From contig OZ004588.1 in assembly GCA_963924555.1 (NCBI GenBank), forward strand, positions 2,356,001-2,420,000: a stretch of 64,000 nt of DNA. Direction: 5' to 3'. Positions 1-64,000 of this stretch are shown piece by piece. Each line of letters opens with the position of its first letter. Position 1 is the first letter of the stretch. The notes under the pieces were generated by a model. The model did no database searches. It saw nothing but the letters and a program-made list of their open reading frames with translations, and was not told the origin of the DNA. Made by a program: the position numbers and the translations under genes. Origin of the DNA: Crambe crambe. Its lineage: Eukaryota; Porifera; Demospongiae; Poecilosclerida; Crambeidae.

Positions 1-272
1 CCTGTAGAACGTATGATGATAGTAAGCACTCATGCATGTATAATTTATACAGAATATAAATCATAGCAGGAGGGTTTTAGCGCACAGGCACTAAATTAAC
101 AAGTTAGTCTTTTAAAAAGACTAGGAATGCCTCGGCACGACTTCAGTGCAACCTTTATTATTATTAAACTTTATAAATATGTGCACTGAGCAACATGGCT
201 TATTGTAGTAAGGTTGGTATTTACACAGCTAGTAGTATCCTTGCTGTTCAATGGTTTCAAACTGCCGTTTTG

Positions 273-597
273 TGATGCTTCTTGGCCGTCTTTGCCAACA
301 AATCAAGCCCATGCAGAGAAGACAGCAATGAACAAAAACAACAGAGATTGCAATGTACATGAACTAGGTGATCATTTGAAGTGCCAAAGACTTAGAGCCA
401 TTATGAAGGAGAATCTAATGAAAGAATCCCAGACATACTTCAATCAAGCTATATGCGTGAGAATCATTCTCTCTTCACGGTGTGGCATTACTGCGTAGTG
501 ACTGTGAGCCTGAGCCCGTCTGTTTGTCTTAGTAACATGGCTCTGTTGTTTTTGTTCATGGGCTTGATTTGTTGGCAAAGACGGCCAAGAAGCATCA
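273..597. repeat. inverted repeat, spaced arms
   Basis: Arms 273-346 and 541-597 are reverse complements, apart from about 15 bases missing from the right arm next to its ATGGGC. The spacer is about 195 bp. This looks like a decayed fold-back element; no target duplication was resolved. Confidence 0.6.
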
Positions 598-1655
598 GCA
601 CTCTCTTCACTCACGGTGTAGCATTACTGCGTAGTGACTGCGAGCCTGAGCTTGAGCCTGTTTATCTTTTTGTGTTGGCTTAGCTAGCTAGAGAGCTAGT
701 GCTAATAATGTACGTGCTCGATATGCATCACCGCGCATCATTGCGCGCGCTATTAATACGTACCATCATAGATATAGATAGTCGCCTTTGGCACTGTGCC
801 TCTAGTCTTGCTGGCCAGACCCTTTACCAACCGCGAGGGAAGGAAAGAGTCTGGTCAAATCCAATACATGTTCTTGTTGTGCACAGTCAGCAATCTTCGG
901 AAGGAAGGGCGCGACTATGACGTTATTATACATCACAAATTTAGGAAAAATCTGCGCTCCGGATTTTTTAGCGCCACACATGGCTGAGCAAGAATATGAT
1001 TACAGACTGGAGGCGGCTATTCAAGAGAGTGGGAGGAGGCTTGGAAACAGCTTTCTGGTCAGAAAGTGTCGGAAATGTTTCCAGTGCAACTCCTGCAACT
1101 ACCTGGAGCAGTTCTTTGGTTGATGCACACCCTGGACCATGCAGCCTTTTCTTTTCCTATGATCACCAACGAGATCTCTGCACACAAGCAGCAGCTCATT
1201 AACATGACTAAACTCTAGGACTACTCTGGAAGTGCACGCGCGAAAAAATCTGTTTGAGAGCCGTGACGTTTTGCAGTCAGATCCAGAGGTACAAAGCTAT
1301 GATCGTCTGAAAAGGCAGTAAGAGAAAGTTAGATAGCAAGAACAGAAGCTACGAAGTCACTAGAGTAGTAGGCAAGACAAGTTAACAATTGTGAGAAAGC
1401 AGAAAGAGAGCCAAGCAGCGAGAGCAGAGGCAGTAGGCAAGTAAACGCAACGGTCAGTCAACATGAAACAGCAAGAGTAGAGGGTATAAAGCTCAAGATT
1501 CTAAAACAGCGAGAGCCTACAAGAAAGTAGTCAAGAACAGAAGCTACAAAATCACAAGTAGGTTAGAAGTCCTGAGGAAAAGCAGCAAAGCTAAGCAAAC
1601 AAGTAGCTAGCCACTAACTATGTGCAGCAAAGAAAGAAGGGTCTAGTCAACAAAT

Positions 1656-1888
1656 TCCAGTGTGCACTAACTAACCACAGCAGTAAGGCATAACCACCGT
1701 GGTTATACTATGAATCTTATTAAAGCCTGAGTACGATAAAGCTGCAATCGCTGCGTGGATTACTCACTGCGACAATTTCTTACCTGTCTCCTGTCATTCC
1801 ATGCACTTTCTTCAACTGGGCTCAGACTTCTTTAACAAGATTCATGTGGTTATGCCTTACTGCAGTGGTCAATTTGTGCGCACTGGAG
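1656..1888. repeat. imperfect inverted repeat
   Basis: Arms at about 1656-1725 and 1830-1888 pair imperfectly. Both contain the AGTAAGGCATAACCAC core in opposite orientation. Probably an old MITE. Confidence 0.55.
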
Positions 1889-2674
1889 TTTGGGTGCACC
1901 AGAACAAAACACAGTTGACCATACTCTTTCTTTCTCCCGCCTGATATAAAAGAAAGAATCGGGTCTGGCTATGCAAGACTATACTTTATAGGGATGATGT
2001 GGACGCTAGTGCGTGCCGCATATGAACTAATAATTATCCAGCCTACTAGAGCCTACTAAGTTTCAGGACCAGGAAGCTTGCCGTTTCAGAAATATGGCAA
2101 GCGCTGGATATTCTATTGTTATCGTTATTTTTCTTCTTAGACAACCATATCTCTCAAACCACTCAAGCTATAGCTGTGATTTCTGAATAAATCCACTCCA
2201 AATTCTACCAGCCTTCCTTTGTCCTTGAAGAGTCGATGTAAAAGGAGACACTATGGAGCACAGGAGGCCATTTTTCGATAATATGCATGCGCATAATAAT
2301 ATTTGATATCCAATTATTCGAATTATACTGCAAATTTCACGAGTTTTGTATGACCTTTGACCCTCATCACCACTGTATAATATTGCAATAAAAAACTTGC
2401 ATAGTAGCCGACGCAATGTTCAAACGCAAATGAAATATGCAGTAATATTACTCAGCTAGCTAAGCTATAGCTCTAGATATGTGTGCTAGATCATAGACTA
2501 CTCTATCAACTTGCTCGGGGATTTTAGATTCACCAATCCATCTACCTGTAGCTAGACTCAATTTCAGATTCATCTGCATCCTCGACTTCCAAATATAGCT
2601 CAACACTTCAAGCTTTGACTCACTAATAAATAATCATTGGGCTGCTATTGGAGAACTATTCTTCTCTCATCTGT

Positions 2675-2851
2675 ATGAAAAAAATGTTGGGATGACCATT
2701 GCTCAATGAAGTAAACTACCCAATGTATATGTAGGGGTTGTTGGCTGGATATACAGAACAAAGATTGATCCCATTTCCATCCTTCCATCCTTCATACCTA
2801 CCCTTGTTTCCTTACTTTTTTGAGCAGTGGTCATCCCTACTTTTTTTTCAT
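2675..2851. repeat. short inverted repeat with GGGATGACC core
   Basis: Arms 2675-2709 and about 2817-2851 are reverse complements around the core GGGATGACCA. The same core recurs in the 2.98-3.55 kb element and in the 35-38 kb repeats, which suggests a related element family. Confidence 0.5.
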
Positions 2852-2978
2852 TTCACAGGAATGTTTTTTCCCTTACTAAATTACTTGTGGAAATTGTAGT
2901 AGCATTGAGACTGTCATTGCAGCGAGCAAGCGCAGCGAGTGAGCTGACTCTCAGGTCTAACTCATTGAAATTTTAAAC

Positions 2979-3549
2979 AAGTAAAGGAAAAAAACATTAA
3001 AAAAAAATGAAAATTGATGTAGGGATGACAAAAAACAGTGTACAAAAAAATCAAGAAACAAGGAAAGAAATCGTGAAAAGAAAATGGTTGACGTCATCCC
3101 TACATCAAGCCAAGGAATTGTTGTATATAGCTAGTTGACTATTCAGCTAAGTAGCTATCATAAGATGTTTGATAATTACCACAATGAAATATATAATGGT
3201 ACAATTATAGTATTATGTGATGCTACTATAGCTAGGTAGTATTCATAGAATGTACTTGGTGCTCACATTATTGATTAAACTTCACTGAAAGGACAATCTC
3301 AACCACCTGCTATGTAAAATGTGCTAAGAGTGACTGCTAATAGATTTTCATTATTGAAAGAGGACAGCCTCTCTCTATTATGGTAGATAGTCCATTGCTA
3401 CCATTGATAGGCTTGATGTAGGGATGATGATAAATCAACCATTTTCTTTTCACAATTTCTTTCCTTGTTTCTTGATTTTTTTGTACACTGTTTTTTGTCA
3501 TCCCTACATCAACTTTCATTTTTTTTAATGTTTTTTTTTTCCTTTACTT
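2979..3549. mobile_element. long-armed inverted-repeat element
   Basis: Arms of roughly 135-140 bp (2979-3112 and 3410-3549) are nearly exact reverse complements around a ~300 bp centre. Both carry TGATGTAGGGATGA-type motifs. The element is non-coding and is probably a non-autonomous DNA transposon. Confidence 0.7.
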
Positions 3550-4151
3550 ATTTTCTTTAATTAATATTATCTAATTCATAGCTCCCCTGCATACGCATAA
3601 TGCCCTTGGTAAGAAATCAAAAGGTGGGATAGATACATATTTTTATAAAGAACTACTTGCTCGTCCCCAAGTTTTCGGAGGTGGTCAATAGAGCACTCTG
3701 CATGTGTGCCAAAAATCCGATTAGGTGGATTTGTAATCTGCTCTCAGTAATCTTCCATGACACATGATGCAATACTGCTGAATCAGCACTGTGGTAGACA
3801 GCTATGTACTTCTTCTTGGACAGCTATGTGTCTTTTACATCCTATCTCAGCTGGTATTGAACAAGGAAGTCAAATGTGGGTACGTCACTAGTGACTGCAC
3901 CCGGATTCGACTTCATCCTTGCATAATCTGCTCTTGTTCCAACTCTTTTCTGACCAGTTAACTACTCATCCCTACATCCCCTTCATTTATTAGAATAAAT
4001 GCTTTTTTCTTTACTTGTTTCATTTTTTTAATAGAATTCTTTTTGCAGGAGGTTATTAGAGCTGTATCAATGAATATCTCATTATAGCCACTTGTTCTGA
4101 TTTTGTGATATCTTATAGGAAGTAATTAGCACTTTTTTCCTTATTATAACT

Positions 4152-4309
4152 GTGGCAGTCGAGGGTAGAAATCAAACTTTATTCACGCTTTCTACTTTTG
4201 AAAAAAAAAGCTCGAAAGGCAGAAAATTGTATTGTAGAGCATCAGTCATGACAAAAGGAAACTTTGACTAAAACGTGAATAAAGTTTGATTTCTACCCTC
4301 GACTGTCAC
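4152..4309. mobile_element. MITE with 36-bp terminal inverted repeats
   Basis: Left arm 4152-4187 and right arm 4274-4309 are reverse complements with one mismatch (GTGGCAGTCGAGG versus its partner). At 158 bp in total and with no coding capacity, this is a typical MITE. Confidence 0.7.
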
Positions 4310-5754
4310 AACTGTTTTTAATATTAATTCTATGTTATGCCGATTAAGTTCATAGAGTGGTAGGGGAAGGAGGCAAGGCCTGTAGCTGTTCTTGTTTCAT
4401 GAATTTGCTCTTGTGTTGCAACGCTGATCACAACCAAGCTTGGTAAGTGATTAAAATCTTCTAACTAGCTGGAAGCTGCGATCAGCCTGCATTCGTTTCT
4501 AAATAATGCACAACTCACTGGCAGCTTATGAGCTCGAGAAAGCTTACCATTCAAAATTTATACGCTGTCGTTACAGCTCAGCTAATAGCTAGCTAGGATA
4601 ACTTACCTCAGAGCTGACGATTATTCTGTTCTGTTCTATCTATGCTCGAAATGGCTTTTTGCTTCGATGAGATCGACAATCATGGCAACTAGATCGTTTG
4701 TTACACATGTGCGTTATGTTCAATTTCTTTGTTGTATAGTCCCTGTACTAAGAGAGCAGCTTTTTTTTCTGAGTGAACTAGAGGCTAAACCGATGCCACA
4801 CTGCACTGGTCGGGGTAAAATGCTACACAATCATATATAGAACATAGCCATATAACATGGCCCAATTTTTCTCCACATCGTGCCATGATTAAGAACGAGA
4901 AAATAAGAAATCATATGAAAAAGTGCGCTTTTATTATTCTTTTGTGTTGAGTCTTTCAGCCTCCAAAATTCTCCTGCATGATAAGAATGTGCATGAAATA
5001 CAGGGTAAGCAGTCATAGCAGCTACAACTTACTGTTTTCTGAGAAAATCCAACTTCACTTTGTATTAGTCCTATGGAGGGTCATAGGTCATCCCTACATA
5101 GAGAGCGCTACCGCGCTCTCTGATATGTCTACACTCCAAAATGCCCCAGGCATATTAGGGTACGTGGTATGTGTGTACGTACCTAAATAGTAGCGCTGTG
5201 CCCGTACATAATGTGCATGCTCCATTTGTAATCAAGCTAGATTGTTGTAAGTATTTACAGCTTGCTAAGTATGGAGCTTCCCGGTTGTAACCACAACTTA
5301 CATGACTCCTGTCTCTGACAGCAATATCAAGCACTGGAGCATTATAGTAAAGGCTCTAGGCTTATTTAAGTACTTTGTTACATATAAACTCAACAGCAAA
5401 ATCTTTTAAAGAGTTGTAGCACCAACTTGCTCGCTCGCTGTCAAAATTAATGTTGCACATTGCCCTAGTACAGGTTCACTGTCCCTTCGTGTAGTTGAGA
5501 CACCACTCAATGACCACTGGTGAAGAAGAGAATTAGAATGTGATCATCCAAAGCTCTGCTCAATTTATCTGGCTTCTGGAATATGATCGTTTGTATCTTT
5601 GGCATAGAAACTGGTGCTGGTAGGTCATCCCAGTCCAGAGACTTGGGATCACCCACCAATCCACTCTTGATTGACTCCACAGCTTTGTGTTTTATACCTG
5701 AGGTCACTTGCGGAAGAGCTTGTAAGGAGCTGGGTAAAATCTTTCTTCCTAGAG

Positions 5755-6010
5755 ATTTAGTGCACCTTGCACTAAAGCTTCCCAATATTATTATAGGAGA
5801 GATTTAGTGCACTTTGCACTAAATTTTCCCTATATTATTATAGGAGAGCTTTAGTGCACCTTGCACTAAAGCTTCCCTATATATAGTAGGATAGATTTAA
5901 CATTAATAATAGTGTTGTGTTCCACTAGTAATATAGGAGAAATTTAGTGCCACATGTCACTAAATCTCCCCTATATATTATAGGGATTTATTTCATTTAG
6001 TGAAACTTTA
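5755..6010. repeat. tandem array of short palindromes
   Basis: At least four units carry a palindrome of the type TTTAGTGCA...TGCACTAAA, followed by CCCTATATTATTATAGGAGA-like linkers. The first three units repeat at roughly 50 bp spacing and later ones are more diverged. Each unit could form its own hairpin. Confidence 0.75.
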
Positions 6011-7112
6011 TATATGCCCATTGTCTTTTATTTTTCAGACTGAACCATGTGAATTTCCCCATGGTAACTGTTGTCGCCTGTGAAGTGAAGTAAATTCATA
6101 ATGGACCTTGTAGTTTTTATTCTCTATCCATATGTAATCAATGGTCTTAAAATTGTATTTAACTATCAAGGCAGTGAGGATTATTACTTTTGTCAGTTGA
6201 TCTAACAAATGACAGATCATTCAGAGAATTGTTAGGTCAATTAGTATTAGTGGTCTGACATCAAAGATAAATTTAAAACCTAGCACTCCAGTGATGTCGA
6301 AATTAAAGAAAAAGTTTACACCCAGTCATTTTTAGCTGTAGCATTGGCTATTGGCTAGCAGTGAGGCAAGTCTAAAGTAACCACAATTATAGTCTTCTGG
6401 ACCCTCAGTGACAATTCTCATCGTATGGACCTAAAGTATGACAAAAGTGGAAGTATGGCAAAAGTGGATATGGTCAGGGAAAATTTTTTCAGTGTGCATA
6501 ATGCACCACATGTATCTCTCTCCCTCCCTCCCCCCAAACCTTATAAATCCTTGTAGAACCTTCCTCCATTGTGTGTTAGTGGTTTTATGAATTATGTGCT
6601 CAATGTTACTCCATGGTCATGAGTGAGTCTGTCTTTCATAAACTACACCCATATAGTTCATCTCTTTATGTGTGTTGCCTGTGGCGAGTTTGCCAGTATT
6701 CTAAGTTTAGAGCAGTTGCACTAAAACTAGCCATAACATCTGTGCCAATTGAGCATGTATTATTCCACTCTATACTGTTACTCACAAATCACTATCCAAT
6801 TTGATACAGATTCAGAAGTACTGCAGCAATCCACATCACCATCCAGCCATGCATCTCTTCCAACTTGTCCTGCAATGCACACTTCACAAGGTTAGCTAGC
6901 TAGTTTTAATTTTTTAAAAAGCAAAAGAAATGGATCAAAATTAGCTATAGCTCTCTGGCCTAGTCACAACTTGAATAATGAAATCTGTGAGAGCGTCCTA
7001 CATTACGTCACTCTTGTCTAGCTACATCTATAAATGAAAGGCTGGGATAACATTACTATAATCAGGTCATGATCATTAGTACTTCATGGTCTTCTGTTAA
7101 TTAATTCTACAG
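6011..7112. other. spacer with repeat fragments
   Basis: No gene is seen. About 6600-6750 matches part of the cassette found again near 16.85, 21.15 and 59.3 kb (GTTTGCCAGTATT followed by GTTGCACTAAAACTAGCC). The stretch 6012-6160 has a close partner at about 57.96-58.06 kb. Confidence 0.5.
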
Positions 7113-7398
7113 TGTCTTGCCCTCCTCCAAACATGACTGACTTCCGTGTTTCCCCCTACAAGACTCAAATAATATGAACTTAACCACAGAAATCGGAGCA
7201 AAGTACCTTGAATTTGGAACATTCCTCCTGGAAGACCATACTGCAGGTGCACAAATCAGTGCCTTTGAGGTGGAACTCTGTAGGAAAAAGCATCAACTAT
7301 CGTGTGTTTCAAGAGTGGCTACATGGGAAGGGAAAGCAAGATTTCTGTGCTGGAAGATATTGGACTAAATCAACTTGCTAAATCTATAAGAGGTGTTA
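7113..7398 (+). pseudogene. decayed death-domain exon of a Roc-COR-death gene
   Basis: After an acceptor-like AG at 7111-7112, the sequence matches the last (death-domain) exon of the minus-strand paralogue at 62.3-62.6 kb. TEIGAKYLEFGTFLLED here corresponds to EEIGTKYFKLGTFLLED there, then VFQEWLHGKGK and VLEDIGLNQLAKSI follow in other frames. At least two frame changes and an in-frame stop upstream show it is dead. No upstream GTPase part lies beside it. Its downstream flank continues into the same cassette sequences that follow the intact gene. Confidence 0.75.
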
Positions 7399-8925
7399 AA
7401 CTATAGAATTATAATTCTATGTGAGATTTATCTGCTATTCATAAGTTACCCAAGTGTCATTTTGCGCATGCGCATTGATGGGCATTATTTGAAACGAAGC
7501 TTCAATGCACTTTGCGGAACTGTGGCTAGAAAGTTCGTGTTCTTGCCTTTGGACCTGGTAAGCAATGTATCAGTGATAGCTAGCGCCAATGATCCACCCA
7601 TCATGGAGCTGAAATGCATGTTTGTTGATGGAATCAGCGTTTGAACACTATGATAGTTAAAATTCTAGTGACATGATTTTACCAAAAGACTAGCTAGAGC
7701 ATGATTAAGTTATCTGCACCCTGTGCTGACATTAAATATCTCTCCCTTCCTCCCTAAACATGGATCCCTTCACCATTTGAATGTCTAGGAACCTACCTCC
7801 AATGGCCAACTCCTTTCCCTGATGAACAAGTATCAGAAGTTTCTTAAGAGTTGGAGAGATCTATGTGAGATCACTAGTCAAGACTCATTTATGGACAAAC
7901 AGGTATGTGCAGTACATTAAGGAAGGACTCTCTCAATCTCCCTGTCTGATATGTATAAAACAGTACATCTTCAAATGCCTCCTCCTATGTATTGTCCCAT
8001 CTCACTTTATTCCTAGCATGGATAGTCCCGAGATCGAATCCTGAGCACCTCATAATCATGGCCTACCACTCATGATCATTCTGACTTTCTAATGATAAGA
8101 CCCTTTACCCACTTTGGCCTAGTTAAAGTAGTAGAATTTGACTTCAACTGGATGAGGTTGAGGTTGTATTTAAACTTCATGTGATATGTTCATTTTCTGT
8201 TTTACCTTTTGTTCTCTGGTATCAAGCCATGTGGTATGTGGGTGTGCTAGAGTGTGAACATAAAGCCTTTTCCATATGACATCTGATTCTTATCTTTCCA
8301 GCTCTGTAGTTTTCCATCGATAAATGGCTGATTTCAGAAATTCTGACTTGGACTACAGCACGTATTGAATAGCATTGTTAGCCTAAGTGCTGGAAAAAGT
8401 CTACACACCTTATTGATTTATATGGAACCATCGAAGGTCCTTCCTCTGTATACAGAAGCATCAGAGTCTCTCCAAATGTTATCTTTAGACAGAGTAGCAA
8501 TACATCATGTGTTAACTGACAAGCCAATATTTTTACATGTTGGATTCAAGATCATGACTAAATGGTTACTTAGCTTACCCTGGCAACCTAGCTTAACCTG
8601 ACTGAGGGGTTTGTGCACTGAGATTAATTAGGTAGTGAGTTGGACAGTGTATGAACAGTTTTCTGAGAATTGCCAGGTAACCTTTTATGCATAATATTGC
8701 TGATTATTGTCCATGGATTCATTATCCTTACAATGTATACCTCCTCACCTCTATTAGAAATAATGTGGGAGATTCCCCTCTCCCCTCTCAACACAATACT
8801 GCATTTCCATGAGATCACTGAAGCACTGATGTTCGTATACATTGCAGATGGAGTTTTTGACAAACACACACACACACACACACCTCCTCCACACTTTTTC
8901 CTTTTTTCATTGTTCTAACTAATCA
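7399..8925. other. cassette mosaic, copy downstream of the death-domain remnant
   Basis: No intact gene. The stretch 7468-7620 (TTGCGCATGCGCATTGATGGGCATTAT...) is related to 20.26-20.6, 48.0-48.2 and, inverted, 61.0-61.36 kb. The stretch 7795-7910 is related to 48.35-48.50 kb and ends with the same ACAGGTATGTGCAGTACAT. The stretch 8360-8600 is related to 10.06-10.35 kb. A (CA)n tract lies at about 8866-8883. Confidence 0.5.
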
Positions 8926-8950
8926 CTGTATGTTGTGTATGCAATTACTG

Positions 8951-9008
8951 AATGAGATGATGAAGAGGAGAAGTCAAATTGGTCCTCTAAGAGACCAAAC
9001 CCTTACAG
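8951..9008 (+). repeat. basic cassette A, copy 1 (degenerate)
   Basis: This is a shortened copy of a ~71 nt exon-like unit that ends in CCAAACCCTTACAG followed by a GTAACC donor. The acceptor preceding it is mutated (GCAATTACTG instead of GCAATTACAG), and about 12 bases of the unit are missing. It is unlikely to be spliced in. Confidence 0.6.
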
Positions 9009-10778
9009 GTAACCATCAATCCTTCTCACCTTTGCAAGTTGAATCCAAACATCCCTTACTTGGTCACTTTCCTTTGATATGTGATTTCCTTTTGATGTGA
9101 TTTGAGCATTCATATTGTATTTCCCCCTGCTCAAGCCTCTTAGTGTCCTCTATGCCTCCAAGCAAGATTGCCAGTGCTAAGGTGTTGATATATATGCCAC
9201 CTATGTGCATTTTCATAGGTATGTATAATCAGTACTTCTGATTGCCCCTCCTCCCCCTATATATTGTACCATCTCACTTTGTGGATAAGATTTCATAGAC
9301 CTGAATACCTCATAGCCCACCACTGTCAATCTAGATATAGGTCAACGGTATATTTTGAGATTGAGTATTCTTTAGTGTTGAGACCCTTTACCAATTTAGC
9401 CTAGTTAATTGTAGTAGTCGTTTATGACTTTGTAAAACCTTATGGATTACAACTTTGGTATATAAAGTCCTAACCTCGCACCTCTGTACTGGTATCGGTT
9501 TCTTGTACCATTGAGCTGAATGTCTGGGTCCCCTTCCTCCTTACTGAACAAGTTGTGGGTATACCATCTGTGCAGATCTGATATGATAATGATGTCTTTG
9601 ACAATCCAAACTGAGGAATGTCTGAAGAGCATGGACTACCTCTACATCAATATCTCTAAGCCAACCAACTGTTTATTAATTAAGCTTAAGATATCTGTCT
9701 GCATGGGGAGCATTATAGTACACATGGAACAGAAACTGCTTTCCTTTTTTAATCTCCCAAACTTTTATCATGCTATACCTGTTAGTTCACTCAAATGTTG
9801 CCTAAGAACATATGTAATGTGATGTGCTTTATATAGAAATGATCCACACACTTTTGTAGGTGCCATAGTCCATTCAGAAAAGAGGATGTCTGTTACTCAC
9901 ACAGATTATGTACGTACGTACGTATGCATATGGAGGGTGTCACATGTTTGTCACATGCACACTATACTCGAGCTTTACTGTGGTATGCAGAGAGAGGTAG
10001 CTACCACTGCACATTTGAAAAATGGCAACTTTAGCTTGGACTATCACATACTGCAGCATAAGTTCATAGCATTGTTAGCCTGAGTGGTGTTACAGCTGGG
10101 TTGGGTATGGGCAGACAATGTGGATGAGTACACATAACTCCTTGCTTGTCAAAGTCTATATGCCTTGCAGATTTATATGGAACTATCAGAGGTCCTTCCT
10201 CTGGATTGAGTCTCAAAATGTCACAGTACAATACATGTATTAACTGACAAACCAATGTTTAGTACATGTGGATCAAGAGTGATGACTAAGTGTTTGATTG
10301 GTTACTAGCTTACCCTAGCAACCTAGCTTAACCTAGAATGGTGACTGTGGGGTTTTGAGTAGTGGGTTGGACTTATCAAGTATGTGTATCAACAGTTTCC
10401 TCAGAGTTGCCAGGTAACATTTATGCATGATAATTATTATGTTGTTATTTAGCAATGTGTCCATGGACCTTACAGTGTACATCCTCTCCCCCTCCACCCC
10501 TACAAGTTATTCCTGTAAATTATCACTGGTTTACATACACTACTTCATCAGTTGAAAATTCCGGCCAAGTTTCAAAGATCTGGGATTGTGGGAGATTCCC
10601 CTCCCCTCTCAACACAATACACATAATGTATTGCATTTCCATAAGATCACTGAAGCACTGATGTTTGTATGCTTTGCAGATAGAGCTGTTTTTTATGAAC
10701 ACTTTTCCTCCACACTTTTTTTTTTCCTTCTTTTTCATTGTTCTAACTAATCACTGTATGTTGTGTGTGCAATTACAG
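9009..10778. other. cassette mosaic between copies 1 and 2
   Basis: No intact gene. It contains a diverged copy of the ATAGACCTGAA...CCCACCACTGTCAATCTAG unit at about 9290-9335, and a related copy of 8.36-8.6 kb at 10.06-10.35 kb. A T-rich pyrimidine tract precedes the next cassette at 10.72-10.78 kb. Confidence 0.5.
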
Positions 10779-10839
10779 AATGAGATGATGAAGTCCTCAA
10801 GAAAGAGTAACAGTCTTAATCGTCCCCAAACTCTTACAG
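10779..10839 (+). repeat. basic cassette A, copy 2
   Basis: A 61 nt exon-like unit between GCAATTACAG and a GTAACC donor, reading NEMMKSSRKSNSLNRPQTLT-like residues. It is ten bases shorter than the 71 nt copies, so its end phase differs. An upstream pyrimidine tract and CTAAC branch-like sites are present. Confidence 0.6.
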
Positions 10840-11590
10840 GTAACCATCAATCCCTTTCATATTTTGTCTGTTAGATTCAAGCAGCCCTCACTTGGTCACT
10901 TTCCTTTCAAATGTGATTTCCTTTTGGTGTGGTTTTTAACATCAATATTGTATTTCAACCACCTCCCCCCCACCCCACCACCACCACCACCACCACCACC
11001 CACCACCACCATGCAAGTGTCTTTGTGATTGTATGTACTGGAATGTGTGTGAATTTATGTCCTCTATGTCTTCCCTTTAGAAGGTGCTAGTGTTGATGTG
11101 TGTCAGTGCATCCCTTTTTCATAGGTACTTATATTCAGTAAGTCTTCTGATTGCCCCTTCCATCCCCTTGTTTATGGTCCCATCTCACTTGTCCCTCTCA
11201 TGGATAATGCTGAGAGAGAGTTTGTTGACCTGAACACCTCATGGCCCACCACTGTCAATATAGACATAGATTGAGACTTTCTAGTGTTGCCCATTTTAAC
11301 CTAGTTGATATTGTACAATCATTCTGAACTTAAATTCCTTACCAATTATTCTAAATGTAATTATTCTTGAACCGTGAGAGTTGAAGCCAAACCACCAAAT
11401 TATCCATCCACATGTAAATCTGTGCATCATAACTATGTTTAGCTTCCCCATGTTGCTTCTGACATCAGCTAATTCCTCTCTTCCTTGATAGTTCTTATAC
11501 CGTCTGAATGTCTGGTAACCTACCCCCATACACAATTCAACTCCCTCCACCCCTTCCTCCCTGCTGAACAAGTTGGACTCTCCCTTTACC

Positions 11591-12398
11591 CAGCTAATGT
11601 GTATAGAGTGGCAGTACAGGAACTTGACTTTGAATGTTGAGGTGTCTCTCCAGAGTGGTTGTAGCACTTTCAGTCAATATGATTGTTCCTTTCTGTTTCA
11701 TAATGGCTCCCTTTCTATTATCGAGCCAGTATGTTTTTTAGGCTGAGAATGAATTTATTTTAGGAGGGTGTGCTCTAATATGAATCCATGCATAGTCCGA
11801 GCATGTTTCAACTAACCTTAATTAAACCCAGAAAGTGCTCACGGGAATGTAGAACCTTGAGTATTAGATGCTCTGTGTGCCCCCCAGATCAAGTTTTACT
11901 CTGGGGCTATCACATGTTTAACACACACACACTCTATAGGGTTTCATACGAATCTTCCAAAAAGGGGGGAACCACTTGAAGCCCCTCTCCCTTCAAAATA
12001 ATTCATAGCAAAGCCATTAAGAGACCACCTCTATTTAAAGACTACATTTTCCACTGTATAGCTACATGAATTCTTATCACCACATCATCTCAAGAGAGAA
12101 TGCAAGTATCAGACATCATGCAATAAGCTTCAGTCCCAAGTTGTACGTATCAATGGGGCATACAGACAATACACTTATTAACCCCTTGCTTGGTAAAGTC
12201 TTGATGAAGTACGTACGGTGGGCATTATTATGTGACAGTATCAGGTAGAAATCCTTAAATCATGCTTTTAATAATGAAACTGTCACAAGCTTTGTCATTT
12301 AAGGTATTATTTGTGGTGTGAATGACCTTACTTGGTCACTTTCCTTCCACATGTGATTTTCTTTTGATATTGTTTTTGAGCATTGATATTGTATTTCA

Positions 12399-12431
<33 letters not shown>

Positions 12432-13260
12432 CCCCCCCCCCCCCCCCCGCCTCTTTGAGGTCGTAATAAACTATACAATTATGTACCAACATGTGGAATC
12501 ATGTCCTCTATGCCTCTTTTCCAGCTTCCCCCTTTAGAATACAGAAAGGTATCAATATGCCAACTTTATATCCCAGTCAGAGGTACATATAATCAATACG
12601 TCTTCTGATTGCCCCTCCCTCCCCCTATAATGCTGTCCCATCTCACTTTATCCCCTGCATGCATGGATAGTGTCTATGTAGAGTTTGTAGATTTGAGCAC
12701 CTCATGGCTGGCTGGCCCACCCCTGTCATCTGGATGACTATATTCTGCACTTGTGACTTTCTAAAGTTTGCCCACTATAGCCTAACTTGCTAAGGAAATG
12801 GAGTGGTGTATCCTCATAATAGCACTTTCAGTCAATATGAGTTTCTATTTCAATATGAATCCCTTTCTATTGTCCTGTATCAAACCATATTAGTTGAGCT
12901 TAGCCTAGGAGGGAGTGTGTAGGCCGAGCATGTTTAATATCAGCCTGTCCGTCATGAATCACAAAATCATTCTGTTTCTGCTGTCATGCAATGTAAGTAA
13001 AATTATCAATTTTAGACCTAATCAGCTGATTAAGATCTTTAAGTAAGCATCGTGTGTGTTCCAGACAGATCCTGTTATTCCATAGAAGACTGCAAACTGA
13101 ATAAAGTGTGTGATATTATCTGATAAGCAACTCTGAGATGTTGCATTTTTCAGTAAAATTGTATGCTCTTTGTATATATAGAACCTTCCTCCATTTAAAG
13201 ATCAGACATGTGTGTTAGTGAACTGGAAGAGGTTAGAATCTCTTCCAGAATTGCATGCTC
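11591..13260 (+). repeat. segmental duplication, copy 1
   Basis: Matches 50,709-52,245 closely in the same orientation, including the unit AATGTGTATAGAGTGGCAGT, the CT/C microsatellite, and flanks through GAATCTCTTCCAGAATT. Copy 2 lacks roughly 145 bp (about 12,870-13,016), then jumps to sequence matching 13,868 onward. Copy 1 therefore carries extra DNA, including the inverted repeat at 13.26-13.44 kb. Confidence 0.85.
11592..11733 (+). repeat. exon-like cassette B2, open copy
   Basis: After CCCTTTACCCAG the frame starting CTA ATG TGT is open for about 47 codons (IEWQYRNLTLNVEVSLQSG, then STFSQYDCSFLFHNGSLSI). The same unit at about 17,813, 50,709 and 54,469 is interrupted by stops or indels. 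It could be a surviving exon of the cassette gene. I do not recognise the protein. Confidence 0.35.
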
Positions 13261-13263
13261 AGC

Positions 13264-13435
13264 TGTGGATTGCAGTGATCTTGCAACATGAAATTCAGAA
13301 CACCAAACCAAAAATTAGATAGCTTCCTTTTAAGTAGCCCAACTTTAAAGCCACAATTAAGTCCTTTTAAAGGAGGCTATGTAAATTTTGGTTTGGTGTT
13401 CTGAATTTCATGTTGCAAGATCACTGCAATCCACA
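13264..13435. mobile_element. perfect-armed inverted-repeat MITE
   Basis: Arms 13264-13313 and 13386-13435 are exact reverse complements of about 50 bp around a 72 bp centre. The arm begins TGTGGATTGCAGTGATC. The corresponding place in the duplicate at 52.25 kb lacks it, though the deletion there is larger than the element. Confidence 0.8.
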
Positions 13436-13537
13436 TTTACAAATCAATTTTTTGTCCAAACACACACCCCCCACCACCTCCACAATTTTTTTTTCATTGT
13501 TCTAACTAATCACTGTATGTTGTGTATGCAATTACAG

Positions 13538-13608
13538 AATGAGATGATGAAGTCCTCAAGGAAGAGGAGCAGTCGTAATTGTCCCTCTAAGAGACCAAAC
13601 CCTTACAG
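13538..13608 (+). repeat. basic cassette A, copy 3
   Basis: A 71 nt exon-like unit between GCAATTACAG and a GTAACC donor. The only open frame starts in phase 0 and ends in phase 2: NEMMKSSRKRSSRN, then CPSKRPNPY. It is strongly basic and resembles a nuclear localisation signal. The upstream flank has a pyrimidine tract and TTCTAACTAAT, a good branch-point candidate. Confidence 0.65.
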
Positions 13609-13995
13609 GTAACCATCAATCCTTCTCACCTTATGATGCTTGTACTGTGTTTCTTTAAGGTCCATAAAGGAATTCCTTTTTGATGTGGTTTTTTTAGAGC
13701 ATTGTTATTGTATTTTAATCACCTTCCCTCCCTACAAGCCTCTTTGTGTACTATAATGTGGAATCATGCTCTTATCCTGCCTTTTTAGAATGTGCCAGTA
13801 CATTAAGTTTTCCAAGTCTCAAATGATATCAATACGCCATCTTTTTCCATCGTAAACGAAGTGTTGATATGCCACCCCTCCCATGCTGTTCAACCGTCTA
13901 TACATTTCCTACTAATTCCTTCATATCCACCAACATCCTGTTGTCACATAATTATGTTAATATCCCATGCAGGAGAAATGCTACTGTGTCAGGGC

Positions 13996-14162
13996 TCACA
14001 ATAACTGTCAGTCGCAGGACATTTGTCCAGTCATTTTCTGCCTTTGTCTGACCAATTTTTCTATTATAGTAAAACTGCTATTAGATAATCATGTGTGGAC
14101 AATAATGTAGTGTTACTGTGAGTCCTGTTGTGTGTGTGTCCTACTAGTTGTCCAACTGTCAC
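13996..14162. repeat. segment inverted relative to its duplicate
   Basis: Flanks match 52.3-52.43 kb directly (CAGGAGAAATGCTACTGTGTC). The ~165 bp that follow match the reverse complement of about 52,430-52,597. The ends carry imperfect inverted copies of GGGCTCACAATAAC, which could have driven the flip. Confidence 0.75.
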
Positions 14163-14732
14163 TTGCACTTATAATAACACCAACCACTTCACAGTACAGC
14201 TTTTCCACTGAGTGTACACAAGTACATCACAACTAGAGAATTACTTTTTCTCCTTGCTCTTGGAGCAGAACAACAAAGTGAAGAGCACAATTTGTTGAAT
14301 CTGTTTTTCTGCCAGTGAGTTGTGTGCTGGTTATACTCAAGCCCTTGAGTGTTCCATAAGGCCTGGTAGCACACCACTTAAAAGGCCGTCAATTAGAAGT
14401 ACTGTCCTGGCTCTGTTCCTCTGACATAATGTAATTGAACTGATGAAAGTACTTTTCCATAGGTGATTGCTCCAACCACATCATAATGAAGGGGGAGACC
14501 CCCTAAATTAGTGTTGTGTGTACCAACTGATCCTGTTATGTGTTTCATTATGCACACTATCACATGTTGATTTCCTCTGGATACCACATATGTACATGCA
14601 TGCACATCCACTGGCTTGACTAATATCTGTGTGGCAATAGCATATCATGCACATTAGAAACTAATTTCTTAATTTTTTTGGTGGTCCTGTTGTTACATAA
14701 TAATGCCCCAGGAGAAGAAGTGTATATCCCAG

Positions 14733-14777
<45 letters not shown>

Positions 14778-15714
14778 GTGGTGCAAATTTCTTTCCATAC
14801 TTGATTTTCTTTCATGTATGATATATTTTTGATGTATTTCATAATATTGAAAAGGAATTTTAACTCTTTTCTTCTCTCTCCCCCCCCCCCCCCCCCCCCC
14901 AATTAGTAGTTATATAACTATTTTGCACTCGTGACTTTCTAATGTTGAGACTCTTTACCCACTTCAGCATAGAGTCGATAATTATGAGCATTCACTTTCT
15001 ATATTAATTGAGCTTAGCCTAGGAGGGTGTGTGTAGTCTGAGCATGTTTAAAATAAGTACCTGCCATTGGACATTTGAATCAGTGATAGCTTTCAATTGG
15101 TAAAGGTCATCCATTGATCCACCCTTGGACGTGTTTTCTTGTAGTTGAAGTGTGTATGATGATAATTATGATGATAGTACATTTAACTAGGATGCATACC
15201 TATAACTTACCTGTTAATATCAACTGTCAGTCATCAATCACAAAATCAGTCTGTTTCGGCTTCCATTTAATGCAAGTAAAAATTGATAATTGATTATGGA
15301 CCTATTCAGCTGATTAAGATCTTTATGTAAGCAGTGGTGTCATCCATGTGTGAAAGCTTCAGTTCCAGACAGATCCTGCTATTCCATAGAAGACTGCAAA
15401 GCTGAATAAAGTGTATATCTGATAAACAACTTTTTCCTGCTCTGCAGTTTTCCATACACAATCAGCAGTAAAATTGTACGCTCTATGTAGAACCTTCCTC
15501 CATTGATGTGTGTTAGGAAGTGGTTAGAATGTCTATATCTGGGGATCTGGGGGTTGGAGATAATGTCTGAGATCCCCCTCCCCTCAACACAATACGTACA
15601 CATAATCTATCACTCTTAGTATATACGTTTTTTGCCGAACACACCCTCACCCCCACATTTTTTGTCTTTTGCATCGTTCTATTTAAATATTGTGTATTGT
15701 GTATGCAATTACAG
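14163..15714. other. cassette mosaic with microsatellites
   Basis: No intact gene. The stretch 14.39-14.68 kb is shared with 21.34-21.64 and 52.80-53.0 kb. It also holds (GT)n at about 14739-14776 and a C run at 14880-14900. The (GT)n and C tracts create artificial open frames on the minus strand. Confidence 0.55.
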
Positions 15715-15785
15715 AATGAGATATTGAAGTCCTCAAGGAAGAGGATCAGTCACAATCATCCCTCTAAGAGAACAAACCTTTACAG
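15715..15785 (+). repeat. basic cassette A, copy 4
   Basis: A 71 nt exon-like unit between GCAATTACAG and a GTAACT donor; the open phase 0 frame reads NEILKSSRKRISHN then HPSKRTNLY. It is more diverged than copies 3, 5 and 6 but keeps its length and phase. Confidence 0.6.
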
Positions 15786-18348
15786 GTAACTATCAATCCT
15801 TCTCACCTTATACTTGTACTGTGTAATAATTTCTTTAAGGTCAATTGGATCCTATAAAGGGTGTGCATGTGTAGCAAAATGTTGTGTGACAGTTGGCAGC
15901 AAGTGACCCTTACTTAGTTACTTTCCTTTCACATGTGATGTGGTTTTTTAGAGCATTGTTATTGTAATTCTATCACCTCCTCCTCCTCCTTGAGCCTCTT
16001 TGTGGTTGTATGTACTAGCATGTGGAATCATGCTTCCCTTTTAGAAGGTGCCAGAACATAATGTTTTGTATGGCTCAATTTTCCATGCTAAACAAGGTGT
16101 TGATATGCATGCTGTCCTATATTCAGGTTCAATACATTTCCTACTAACTCCTTTATATCCACCAACATCCTCCACCGTCTCGTTGTCATATAATATTATG
16201 TTAATTACATATGTTAATATCCCAGGAGAATGCTTGTCCCAATACTATGTGTGTATTCTACTGTATTGTTTAGTTATCCAAATGTCACAATATCAGTTTG
16301 GCTAAATTGTTACCCTAAGGTGTGTGTGTGTGCAGACCCACATCATCTGTAGGTGCCTGACAGCACATCAAATCACCTGTAGGTGTCTGATTGACATGCC
16401 CAAATAAGTGCCAGTTGCTACATACATATGGTGGGCATTATATGTGACAGTCCCAGCCAGCACATTACATTAATCGTTCGCTTTAAAATTACGAAACAGT
16501 CCCAAACTTCCCTATCAGATGGAGTTTGTAGACCTGAGCACCTCATGGCCCACCAGTGTCATTGACTTTTTGGACCTTTTAAGATTGAGACCCTTTACCC
16601 ACTGCATGAAATTGACTTCAAATGTTGATCCAGAGAAGTTGCCATATTAAAACATAATTTTTCACTTTCTGTTTCACTGTTCTATCCATCTACCGTAGTA
16701 TGGTATGAATTTGAACTTGGGTAAAGAGTAGGGTGTGCTACAATATGGATTCATAATTCAAGCATGTTCTGAGTGAGTCTGTCTTTCATAAACTACCCCC
16801 ATATACTTGACATGTTGTGAATATCAGTTGCCTGTGGAGGGCTGAGTTGCTGCTAATTAAGTTTACCAGTATTTTCAGCATTTAGTAGGACTAGAGCAGT
16901 TGCACTAAAGCTAGCCATACCAGCTGTGTGTATGGACAGGTGGTACCCTTGTACTGGTACTGGCCCTTGTTCCATAAGCCTGGGGTATAGAAAAAAGAAG
17001 GGCGGGGGCAAAGGAAAAGGCACATCACATACAGTACTTCAAGCTGCAATAAATAATAAGTATAATTTAATTTTAAATTATAACTTCTATATTGTCTGTA
17101 CAGCTTCTAAGAACAGTTTACTGGAACACTTACTGTTTACTGTGATGAACATAAACAAGCTGAGAATCCAACATCCCACCACTGTCAATTTATGGTATGT
17201 TTGGAGATTGACTATTCTGTTTTCGACTTTCTGGTGTTGAGACCCTTTACCAATTTTTGATAACCTTCTCTTGTTTAAATTCATGTAGTCGTTTGTGACA
17301 TTATATAATGAACTTTGGTAGCATAATTGCAAACCACCAAATTATCCATCCACATGGAAATCTGTGCATCATAATTATGACTTTAGCTTCTCCAGGTTGG
17401 AGAAATTTATCTGCACCTCTGTACTGACATCAGTGTCACATTGATTAATTCCTCTCTCCCTTGATAGGGTCTGAATGTCTGGGATCCTACCCACATGCAA
17501 ATTCAACTCCCTTTACCCCTTAAGTACGAGTTGCATGCATGAAGGAAGGACTCGGTATTGTCGGTACATCTTCTAATTGCCCCTCCCCTATATATTGTCC
17601 CATCTCTGTCAGTAGTGGGGTGAATACGAGTTGCTTGCATGAAGGAAGGACTCTCTCTGATTGGTATAATTGTAATTCCCCCTCCCTCCCCTATATATTC
17701 AGTTTGTCCCTAGCATGGAAGTGTTGATGGAGTTAGTAAATGTAAACACCTCATGGCCCACCACTGTCATTCTATTATGACTTTCTAATGTTGAAGCCCT
17801 TTACCCAGCTAATGTGTATAGAGTGGCAGTACAGGAACTTGACTTTAAATGTTGAGGTGTCTCTCCAGAGAAGTTGTAGCACTTTCAGTCGATATGATTG
17901 TTTACTTTCTGTTTCATAATGGCTCCCTTTCTATTATCAAGCCAGTATGAATTTATTTATGGAGGATGTGCTCTAATATCAATCCATGCACCCTACACAC
18001 TTACCAACTCTCCAGCAGTCTGTCATGTTGTGTGTCGGACTTGTCAAGTGTGTGTGGACACATACTGTGTGTATTAAACATAATCAATGCAGTTTTCTAA
18101 GAGTAGGTTAATATGCCTGTATCCTGTTCACCTTCCCCCTTTAGAAGGTGTCAGTACATTACCTTTCCATGGCTCAAAAGGTATCAGTATTCCTTTTTCA
18201 CACCAATAAGGTGTGGATAAATCAACCCCTTTCCATGCTGAAGACAGAACCCTGCCTCAATACATCTTCACATTTTCTACGCACTCCTTCATATCATCCA
18301 TCATCCTGTTGTTACCTAATAATGCCCCGGGAGAAGTGAATGTCCCAG

Positions 18349-18413
<65 letters not shown>

Positions 18414-19720
18414 AGGGGGTTATTTAAGCAGAAACAAAAAATGAAAATAAAAAATATAACTTTGGAAATGATCTTGTCCACTGCACTGCTGATTGGGACC
18501 AAGTTACAGCCTATTTATATAGTAAAGCCTAATACTCCCATTGATCTGAGTTAGTCAGCATTTGATACCAGTCATCAGGGGAGAACCCAATCCGATCAAC
18601 ACTAAACCATGGGTTTCGGTCCCATTAATCTCCCGACCCATTGGCTAGCTCCCGGAAAGGGAGGGACCACTCCCACTAATGGAGTCTGGCAGCATCAATG
18701 ATTAGAAAGCCTAAGAAGCTGTTTGTGTGTTTGTGTGAGGATTTTTAAGAGAAAATAAAAAAAGATATTAACATTTATGCAACATTTTATGCAAAGGATT
18801 AAGTATGTGTACCGCCCATATGCAACACAGTTGTCACATGACATCATAACGTTTGGGTTAATGATGTCATTAACTTATGTTTCAAGTATTCCAATTTTGC
18901 TGCCAATTATTCCTGATTATGTATTCATATATGCTGAGTGTGCATGATATGAGATAATGTCGAACATAACCATGAAGACCCTTCCTCTGGTTATGAACTG
19001 TCTCTGATTCCTCCTCTCTCTCCCCCTATATATTGTACCATCTCACTTTATCTCTACCATGGATAATGTTGAGAGTTCATAGACCTGAGCACTTCATGCC
19101 CCCCTGTCATTCTAGACAGTTGATATCAACTTGATGTTGAGACCCTTTACCCACTTCAGCTTTAATGTGTATAGAGTGGTAAAATGGTGAGGTGTGTATC
19201 CAGAGAGGTTGTCATATTAGTTGATATGATTGTTTATTTTCTGTTCCTGTATGGGGTTTTTGAATTGACCATTGGAAAGCTTTTAAATCATTTCTGGTGG
19301 TTTTAAGTGAGATCTATAAGAATCGAATTATTGATCATGAATCATAATATTAATTATCACATAGTTGGTTAATGCCCTCAGCCTCGGAGTTCCACATAGG
19401 ACGGTTATAATGACCTCAAGCTTTGCCCTCAGTCACCATAATAGCAACAACTCTCAGGTTCCTAAACTAGTGAAACTCCTTGACTTTGTGGAATGACCTT
19501 TATACTCAAATGGTTAAATGACTGTTGTATAATGTACATACATATGAAGTGTTTCCCTCTGTTTTCCATGTAGATGCTTCAACTTAAGGAATGCAAAGAC
19601 AATGGAGCACTAACATTCTGTGGTGATCTGCAAACTCGTAGAACTGGGTGCTGTTTGTTTTGTTGACTCCACCTCCTCTCCCCTCTTCTCCCCTCCTCTC
19701 CCCTGATGTGACACCCACAG
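15786..19720. other. cassette mosaic with (GT)n tract
   Basis: No intact gene. It contains a copy of the GTTGCACTAAAGCTAGCC unit at 16.88-16.98 kb. Diverged B-type units lie at 17.71, 17.81 and 19.05 kb. A long (GT)n tract at about 18,352-18,410 makes spurious frames on both strands. Confidence 0.5.
16880..16975 (+). repeat. exon-like cassette E, copy 1
   Basis: After TATTTTCAG the frame reads ...TRAVALKLAIPAVCMDRWY. Related copies lie at about 21,185-21,290 and 59,270-59,375, with a fragment near 6,700. The protein is not recognised. It may be a lost exon of the cassette gene. Confidence 0.35.
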
Positions 19721-19796
19721 AGATTGCGTCCCCCCATGAAGGGATCCAGCTGCTCCTTATTTAAGACCACTTTCACTCACTATCGGATTCTGAAGG
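19721..19796 (+). repeat. exon-like cassette C, copy 1 (with in-frame stop)
   Basis: The unit lies between ACACCCACAG and a GTATGC donor. Sister copies are at 21,931 and 60,271, and the inferred common frame (phase 1 start) contains ASP-E-IQL and ILDQLK-type residues. In this copy the common frame hits a stop after about 14 codons. Confidence 0.4.
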
Positions 19797-20009
19797 TATG
19801 CAGAAAAGTCACTTTCTTATTCTGCAGTTTCCTATTTTGGTTACTTTGGACATGTGTCTTTTGACCTTGATGTGGCTAATGGAATGTTAATTACCCTTTG
19901 ATGGATGAGATGATCCCTACATAACACTCCCAATCACTATGACCTAAACCTATGGGGTGTCCCTGTAATTAGTCCATGAATGACCTTTTGACCTTTCCAA
20001 TGTACATAG

Positions 20010-20110
20010 GAGAGGGAACAGAAGTGGACGTCATCGATGTATTCTCACCAGAGTCTGAAGATGACACGTCAGAAACACTTCTGCCAGCCCGTACAGTGAT
20101 GACTACAGGG
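20010..20110 (+). repeat. acidic cassette D, copy 1
   Basis: After an acceptor-like TGTACATAG the frame (phase 1 start) reads EGTEVDVIDVFSPESEDD followed by TSETLLPAR. It is rich in Asp/Glu/Ser and keeps its frame for at least 30 codons. It lies about 210 bp downstream of cassette C, as in the other two copies. The end of the unit is unclear because no obvious donor follows. Confidence 0.4.
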
Positions 20111-21930
20111 CCACACCCACTTATGTCTCACCTTTCATCTTTTTTTAACTATTATGTGTACATATTAATATGTGTATGTTGGGTTGAGAGAGTTCAGTAT
20201 CATTGTGGTCATGTGATCAGTTGTATCATCATTCTTGATAATATCCGCTGTTAATCAATTTTGCGCATGGGCATTCTGATTTTAGGGGGTGGGGCAGGCT
20301 GGTTGCATGGTGGGCATTATTTGCATCAGTGATAGCACATGCATTGAATATTCTGAGATCTGTTTGAAGATCGAGATGGAGACAGCTTGCTTGTATAGTG
20401 TCTGCAGTCGGCGACGAGGTTTCATTCATTCAGATGGAAGTGTTCTGCATTAATAACTGGCATCTGTGTAAGTACCTGCAGCCTTTGGACATTTAGGTTT
20501 AACAAGTCTTGAATCAGTGATAGCGTCCAACTTGTAAACATCATCTATTGATCCACCCATCTTTAGCAAAAGACATGTTTCACCTGTAGGTGTCTGATTG
20601 ACATGTCCAAATAAGAGCCAGTTGCTACATACATATGGTGGGCATTATATGTGACAGTCCCAGTCAGCACATTAGATTATTCATTCCTCAAATCATGCTT
20701 TATAATTATGAAACAGTCCAAAACTTCTGTCATATTATATAATGGTTGTCCTGTCTCACCTTGTCCCTAGCATGGATTGTGTTGAGAGGATTGTAGACCT
20801 GAGCACCACCCTGTTATTATAGATGGTTGACATTGACAAGTCCTTTACCCAATGTACGTAGTACTTTCTAAATGTTGACACCCTTTACCCACTTCAATTT
20901 AGCAAGAAATTGACTTTTTTCACTTTTTGTTTCACTATGGTCCCCTTTCTATCATCCAACTATTAACCCATAAATATATTGTATGAATTTGATTGTATTG
21001 AGCAAAGAGGAGAATATGAATTCATAATCTGAGCATGTTACTGAAGACCTTTCACCCAGTGCTCACTCGTTCTGAGTGAGTCTGTCTTTCATAAACTACT
21101 CTGTATAGTTTTTGAATACTGGTTGCCTATGGAGAGCTGAGTTGCTGTTAAGTTTGCCAGTATTTTACATTTTAAGTTGGTGAGTATTAGGACTAGAGCA
21201 GTTGCACTAAATCTACGTAGCCATACCAGCTGTGTGTATGGACAGGTGGTACCATCGTACTGGTACTGGCAAGCTGTGGACTGCTCCAAGCCCTTCAGTG
21301 TTCCATAAGACCAGGTAGCACTGGCACACTACTTAAAGACCTTCAATTAGAAATACTGTCCTGGCTCTGTTCCTCTGACATAATGTATTCAGAACTGGTG
21401 GGATTACCTTTCCACAGCAGATTGCTCCAACCACATCATAATGAAGGGGAAACCCCCTAAATTAGTGTTGTGTGTACTAACTGATCCTGTTATGTGTTTC
21501 ATTATGCACACTATCACATGTTAATTTCCTCTGGATACCACATATGTACATGCATGCACATCCACTGGCTTGACTAATATCTGTGTGGCAATAGCATATC
21601 ATGCGCATAATTTCTTATGATCCAGGGACTGATTTTTTTGGTAGAGTTGTACTATGTCTAGTATTGGACTTTAGACTGAAGTCCAGGTAAAGGGTCCCTA
21701 TGGGTATGTTAACCATGTGGTCATTACTTGGGGGAATGATGAGAGTATTTGCATTGGGAGCATTTAATTTTATATTCCATACAACATGTGATATATTAAT
21801 AACTCACAATCTTCTAGAGAAGAGTAGTTGGGTCTATACATACTAGTATGAGTCACATGATTGCTTGGTGGGTGTGGTTTGTTTGATTGACTCCACCTCC
21901 TCTCCCCTCCCCCTTATACGATACCCACAG
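20111..21930. other. cassette mosaic
   Basis: No intact gene. The stretch 20.25-20.60 kb is a close partner, in opposite orientation, of 61.03-61.36 kb, with a shared GGCATCTGTGTAAGTACCTGC donor-like site. Cassette E recurs at about 21,185-21,290. The stretch 21.34-21.64 kb is shared with 14.4 and 52.8 kb. Confidence 0.5.
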
Positions 21931-22004
21931 AGACTGCCTTCCCTGATGAAGTGATCCAGCTGGAACAACACTATCTTCACCCAAGGATTCTTGATCAACT
22001 GATG
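21931..22004 (+). repeat. exon-like cassette C, copy 2 (open)
   Basis: A 74 nt unit between ATACCCACAG and a GTACTT donor. The phase 1 frame is fully open: TAFPDEVIQLEQHYLH, then PRILDQLM. The sister copy at 60,271 shares the ILDQL end. Function unknown. Confidence 0.45.
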
Positions 22005-22622
22005 GTACTTACTTTAGAGTTATTTGGGTACAGAAAGTTCCATTTATATTCTGTGCAATTACCTCCATATCTGAATATTCCATCTTATGTGGTTAATGGA
22101 ATGCCTTTGATTGGTGAGATAATTCTTATGTATTATTACCTCAGCCTATTTTAATTCCAGTGTCTTCCCTCACACCTCCCAATCACTATGACTTGTATGT
22201 GAATTGATTAGTGGATTGACCCTTTGACCTTTGTCCTATCTCATTTTATCATCACTAGCATGGATAGTGACACATGTGTAGTGTTGGGAGGTGATTTATA
22301 GACCTGAGCACCTCATTGTTATTCTAAATGACACTTGTGTGTACGTATCATTCTAATGTTGCAACCCTTTACCCACTCTAGTTCAGGTGTCTAGGTTATT
22401 ATATTAGCACTTTCAGTCAATATGATTATTCACTTTCTGTTTCGGTATGGTCCCCTTTATAAGACATGAGCTTACCTTTGATAGAGATTTGAGAAGGGTA
22501 TGCTATCCACAATCCAAGCATGTAATTGTCGCTCCCAATCACTGACCTAAACCTATGGGGTGTGAATAGGTGTCCCTGTAATTAGTCCATGAATGACCTT
22601 TTGACCTTTCCAATGTGCATAG

Positions 22623-22731
22623 GAGAGGGAACAGAAAAGACGAATGTGAAGTTTGTCACAAGAGTCTGAAGGAGAGGACACTTCAGAAAGTGATGGAGGT
22701 TCCACATCCACGAGTCCGACTACAGGACCAT
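22623..22731 (+). repeat. acidic cassette D, copy 2 (frameshifted)
   Basis: Begins like copy 1 after TGTGCATAG (EGTEKTNVKFV), then shifts frame; ESEGEDTSESDGG is read in the next frame. This shows decay by a small indel. Confidence 0.45.
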
Positions 22732-24744
22732 ACCCACTTATGTCTCGCCTTTTGTTTTTAAAGTGTATCATCTTTAATTCTATTATGTGTGTGTATGTAT
22801 ATTGGGTTAAGAGAGTTCAGTATCATTGTTGGTCATGTGACCAGTTGAGTCATCATTCCTGATAACACTTCTGTATTTGGCTGTTCCTTCTCCAAGATCT
22901 AATTATGTTGGGTGCACATCTTCCCTAGGCCAGAGTAAACCAGTGTTGATATCTGTAGTGAAAAAGGTGAAGAAAAACTCTTGAATGGTTGGTCTGAAGA
23001 GGTCCAGTGCAATACATGATGAGGTAGATTCATCAGATGGTACAGCTCTACAGTGTGATACATGCAAGTGGGGATGAGGGTCTTTAGACTTCGTAGGACT
23101 TGTATTGATGTGCAGTACATATGTATGTACCTGAGTTATGAGTCTTTGTTTTGTGAGGGGAAGAGGACTTGGAAGACTTGTCCAGCTGCTCTGAAGTACC
23201 ATTGCCTTGCCTGCTCTGAGTCAACATCCTCTATGTGGGTTCACAGGTGTGCTCCCATCCTGCATGAAATTTCAATGTACAGATTGATCCCACTTCTTCC
23301 TTCACTCCCACTTCATACTTATAAGTTGAATGTTGTATTAAATTTTCATTGAAAATGTATTAATTTTAATAAAAAATTTCTCTTAGTAGCTACTAGATCA
23401 AAGGTCAGAGGAAATGGTAACTCAGAGTTAATTTCTGTCACATTACATTCCACAGTTCAAGTGCTCACCCTTGGTGTGGAGGAAGGACCTAGACTTGAAC
23501 ACGGCTTCCTGTTTAGTGTTTCTTACAACTCCATTGAAGGATGGGAGAGATGACTGGGACATCAATAAGTGCAGAAAGGATATTAAATATTAGTACAGTG
23601 ATACAGTCAGAAATGGTACTCATTGTCTAGTTTTCTGACTGTGAAATGGACTTTTAAGCATGAATCTGCTGATAGAACCTAGAAGTTAACACACACAAAT
23701 GCACTCAGTACAACATTCAAAGAGATATACGTTATTCTTGGCAATGCATTGATAGGTGAGAGCAGTTCTAGATACAGCACTTAATACCAGGTCATTAAGT
23801 GTTACTGGGTATGCTACATATGTACACACATGGGATGTCTAGATACAGAGAGGAGATTTTGCTGGGGTAATATTTCCCTATGATTTTGAATGTACACTAC
23901 TCAAAAATTAACCCATGAAAATTTGCACCACAGATTTTACATGACAGAAATCTCTAGTGTTACATGTACATGTATTTTACTGAGGTTGTCATAAAGAGAC
24001 TATTTTGTTAGTATTCATAAATCAAGCAAGGTTTTACCCTTTTATTCCATGAGATTTCCATTCTCACTGAGCTTGCCTTAGGACACCTGGATAGGAAGAA
24101 TCCTATTAGGAGTGGATTGGACAACTTCAATAAGTGGACCATGGGGCAATTTTCTGGCACAACTCAATGCCACACTCCCAGAGCTGCAAAGAAACAAAAT
24201 AGCAGATAAAGAGTATCAAAACATTACATATTTGTGGGTTAGCCTGACTAGGGATTAGGGACTAGGACTAGGACTAGGGCTAGGGCTAGGGCATCAGTAC
24301 TACATGTAATATAGAGCTTCCAAGCCAGAGAAAAAAAGAACAGATCGGATTAAGGGTCTGTATATACACAATCAAACTGAAGATGAGGGAGACAGGACCA
24401 ATCATCCCTGACTGGTAGTTGCTCCCCTTGCTGATCATCTGCTATTCATGGTTATCATCATGTCTCCATAACTACATCACCACAAACACTTCATACAACT
24501 GCTTGAGAGTTTCATCATACTTACCTGTCCAGAAGACCAGAACTCACTAGATGAACTATTAGCTGGCAGGTGAATGCCACAGCCAGCTCAAATACAGGGG
24601 AGAGAATCTAGTCTAATCTGAAGCATGCAGAATATGCATACCCTTTACCATATAGAGTTTAGATATGACTACCCTTTACCATATAGAGTTTAGGTATGAC
24701 TACCCTTAATTTTGGGCGTGGCACCAGGATGTGAAAAGAAAGAC
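22732..24744. other. spacer without recognised gene
   Basis: No coding region is recognised. A short degenerate hexamer run (ACTAGG/GCTAGG units) lies at about 24,254-24,298. A directly repeated ACTACCCTTTACCATATAGAGTTTAG-like phrase occurs at about 24,640-24,700, just upstream of the death-domain gene. Confidence 0.5.
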
Positions 24745-25330
24745 ATGGGGAACAAGACGAATAAACAGAAGCGTGGGCCCGAGCCCGAGCCAAACTCTTT
24801 TCCTTCGAAGTCCGCAGGGAGCGATCTTTCTTCAGATTCCAACCTCCTAACCTGTGAAGTAAGCCAAAAAAAGACACACAAAGCTGCCTCCTCCCCTCCC
24901 CCTCCTGTAAACATTGACATTGGACCTTCCAGGCCAAATAAGGAAAGTGAGCCTTCCCCTGATGAGTTCTTTGATCTTCCAGACCTTCCTAGCATAGATG
25001 CAGGGAGTAAAAGTTTGTCGAGTGGACCAGCATTTAAGACTGAACCGAAGTCAGATCAATCTAAGTCTGCAGGGAGTGATCTTCCTTCAGATTCCAGTCC
25101 CCTATACACCCCTGAAGCTGCCTCCTCCCCTCCTCATCCTTTGAACATTGATAAATCATCTGAACTTCCCATGTCAAATAAGGGGAGTGAGCCTCCCTCT
25201 GATCATCCAGACCCTCCTCTGGACACTGGGAGTAAGAGCAGACCACCATTTAAGACTGAGTCAAGTCCTCCAAAGAAAATATCACGGCAGGAGAGGCGAC
25301 GAGCAGAAAGGGCGAAACGCAAGTTCAAAG
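24745..25330 (+). CDS. exon 1: disordered arm with myristoylation-like start
   Basis: The exon has 195 codons plus one base, ending AAAG before GTATCT. The internal repeat pair spans about residues 21-104 and 106-175, each running SKSAGSDL...AASSPP...NID...SEP...GSKS...FKTE. This pattern is conserved at protein level despite drift, which argues for coding. The repeats lack Cys and aromatic clusters, so a folded domain is unlikely. The tail (KKISRQERRRAERAKRKF) could bind acidic lipids or act as a nuclear signal. Confidence 0.7.
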
Positions 25331-28300
25331 GTATCTAGTTACATACTCATACCTGTGACTTGTCCATAGGAGTACTGAGGGATTGTAATGGCTGTGGTTT
25401 ATTACTGCTGGAGGGTGTGTCTATGGGTATGAAGTATACATGTGTCTGACCTCCCATGCAAATTCAAGACAGTTTTGCTAACATGATGCAGCCCAAATCA
25501 TCAACTTGTCTCACCTTTGCCCCAAAACTAACTTTGCTAAATTGATGGAGTTAGAGGAAATGATAAGGTCTTCTTTGTAGCATAAACAGCAGCAGGAGCC
25601 TCCAAAAATGCAAACCAATTTAAGTGCTACAATTTTTTATGCCAAATACACCAATATGGACATAGCTGTTAAATTATAGTAAGCCACCACCTATTGCAGC
25701 CTCTCTATAGGATCTTAGGGTACAGAAATATCATACTGTATGTCCAGAAAATATTGGCAGTCATCTTGCTCAGACATGGATGACTGATGACTCCCCCAGT
25801 CATTCCTGGTTGAGTTATAATGACTCCACGTAATCTTTATGGGAGACATTGTATTACTGTCTGCCATTTCCACACAAGCATTTCAATAGCTGGCTCCTCT
25901 TTTACTCTGGTCAAGACAAATACCCTCTACATGTTCTCCCAGTACAACACACAAACTGAAAGCAATCACAAAAATGCCTTAAGTGGTAGGTAGTGATAGG
26001 ACTGGTAGGGTGTGACTTCCTTCATGCACTGTGTGATCACCTGCATAAGTGGGGATAAGGTGCCCCCAAACTTGTGTGCTGCATTATGGATTGTGATAAT
26101 TAGCATGGTTAGGGGGCACTACAATGCACCATCGTCTGGCTGGTAGGTAGGGGAGGGCCTCAACCCCACCCCTGGATCAAGGGATCCAGCCATGTACTTA
26201 TTACAAGATGCCACCATGTTGGTATATTGGCGAAGGGTGTGTCTTTGAGTATGAAGTGTCTGCTATTTCATAAACCTCATGCAAATGGAAGTCAACTCTG
26301 ACTTCTTTTTAGTGTTAAAACATAATCTAACATACAGCAACAGGACTCCTAAAGTACATTTCCCCTATACCATGTACACCAATATGGACAAGTCCAATGT
26401 TATTGAAAGCCACACCTATTGCAACCTCTCTATAGGAACTAAGGAGACAGAAATATCATACTGTCTGGAATTAATAGGCTCCTGCAGATTATACTCAGAT
26501 TTATACACAAGATTCTATTCTCAGATTCTCACTCTAGCCTATTATTCTTTCAAATGTACCCATTATTCCCAAAGATTCTCTTATACATAGCTATGGCAAC
26601 AGGGCTGGATTCGGATTATTAAATAGATGGGGTTGCATGACTAGGACTAGGGCCACACACTGGACCATAGGGGAAGCATAATTATTTGGAGGACCATGTA
26701 TGTTGGCTTCACTGATAGTTTGCCACATTTTGAGCTTTTAAAGTTTGTGCATAATATTGAATAATCCAAGTAGAGTAGTCTCCTATACCATAGATACATT
26801 TGTGTATGGTGTTACATTCCTGTGAGTTGTTATAAACTAATGGTTTGTAACCTCAATACATAATCAAACCACGATAATAACATTGAACTGTATGACTATA
26901 CCAACTATCCCTAATAATGTCTGCATGAAGCAGTTATTTTTGCTGGCTTCTTCAAGCTTCTTCTTCATGTGAGTACCTGTATCACGGTATATTTTTCACT
27001 CCCGAACATCAATCTCGTTCAGCTTCTTGCCCAGGGTATGACAATTCCACCACCTCTAAATGGCACATGCTTTGTGTGCTGTGTGGTCAGTCATATGCTA
27101 GCATTTGTGTAGGTAAGGGATGAAGCACACCAAAATTGTGAAATCTTTGAAGTGATACATGCATGGTCACAGGTGTGGAAATCAGTTTTTATGTACTAAG
27201 TTATAAAATGTGTGTCCTTGAAAGTGCAAGTCAAAGTACAGTGCAATATGGATGTGTCATGTATACATAGACTGTTTCTTACCACTTTGATAATTATTAT
27301 GAAGTATTATTATTGTCAAAGTAGAGGTATGGTCAAAATTACTGTGCACTGTTTTAGGGGGGTTGGGGGGGTGGGGCAACCACCCCTGGCTACAGCCCCA
27401 AACATGTGTGGAAAGTCTAAATAGAACTGGTTAATACCCTTTGTGGATATCACCATTTTATCCACCATAATCTCCACTGTGGAGTATGTTGAAGTGTGTT
27501 AGGTATGCCAAATGAAACAGCTGTGGGTCCCTTTCCTGTCTATTATAGCAGCTACTGAGTCAGTTTAGGGAGTCTAAATGTGTGGACTGGATTTTCACCT
27601 GCTGAGCAATATGAGTTGATCATATTGATATTTTTTCACTGAGTTGTGGTTAATATGGGTACATCCCTGTTAATTAGTGTGTCATTGATATTTTGTTTGT
27701 AGCTCCTCCACTCAGCTTAAGAAATGTTGTTGCAGTCCTAAACAAACTTTCGTGGAGCCGTGTTGGTGAAATACTGACAATCCCCCAGACTAAGTTAAAT
27801 GCTATCAGAGACGAGTGTGATACGGATGAGGAAAGACTTGTAGCCATTGTTAGGTATTGGTTACTAAATGATGTGAATGCATCCTGGAGGAGACTTATAT
27901 ATGAGCTTGACTGTGACCATTCAGATATAGCAGACAGGATACGGAAGTATGCAGAGAAACTAACAGGTTAGTGAGAGCTTCAAACATATTGACATATGTA
28001 CATGAATAGGTTGCATGTGCAGTTAAAACATTGCTGCTGTTCTGTTCCACAGGACTCAGTTGTATTATCTCTAATCTCCATGACGTTTTACATAATTACA
28101 TAATTATATCTGCTGAGTCAGCTATATCATTGTAACTACTTGACTGCTGCACATGCTGAGACCCATGCCCAGTTGTTAAGAGTAGAGACTCAAAGTCTGT
28201 AGTACATGTAACAAAGTTTAATTTTTTGCTTGTCAATTTCATTGCACTATTACATTCACTCTGACCCTTGAAGTTAATGAGTTATGTATGTAACTCTTTA

Positions 28301-31300
28301 CTGGTATAAAGTAGAGTCTTATAGTAGCCACCATTAGAACCAACATGTATATAATCAGCTCTCTGCTGATGTCTGAAATCAGTCTGGAATCAACAAAGTT
28401 ATACTGTAGTTCCAGAAATTTCCAAGTTGAAATATTTCATATTTTTTAATTTTGGAAACATTATATACATCATCCAAAAATTTTCAACAATGAATTGTTA
28501 TTGCATCAGATGTGCGTGAATTAGAGTTCGACTAGTTACTGCATGTATGTATGTAATGGCAGAGTCCGTGGCTGAGTCACAATGTGAGATGGATTCCTGC
28601 ATCAGAGGCTATCATAAATACAGAGCAATATGGACAGCAGCTATTGGAGAGTCTCTTTGTTGTATTAGGGGAACCTACTAATACAATAGATCAATACACT
28701 GTTGCTGTAATTAGAAGTGGACTAGTTGTTGGACATTTGCCTAAGAAGATTTCAAGAGTTTGCTCACTTTTTTTGAGGAGAGGAGGTACCATATATTGTA
28801 TAGTCACCAACACCAGGAGATATTCCACAGACCTCCCTCAAGGTGGATTAGAGATCCCCTGTACTTTGCATTTTGAAGGGATCAATTCTTTGAGAAGACG
28901 CTTAAAAAAATGCATGCCCAATCTCAATTCATAATCAGTACTTAAATCATTGTTTTCATCTGCTAAAATTATATTATAAAAGTTACTACCGTACAGCGGT
29001 TTTTAAAAAAATATTTCGTTACGTAAAGAATTACGTAAAGAATTACGGTAGTCTTTTATTCGGTATGGTACGATTATTTTAGCGCATGTACAACAATATC
29101 TGCGGACTTCGCTTCACAGCTGCTTTTTCACTGGCTTGCATACTATTCTTTGCCTTCATTTCTTCAGGTATAGCCCTCTTCGCAATCGTGGCGACTTCTT
29201 AAGTGATGGAATCTAGCTAGCTAAGAAGAAAGTGGACCAGAAGGTTATGTAAGTTACATATATTGCATGCTGAAGTTGAATGTACGAACGTCTACATGTG
29301 GCTAAACGGTGGCTTTATATTGGAAATAGAAAAATTTTCGATAGACTGATTACTGAAATTACCGAATTTTTATTCCCACCAAGATTATCCCGCTGCAAGG
29401 TACACATTAAGTACATCAATCAATCACCGTTCACATCCACTTCTTCTATCTCTGAATCTTCCACACCAAGTGCTTTATTGTCAACATCAAGTGCTTGACA
29501 TATTCCAGCTTCGTTCACTATGAATGACAGATTATCAGCAATGTGCTGAACTGTCTTGACAAGCCATTCGGCACCAAGTTCTTTCATAGCTGGTAAACAT
29601 AGGTCAGCAGGTTCCAATCTTGATTCAACTGCTCTGCTATTTGACTTGAATACCAGTCTTGTAATTTTCGCCGAAGAAAATCCTTCACAGGCTTATTAAC
29701 AGAGATGTCCACTGGCTGTAATTAATCTGTGGTATTAGCAGGCAACAAACAAACATGAATCGAATTCTCTTCAAGAATAGCATTAACACATGGAGTGATT
29801 TGACCTTTAAAATTATCCATAATCACAAGGGCAGACTTGTCTTCCCCCAAATTGTCTCTTTGCTTTTCAACATATGGAATGATTATGGCTTTGATGTATT
29901 GAAACATCGTTTCTTCATTTGACCAATGTTTGGGTGAATGTGTAATATCCCAGTCACTCAGAAATTTGAAATGGGGGTGTTGAATGGGGATGACAACAGT
30001 TTGTCTTGACAGTGGAAGTGACATCATTTAGAAATTCAAATGTGAAAAATTGGCAACACTAAATTTGTTCTTTGTTGTGGTGGCTTTTTAATTGGACAAA
30101 TTTCATCCACACAAGAAGTGAATTTGCCCATGGTCTGTAGCCACCAAACTCTTCTAACTTGAACTTGTCATATGTCATCACAATACCTCGAGCAGCAGCA
30201 ACAACAATACATGCAGATACAACACCTCCAGCTTCTCTCAGTTTCAGCAAATATGCTTGCACAACCATTATCATAGGGTGGAATGTCCCCCTCTTAGAAT
30301 GACCCGGGGGTCATTTTACCCTAGGGTGAAGTGACCTGGGGTCACTCTAACCTAGGCTGGAATGACCCCCCTGGGTCACTCAGCCCTAGGGTATATTGAC
30401 CCCTCTAGGATGTAGTGACCCCCTGGGTCACTTTGCCCTTTGGTATAATGACCTCTCCCTCCCCGTCTCTACATAGGATGTGGAATTAGACAATCAAATC
30501 AATTACTTTGATGAACATCAAAACCACTTGATACTTTTTTTTCTTCCATGCTGCTGCTGGTGCTGTGACACATTGCTTATGAAATCACTGAGTCTTGGCA
30601 TGAGCTGCAACTGATAATCAGTTACAAAAATCTCAAAGGTAATTGCTGCCAAACTTGAGCTTTTTTCTGATTTTTCTGCTGTGGAAATGATGTCAGTGCC
30701 GATTTTCTAACAGTTGAAAAGATGCTTCCGAAACTTGTGTAATATATGCAACAGAGCTGCCATTACCCTGAATTTTTGTACATTGACGAAACATATATCC
30801 AGTGGAGTAGGAATAGGAAATTTATCTGGGGGAGGGGGGCAGAGACAATAATAAGTTAATCACAGTAATAGCAACAAAATTCAATCCTTCTGTCATTAAA
30901 TTGCATTAGCAAGCAGCAGTGAAATTGCTGGCATCACACTGCAATGACATGTAATTGCTTGGTGCTTGGTCTTACTTTCAATATACTGTTCATATTTGGG
31001 GGGGGGGGGGCAGTGCCTCTCCATCTATAGTATTGGGGGGCAGTGGCCTTCCTGCCCCCCCCCCCCTCTCCCACCATCCTACTCCACTGTCTGATATCAT
31101 AAATATAGTCTCGCGGGCCAATCCTTTACCAAAATACACTGATATCAACGGAAACTGTTGATATTAAATTAGCCAGGGGCTGCTAAAAAAACTGTAAAGA
31201 AATATTGTTCTGTGATCATGAAGTGCCGAATACTTATTAGAGCATGCGCAACTCACATGTACACTTTACTTATGTGGGGGTCACTTGACCCTGAGGGGGG

Positions 31301-34300
31301 TCATTTAACCCTAGATTAGAGTGACCTCCGGGTCACTACACCCTAGGGTAGAATGACTGGGGGTCACTATACCCTCCAACACCGTATCTAAATAGTCCAC
31401 CAGCAAAAGTGGCCTACCACGCTTTCTTTCAGGAAGCTCATCCACTCATTATTATCTGTTTTCCGTTTCTCTCTCACACTTTCAAGGTAGTCCTTGATCG
31501 AGATGGTACTACTGTTGATTTTCACCCTCAACTTTCAAGAGAAATGTGCAGCAGCTGCTGAAACTCCATGCTGACTGCATATCTGCCCATATCGGCACAA
31601 TCCTTAGGACTATATCTGAATTAATAGAATTGTCATCTTTTTCCTAAGCTAGCTTAGCTACCTACGTAAGTATATACTTCATATATGGACCACGTTTTTT
31701 CTGTTTCTTAGCTTCACCCATCACTTTGTCCACTTCCTTATTAGCGAGCGCTACTGCCCTCAAGGTCATAATGTTGGATAAAGATCCACTGGGGCTTGGA
31801 AGTCCATCCTTAGCCTTGAAATACTTCCGTAAAGACATGTCTTGAGTATGTCAGAGCAATGTGTTATCTATATTTCCATAATTTAAATTTTCATATAAAT
31901 ATAATTTCTGGTAAGTAATTTTATTCAGACAATTTAATTTCGGAATACTTTCAACTTCCAAAAATATTTTAGTTTTGAATTCTTCTGGAACTACAGTAAC
32001 TAGTATCAATACTCTAAGTGCTGAGTAGATGTTTTCAGAGCTATCTAGATCTTTGGGTTAGTAGGTGAATGCACTGCACATACAGAAAGAGAGCAAAGAG
32101 CATTATAGAAATGCAACAGTCACTAAATTCAGGACAACAAAGAGGTTCTATGTAACTGAAGTTATTCTGTAATGTATGGAAATGAGTTGTCTCACATAGC
32201 CAGCCTCTTGATTACAACACTGAGATCACTAGCATATGTTAGGAAAGGCTATCGTAGAGGTTTTGTCCATAGGACCAGAAGGGGTGTGATTGAGTGAATT
32301 AGACTCTTGCTCTCTAATACAATTTCTTTCTTTTTTCTTGGCTAGCAATAATCATGCAAAATGTTAAATTTTAATAATAAGGTCAGTCAGTCCTATTGAA
32401 GAGAACTGCAAGAAATGTGAACAAACTACGTATAGTAGTAAGAGACTTGCTGTATTCTATATTCTGGGGGAAAGTTTAGTATTATTTGGACAACATCTAG
32501 GGGATGAAATTTCCCCTACGCCCCCCCCCCCCCCTTATGGTTAGTAAGGGACACGAATTAGGTAGTTTGAGGTTTCCATGCAATGGTTAACAGTGACTTC
32601 TAAATGTTTGACCTCGTAACTTCCCCTCCAAGTCGAAAATCCTCTTATTTGTATGCTATGGTACATTATGAAAGAGCCAACTTTGGAAAAGTTGGACCAT
32701 CCACAGCTACTTTAATTAGGTATTGTGTCTCTGAGAGTTTGAGCTGAGCATTTGCATGTGATGATTATTTTACATATACACCATAGAATATGTGGTTCAT
32801 CATTGGAAGACTGTCAATTCAGCAGATTAGATCCACCCTTACATGCTCTTACCTGTACAGAAACTATTATGTGTGTCTATAATTGATTTTGTATTTAAAA
32901 TCATTGAGTGGGAAATGGGAGTGGTTATGGGAGGAGTATTTTAGTTCCTCCTCAAAGAAGAATCACATGTTTTCATTTTTTCTAGATTCACCTACTGAGC
33001 ATACAAAGTCACAAAAATAGCATACAATATGAGTGCATAATTTGTTTACTGTGCAATGAAGACATGTGAACTTGACGAAACCCATTTCTTACATGTTAGT
33101 GATGCAATTCTGCAATCAAGTGAATGGCTACACAAGACATGGAAGTGATGCTTTTAGCTAAGTAGAACCCTCACCTCCTAAACAGCCTAATTGATCCGTT
33201 GATAGCATAAACTTCCCCTCCCCTCCCACATTGATTATTAATTGTATTATCCTCACACACAAACATCCCAGTGCCTCACTCTCTATATGGAACCCTCTGC
33301 TTGACTAGTACTGTAAATTCTGTGGGTGTGTCTTATCTGAAGTGTTTGTGTCCTCCCCAGACCCCAGCTTCACCTCTCACAGTTTGCTGGATGCTCTGGA
33401 TACTGTGGGGGACAGTCACTTGAATTATGTATTTGAGATACCAGGGCCTATGTGGAGTGAGATGAAGTCACGCGAAGAGAAGATAAAGTACTACATGGAC
33501 ACTCATCCAAACACTGGATGGAATCACTTGGCTGGGACTCTTCTCTACTTGGAACAACAGACAGCTCTTAAGAAAGTGAAGGGGAATGTTACAGCTGATA
33601 AAGGTAGGTGTGTACATACTAAGTGAGGCAAGGGTGAATATAGTCATGTGATTGGTCAACAGTGGATACTCTTATGAATAAATGACTCTCCAAGTTCAGG
33701 ACTATAAATATGTTTTTCTCACTAGAACACACTCCACCATGTATCCACCACTACCAGAGTGTCTACACTCCAAAATACAATTTTTTAAGTCAACCTGATT
33801 TTGTTAGGAGTTTTTTTGTGTTTTTTTCTATTTTACACTTAAGTCAAATTATGCACTCCTTGTTGAGTGTACATATGGCTAGAGGGTGTGAACCAGGATA
33901 GATAAGGTTGTGCATCAGTGTGTGTGTGTGTTGGGGGGGGGGGGGGGGGGGGTAACAGCTGAAAGTTTATGGAAGGCATTATTTCATTATTAATAATATA
34001 GAAATGTGCAACACAAGTCTTTTTATGTCAAAGCAATTCCCACTATATACAGTACCTGTCATTCATCTCTTGATGTTAACACTAAGTGCATGCATACACC
34101 TCATATTGTCTTTAGAGCATAAACTATACTTGACTGAAGTAATACATGCTCATACTATTTCCATTTGTTCCTGTTACTTGTTGAATGGACTTGTTTTTGT
34201 TGCTCAGCTCATGTTTTATTCTCTATGTTCTCTCCCACAGACCCCTCCCTCACCCTCACTAATCTCACTCAGCTGCTGGAGGATGTGAGGCATTTGTTTT

Positions 34301-34504
34301 ATGTGTCTGATTATCTACACATCCCCCTCTCAGTGCGTGTTAGTATAGACACACAACAGTCCAGTGAGTCTGAACGTAGGAAGGCTTATTGGGAGTGGTA
34401 CCTGAACAACCACCCATGCCCTTCGTGGCGTCACATTGCTAATGCTCTGTATATGAGTAGGGAGCATGGAGTGCTAGAAGTGTTGAAGAGTCGCTACCTT
34501 AAAG
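24745..34504 (+). CDS. multi-death-domain protein, probable signalling adaptor (3' end unresolved)
   Basis: Predicted exons are 24745-25330, 27703-27966, 33361-33603 and 34241-34504, joined through GT/AG introns all in phase 1. They give 452 codons plus a split codon. The ATG at 24745 (GACATGG context) is preferred over the upstream non-ATG frame. Exon 1 encodes a disordered Pro/Ser/Glu-rich arm with two diverged ~75-residue repeats (each starting SKSAGSDL) and a basic tail (about residues 177-195). MGNKTNK fits the N-myristoylation pattern, and Lys/Arg residues follow. Exons 2-4 each encode a death-fold-like module with a late helix of the form SWRRL or SWRHIANAL. Death domains pair homotypically in immune and apoptotic signalling, so an adaptor role is inferred. 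Exon 4 ends with an open phase 1 donor, so at least one more exon is expected. Confidence 0.72.
27703..27966 (+). CDS. exon 2: death domain
   Basis: 264 nt after TTTGTTTGTAG, ending ACAG before GTTAGTG; phase 1 at both ends. It reads PPLSLRNVVAVLNKLSW, then VGEILTIPQTKLNAI, VAIVRYWLLND, ASWRRLIYELD and a final helix DRIRKYAEKL. The six-helix spacing and the late Trp (ASW) are typical of death domains. This is the clearest of the three modules and is full length. Confidence 0.8.
28556..28934 (+). pseudogene. HIRAN-domain protein with one-base frameshift
   Basis: ATG at 28556 opens MAESVAESQCEMDSCIRGYH and continues to IGESLCCIR. It then breaks in a run of four G at 28668-28671. Reading three G instead restores the downstream frame EPTNTIDQYTVAVIRSG, VVGHLPKKISRVCSLFLRRG, and DLPQGGLEIPC, to the stop at 28934. 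HIRAN domains bind DNA ends, and the GHLPKKIS and LEIPC stretches are diagnostic. The frameshift is either a real pseudogene lesion or a homopolymer base error. The ORF sits inside the pogo-like element, convergent with the transposase. Confidence 0.75.
28986..29404. mobile_element. possible nested MITE with ACCGTACAGCGG-type ends
   Basis: The left end ACCGTACAGCGG and the reverse of the right end (ACCTTGCAGCGG) are similar. Inside is a short tandem GTTACGTAAAGAATTACG stretch at about 29,017-29,052. No target duplication was resolved, so the limits are tentative. Confidence 0.35.
29410..31838 (-). pseudogene. Tigger/pogo-like transposase (CENP-B/DDE_1 type), broken
   Basis: From ATG at 31838 the reading is MSLRKYFKAKDGLPSPSGSL and KKRGPYMKY, then GVSAAAAHFS followed by a stop, IKDYLESVREKRK, and KRGRPLLLVDYLDT in a shifted frame. 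An inserted element interrupts it here. It resumes as VQAYLLKLREAGGVVSA and, after an internal deletion that removes the first catalytic Asp region, WDITHSPKHWSNEETM and LVIMDNFKGQ. A stop follows ANTTD, then LQPVDISVNKP and, in another frame, LCLPAMKELGAEWLV. Stops, frameshifts and the deletion make it inactive. The order of parts matches the family well. Confidence 0.85.
30275..31385. mobile_element. nested element inside the transposase, GACCC-rich ends
   Basis: Both ends are dense in GGGTCA/TGACCC and CCCTAGGGT motifs in opposite orientation (about 30,276-30,475 and 31,275-31,378). The transposase reading frame is interrupted exactly between DYLDT and VQAYL. The middle has no recognised coding region. 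Exact ends and target duplication were not resolved. Confidence 0.6.
33361..33603 (+). CDS. exon 3: diverged death-like domain
   Basis: 243 nt between CCTCCCCAG and GATAAAG/GTAGGT; phase 1 at both ends. It reads DPSFTSHSLLDALDTVGD, then MWSEMKSREEKIKYYMDTHP, GWNHLAGTLLYLEQ and ALKKVKG. The last two helices match the death-domain pattern (helix, Trp, helix), while the N-terminal half is poorly conserved. It begins with the same DPS and occupies the same place in the phase pattern as exon 4. Confidence 0.65.
34241..34504 (+). CDS. exon 4: death-like domain
   Basis: 264 nt between TCTCCCACAG and AAAG/GTGAGTC; phase 1 at both ends. It reads DPSLTLTNLTQLLEDVRHLF, then LHIPLSVRVSIDTQQ, WEWYLNNHPCPSWRHIANAL and HGVLEVLKSRYL. 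The late PSWRHIANAL helix and the KSRYL end are typical of invertebrate death domains. It resembles exon 3 in start and end, so the two probably arose by exon duplication. Confidence 0.72.
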
Positions 34505-35160
34505 GTGAGTCTGGTTCTCTGTGGTGATTACTGGAATGGTTGATTTGCATGTGTCCTGTCCCCAACTATGTAAAAACATCATCCTATATGCCACTGTTAT
34601 TAATTAAATTTCTTCTCTCATAATCGATTGTTGTTGTTATTGTTGTTGTTGTTGTTGTTCTGATTGTTGTTATTTTTGTTTGTTTTAATTCATTGGGTAG
34701 ATGATATGAATATCATATATTAGTCATCTGCTATGGAGTACTGGCAGGAAGTTACATATAAAAATACAATACTCTTTTTGCAGAAATATTATTTTCTGCT
34801 GGTTAAGCCACTCTGTTTTTAGGAAAGAAGAATGAAGGAACCATTTGTAGTAGAAAATGGTAGTTCTTATGAAGAGATGCAGTCTTGCTGATATAGCTAC
34901 TTACATTCAAGAATGAGCCTTCAACAAGAAAACAGTGTTCTAGCATAGCTGTACTACTCCACTGACAGTTGATAGAATTCTTTCTCTGCTACCTATCACA
35001 TGGTTTTATAGGCAGAGCTGTAACAAAATAAGACAAGTACAGCTTGGACATGAAGCAGGTTGCCGAAATTTGTCAGCTGATTCAACCTGTGCCTAATTGC
35101 TTCAGCCAGTTAGCAGATCGAGGTTATAGTGGATGAGCAGTGCTTCTACATAGCAGAGGA
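34505..35160 (+). repeat. segmental copy 1 of the sequence after exon 4
   Basis: Begins at the exon 4 donor (GTGAGTCTGGTTCTCTG) and matches 38,333-39,425 in the same orientation. Shared blocks are the (GTT)n tract near 34.63 kb, AGCATAGCTGTACTACTCCA and GCCTAATTG(C/T)TTCAGCCAG. The duplicated block starts at the exon border, so the second copy lacks the exon. Confidence 0.7.
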
Positions 35161-35500
35161 TCATCATGGACTCTAACTGAGCTACATTAAACATCTTTAC
35201 ATACTAAGTGCTATATATATTGTGAGACGATTGGTCATTTTCCGAGGGCCATATTTGTGTGGATTAACAAATCTACATGAGGTCTTTCCATATGCAAGGT
35301 AACTTACCATGACAGTAGCAATAAATTTGAAGGCTCTCAATATACTGCTCTGAAAGCCTTGCAAATTGGCAGAAAACAGCTATTGGGCCTCTGAATACCT
35401 TCTCATCAAACTATGGAGATTAACTCATTAACAGCATTACATAACCACATACCTCAATATCTACAACACATTACAAGCATGCATGACACTTTTACAAGCT

Positions 35501-35964
35501 ATCAGAGAGTGCGGTAGCACTCTCTAAGTAGGGATGGCAGGTCAAAGTCCATAGGACAGTATAAACTAAAAACTCTTCTTTCTCTTCTACCCTTACTCTA
35601 CAGGTTCTCAGAAGGCTACAGTGAATTATTATATCTACAAAGAAGAGAGGAGAATGTTCAAAAGCCAAAAATTCATTCGCCAACATAAGAAAAAAACGAG
35701 TTCTAAAATTGACTTTTCGTTCTTTTTCTTTATCAGAGAGTGCGCTAGCACTCTCTAAGTAGGGATGGCGGGTCAAAGGTCATAAGACTGTATAAACTAA
35801 AAGCTCTTCTTTCTCTTCTACCCTTACTCTATAGGTTCTCAGAAGGCTACAGTGAATTATTACATCTACAAAGAAGAGAGGAGAATGTTCAAAAATCAAA
35901 AATTCATTCGCTAACATAAGAAAAAAACGATGTCTAAAATTGACTTTTGTTCTTTTTCTTTATA
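35501..35964 (+). repeat. 232-bp tandem duplication, possible source of a terminal exon
   Basis: Two adjacent ~232 bp copies (about 35,501-35,732 and 35,733-35,964) start with a GAGAGTGCG..AGCACTCTC palindrome followed by TAAGTAGGGATGG. In copy 1 an acceptor (ACTCTACAG, exon from 35604) would continue exon 4 in phase 1 for about 51 codons to a TAA at 35756-35758. In copy 2 the same frame stops earlier. That terminal exon is speculative because the unit is a repeat also related to 5,090-5,130. Confidence 0.55.
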
Positions 35965-35984
35965 ATAATAAGGATAATAAATAT

Positions 35985-37530
35985 AAGATCAACCTACCGA
36001 CTTACTGGCTATAGTCATCAAAATTCTGCTTTAGCCATCTGTTAGAGCGGCACCTAGAGGCTGATCTTTTGCTATTAGTTTTGACTAAAGCGCTACTTTA
36101 TAAATCAGTGATATCGATAGCACTCGGCTAATCTTTCTACGCCATTTTGAAGTGCACGTCGGTAGGGGGCGGGCCGTATGGGCGGGGCCACGTATAAGTG
36201 CACATCTGGCTCAATCAGTTCAGCTCTAGTTTGATCGTTTAGCTAGCTATTTATTCTTATCTGATGATCTTCCTGACACTCCTTGCTGCATTGCAGTACA
36301 GATGCTCATCCTATAGTAGTAGTGTCAGCTCACTTTACCATGCCATGCATTTACATTGCTGTTGCTGTAAAGTTTTATATTAAATAATACACAAAACTTA
36401 ACTTAAATCCAGAGACTGTGTATGTGCCTACAAAAGAAAAAAGATTGGTTTATGTAGAGCTGGCTTTGTATAGACTATATAGTACTGTTACTGTAGCCTC
36501 ATGTCAAATATTAATAATCACTGCATACTCTCAGTTCAAGTGACGATCAATACTGCCTCCCTTAATTCTTTACTTACACAAACTTATTTTCAACTTCAAG
36601 CACTAAAAAAAAGGATAGAAACAAGTGAGCGTAAAAAATTTCTTCTAAATAAAAAGTTAAGTAGGGATAGCCTAAAATCTAACTGGGCTGTATAATGTAC
36701 TGCAGCCTCGTCGTATGAAAACAATCCCTACTTTTACAATGGCCCATAGCTAGCTATAGGTAGTGAATGTAAATGTAGGGATTGTTTTCATACGACGAGG
36801 CTGCAGTACATTATACAGCCCAGTTAGATTTTAGGCTATCCCTACTTAACTTTTTATTTAGAAGAAATTTTTTACGCTCACTTGTAATAATAATAATAAT
36901 AATAATGTATAAGATCGACGTACCGACTTACTGGCTATAGTCATCAAAATTCTGCTTTGGCCATCTGTTAGAGTGGCACCTAGAGGCTGATCTTTTGCTA
37001 TTAGTTTTGACTAAGGCTCTACTTCACTATTCGATAGCACTCGGAACACAGCTGCTAATCTTTCTACGCCATTTTGAAGGGGGCGGGGCTTATGGGCGGA
37101 GCCACGTAAGCTTAAGTTTAGCTATAGCCAAGGTCTTCATTCATTATCTGATGATGTTCCAGTCACTCCTTGCTGAATTACAGTACAGATGCTCATCCTA
37201 TAGTAGCATTATAGCCAGTACTTGGCTGTAGTGTAGTCAGCTCACTTCACCATGCCGTGTACATGTCTATTACATTGCTGTTGCTGTAAAGTTTTATATC
37301 AACAAAACTTAAATAGCTAAACAAATTCTTCAACCAGAGACACCTACAAAAGAGGTTTATGTAGAGCTGGCTTTGTATAGTACTGTACTGTAGCCTCCCT
37401 CATTCAACTTCAAGCACTAAGAAAAAGGATAGAAACAAGTGAGCATAAAAAATAAAAAGGTTAAGTAGGGATAGCCTAAAATCTAGCTGGGCTATCTATA
37501 ATGTGCTGCAGCCTCGTATGAAAAAAATCT
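35985..37530 (+). repeat. tandem segmental copies with fold-back between
   Basis: The stretch 35,990-36,740 matches about 36,905-37,520 in the same orientation (CTACCGACTTACTGGCTATA, GGCACCTAGAGGCTGATC, GCTGGCTTTGTATAG). No gene is recognised; the ~78 codon frame at 36,995 is not conserved between the copies. Confidence 0.7.
36624..36885. mobile_element. fold-back element, ~113-bp near-perfect arms
   Basis: Arms about 36,624-36,736 and 36,771-36,885 are essentially exact reverse complements around a ~35 bp loop. The arms contain AAGTTAAGTAGGGATAGCC and GCAGCCTCGTCGTATG. Outer ends read CAAGTGAGCGTAAAAAATTT, shared with the 37.8-38.3 kb element. A transcript would form a long hairpin. Confidence 0.85.
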
Positions 37531-37836
37531 TCACGATATTACCTCATAAAAGGGGTGGGGCAATTAATAGCAGTTCTCCTCATATAACACCTGCACAGGA
37601 TGTGGCCATTTGATGGCATCCACTATTATGATCACTACACCAAATGCATAAACTCCCCATACTCCTCCCTCGAGCAAGACATACGTACCATCTCAATAAT
37701 TATTTCAGTGATCACATATGTAACAATTAGCTAATGCTGTTCACTTTTTAAAATGTTCACTCTTAAATAAATTTAGTTCAATCAAGGAAGCCTTTAGTGT
37801 CTATCAATTTTCATAATCACAAAGAAAAAGAATGCA

Positions 37837-38285
37837 AACAAGTGAATGCAAAAAATTTCTTCGAAATAAAAATGTGAAGTAGGGATGCTATTATAACTGC
37901 AGCTTCATTATGAAAAACAAGTACTGCAGCATCGAAGCAGTATGGCCCAAAAATCTAGCTGGAATATGTATTATAACGGCATGCAAGAGAGTGAACTTAG
38001 TGAAGTGACCCTTACCCATCATCAAGTACAAGATACTATTCCTACTTCACTCCCATGATCAAGGGCCAAGGGAGTGAAGTAGGAATAGTGTCTCGTACTT
38101 GATGATGGGTAAGGGTCACTTCACTAAGTTCGCTCTCTTGCATGCAGTTATAATACATATTCCAGCTAGATTTTTGGGCCATACTACTTCGATGCTGCAG
38201 TACTTGTTTTTCATAATGAAGCTGCAGTTATAATAGCATCCCTACTTCACATTTTTATTTCGAAGAAATTTTTTGCATTCACTTG
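37837..38285. mobile_element. fold-back element, ~220-bp arms
   Basis: Arms about 37,837-38,057 and 38,068-38,285 are near-perfect reverse complements with almost no loop. Outer ends read CAAGTGAATGCAAAAAATTT and then TTCGAAATAAAAATGTGAAG, a variant of the 36.6 kb element's ends. It has no coding capacity. Confidence 0.85.
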
Positions 38286-38332
38286 TTTGAAATAGGATTA
38301 CAAGAAGATACAAAGACAACAAGATGTCAGTC

Positions 38333-39425
38333 TAGGTGAATCTGGTTCTCTGATGATTACTGGAATTGTTGATTTGCATGTGAGCCTCCCCAAGGAAGTG
38401 TTATTAAAGAAAGTTTAAATTGGTTCTCTAATAATCGATTGTCGTTATTATTGTTGTTGTTATTATTGTTATTGTGATTGTTATTGTTAATATTTGTTTT
38501 GATTCATGGGGTAAGTTGTAATAATGTCATATATTTGACATCTGCTATGGCTAGAATACTGGCAGGAAGTTGAAGAACTTTTGCTGTTTTGCTACAACAA
38601 AAATTAATGACCAATTTCCTATGGCCATAAACCAAGGATTTGCTAAATTCATGAATGATTTGCTAAATTCATAAATTCATGAAGAATTCTGAGGCCGATC
38701 TATTTATAATCCAGCTAAGCCTAAAATCTTGATAGCTTTACTATTTAACGATAGGCAGCTCCGATACTATCTGCTGCTAGGCTAGCAAAGCGTAGTAACA
38801 CTCGAATTCAGTGGCAGCTCAATGCCTCTTCTCTTTGTTAGGCCTGGTTGGTCATGTGCTCGTGCATGGTTGTAGCACCAATTCGTCATGGTGATGTATG
38901 TATTACCTTGGACTCACGGATTTCTATGGTCTTGCGATATTTTCGAGTACCAGGCCCTCCACAATCATAATTGAAAAAGAGGGCCGGGGGACAAGGCTAA
39001 TCATGATAAATTTTTGATTTTGATTTATTTTCAGGGTCATTAAAATTAATCACATGACATTTAATTACCTTGTACAAAATGGAGTAAAAGGTAATTATGT
39101 TGTAACAAAGAAAATAAACAAATTAAAAGCATGAATTATTATTTAACTAAAATTTCCCAATTTATGGTAGCTACTTACATTCAGCCTTCAACAAGAGAGC
39201 AATGTTCTAGCATAGCTGTACTACTCCACTGACTGTTAAAGATCGATACTCTGCATATCTAATTCATGTTTTTATATCCACATCAACTGAAACTTTGTTA
39301 GCTGATTCCACAGTCTTCTGTGCCTAATTGTTTCAGCCAGTTAACAAACATTGTGGTTATGTTTGACTACTTCAGCTTCAAAGTTGGATGAGCAGTGCTA
39401 GTAGGATGCTATAACTGAGCTACAA
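38333..39425 (+). repeat. segmental copy 2 of the sequence after exon 4
   Basis: Partner of 34,505-35,160. It contains extra DNA, including a stretch near 38.6-39.1 kb with no counterpart in copy 1. No gene is recognised. Confidence 0.65.
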
Positions 39426-39639
39426 GTAAAGCTATTCTGAATAAAGAAGGAAAGTTAGGGATGGCCGTGTGTGGTTCAAAAAGTTCAGCAACAAGGGAGT
39501 GAACTTCATAGGATAAGATAAAATATAAAGGGAGTGAAGTAGGAATAATTAGCTCGTAGTTTGGAAATAATTGTTGCTTACTTGACTGAAGTTTTTAGGC
39601 GCTACCTTCACATATCACATAAATATGATTTGCATTAAT

Positions 39640-40460
39640 CATACCCACCAGACTTCCAGCAAGTTTTCTTCTCAAGTGAATAACCTCTGCCTTCAAGCAA
39701 CACTGACCTCATTTCAGTTTGCTTGATTGACCACATACTGATTTTTAACTGGGTGTAAGTGATGTATGAGCTTGTTTCACTCACCTGAGTAGCCAATCAC
39801 TCTAGTATGTCTAACTATTATCTTCTCCAACTGAACCACTAAATTTAATACTCACAAATTTAATGTTGTCATTATTAGGTAATACTTGCCAAGTATGTAA
39901 CTTGATATTAAGTAAAGTGACCTCAGGAATCAGGACACAGTAACTTACATCTTCACTTTTTTAGAATGACTGAATAAAGAGCTCAAAAGTTGCTCCGGAC
40001 CCATGCATGTGCTGCTGAAATCGTCCAAACATACATTGTAAAATAAGTGTGCTATGGACATTTTGGTGTGTGAAATGTGTCCATATTGGGACAAAATGTC
40101 CCAATACGGACACCAATGGTGTCCACAGCACACTTTCATTTTTACAGTGTACCTATTAGGAAGATTTACTCATTGCATGTTAACAACATTACATAACCAC
40201 ATACCTCAATATCTACAAGCATATTACAAGCATATACATGACAATTTTGCAAATTTACAAGCTATTTGCAATGAGGTTACAGGAAATCATATGAAGCAGC
40301 TGAAAAAAGTATGAGTTCTTCAATGGTTTTGGACTATATACTCAGTTGAGTTACAATGAGCCCTAAATAGTGGTTAGTAGCATTATTATAGTCTGAAATT
40401 TTCACTGTTTAACAAAAATTGGAATGTGAACCATAATTATGTTTTGTGTACTGATTCTCT
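39640..40460 (+). repeat. segmental copy, partner at 42.19-42.96 kb
   Basis: Matches 42,187-42,960 in the same orientation (TAATACTTGCCAAGTATGTA, CATTACATAACCACATACCT). A frame reading HNHIPQYLQAYYKHIHDNFA is open in both copies for about 45 codons, with weaker traces at 35.42 and 43.53 kb. I do not recognise it, and it may be repeat-derived. Confidence 0.65.
40034..40149. mobile_element. 116-bp MITE with TA duplication and empty site
   Basis: A hairpin with CATTGTAAAA / TTTTTACAGTG ends is flanked by TA on both sides. The segmental partner at about 42.62 kb (CCAAACATGCCTATTTAG) lacks it, giving a natural empty site. The TA duplication suggests mobilisation by a Tc1/mariner-type transposase. 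Confidence 0.85.
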
Positions 40461-40559
40461 TCAAATCCAACAAGAAGTTCTTGTCAGTATACTTCAGTAC
40501 AATATAAATTTACCAAATGTTAGAATTCATATGCACAGGCTAGGATAACACTACACATG

Positions 40560-43157
40560 TATGTTACCTTAGAGATAAGTGTTTAAACTTTGGGTGAGAC
40601 ATGCTGGGTGAATACCCATGATATCTGCATAATGAGAAACTGGACATCTTACAGAAATGTGAGGGTGCTAGTTTTCTCCTTGTTTACCTAAGTGCTGACT
40701 GAGCTTGGCCTTTACGTAATAGTTATAGCACTCCCTTCAGTGCTCTAAGTAATTTAGTGTAGTTTGCATGGGTGGATTTACAAAGGAGCTGTACCACACT
40801 ATATCTATGAGGACAAATCAATCTTGATGACTATAATTGATAATGTTGATTGCCCCCCCCCCCCCCAAAAAAAAATAAAATAATAATAATAATAATAATA
40901 AAAATAAATACTGTAAATGGTATAGTGTCAATCAAGTTAATGTTCATGGTACAGTTGGACTAATTTCCTGAGAATCCAAGAATATAGGTGCATTATAGGA
41001 GGTGTAACTTTCTCCTCATCAATTTAGACTTCGTCTTCAATTTTTACAATTTTAATAATATTCATTGAGTCTTGATTAGATTTTTGGTCAATAATCACAT
41101 TGTTTGGAAACCACACATCCTGTAAAACTGTGGATACTATGAAAGTAAGAGTCTTTTTGCTTGTTTTGTAACTGTTCCTAGTGTGTTCCAATTGGTGCAT
41201 AGCTGGATCAGTTGTGCTTCGTTCAATTCATTGCGCATTGCATGCATGCAGCACTGTGCTGTATGGGCTGAACTATATGAGTTTCATACAGCACAGCCTA
41301 TTCAAAAACGGTGCTGTATGAAGGATATAGCACAGTACTGCTCCTTTGATCCACCCACGCAAAATACAATAATGCATTACACAGCCATATTGCTGTAAAG
41401 ACTGCAGCTGAGATTTTTGTCGTAGTATTTCTATTTATACAACTACTGCAGGTTACCCTATATGAATCACTCTAAAGTGATCCACTTTCTACCTAGCAAC
41501 CACTAGTGGTACTATCATGTGCATACCATGAAACTTTCCCTGCTGATCTTCGTCGATTCTTGAATAATTTCAAACTTGAAATACAGTCATTTAAAGCAAA
41601 AATGGAGAAAGTTCGTGTCTACAATGATTTACCCTTGCTCTGTACTTCTCACTTGAATGATTTCAAACTCAAACTATTTGTAATCATTTGGAGAAAGTTC
41701 ATGAGTATCGTGTCTCCAATAATTTGCTGGTAGCTTTTCTTGCTCTTATTGTAGGTGGGATCCTTGAAAATAATTCGCGAAATATTTAGAAATAACTATC
41801 CTCGAAATATTAGTGCCTCAAAAATAGAGCGCTATACGGTAATACCGTATGGCTGTAAATGTTGGTGGAGAATTTTATTTCGCAGTTTGGCCATTATCGT
41901 ATAGTATATTGAGAGCCTTCAAATTTATTGCTATTGTCATGGTAAGTTACCCTGCATATGGTAAAGACCTCATTAATATTGATGATTGAGTATTCAGGCC
42001 GAGGACAAGGCTATTCACAGTCATAATTTCCAAGTAACTACACCTGATTAGTTAGATGGAGTGACTACTGCCTTTAGGCATAGTTACCTTCACAAACGGC
42101 TAAATAGTTAACTTTCAGGCTTGTTTATACAACAGTTCTGCATGTGCTAGCACACAATAACACATAACATTCATGTTTTGCTTAAGTCATGCCCACCTGA
42201 GTTCAATTTTAACCCAACAAGTTTTCTTTTTGAATGGCCTGCTCTGCCTTCAAGAGATAGAGTGTGACACTGACCTTGAATGAATGGATTGATTGACCAC
42301 ATACCCATTTTTAACTGGGTATACATTACTTACTATGTATGAGCTCACTTCACTCGCCCGAGTAGCCAATCACTCAGTATGTCTAACGGTATTTTCATAC
42401 TTCATGTCTTCTTTCCATTACTCCCACTAAACCACTAAATTTAATACTCACCAATTTAATGTTGTCATTATTAGGTAATACTTGCCAAGTATGTAACTTG
42501 ATATTAAGTAAAGTGGCCTCAGTAACGTATACGTCTAAGGTATAAGCCTCACATCTTCACTTTCTTAGGATGACTGAATAAAGAACTCAAAAGTTACTTC
42601 CATGTGCTACTGAAATCATCCAAACATGCCTATTTAGAAAGGAAGATTTACTCATGGACATGTTAACAGCATTACATAACCACATACCTCAATATCTACA
42701 AACACATTACAAGCATATACATGACAATTTTGCAAATTTACAAGCTATTTGCAATGAGATTACAGGAAATCATATGAAGCAGATGCAAGAAGTACTTCTT
42801 TGGAATTATATACTCAGTTGAGTTACAATGAGCCCTAAATAGTGGTTAGTAGCATTATTATAGTCTGAAATTTTCACTGTTAAAAAAAATTGGAATGTGA
42901 ACCATAATTATTACGTTTTGTGTACTGATTCTCTTCAAATCCAACGACAAGTTCCAGTCAATATACTCCAGCACAATATAAATGTTAATACATGTTGAAT
43001 TCACATGGACATGCTCAGTCAGCACTTAAGGTAAACAAGGAGAAAACTAGCACCCTCACATTTCTGTGAGATGTCCAGTTTCTCATGATTCAAACATCAT
43101 GGGTATCCACCCAGCATGTCTCACCCAAAGTTTAAACACTTATCTCTATGGTAACAT
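40560..43157. repeat. inverted pair 40.56-40.70 / 43.01-43.16 kb
   Basis: The stretch 40,560-40,703 (GAGATAAGTGTTTAAACTTT...) is the reverse complement of about 43,011-43,157. Between them lie a directly repeated block and Roc-COR gene shreds, so the interval has undergone both duplication and inversion. The stretch 41,915-41,970 is likewise inverted relative to 35,283-35,345. Confidence 0.7.
41691..41750 (+). pseudogene. fragment of the Roc-COR-death gene
   Basis: GAGAAAGTTCATGAGTATCG and the following bases match the intact gene at about 46,853-46,912. The fragment is about 60 bp, lacks a continuing frame and is flanked by unrelated repeat. It is related to the next fragment, at 43.39 kb. 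Confidence 0.6.
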
Positions 43158-43390
43158 GCATGTGTATAGGTTTAATCCAACTGAGCTAAGATTGTGGTCA
43201 TAGTATTTCTATCTATATGCTTCAACCAACTACCCTGTATGAATCACTCCAAAATCATCAACTTTCTGTCCAGCAACAACCTAAGTACCAACTTTGTGCT
43301 AGTGGTACTATCATCATGTGCATATATAAATCTATAAAACTTTTGCCTATTGATCCTGGAATGATTTCAAACTTGAATTATTTGAACAAA

Positions 43391-43513
43391 TTGAGAAATT
43401 TCATGAGTATCGTGTCTCCAATAATTTACTTGTAGCTCCTCTTGTTCTTACTTCTCATTTGGAGGTCCTCGTCTTGGTACTTACTGCAGTCTCACTTGCT
43501 TTTTGTCTTGAAT
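43391..43513 (+). pseudogene. fragment of the Roc-COR-death gene
   Basis: About 120 bp match the intact gene around residues 540-575 (GGAGGTCCTCGTCTTGGTAC is exact), with substitutions and indels that introduce stops. It appears to be a remnant of a third or fourth gene copy upstream of the intact one. Confidence 0.75.
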
Positions 43514-44515
43514 CACTTATCTTGAGCTAGTTAACAGCATCACATAACAACATACCTCAAGCACATTACATACAAATTTTAATGCGATTACAGGAAGTCA
43601 TTTAAAGGTTGAATATGAAGAACCTAATAAGTTATGTTGGCAAGACCATCATCCAAACCCAAGAACTACTTCTAGTTCAGATCATTGATAAAACTTCAGT
43701 TATATTGGCTATAGCAGCTCCAGGACTTACAATAAATAGAAAACAAAGAAGATTTAGATATTCAACTGGACACATAATTGAAAGTTTACCATCTGTAATG
43801 AGCTTTCTAGAAAAGAATCACCTGTTCCTTGCATTGATGAATTTGAGCATTTAGTTTAATAATAATTCATGAGGTTTGTATGATAAAGCACTAGCTATTG
43901 AAATATCAAAATCTCATGGAACCAATTAGCTCTTTGTGGAATCAGTGTACATAACATTGTGTGTAAGTGGTTGAACTTTCAATGTTATTACGATTTTCAG
44001 GAATGTGATAAGTAAATGTTTGTATGGTGTTAGTTTTATAGGAAGGCACTTCAGGAGTTGAATAGCATTATCTGGTTTTCTGTTTTGGTAATTAACCATT
44101 GGCTGACACTGAAGTCAGCAGCTCCAGCTGAAGTGGTACTAGGTAGCTAGCCTGTGAATGGCTAGCAAACTCTTGATTGAATACATAGCCATTCTTGACC
44201 TTCCGTAATTCAGCTGACTACTACTAACGTGAGTAGCACTTACTTTCCTAGGTCCAATGCACTTGGCAACTAGTGAGCATAAAGAAAGAAGAAAATAAAT
44301 TGTTTACTTATCATTCCACTAATATAGTAGAATGTTCTTACATGTGCATGCAAAAAAGTATTCATATAGCTATTAAATTTTCAATCCCATGGTACAAATT
44401 ATTCATGGTGTATGCAATGATGTTCTATGTCAGTTGTGTGCATGACACATACCAAGTAGAAAAAAATTAATTTGAGTGGGTATATTAATATAATTTGATG
44501 TTTATACATGCATAA
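43514..44515. other. spacer upstream of the Roc-COR-death gene
   Basis: No gene is recognised. An 81-codon frame at 43,609-43,854 is open but matches nothing I know. Because it sits on repeat-derived sequence (the GATTACAGGAAGTCAT block shared with 40.28 and 42.75 kb), I give it little weight. Confidence 0.4.
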
Positions 44516-45197
44516 TAGCCTCGTACCCAGGCCCGCTTTTTTCGCGGGGCAGTGGAAAAGTGAAGGGCCTAGTATAAGTTGCATGCGCATGCACTTAATT
44601 AAACACGAGATAATATGTAAAATTTAGTCCATGATGAATGATGTAATCATAAAAACGTATGTAGCATGTGCGCATTCAATCAGTGCATGCAGCTAAGGTA
44701 AAGCGGGGCTATTTCGAATGGCGGGGCTATTCCGTAGGGTCAAATATTTTCAAAATTTCATGAGCTTACGAGCTCTATTTTGAAAGATATATTCTACCAT
44801 TATAGTAGATTATATCCTCCAACAGTGGTTTCAGAAATATTTGAACCTACGGAATAGCCCCGCCGTTCGAAATAGCCCCACTTTACTTTATCTATGCTTA
44901 AAGCTAGCAAGTTAGCTAGCTAGATCTGACTCCAGACCTTATCCACATCAGTGAAATAAACTAAGACAAGACAAGAACAACACCATCCCTCTCAACCCAA
45001 TATGGTCAAAAAAGGTAAGACATGATACTTTGATAGCAGCAACTCTTCTCGTCTAACCAGTTGGTGTAACAGATGTGCCCGAAAGTATAGCGAATCCCCC
45101 CCTAATTGGGGGGATGGATCGCATGCACATGCAAGTTATACCAGGCCCTTTGCTTTTCCACTGCTCTGCGAAAAAAGCGGGCCTGGGTACGAGGCTA
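44516..45197. mobile_element. TIR element with 10-bp target duplication (Mutator-like features)
   Basis: Terminal inverted repeats of about 77 bp (TAGCCTCGTACCCAGGCCCG... at 44,516-44,592 and its reverse at 45,121-45,197) are flanked by an exact 10-bp duplication, ACATGCATAA (44,506-44,515 and 45,198-45,207). Long TIRs plus a 9-11 bp duplication are hallmarks of Mutator-like elements. No transposase is present. A second inverted-repeat MITE is nested inside (about 44,698-44,886). The predicted first exon of the downstream gene lies within it. Confidence 0.85.
44698..44886. mobile_element. nested MITE
   Basis: Arms about 44,698-44,754 and 44,830-44,886 pair with few mismatches; they contain GGGGCTATTTCGAA and GGGGCTATTCCGTAGG. 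The element is non-coding. Confidence 0.75.
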
Positions 45198-47787
45198 ACA
45201 TGCATAATAACATTCATCCGGTTTTTTCATTGACTACCTGTAGGTTCCGCTGAGTCACGTCGACTGTATAACAAGGCAATGAAGCAGGGACATGTAAAGT
45301 CCCAGATCAACAAAGCCCTCCTTTATGGGGCTCCAGGAACCGGAAAATCGAGTTCAATCGACCTTTTCGTTGGTAACCCTCCAAGGCAAGCCAGAATAAG
45401 CACTCCTCTAGCTGCTCGTCCAATTACAATGATACATATGGGTGTAACCAAGAAGGAGTGGAAAAAGCTTTCCTCAAAAGAACAGAAAAAAATTCTAGCG
45501 AGGGCCATATATGCTCAGCTTCATGCCAATGACAAAGATTCTGGCGAGGATTCTGTCTCTGATGAGGGATCTGGTGAGGATTCTGAATCTGGCGAAAATT
45601 TAAGTTCTGATACGACTCTTGAGCACAAAGAAGCTCATAGTAAAGAAGATAAGTCGACACGTGACGTACATCCACAAGTACACCCAGCAACTCATTCCAG
45701 TCCAACACTTGCTAGAAAACCAAAGAAAGGTTCTCAATCAAAGGAAAAGATTTCACTGCCATCCATTAGCACACATGAGGAACTAATGGAACTATTGGAC
45801 GAGATCTCCAAATCAAATGAAGCCTTACCTGTCTTCTGGAAGGTCAAATTGATCGACTCTGGTGGACAACCACAATTTCATGAGGTGTTACCTGTATTTC
45901 TTCGTCGCATGTCCCTCTACATATTCGTCTTCAAGCTGTCAGAAGAACTCGCCACCAAGCCCATGGTAGAGTATTTTGGGGAGGATGGGAAGCGTGTGGG
46001 GACACCTTACCGATCAGCTCAGTCCAACGAGCAGCTATTGAAGCACTGCCTTCGCACTTTGCACACCCACAGATCATCTCCCGATACTAAAGGTGAGTGC
46101 TCCAAAATCATGATCGTAGGGACCCACAGGGACGAAGAACACCTGTGCACGACCGAAACACGAGAGCAGAAGAATAAGAAGTTAGAAAAGCTGTTGCTTC
46201 CGATGTTCCGAGAGGAAGTCATCTACTACAAACTGGCAGAAAATAAGTTAATCTTTCCAGTCAATGCCAAAAATCCTGAAGAGCTCGATAGGGATACAGC
46301 TAAAGATATCCAAAGTGTAGTCCTAACAAAGTGTATGCCTGATCCCATTGATGTGCCCCTTCAGTATTTCTCTTTGGAAATTATCCTTGAAGAAGTCAGC
46401 CTTTCTTTAGATAGAGGGGTATTGAGCAAAGAAGAATGCCTTCGAGCAGCAGATAAGCTTTTCTTTGATGAGCATACACTGGATGCAGCTCTCCAGTTCC
46501 TAGATGAAATTTCATCGGTTTTTTATTTTCCCGAGGTTCTGGATGGTGTTGTATTCACTAACCCTCAAGTCCTCTTGGATAAGGTAACTGAGTTGGTGGA
46601 GATTACCTATTGTTTGAGGGAAAATGTTGGTTGTAAAACACTTGGTGCACTTTCTGGAGGCTGGCAGAAGTTTAAAGATCATGGCATTGTTAGCTTAGAG
46701 CTTCTGCAAGAGAAAGAGTTTAATAAGCATTATGTGCCTGATATCTTTACTCCTGTTGATCTGGTCAAGCTCTTTAGAAAGTTGCTCATCATAGCTGACT
46801 TTAGTGCTTCAGAGTACATCATGCCTGCCCTCCTTCCTGTTCTTGAAACTGAGAAGGTTCATGAGTATCGTGTCTCCAAAGATTCACTTGTAGCTCCTCT
46901 TGCTCTGGACTTCCCACTTGGAGGTCCTCGTCTTGGTACTTACTGCAGTCTCACTTGCTTTCTTGTCTCCAATGACAACCAGTTTCCTTGTCCTTGGAAA
47001 ATAGTGTTGCTTCCTCATTCCAACACTCCAGCTTGCCTGAATCGAAACTGCATCAAATTCAAGGTGCCAGGCTTTCCTGGCTCTGTCACTCTGATTGACA
47101 CATTTACACATTTTGAAATCCATATGCATACCGCTGAAGAAGTGTGCTGCAAGATGTGTTCCTTTGTCTCTCAAGCCATTTTTGCGGGCCTGAAGAAAGC
47201 AACTGTTGTTCTTGGCTACAACAACTCCATCCCTTCAAAAGCACTTCTTTGTCCGTGTGATGTTAGTGACCCTCATATTGCCACTTTTAGAGACAGAGTT
47301 TGGACCTGCAGTCGAGACTGCAATGTGTTTGGAGTGCTTACTTCTAGACAATCACTATGGTGTGAACAAGAACATTATTCCTCTACAAATGGTATGTCCA
47401 TACATACATAAACACATATACATACATTCATATATACATACATACATACATACATACATAGCTACATTAATTCTATCTTCCTTGAATTTGATTGTTTTGC
47501 ATGTGCATGCAGCTCCATTGGACTTGAAGACTGTTCGTACTGCTTTGTGGGATGCCAGGTGCAAGTGGTATGACATTGGAGTGGAACTCGACTTGGACAC
47601 AGCAACTCTTGACTCGATCAACACTACTCACTGTAAACAAGTGGAGGACTGTTTTCGAGAGATTCTTTCTAAATGGCTTGAGGTGGCAACACCTTGTCCC
47701 TCGTGGAAGGCACTGGTTAAAGCCCTGAGGTCTCCTGCTGTGGACTTTCCTCAAGTAGCCTCTAAGATTGAAAGCAAGTACATTTGA
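45002..47787 (+). CDS. Roc-COR-like GTPase with C-terminal death domain
   Basis: Exons are 45002-45014, 45244-47391 and 47513-47787, with phase 1 introns, giving 811 aa. The first exon adds only MVKK plus a split Gly; if it is wrong, translation would start at ATG 45279. Visible motifs: P-loop GAPGTGKSS (about 33-41), an acidic/Ser linker (about 103-176), LIDSGGQPQFHE with the Asp-x-Gly-Gly-Gln switch (about 207-218), VGTHRDE as the guanine-specificity motif (about 296-302), and NAK (345-347). A COR-like region follows, then a Cys-rich stretch (about 570-715), and finally a death domain (721-811) with CPSWKALVKAL. Roc-COR proteins are GTP-switched signalling scaffolds, and the death domain suggests immune or cell-death signalling. 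No stop or frameshift was seen. Intron 2 carries (CATA)n. Confidence 0.85.
47513..47787 (+). CDS. last exon: death domain of the Roc-COR protein
   Basis: Begins after TGCATGCAG with APLDLKTVRTALWDARCKWY, then IGVELDLDTATLDSI, FREILSKWLEV, CPSWKALVKAL and a final VASKIESKY, stop TGA. All six helices can be placed. It differs clearly from the death domain of the 62.3 kb paralogue although the GTPase parts are nearly identical, so the last exon may have been swapped. No AATAAA was seen in the first 150 bp downstream. Confidence 0.85.
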
Positions 47788-49604
47788 ACATTAGTTCATT
47801 CTTATTCCCTGTTTGCATTTTAACATTGCAATTCTATCTCACAATTCTGAAATTTCAATTTATGTATCACTTTCTTGAATTTTTTGTGTTGCAATTGGAT
47901 TTGAAATAAGATTTTGCACATGTTTGCGCAACTGGCATCAGTTTCACGAGTATCATGACCCTCCAACCAAAAGAATGGATATTGTCGAGAGTATTCCTTT
48001 GCGCATGCGCATTTATGCAGATTGCAAGTGGTGGGCATTATTTAGTGTAGTAGAGCAATGGGTCTCCAATTGCGTTGGGCAGTGCTCTGATCATGAAGGC
48101 CAGTCTTAAGTCTGCCTTTGGACTGGTAAGCAACTTGTATCAGTGATGACAGATCATTTAGTGATCCACCCATGCCTATCATAAAGCCAAAGACATGTTT
48201 CTTTAAGTCGGTGTGTATTTGGGTTTAACATTTGTGATGATGATGCTCTCCCAGGGTGTTATTAAAGTATGTAAAGACTATGGGAGTGACAACCCCTATG
48301 CTAGTACTCACTCTAACTGAGCCCCTCTCCCTTGCAGGGTTCCTGCACCATCTGTATGCCTGGGGACCTCCTATATGCCATAACTCCCTCTACCCCTTCA
48401 TCTCTGAGGAACAAGTCTTTAGTCAGTAGTAGTTGCTGGAGGCTTTAGAGGTTTCTCTGTGAGATTACTGGTCAGGACTCCCCACATAACAGGTATGTGC
48501 AGTACATCTATTATTAACCCCTCCCTCCCCCTATTATGTATATCGCTTCACCCCTACTATGAGAGAGTTTATAGACCATATGGCCAGAGACCCTTTATAG
48601 AGTGACACTGCAGAAACTTGAATTCCAATGTTGAGGTGTCTATTCAGATTGAGCAGTTGTTACAGTAGATATGATCATTCATTTTTCGTTCACTATGCCT
48701 CCTCCTTCCCCCCTCCCTTTCTGTGATCCTTCTACCTAGTATCAGTAACTGTGCTGCACCCTCAGGCTCGGACCATTCACAGTCATGTCTTGACAATATA
48801 TCTTGACCTTCCACCATTTTATTATGGCAGACAAAATGGCAAAATGCCCACAGATACTTCAATCAATATTGAGTCATTCATCTGATTGTACATGTGACAT
48901 TAAAATGTTGTACTGTCAGTGTTTGGTATTTAACTGGAAATTAACAGGTGACTGGATGTTATTTAGAGCACCACACCATTACACATCACCAGGTCATCAT
49001 TAGCCTGAGTGTTATGATGTCATGTGACAGTAGCATATTGGCAGTACACACAAACCCCTTGCTTACCAATGTCTACTCATACGTTACTGTTGCCTTACTG
49101 AATATGATGTGACCTTAATAAAGTTGTTTAAATGATGTGCGTTCATGATAATTAGGGATTTATGGAAGCATTGAAGGCTGGCTTGGATAGCATATGCCGG
49201 ACATCCTTTTGTGTATAATATTAGCAAGTGTGGATTTACAGTGTACACCCTTCCTCCCACCTCTATAAGTTATTCCTCACTTGTTTATACTTCCACACCT
49301 TTATTTCAACTGCTGCATGCTTTTCATTTTGTTTTACAGAGTGGAGTTGTACTTCCCACACAGCTGGTCACTAGATCATTTACTTTCAGAAAATAGTTTC
49401 TGACCATTTGGTAGGTTGGGATATAATGAGCCCCCTCCCCCTTCACCCCCAATACAATAAACTAACATGTTGCATTTCCATGCAATCACTGGTAGTAGTA
49501 GAGCACTGATGTTTGTATATACAGATAGAGCAAACACACCCCCCACCCCCTCCATACTTCTTTTGATTCTAACTAATCACTGTATGTTGTGTATGCAATT
49601 ACAG
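47788..49604. other. downstream cassette region of the intact gene
   Basis: No intact gene. The stretch 48.0-48.2 kb (TGCGCATGCGCATTTATGCAG, GTGGGCATTATTT) is shared with 7.47, 20.26 and, inverted, 61.0-61.36 kb. The stretch 48.34-48.51 kb matches 7.79-7.91 kb. The stretch 49.06-49.58 kb matches the inverted block at 60.84-61.0 kb. Confidence 0.55.
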
Positions 49605-49675
49605 AATGAGATGATGAAGTCCTCAAGGAAGAGGAGCAGTCGTAATCGTCCCCCTAAGAGACCAAACCCTTACAG
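49605..49675 (+). repeat. basic cassette A, copy 5 (best preserved)
   Basis: A 71 nt unit between GCAATTACAG and a GTAATC donor; phase 0 to phase 2 frame NEMMKSSRKRSSRNRPPKRP then NPY. Preceded by TTCTAACTAATCACTG (branch-like). It lies about 1.8 kb downstream of the intact Roc-COR-death gene, on the same strand. Its phase 2 end fits the phase of the B1 unit at 50,033, joining as a Ser codon. Confidence 0.65.
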
Positions 49676-50032
49676 GTAATCATCAATCCTTCTCATATTT
49701 GTCTGTTGGATCCAAGCAGCCCTTACTTGCTTTCACATGTGATTTTCTTTGATGTGGTTTTAAAACATTGATATTATATCTCAACCACCCCCACCCTCTG
49801 CTCAAGCCTCTTTGTGATTGTATGTACTAGCGTGTGTGTGGATTCATGTCCTCTATGCCTCCCATAAGCTGCCGGTGCTTTATGTGGAATTGGCTCAGAA
49901 GGTATAAATATTCCTAATGCTTAACAATAAGGTGTTGATATGCCACCTATGTGCAGTACGTCATAGGTATGTATAATCAGTACATTGCCCTTCCCTTCCT
50001 CTATATATTGTCCCATCGCACTTTGTCCCTAG

Positions 50033-50098
50033 TATGGATAGTGCTGAGAGAGAGTTCATAGACCTGAACACCTCATGGCCCACCACTGTCAATCTATG
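50033..50098 (+). repeat. exon-like cassette B1, best copy
   Basis: A 66 nt unit between CTTTGTCCCTAG and a GTATGTTTT donor; frame MDSAEREFIDLNTSWPTTV then NL, phase 2 at both ends. About fifteen diverged copies occur in the window (for example 11,191; 12,659; 17,708; 19,052; 51,780; 53,935; 55,430). The protein is not recognised. Confidence 0.45.
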
Positions 50099-50708
50099 GT
50101 ATGTTTTGAGATTGACTAATCTGTTTTTGACTTTCTGGTGTTGAGACCCTTTACCCATTTCGATATTGTTGAACCTTCTCTTTCTTAAATTGATGTAGTC
50201 GTTTGTGACATTATGTAATGAACTTTGGTAGCATAATTGCAAACCACCAAATTATCCATCCACATGGAAATCTGTGCATCATAACTATGACTTTAGCTTC
50301 TCCATGTTGGAAAAACTTGCACCTCTGTACTGTTAATTCCTCTCTCCCTTGATAGGGTTCTTGTACCATCTGAATGTCTGGGATCCTACCCACATGCAAA
50401 TTCAACTCCCTTCACCCTTAGATACGAGTTGCATGCATGAAGGAAGGACTTGGTATTGTCGGTACATCTTCTAATTGCCCCTCCCCTATATATTGTCCCA
50501 TCTCTGTTTATCAGTTGTGGGGTGAATATGAGTTTCTTGGATGAAGGAAGGTTTCTCTTTGATTGGTATAATTGATACATCTTCTAATTCCCCCTTCTTC
50601 CCCTATACATGTCCCTAGCATGGAAGTGCTGATGGAGTTAGTAGATATGAACACACCACTGTCATTTTATTCTGTACTTATGACTTTCTAATGTAGAGAC
50701 CCTTTCCT

Positions 50709-51541
50709 CAGCTAATGTGTATAGAGTGGCAGTACAGGAACTTGACTTTGAGTGTTGAGGTGTCTCTCCAGAGTGGTTGTAGCACTTTCAGTTGATATGA
50801 TTGTTCCTTTCTGTTTCATAATGGCTCCCTTTCTATTATCAAGCCAGTATGTTTTTAGGCTGAGAAGGATTTTATTTTGGAGGGTGTGCTCTAATATGAA
50901 TCCATGCATAGTCTGAGCATGTTTCAACTAACCTTAATTAAACCCAGAAAGTGCTGAAGTTGCGGGAATGTAGAACCTTGAGTATTAGATGCTCTGTGTC
51001 CCCCCCCCCCCCCCCCCCCAGATTAGGTTTTACTCTGGGGCTATCACATGTTTAACACACACACACTCTATAGGGTTTCATACGAATCTTCCAAAAAAGG
51101 GGAACCACTTGAAGCCCCTCTTCCTTCAAAATAATTAGTAGCAAAGCCATTAAGAGACCACCTCTATTTAAAGACTACATTTTCCACTGTATAGCTACAT
51201 GAATTCTTATCACCACATCATCTCAAGAGAGAATGCAAGTATCAGACATCATGCGATAAGCTTCAGTCCCAAGTTGTACGTATCAATGGGGCATACAGAC
51301 AATACACTTATTAACCCTTTGCTTGGTAAAGTCTTGATGAAGTACGTATGGTGGGCATTATTATGTGACAGTATCAGGTAGAAATCCTTAAATCATGCTT
51401 TTAATAATGAAACTGTCACAAGCTTTGTCATTTAAGGAATTATTTGTGGTGTGAATGACCATCAATCCCTTACTTGGTCACTTTCCTTCCACTTGTGATT
51501 TTCTTTTGATATTTTTTCTTGAGCATTGATATTGTATTTCA

Positions 51542-51579
<38 letters not shown>

Positions 51580-52245
51580 CTCTTTGTAGTCGTAATGAAC
51601 TATATATGTACCAACATGTGGAATCATGTCCTCTATGCTTCTTTTCCAGCTTCCCCCTTTAGAATACAGAAGGTATCAATATGCCAACTTTATGTCCCAG
51701 TCAGAGGTACATATAATCAATACGTCTTCTGATTGCCCCTCCCCCCCTATAATGCTGTCCCATCTCATTTTATCCCCTGCGTGCATGGATAGTGCCTATC
51801 CAGAGTTTGTAGACCTGAGCACTTCATGGCTGGCTGGCCCACCCCTGTCATCTTGATGACTATATTCTGCACTTGTGACTTTCTAAAGTTTGCCCACTAT
51901 AGCCCTAACTTGCTAAGGAAATGGAGTGGTGTATCCTCATAATAACACTTTCAGTCAATATGAGTTTCTGTTTCAATATGAATCCCCCTAATCAGCTGAT
52001 TAAGATCTTTATGTAAGCAGTGGTGTTATCCATGCATGTGTGAAAGTTTCAGTGCCTGACAGATCCTGTCATTCCATAGAAGACTGCAAACTGAATAAAG
52101 TATCTGATAAGCAACTCTGAGACGTTGCAGTTTTCAGTAAAATTGTATACTCTTCATATAATATAAACCTCCCTCCATTTAAAGATCAGACGTGTGTGTT
52201 AGTGAACTGGAAGTGGTTAGAATCTCTTCCAGAATTTTATGCTCT
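50709..52245 (+). repeat. segmental duplication, copy 2
   Basis: Partner of 11,591-13,260 in the same orientation. It includes a C run (about 51,001-51,019) and (CT)n (about 51,545-51,577). Relative to copy 1 it lacks ~145 bp near 51,988 and jumps at about 52,250 to sequence matching 13,868 onward. The ~60-codon frame shared by both copies (12,066 and 51,199) is conserved simply because the DNA is duplicated. Confidence 0.85.
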
Positions 52246-55086
52246 GCTGGTCACTACATAGTTGCAAAAAAGTTCAAAATGCCACCCCTCCCATGCTGTC
52301 CTTTATATTCAACCTCAATACATTAATTTTCCTACTAACTCCTTCATATCCACCAACATCCTGTTGTCACATGATTATGTTAATATCCCATGCAGGAGAA
52401 ATGCTACTGTGTCACTCCAAAATTGACAGTTGGACTACTAGTAGGACACACACACAACAGGGCTCACAGTAACACTACATTATTGTCCACACATGATTAT
52501 CTAATAGCAGTTTTACTATAATAGAAAAATTGGTCAGACAAAGGCAGAAAATGACTGGACAAATGTCCTGTGACTGACTGTTATTGTGAGTCCTGACTCA
52601 TTGTTGGCTAATTCTCCTTCCATTTTCATAAATGAATGTTAATTTTTTGTATTGAGCTAAAGAATTGTACTTAGTGCTCTCTGAGAGGAAATTGTGGATG
52701 TAGCATCAGTTTAACATTAATTATTAGTTGCTTTTTTCCTGTGTATATATCAAAGGGGGACGAATGTAATCCCCCCTGTGGCCCCCCAAATTCACCCCTG
52801 ATAATATAATTGGTCTATTCAGAACTGGTGTAATTACTTTTCCACAGCTGATTGCTCCATAATGAAGCCTAAATTAGTGTTGTGTGTCCTGTTATGTGTT
52901 TCCTCTGGATACCACACATGTACATGCATGCACATCCACTGGCTTGACTAATATCTGTGTGGCAATAACATACCATGTGCATTATAAACTAATCCAGGGA
53001 CTGATTTTTTTGGTGGTTGTACTATGTCTAGTATTGGACTTTAGACTGAAGTCCAGGTAAAAGGTCCCTATGGGTATGTCAACCATTTACCTCAGCCTGT
53101 TTTGATTCTAGGGCCTTCCCTCACACCTCCCAATCACTATGGCTTATATGTTAATTGATTATGGCCCTTAGTGATTGACCCTTTGACCTTTGTCCCATCT
53201 CATTTTATCACTGGCATGGATAAGTGACACATGGATAGTGTTGAGAGGTGGTTTATAGACCTGAGCACCTCATTATTATTCTCAATGGTTGACGTGTGTA
53301 CGTATCATTCTAATGTTGAAACCCTTTACCCACTCTGGTGTCTAGGTTATTATGTTAGCACTTTCAGTCAATAATTATGATCGTTCACTTTCTGTTTCAG
53401 TATGGTCCCTTTATAAAGTATTGTAAAACATGAGCTTAGCTTTGATAGAGATTTGAGAAGGGTGTGCTACAATATGGATTCACAATCCAAGCATGTTAGT
53501 GTTACCAGGTAAGTTTTCAGACTGAACCATGTGAATTACAAGTGTTTTTCATGATAACTGTTGTCAACTATGAAGTGAAATAGAACAGGGACTCGTGTGT
53601 GGGTGGGTGGGTGTGTGATAAGATCTCCCCTCCCAAAATTGCTTTAATGGTATTGTTTAAGAAGTAATTCTACAGCCTAATGTGTGTATTAAAATTGAAA
53701 CTATCAAGGATGTCATTAAAGCTTGTTCTGGACTCTCAGTGACAATTCTCATGTATGGCTGTGCTAATTGAGAAATTACCATTGTACAGACATTAGACTG
53801 CTGCACTTAGTGAGTTTTGAATATCTTGCACTCTCATGTGTACATACCATAATGTACTTAACTGTACATTATTTAGAAGTTTCATGTTAACAACCCCAGA
53901 CAGAAATGAAATACACAATCTCACTTTGTCCCTAGCATGGATAGTGCTGAGAGTTTATAGACCTGAACACCTCATGCATGGCCCACACTGTCTTTCTAGA
54001 CCATTGCTTCAAATGTTTCGTATTCTGATGATGTCATGTGTGCTGGGTGTGCATGATAATGAGATAATGTCGAGCATAACCATTGAAGGCCCTTTCTCTG
54101 GCTGTGAACTGTCTCTGATTGCTCCCCTCCCTCCCTCTATATATTGTACCATCTCACTTCGACCTGACACCACCCACTGTCAATCTAGATATGTTTTTGA
54201 CTTCCTAGTAACACGCTTTACCCATTTTAGCTTGTACAATTCATCTCTTAATTGCTTAAATTCATGTAGTCAATCCTTACCAGTTACTCTAAAATGTTAT
54301 TATTCTTGAACCTTGACAGTTGAAATCCTTAATTGCCAAACCACCAAATTATCCAGCCACATGATTTTACGACTTTTCCCTGTCATGGAAGTGCTGATGG
54401 AGTTAGTAGACACAATCATTCTATTCTGTACTCATGCATGACTTTCTAATGTAGAGACCCTTTACCCAGCTAATGTGTATAGAGTGGCAGTACAGGAACG
54501 TGACTTTAAACGTTGAGGTGTCTCTCCAGAGAGGTTGTAGCATATGATTGTTTGTGTTCACCTCTGTTTCACAATGGCTCCCATTTAGAGACTGACACAT
54601 TCTGCCAGCATAGTTTTGGGTCTATCAAAGCAGGAAGCATAATGCTGGCATAATAAGCTATGGTGAACTCTATGGTTGATCTTGATTCTTGAATGTATAT
54701 ATCACGTGTGCAGCTATAGCCACTTGACCAAAAGTGAGATTGCAAATAGCGTCATCTTTCAATACAGTCAAGAGCATAATTGAAGAATAATAGGTCAGTA
54801 AAAAAAGAATAATGACTTTATAATTATACAGCTGGAATTAGAGTTGAATAATAGGGAAGCAAAAAAGCATAATGTGCCAGTCCCTTTTCTGTTTCAATTT
54901 GGATCCCTTTCTATTGTCCTGTGAGGTAGCCTCTAGAAGAGGGTGTGCTTAGATTTATGAGATCACTGAAACACTGATGTTCGTATACATTGCAGATAGA
55001 GCTGTTTTTGACAAACACACCCCCCACCCCCTCCACACTTCTTTTTTATTCTAACTAATCACTGTATGTTGTGTATGCAATTACAG
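52246..55086. other. cassette mosaic
   Basis: No intact gene. It holds the flipped 165 bp segment (about 52,430-52,597) and the 14.4/21.4 kb block at 52.80-53.05 kb. Diverged B1 units lie near 53.2 and 53.94 kb and a B2 unit near 54.47 kb. The 157-codon frame at 53,836 runs across these repeats in a non-conserved frame and is not supported. Confidence 0.55.
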
Positions 55087-55157
55087 AATGAGATGATGAA
55101 GTCCTCAAGGAAGAGGAACAGTCATAATCATCCCTCCAGGAGGCCAAACCCTTACAG
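55087..55157 (+). repeat. basic cassette A, copy 6
   Basis: A 71 nt unit between GCAATTACAG and a GTAACC donor; phase 0 to 2 frame NEMMKSSRKRNSHNHPSRRP then NPY. Substitutions relative to copy 5 mostly keep the basic residues. A B1-like unit follows within about 280 bp. Confidence 0.65.
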
Positions 55158-55632
55158 GTAACCATCAATCCTTCTCAATTTTGTCTGTTGGATCCAAGCA
55201 GCCCTTACTCGGTTACTTTCTTTTAATTTGATGTGGATTTTGAACATTGCAAATTGTATTTCTACCATCCCTTGCTCAAGCCTTTTTGTGGGGAACTGGC
55301 TCAGAATGCAAGTTCGACAATAAGACCACATATGTGCAGTGGATACCAGTTGCATAGGGTACATATAATCAGTACATCTTCTGATTGTCCCTCCCTCCCC
55401 TATATATTGCACCATCTCACTTTGTCCCTAGAGTGGATAGTGCTGAGAGAGAGTTCATTGACCTGACACCTCATGTGTCAATCTAGATATAGTGAGATGT
55501 TTTTGAGTGTTGAGACCCCTTACCTTGTTGAATTAGTGAAATCATTTTGAGCCATGGGTCATTCCATATCAATTCAACGAAAGTTGAAATGTGACCCTTT
55601 CAGAATTGGATAAAATTTGGTTTGTATGTGAG

Positions 55633-56761
55633 CATAGATATAAGAGGTTTTACGGGATTGGAAACGCCCAATGAACTGCACAACCGTGACGCGTTGACAG
55701 ATGCGCACGCGCATGCAGCATTAATTATATTAATCGTTGTGAAAAGAGATCAATATTCACTCCTTTCAAGGCAGTTAAAGTGATATTCTGCCCCTACAGC
55801 TCACAGAATAGTACAAGTAAGCTAAGGGGAAGGTATTGAAGAAGTGAAGAGTCAGAGAGTCGAAGTTGGAGAGTCAGAGAGTTGAAGTTGGAGAGTCTGA
55901 AGAAGGAAGTTATTAATTATTCATAACCTTTTTCCTTGTAATTATAACTATGAGTACCTATCATTGCTCATTATACATTAATTTTATGTGATTGATTTGA
56001 AAGAAAGGCCAGAATGACTTTTGGTATTAAAATTAGACATAAATTCATTATTATTATAGCTAGATAATTTTGCCCCAAAGTTATCCGCCAGTTTCTGCTC
56101 AGTTCTCACTCATCAACATTATTGCAATACTTCGCTTTTGGCTGTTGGGTTTTGACACCATCCACCTCAAGAATTTGGCTCAGTCAGCTGTCCTGTGGAC
56201 CCTATGGATATTAGGGGGGAAATATAGTAAGCTTGCCATCTCAATAGAATGACTATTGTATAGAAAACGAATGCACCAATTCCATTTACTGTTCTATCCT
56301 TTCCCTGAAATAACTAATACAGTTTCAATATTGTTAATCTATTTCTTGGGAGAGGGATTACAGTTTTAACACCACTTGCAAATGCTAGAGACAATATATG
56401 TCAGCTAATACAAAAACTAACATTACTATTCCATGTAGCTAAAGTTTACATGCCTTTTGATCAGAAAATGGGCAACAGCAATTGATTCTATCAAGCGTGA
56501 GAGGGATTATAGTCCCATTAACCACTACAGTAGTATTTGTAGGATTAAACTTGAAAATCTGAGCTAAAATTTATTTCATACAGTAAATCTATGCCCTAGT
56601 GTATTATAGTATCATTGGCATAAGTCTTACCTCATGGATCTTGTCAGAACAGCAACTTTGACAAAAGTGCTATGTCATTCAGCTGTCAACGCGTCTCGGT
56701 TGTTAGTTGCTAACGAGAGCACGTGATCCGTTTCCAATCCCGTAAACCTCTTATATCTATG
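55633..56761. mobile_element. 1.13 kb TIR element with 7-bp duplication
   Basis: Ends CATAGATATAAGAGGTTTTA... (55,633 inward) and its near-exact reverse (to 56,761) are flanked by ATGTGAG on both sides (55,626-55,632 and 56,762-56,768). A second inverted block (ACGCGTTGACAG) lies further in on both sides. No transposase ORF is present; the longest frames are about 60 codons. Non-autonomous DNA transposon. Confidence 0.85.
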
Positions 56762-56768
56762 ATGTGAG

Positions 56769-58130
56769 GAATGATATAATAACCTCTTGTGAAAAATGTT
56801 TAGTGTGGATACTGTATGGCTTCTCAGCTAGAGCCAATAAAAACCGATGAAATCCGCTATTTTTGGAGCAGTGGCTACTGTTTATTGCACTGTAACTTTT
56901 GGACCATAAACATTTAGGACTATTAATGAATATCCTGTTATAGAGTGAAAATTTTTCTTTTATTTGATGTTTTATGGCTTCATCCGATAAAAATTTGGTG
57001 TTGTGCTTAATTAGTAACCTTTGAACCCTGACCAGTTGAAAAATGCTGTTTAGATTTTTTTAAGTTTTCACAGACATTCTCTTTGTAACATCCTCTTGTG
57101 ATCCTACAAGACAGCCTGTCCTAGACAGGCTATCAGTATGTCACCCTCCCCCCTCTACTAGTGTTGAGAGGAGGTTTGTAGACCTGAACATCTCATGGCA
57201 TATCCCTGTTGATCTAGAGGTTGACATTGACTATTCTGAACTTGTGATTTTCTAATGTTGAAACCCTTTACCCACTCAGCAGTTGTGCAGGAATTTGACT
57301 TCAAATATTAAGGTGTTTGAGAATGGAATGGGAGACATGCTGCACTTAGTAAGTATTGTCTAAATTTTTTAATGTCTTGATCAGCACTCTCATGTGTACC
57401 ATATTTACTGTCCATTATTTAGAAGTTTGAGTATTATGATGCTAGTGTGTGTGATAGTCCCAGACAGATTGGACACAACCCTTTAGAGCGTATCCTCCAT
57501 TGGTTGGTATGTACGTATATGAAATTTCTGCCAGGTTGGGACTGTTACAAAAGCACATACGTAAAGTATGACATAGTGTTAAGATATCATGTGACAGATG
57601 GGTTGCATAACATCTCTACAGAGGACAAAAGGTTGGGTCCCAAGTGTGTCGGGTTCCACTGCAATAATCTCTATCCCAGTCCAATATGTCTTCTGATTGT
57701 CCCTCCCTCCCCCAATAATTACATTGTCCCATCTCACTTTGTCCCTAGCATCACTTTGTATAGCATTGACAGTGAACACTTCATGCCCCACCCTTTTCTT
57801 TCTAGATGGTTTAACTTTCTATTGATTATAATATGAGACTTTATATCATCCATTTAAAATTAATTGGAGTAGTAGCTTTGATAGAGATTTGAGGAGGGTG
57901 TGCTACTGTATGGATTCATAATACGAGCATGTTACTGATGGCCTTTTCCCCATGGTAGTTTCATGGTAATTGCTGTCAACCATGTAGTGAAGTAAATCTA
58001 TAATGGACCTTGCAGTTTTTATTCTCTATCCATATGTAATCAATGGTCTTAAATTGTATGCTCTATATAGAACAGGGATTAATACTGAGGAGGAGACTCA
58101 CCCATAGTAGTAATATACAATGGCTGATGT
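56769..58130. other. spacer with cassette fragments
   Basis: No gene is recognised. There is a diverged B1-like unit near 57.17 kb. The stretch 57.95-58.06 kb is a copy of 6.04-6.16 kb. The 129-codon frame at 57,447 is not conserved in related copies. Confidence 0.45.
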
Positions 58131-58440
58131 TCATGCACCCCCTTTCCCATATTGCATATTGGTTCTTAATGATGCACACCCTTGGAGGTATATAATACAT
58201 TGGATGCTGCTCACCCACCTTCCTATACTATTACATTGATGCTCACCACCTTTCCCATATTACATATTGGTTCTTAATGATGCTCACCCTTGGAGGTATA
58301 TAATACATTGGATGCTGCTCACCCACCTTCCTGTACTATTACATTGATGCTCACCACCTTTCCCATATTGATTAATGTATGGTAGTAACACATTGGATGT
58401 TGCTCACCACCCATCCTGTATTGCATTCCTAATGATGTGT
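58131..58440. repeat. tandem repeat, ~107-bp period
   Basis: Roughly three units, each with GATGCTCACC and CCCATATT..TTGGTTCTTAATGATG followed by GGAGGTATATAATACATTGG. The first two are nearly identical and the third is shorter and diverged. This is minisatellite-like, with no unique spacers, so it is not CRISPR. Confidence 0.75.
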
Positions 58441-59468
58441 AACTCTTTGCTTGTCTAGAACATAGCATAAGGCAAATCGACCGTATTAATGACATGGAAA
58501 GTGTACTGTAGTAAACAAACGTAAACGGAGTCTAAAGAAATGGCTGTATTGAAAAATGTATGGGAAAAGCTTAAAAAAGATTTCCAGAGAACTACGTATT
58601 TATCAGCTGTAGTATGAAAGTAAGTTACTAGCTCACGTTATCCATCCCTATGGCTCTGGAAGATTACTCAAAAGCTACAAAAACTGTCGACTAATGGTAG
58701 AATGGTAACTGCTACAGAAGTTCTCCTTTTTGTTGGATTCAGATAATAATTCTCAGAAACAGTCTTCATTGGTCTGTGTTTCATATTGTTAGAAAATCTA
58801 GTCGTATCCATCCATACAGTCCTCGCTATAACAAGGAGCAAATTCGACCAAAATTGTGAAGCAGTTTATGACAGAAAAGCTTGGCTCATGTTTATAAACT
58901 TTGTTATGATCATGTATTTTATGCTATAAAATAGTCTAAAAGTATCTTTCCTGACATATAGTGGAGCAAAAGTTTAATAAAAGAATGGGATGGACGATTG
59001 TTGATATTTGATTTTCAACAGGTGGTCGAAAATAAGTAACGGTGGTCGATTGATGGTGCTTTAGTTGATGTAGTAGATTCAGGGTTACAAAATTTCAAAA
59101 ATGAGAGAAATGATTTCTATGATGTTAAAGAGTTACTTTCCCTATGGTTTTTGTGAGGCTTTGATGACCATTATGGTACGATGTTAATAATCTGGTCGAA
59201 ATATGTTTTGAATACGTTTTGAATACCAGTTGCCTGAGTTGTTGCCAGTATTTTTTAAGTTTACCGTATCAGCATTTAGTAGGACTAGAGCAGTTGCACT
59301 AAAGCTAGCCATACCAGCTGTGTGTATGGACAGGTGGTACCATCTCGTACTGGTACTGGCAAGCTGTAGACTGCTCAAGCCCTTGAGTGTTCTATAAGGC
59401 CTGGTATAACCTTATTCATACCACTAAGGTGTGCAATTACCATTGTTCAGTGATTGTTGAAACTATTT
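58441..59468. other. spacer; holds cassette E copy 3
   Basis: No gene is recognised in 58.44-59.25 kb. The stretch 59,270-59,375 is a copy of the GTTGCACTAAAGCTAGCC unit (cassette E), also at 16.88 and 21.19 kb. Confidence 0.5.
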
Positions 59469-60128
59469 GTGACCGGCTCTGGGAAAACCCTCCGTCCGGT
59501 GCAAAAATCAATTATCAGATATGAGCACGTTTAGTTGGCAGTGCCAAAATTTGGCTAAAAATTTTTTTAAGCATAAATGACAACTATGATCCTTGAACAA
59601 AGCACAGATGAAGTTTGGAGCTCAGACTACAAGTACAAAGGCTTCAAATGAAGCGCTAAAGTTAGCTAGTCAGCCATTGAAGCTTCGTGCACGGAGATTC
59701 TAGTCAGGCTGAAATTCATTGAACTCTAGGCAGGCTTTCCAGCTTATGCGCTGGGAAATATGAACTTACTAAGCTACCTTCGGTACCTTGCTTCTCTTCT
59801 CGGAGCTTTGGTTGGACCTTTCTCGAGCCAAAAGGCAAGAAACTAGCTTCTTACTAACTACAGTTCGAAACCCCACCCACCGTCAATTTAATAGTCCACG
59901 GGCATGTCCGGAAATAATGTTCACGTTGCTTAGTCAGCTTTTCTCGAAAAAACAATAACGCTAATGGACGCTACCTCGATCTTTCTAAGAGCTGTTCCTC
60001 AGGCGTCATAAAAGCTATAGCTTTGAAATTTGCGCAATAAAGAACCAAAGGGCCATAGATAATAAATTTTACCATAACAAAATTTTTTTAATTTTCACCG
60101 GATGGAGGGTTTTCCCAGAGCCGGTCAC
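59469..60128. mobile_element. 660-bp TIR element with ATTT flanks
   Basis: The 33-bp inverted ends (GTGACCGGCTCTGGGAAAAC... and its reverse ending at 60,128) are nearly perfect. Both flanks read ATTT (59,465-59,468 and 60,129-60,132), a possible 4-bp target duplication. It interrupts a cassette region and contains no long ORF. Confidence 0.82.
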
Positions 60129-60270
60129 ATTTTGTCCTGCACTTACTGGGTATTCATTACTCTCTGTTTTCTGCTGCAGCTAAAGGAAAACTGAGATCTG
60201 CATTTCGTCCTTGTAAAACTTGGTTGCTGCTGATTTTGTTGACTCCACCTCTTCTTCCCTCCTCCCACAG

Positions 60271-60351
60271 AGATTGCCTCACCCCAATAAATGGGTCCAG
60301 CTGGTCCTTACTGAAGAGCACTTGCACACATGGATTCTGGATCAATTGAAG
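60271..60351 (+). repeat. exon-like cassette C, copy 3 (open)
   Basis: An 81 nt unit between CCTCCCACAG and a GTACGT donor. Phase 0 frame RLPHPNKWVQLVLTEEHLHT then WILDQLK is open throughout. In the phase of the copy at 21,931 it would stop early, so a small indel separates the copies. Confidence 0.45.
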
Positions 60352-60584
60352 GTACGTACATGGAGAAAGGTTACTTATTTGACCCTTCTATATCAATGAT
60401 GTGGTTAATGAACCTTTGATGTATGAGATAATCCCTACACACTTACCTCGGCTTATTTCAATTCCAGTGTCTTCCCTCACACCTCCCAATCACCTCCCAA
60501 TCACTATGACTTGTAACTATAGGCTGTGAATTGATTATGGCCCTGTAAAGTCAATAATGATCCTTTGACCTTTGCCCTTTCTAG

Positions 60585-60663
60585 GAGAGATGAGGGTTGA
60601 TGTATCATCACAAGAATCTGAAGATGACAAACTCTATCACTTCATGAATTTATGGAGGCTTTA
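60585..60663 (+). repeat. acidic cassette D, copy 3
   Basis: After TTTCTAG the phase 1 frame reads EMRVDVSSQESEDDKLYHFM then NLWRL and a stop. It keeps the VDV...ESEDD core of copy 1. It lies about 235 bp downstream of cassette C, as in the other copies. Confidence 0.45.
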
Positions 60664-60789
60664 ACTCTACCGAGAACCAGTGGTGACTGATCAACCCACC
60701 CATGTGGCAACACCCACTTATATTGTAGTGGGGTGTTGTCTAATTTTATCATCATTATTTTGTATGAGAGTTCAGTATCATTATTTGAT

Positions 60790-61360
60790 GTGACCAGTTG
60801 ATACTTTATTGTCAAAATTAATAATACACAATCAGTTAGAATCAAAAGAAGTATGGAGGGGGTGGGGGGTGTGTTTGCATATAAAGAAAGATATTGCTTC
60901 CATAAATCATGAACCCAGCACATAATTTAAACAACTTGATTAAGGTCACATCATATTCCGTAAGGCAACAGTACCATTATGAGTAGACATTGATAAGCAA
61001 GTTGTTTATATATGTGTACTGCCCATAGCTGTCACATAACATCATAATAGGTATACAATGTAAATGCACATCATACCTGACTCCAAGAAAACATGTCTTT
61101 GCTAAAAGACGGTGGATCAATGGATGATCTTTACAAGTTGAACTGATTGTCCAAAGGCAGGTACTTACACAGATGCCAGTTTTGAATGCAGAACACTTCC
61201 CTCCGAATGAAACCTCGTTCAATGGCGCTAACTGCAGACACTCAACAGGTACCGCTATCTTCAGAGTCCTCGCGGTCAGAACATGTGCTAACTACAGATG
61301 CAAATAATGCCCACCATGCAACCAGCCTGCCCCACCCCCTAAAATTGAGAATGCTCATGC
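60790..61360 (-). repeat. inverted copy of the downstream flank of the Roc-COR gene
   Basis: Read on the minus strand it follows the order of 48.0-49.59 kb: the GCGCATGAGCATT and GTGGGCATTATTTGCAT block, then GTCTACTCAT...TGTTGCCTTA, then CAAACACACCCCCCACCCCC and TTCTTTTGATTCTAACT. The duplication breakpoint lies near 60.79 kb. Together with the gene on its right it forms an inverted duplicate of the 45-49.6 kb locus. Confidence 0.75.
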
Positions 61361-62316
61361 GCAAAAGAATGAATGAGAATCACAATAATTCAGTTGGTCC
61401 ATTTTAGAGTGCTAACTAGACAGTAGAGACGGTTTCCACATTAATGAGTTGTGGCTATTGGTGGAGACATAATCTTTTGGCCACTAACTCCATGAAGTTA
61501 TTAGGGTGATCTGAGTCCTCTTTCTGTGAGATCAGTGATTGAGACTTGTGTGCTTCCTATGTGCTTCTTATGTACTTCTTATGGATGCATGTGAAAATTG
61601 AGAAGAACGTGGTGTCAGTCTGGGCAAATTCTGCAAGCAGGCCAGGGTCTTAGATGACTGAAACATTTCTCCAACACTGGTAATTCGGGATAAGCTGGAC
61701 AGGAGGTTGGTCATCTATTGGATGAGAGGGAGAATATTGAATCTCATATAATGGATGATGTACAATCAGTTGTACACTTGTAAACGAGTGTCACAACTTG
61801 GAAGCAGAGTTTGGTACCAACCACACCACATGCTGTTGAGGAAGTATGAGAAAGCATATCCAATCATCAAGGGGGAGATTGTTTGGAAACATATAGGAAG
61901 ATTGCTTTGACTCTGAGACTTCGGCACATTATAAGATTGCAGGCTCGAAATCTGGGAAAGAATCTTTTTGCAAAGGTGTACCAGATGTACATCTTTTGGA
62001 TCAGCCCATTGAATGTTCACTAGAAATGAAGAAATGTTCAGAGTATAGCTATGATAAATCTTGAGCCAAGTTCACTTCTGTTAGAGAGTCTTGTAGAGGT
62101 AGGAAGAGATTAAGGATGTCTATCATAGCTAGTCGAAGGAGAGGAAGACACTGGAATTAGAAGATTATTATAAAGAGGATATACATGATCTATTATTATT
62201 CCTGTTGGTGTCCATTATATTTAATGTGCAAAATTTTTTTATTGAACAGTGCTATAGCTAGTATGAGTACAGAAGTAAAATGTACACACAGAATAAAGAC
62301 AGATACAATAATGTGC
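61361..62316. other. 3' flank of the minus-strand paralogue
   Basis: No gene is recognised. A poly(A) signal (AATAAA on the minus strand) sits at 62,238-62,243, about 75 bp after the stop codon of the paralogue. Confidence 0.5.
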
Positions 62317-64000
62317 TTATTGCTTGACTTCTGCTATCGATTTTGCTAGTTCACTCAATCCAATGTCTTCAAGTACAGCAATTAGAGTCTTCCATGAAAC
62401 AGGCTTTTTCCCATCCCCACTCAGCCATTTTCTGAAGATTTCGCAATTGATATCTTGTGCATTATATCTCAACTCTTTTTGCAAGGCACTAATACGAGCA
62501 CCAGTGGCATCTTCAAGCAAGAAAGTTCCTAGTTTGAAATATTTAGTTCCAATTTCTTCAGCCAAATCAACTTTGGAATCTTTTAGAGGGAAGCAAATGA
62601 TTTCCATCATAGTAGGAGTTGAAGAGGCAGGAGCTCCTGCAAATGAAAATTCCATGATAAAGATAAGACTAAAATTATCAAAAGTCAAAGCAGTGAAGGA
62701 AGACACTAGCTAAATTAATAATAATAAAACTAGACAATAAGTCAAGGATGTAAATTTGACCAACCTTTCATAGGAGAATGATCTGGTTGATCACACCACA
62801 GCAGGTGTCTAGGAGTGAGATCTCCAAATACTTTGTTATCTCGACTGCATATCCAGAGACCATCCCCGAAAGTGGCAACATGGGGATCTTTAGCCCCACA
62901 AGGACAAAGAAGTGCTTTCGAAGGGATCGAGTTGTTGTACCCAAGAACTATCATGGCTTTCTTTAGACCTGCAAACACAGCCTGAGAGACAAAAGAGCAG
63001 AGCTTGCTACAAACTTTCTCGGCAGTGTCATCCACATGGATCTCAACATGAAAGAATGTGTCAATCAGAGTGACTGAGCCAGGAAAGCCAGGTACCATGA
63101 ATTGGGTGCAGTTTCTATTCAGGCAAGCTGGAGTGTTGGAAGGAGGAAGCAACACTATTTTCCAAGGACGGGGAAACTGGTTGTCATTAGAGATAAGAAA
63201 GCAGGTAAGACTGCAGTATGTACCGAGACGAGGACCTCCAAGTGGGAAGTCCAGAGCAAGAGGAGCTACAAGTGAATCATTAGAGACACGATATTTATGA
63301 ACCTTCTCAGTTTCAAGAACAGGAAGGAGGGCAGGCATGATGTACTCTGAAGCACTAAAGTCAGCTATGATGAGCAACTTTCTAAAGAGCTTGACCAGAT
63401 CAACAGGAGTAAAGATATCAGGCACATAATGCTTATTAAACTCTTTCTCTTGCAGAAGCTCTAAGCTAACAATGCCATGATCTTTAAACTTCTTCCAGCC
63501 TCCAGAGAGTGCACGAAGTGCTTTTCCACCAACCTTTTCTCTCAAGCAATAGGTGATCTCCACTAACTCGGTTACCTTATCCAAAAGGACTTGAGGGTTA
63601 GTGAATACAACACCATCCAGAACCTCGGGGAAATAAAGACTGACGAAATTTCATCTAGGAACTGGAGAGCTGCATCCAGTGTATGCTCATCAAAGAAAAG
63701 CTTATTTGCTGCTCTAAGGCATTCTTCTTTGCTCAATACCCCTCTGTCTAAAGAAAGGCTGACTTCTTCAAGGATAATTTCCAAAGAGAAATACTGAAGG
63801 GGCACATTAATGGGATCAGGCATACACTTTGTTAGGACTACACTTTGGATATCTCTAGCTGTACTCTTATCAAGCTCTTCAGGATTTTTGGCATTGACTG
63901 GAAAGATCACCTCATTTTCTGCCAGGTTGTAATAGACGACTTCCTCTTGGAACATCGGCAGTAACAGCTCTTCTAACTTCTTGTTCTTCTCCTCTCTTGT
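62317..64000 (-). pseudogene. second Roc-COR-death gene, frameshifted, cut by window edge
   Basis: Exon 2 runs from the window edge to 62,765 and exon 3 from 62,636 to the stop at 62,317, with a phase 1 intron (donor AAAG/GTTGGT, acceptor TTTGCAG). The visible part starts at THRDE-proximal sequence (TREEKNKKLEELLLPMF) and is very close to the plus-strand gene through the COR-like and Cys-rich regions. One base is missing near 63,630-63,640: where the intact gene reads SSVFYFPEVLDG, this copy shifts to SSVFISPRFW and soon stops. The frame recovers as DKVTELVEITYCLRE. The last exon encodes a different death domain (EEIGTKYFKLGTFLLED, VSWKTLIAVLEDIGL). It is a pseudogene unless the lesion is a base-calling error. 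Confidence 0.8.

Follow-up and report, generated by a model that had tools for sequence, protein, structure and literature searches.

The stretch of Crambe crambe DNA analyzed here (64,000 nucleotides; the window) contains a HIRAN-domain reading frame between the terminal repeats of a TA-flanked, pogo-type transposon. This raises the question of whether the HIRAN gene belongs to the transposon or came to lie there by accident, and what a protein of this kind could do for an element that moves by cutting DNA.

The window element and its copies on C11

The element occupies positions 28404-31996 (3593 bp) and is a dead copy of a pogo-superfamily transposon with two genes. The TA dinucleotides and terminal repeats at both ends bear out the original prediction that the HIRAN frame lies inside such an element. 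The following features were assigned:

28402..28403, no strand: left TA target-site duplication, read from the sequence
28404..28425, plus strand: left terminal inverted repeat, CTGTAGTTCCAGAA...; the relative L022 on C6 has CCGTAGTTCCAGAA
28556..28934, plus strand: HIRAN gene, with one frame change near 28667-28670 and a stop codon at 28932-28934
about 28963..29401, no strand: stretch missing from L022, with TACCGTACAGCGG at 28987
29423..29979, minus strand: C-terminal part of the transposase; DDE_1 match from the frame at 29725-30027
29987..30295, minus strand: middle part of the transposase, from protein alignment, borders approximate
about 30266..31380, no strand: about 1.1 kb missing from L022, with many GGGTCACT.. 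ACCCTAGGG repeats and G/C runs
31371..31838, minus strand: N-terminal part of the transposase, from protein alignment, approximate
31975..31996, minus strand: right terminal inverted repeat (TTCTGGAACTACAG), read from the sequence
31997..31998, no strand: right TA target-site duplication, read from the sequence

The HIRAN protein of L022, the closest relative fetched, aligns to window positions 28556-28669 and 28671-28913. The window gene therefore begins 152 bp inside the element, close to the 150 bp that had been estimated, and its sole frame change relative to this protein falls in the G run, where a single base change had been proposed to restore an open frame. The open part of the gene matched the HIRAN profile with an E-value of 0.0016 and 18.7 bits, below the Pfam cut-off of 24.7, and the transposase frame reached 22.4 bits for DDE_1, just over the cut-off of 22. 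Compared with the 2337-bp C6 element, the window copy contains the two extra stretches listed above and lacks about 0.2 kb. Its transposase, which is broken into three pieces, is thus far more damaged than HIRAN, as had been supposed. The first extra stretch holds TACCGTACAGCGG and may be a nested fragment of a different element with CCGTA ends; nested inserts are present in the window copy and in locus L080. A single-sequence structure prediction for window frame P0001 was unusable (pLDDT 38).

A search for sister copies by their ends had been suggested. Exact CTGTAGTTCCAGAA ends were found 54 times, 52 of them on C11 between 1.58 and 3.71 Mb. All 37 array loci tested, which include the window copy itself and in several cases represent two views of one copy, match the window flanks, and two others share 1200 bp of left flank with the window copy without a difference. 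The copies on C11 are segmental duplicates, a single insertion that was multiplied. Because their flanks are shared, they are not independent evidence, and counting CTGTAGTTCCAGAA-ended sisters as a sign of mobility was rejected. Rows from 1.5-3.85 Mb of C11 were removed before all off-array counts.

HIRAN and transposase in independent insertions

Outside the array the elements keep HIRAN in its place, so that this part of the expectation held. Independent elements on C5, C6 and C13 are 2.1-2.3 kb long, lie in differing flanks, have TA duplications and CCGTAATTTGGGAAATTTTCG ends, and contain open, convergent HIRAN and transposase frames. Both ends with TA and a convergent HIRAN were found in nine fetched elements (L030, L031, L032, L022/L084, L074, L077, L078, L079 and L017/L081). 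Ten further loci were checked for ends; six showed both and four a single end (the left end of L080 lay outside the fetched stretch). Element lengths are 2312, 2123 and 2281 bp in the L030-L032 set, 2337 bp in L022/L084 and 2046-2897 bp in the further loci. From the left end it is about 110-190 bp to the start of the HIRAN domain; the transposase starts near the right end. The HIRAN frame of L077 contains a GT-AG intron, read by eye, whose removal preserves the frame. In L080 the transposase frame is open and HIRAN is split by a 323-bp insert; that this locus bears a different HIRAN was rejected on this ground.

The HIRAN domain (PF08797) scored above the cut-off of 24.7 in L030 (28.9, an intact copy) and L077 (24.9), and below it in L075 (20.0), L079 (24.0) and L076 (23.1). 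The L074 frame gave no match because its HIRAN is split over two frames. Several families join HIRAN to an Ulp1/C48-like protease: Peptidase C48 exceeded its cut-off of 20.7 in L075 (25.8) and L074 (21.9), L079 gave no C48 match in the domain scan, and the remaining fusions were judged by eye or BLAST only. The HIRAN frames of the L030, L013 and L022 families contain no protease domain. In the Pfam scan of HIRAN proteins neither another DNA-binding domain nor a motor domain was found.

The convergent arrangement predicted for the window, with HIRAN on the plus and the transposase on the minus strand, recurs at 31 of 37 related transposase loci detected off the array, which were merged from the best 84 of 526 first-look candidates. 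Five of the six loci without a convergent HIRAN are fragments. The sixth, L072, was the one candidate for the full-length, HIRAN-less sister that would speak against a resident gene: it has matching ends, a 488-aa transposase frame and no HIRAN match. Its left part encodes the C-terminal protease-domain part, at 40-50% identity to L074, L075 and L079. L072 thus retains half of the HIRAN-linked protease gene, looks like a deletion derivative, and was set aside.

Starting from HIRAN, two merged searches (99/99 scored; best 150 of 271; two duplicate rows omitted) gave 99 off-array loci among the matches listed. Thirty of these have a DDE_1 match no more than 3 kb away, against 0.59 expected if DDE_1 matches were evenly spread. 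A DDE_1-type transposase occurs within 4 kb of 44 loci (37 convergent, seven otherwise), whereas 55 have no recognized transposase within this distance among the matches listed; five of the latter, among 30 loci fetched, carry a CCGTA left end. The 55 loci weigh against the proposed explanation; HIRAN copies lying mostly outside such elements had been named as a refutation. Three sets entered the 4-kb count: the 133 DDE_1 rows, 13 of 87 further rows and all merged off-array transposase loci but one (36 of 37), the exception being C11:5538455, which has no HIRAN. Other candidate sets behind the counts were the best 85 of 255 scored and the best 150 of 248 scored.

A comparison of dN/dS among HIRAN copies had been suggested as a check. 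Synonymous sites are saturated, and pS was therefore set against pN instead of using strict dN/dS: pS was 0.55-0.88 and pN 0.21-0.39 in 44 of 45 pairs, the 45th being near-identical. Where a finite dS was obtained, dN/dS was 0.12-0.38. These substitution patterns indicate that HIRAN is under long purifying selection. Distances between HIRAN proteins also follow those between transposases (Mantel r 0.88 for 15 elements; 0.84 for 13 clade-A elements), and place and orientation of HIRAN are constant across transposases that are just 22-31% identical. In a tree of DDE_1 sequences from this genome, the HIRAN-bearing branch (clade A, support 99; clade B, support 80) is split with support 100 from L010 and 19 HIRAN-less sequences, a chosen sample of the DDE_1 matches.

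These results bear on two accidental origins. A host HIRAN gene could have been captured by chance and copied along as a neutral passenger, for which the decay seen in many array copies and in that of the window could be cited. The separate L010-L012 family, which we take to be Tigger-like, points the same way: it has another HIRAN, on the transposase's strand, together with CAGTGGACCCTC ends and DD34D spacing, and its C18 relative shows no HIRAN in the 2 kb examined, so that gain or loss can happen. However, constant placement across such divergent transposases, purifying selection and the split from the HIRAN-less sequences strongly disfavor a passenger, which we regard as very improbable. 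Still less credible is that HIRAN is part of another mobile element, one with repeated insertions beside pogo transposases. The nested inserts in the window copy and L080 would fit this, but in the nine fetched elements HIRAN lies within one pair of terminal repeats and faces the transposase, and the distances of the two genes are correlated. With terminal-repeat-bounded copies in different flanks, fixed place and orientation, purifying selection and correlated distances, HIRAN is very probably a resident accessory gene of this transposon lineage. Of the two roles originally considered, that of accessory gene is thus upheld and that of cargo is not, and the association of HIRAN with a transposon, confirmed in the window, extends beyond the window element.

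Position within the pogo superfamily

DDE_1 was above cut-off in L080, L077, L075 and the window frame, and the DDxD triad is present (second and third D by pattern reading; the first D was located visually in the alignment). TA duplications, the pogo type (some Fot have TAA or TAAA), flank the elements, terminal inverted repeats bound them, and all measured lengths fall within the 1.2-5.2 kb of pogo. The second and third D are 35 residues apart in 16 of 19 branch members; L015, L018 and L103 gave no pattern reading. L077, representing clade B, had HTH_Tnp_Tc5 over and BrkDBD under the cut-off, and hmmscan found no DNA-binding domain in the two clade-A transposases scanned (L080, L075).

Tigger belongs to the same superfamily as the window's branch and shares the DDE_1 domain. 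The branch differs from Tigger-like L010-L012 in its CCGTA/CTGTA ends and convergent HIRAN, and clades A and B stand apart from the group of L010 and the HIRAN-less sequences in the tree, which contains no reference Tigger. MuDR two-gene elements likewise have genes that start near opposite ends and converge, the second encoding a helper, but their transposase and second protein are unrelated to those here. Passer, like the branch, is described with DDE_1, a 35-residue D-D spacing, short terminal repeats and a TA duplication (PMC7386202, PMC9976928); the HTH_Tnp_Tc5 match of L077 and its BrkDBD match below the cut-off may correspond to the DNA-binding motifs of Passer. Clade B appears Passer-like within pogo. 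Passer is, however, described with one ORF (PMC9976928), whereas the elements here have a convergent HIRAN gene as well. The window's clade may be Passer-like or belong to another pogo family: DD35D, the rule in Passer, also lies inside the reported Tigger range of DD29-36D (PMC7386202).

Possible role of the transposon HIRAN

When the transposon HIRAN profile was compared with the PDB, the sole matches were to HLTF HIRAN (five distinct sequences), and these were weak (E 0.053-0.083). All 12 aligned rows retain the residues equivalent to HLTF N91, D94 and G109, and 11 of the 12 retain the one at H110. The positions of Y72, Y93, N90 and R71 are not conserved, Y72 and Y93 being the stacking tyrosines of HLTF HIRAN (PMC4666394), and 3'-end binding by the transposon protein is thus not assured. 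The transposon HIRAN is also stand-alone or protease-joined and lacks the RING and SNF2 motor of HLTF. By analogy with HLTF and its partly kept pocket, the chances that it acts at DNA ends seem evenly balanced.

HLTF HIRAN binds the 3'-OH end of single-stranded DNA, and an isolated HIRAN fragment is reported as a dominant negative that hinders removal of Cas9 from cut DNA by HLTF, an effect much weaker with an N90A-N91A fragment (PMC11237066). HLTF from which HIRAN is deleted lacks fork reversal, which a HIRAN fragment restores in trans (PMC4666394), so that free HIRAN need not only inhibit. The title of a report on fish Passer calls the element highly active, and its assays in human cells used helper plasmids that supply the transposase ORF (PMC9976928), which indicates that HIRAN is unnecessary for the Passer family.

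In the mechanism we propose, the transposase would cut and thereby expose 3' ends on the element and at the donor site. The HIRAN protein, a helper outside the catalytic core, would sit on these ends in the post-cleavage complex and might shield them from HLTF-type translocases and resection. Such shielding would favor reinsertion or orderly repair over disassembly. This explanation as a whole has about an even chance of being right, and a shield directed specifically against HLTF is a more tentative proposal.

Element-encoded repressor proteins occur in other transposons, and the HIRAN protein could likewise act on the DNA of its own element, binding terminal repeats or single-stranded ends as a regulator that adjusts or restrains transposition. 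It is a short, element-encoded protein of DNA-binding type, started separately from the opposite end, yet no other DNA-binding domain accompanies it in the proteins scanned; we consider this role unlikely. Equally unlikely is a steering role, in which HIRAN would direct excision toward replication forks, or channel the donor gap into template-directed repair, and so add copies. The HIRAN dependence of HLTF fork reversal and its rescue in trans (PMC4666394) would agree with this, and HIRAN-Ulp1/C48-like fusions in several families would suit SUMO-regulated repair. Transposon-encoded Ulp1 domains are known from Ginger1 and Mutator, in Ginger1 at the C-terminus of the transposase (PMC2836005), whereas here the domain comes after HIRAN, in a convergent gene distinct from that of the transposase. 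The lack of a motor domain, and the families without a protease in the HIRAN frame, argue against steering.

A more elaborate version of the shielding proposal is somewhat less probable than either of these roles. In it, stand-alone HIRAN would mimic the end-binding domain of HLTF and block stripping of the transposase and resection of 3' ends, Ulp1-like fusions would add local de-SUMOylation, HIRAN would have been recruited to pogo at least twice (convergent here, co-directional in L010-L012), and such elements might have left many of the stand-alone HIRAN genes found in animals as relics. When viral contigs were scanned by pattern with the HIRAN alignment, none of five pattern matches was confirmed.

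A literature search by titles and abstract beginnings, outside Repbase and subscription journals, found no HIRAN domain linked to a eukaryotic transposon among the papers listed. According to PMC7386202, the one or two ORFs of a pogo element code for the transposase; the branch described here has a convergent HIRAN gene as its second. Since domains of this type grip broken DNA ends elsewhere, the analogy suggests that these elements may bring their own helper for cut DNA. A deep pogo branch with a second conserved HIRAN gene would mean that a transposon of the simple cut-and-paste kind encodes a DNA-end handler of its own. It would make the way a transposon copes with removal of its post-cleavage complex directly testable, and would offer a source for stand-alone HIRAN genes.

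Structure and sister copies of the window element

The element is a copy of a pogo-type transposon that carries a HIRAN gene and a DDE_1 transposase gene.

28404-31996: transposon copy with inverted ends CTGTAGTTCCAGAA and a TA dinucleotide outside each
28556 (start): HIRAN frame, 152 bp from the left end, with one frame change at a G run near 28667-28670

This agrees with the original prediction of a HIRAN frame about 150 bp inside the left terminal repeat, disrupted by a single change in a G run and convergent with a damaged transposase, as the DDE_1 transposase occurs in scattered pieces on the strand opposite HIRAN. The open remainder of the HIRAN frame scored 18.7 bits in Pfam, under the curated cut-off of 24.7. 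The search covered one genome (143 Mb, 119 contigs), in which the window corresponds to C11:2356001-2420000. The closest relative fetched was a 2337-bp element on contig C6, with both ends reading CCGTAGTTCCAGAA and TA outside. It shares 85-91% identity with the window copy in the main alignable parts, relative to which the window copy shows two additional stretches and one loss. Approximately 1.1 kb of repeated GGGTCACT/ACCCTAGGG units with long G and C runs (30266-31380) is missing from this relative.

Counting sister copies by their ends, as originally proposed, proved misleading. Of 54 exact copies of the transposon end, 52 are located on contig C11 between 1.58 and 3.71 Mb (24 forward, 28 reverse), in an array that includes the window and whose units measure very roughly 50 kb, at variable spacing. 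Flanks were compared for 38 loci, namely L065 on C6 and 37 array loci, which include the window copy itself and several double views of one copy. All 37 array loci matched the flanking sequence of the window, and two besides the window copy did so without a difference over 1200 bp; L065 shared no flanking sequence with it. Because they share these flanks, the C11 copies are, on sequence grounds, segmental duplicates, from which little can be learned about mobility. A 725-aa frame in the window (45234-47411; Roc 18.1 bits, below the cut-off of 27) has an inverted relative at 62742-63650; by eye, both resemble genes for Roc-type GTPases that have death-like domains.

Three young copies located in different flanks, L030 (C5, 2312 bp), L031 (C6, 2123 bp) and L032 (C13, 2281 bp), are each bordered by TA on both sides. 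Over 21 bases their ends are the same, apart from one base in the left end of L030. Their HIRAN frames each comprise 129 codons and their transposase frames 509, 465 and 505 codons, respectively. In a further copy, L080, the transposase frame has 507 codons and a 323-bp insert divides the HIRAN. Both ends with TA were present in six of ten further loci fetched (L074, L077, L078, L079, L017, L072) and a single end in four (left in L073, L075 and L076; right in L080, whose left end is outside the stretch).

HIRAN-transposase association outside the array

Merging of the genome search results yielded at least 99 HIRAN loci off the array. A DDE_1 match was located within 3 kb in 30 of these 99, compared to 0.59 expected for an even spread, and was convergent in 24 of the 30. 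With more transposase matches added and a distance of 4 kb, 37 of the at least 99 loci were convergent and 7 arranged otherwise, whereas for 55 no recognised transposase was found within 4 kb among the matches listed. From the transposase side, 31 of 37 off-array loci (at least 37, among the matches listed) had a convergent HIRAN. Full-length sisters without HIRAN had been named as contrary evidence; the one candidate, L072, is a whole element in which just a portion of the second gene's protease half survives, so that it reads as a deletion derivative, and the other five HIRAN-less loci are pieces of 390-696 bp.

The local HIRAN profile was matched by 27 of the 30 loci fetched, three weakly. 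TACYGTA occurred within 300 bp upstream of HIRAN in 18 of 27 loci, compared to one in the downstream control stretch; L030, with the variant TACCATA, was left out of this count. In many diverged families, a left end starting TACCGTA is located ahead of the HIRAN start.

Eleven HIRAN matches lie on a single strand within 0.45 Mb at C1:3558392-4002967 with no transposase match near, perhaps a second array multiplying a HIRAN relic. The HIRAN frames of L009 (C12:5967834) and L014 (C12:4132195) resemble each other and are closer to the canonical type; L009 was the best match of its HIRAN search (50.1 bits). One may be an HLTF-like host gene and the other a copy of it.

Phylogeny, selection and variants

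The transposase tree (166 columns, midpoint rooting) included 19 sampled HIRAN-less DDE_1 sequences. These grouped with the Tigger-like L010 on the opposite side (support 100) from clade A, to which the window's relatives belong (16 sequences, support 99), and from clade B (3 sequences, support 80). Identity between clades A and B is 22-31% for transposases and 35-52% for HIRANs. HIRAN and transposase distances were correlated across 15 elements (Mantel r 0.88, p = 0.0001, 9,999 permutations) and within 13 clade A elements (r 0.84, p = 0.0001, 9,999 permutations). The proposed dN/dS test on ten HIRAN frames gave pS of 0.55-0.88 and pN of 0.21-0.39 in 44 of 45 pairs, the 45th being near-identical. 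With synonymous sites saturated and the protein conserved, the sequences indicate that HIRAN is under long purifying selection and is not neutral cargo. In L077 (clade B) a GT-AG-bounded stretch interrupts the HIRAN frame, which by eye is kept after its removal.

DD35D was found in 16 of 19 members examined. The branch resembles Passer (PMC7386202) in DD35D, TA duplication and short ends, and clade B also in HTH_Tnp_Tc5 with a sub-threshold BrkDBD, but the element departs from the one-ORF description of Passer. The words HIRAN, Ulp1 and accessory are absent from the main text of that source. Since two transposases of clade A, the window's own, showed no DNA-binding domain, and DD35D also lies within the Tigger range and is thus not exclusive to Passer, a Passer or Tigger-type affiliation of clade A is equivocal.

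By BLAST and eye, HIRAN runs on into, or is followed by, a domain resembling Ulp1 proteases (HW..D..Q..DCG) in L020, L021, L017, L033, L016, L074, L075 and L079. Pfam C48 was above cut-off in L074 and L075 and had no match in L079, the three scanned. In L020, L021, L017, L033, L074, L075 and L079, HIRAN is joined to the Ulp1/C48-like protease and convergent with the transposase.

The Tigger-like family L010, L011 and L012 (C5, C9, C16) has ends CAGTGGACCCTC with TA outside, both ends being seen in L010 and L012. Its copies are 98.8-99.3% identical (L010 and L012, 98.8%), which marks the family, from sequence, as recently mobile. Its HIRAN differs from that of the branch and is positioned downstream of the transposase on the same strand; by eye, its in-frame stops read as falling in an intron. 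In the tree, the nearest relative lies on C18, where the 2 kb examined show no HIRAN of this kind.

Proposed function of the transposon HIRAN

The HIRAN domain of HLTF is reported to bind the 3'-OH end of ssDNA and to be needed for removal of Cas9 from cut DNA; its function is disrupted in the N90A-N91A form, and the isolated fragment is dominant negative (PMC11237066). Its pocket, bordered by Y72 and Y93, holds a dinucleotide, and HLTF lacking HIRAN regains fork reversal when a HIRAN fragment is supplied in trans (PMC4666394). Compared with PDB, the transposon HIRAN profile matched HLTF HIRAN alone, weakly. With HLTF numbering counted on this alignment, N91, D94 and G109 are kept in 12 of 12 transposon HIRANs and H110 in 11, and a tryptophan occupies the Y73 position in all ten rows having that column; R71, Y72, N90 and Y93 are not kept. 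Human-cell assays of fish Passer, an element described with one ORF, used helper plasmids for the transposase (PMC9976928), which counts against a necessary role for HIRAN. The transposon HIRAN may act as an end-binding helper that would shield 3' ends after cleavage.
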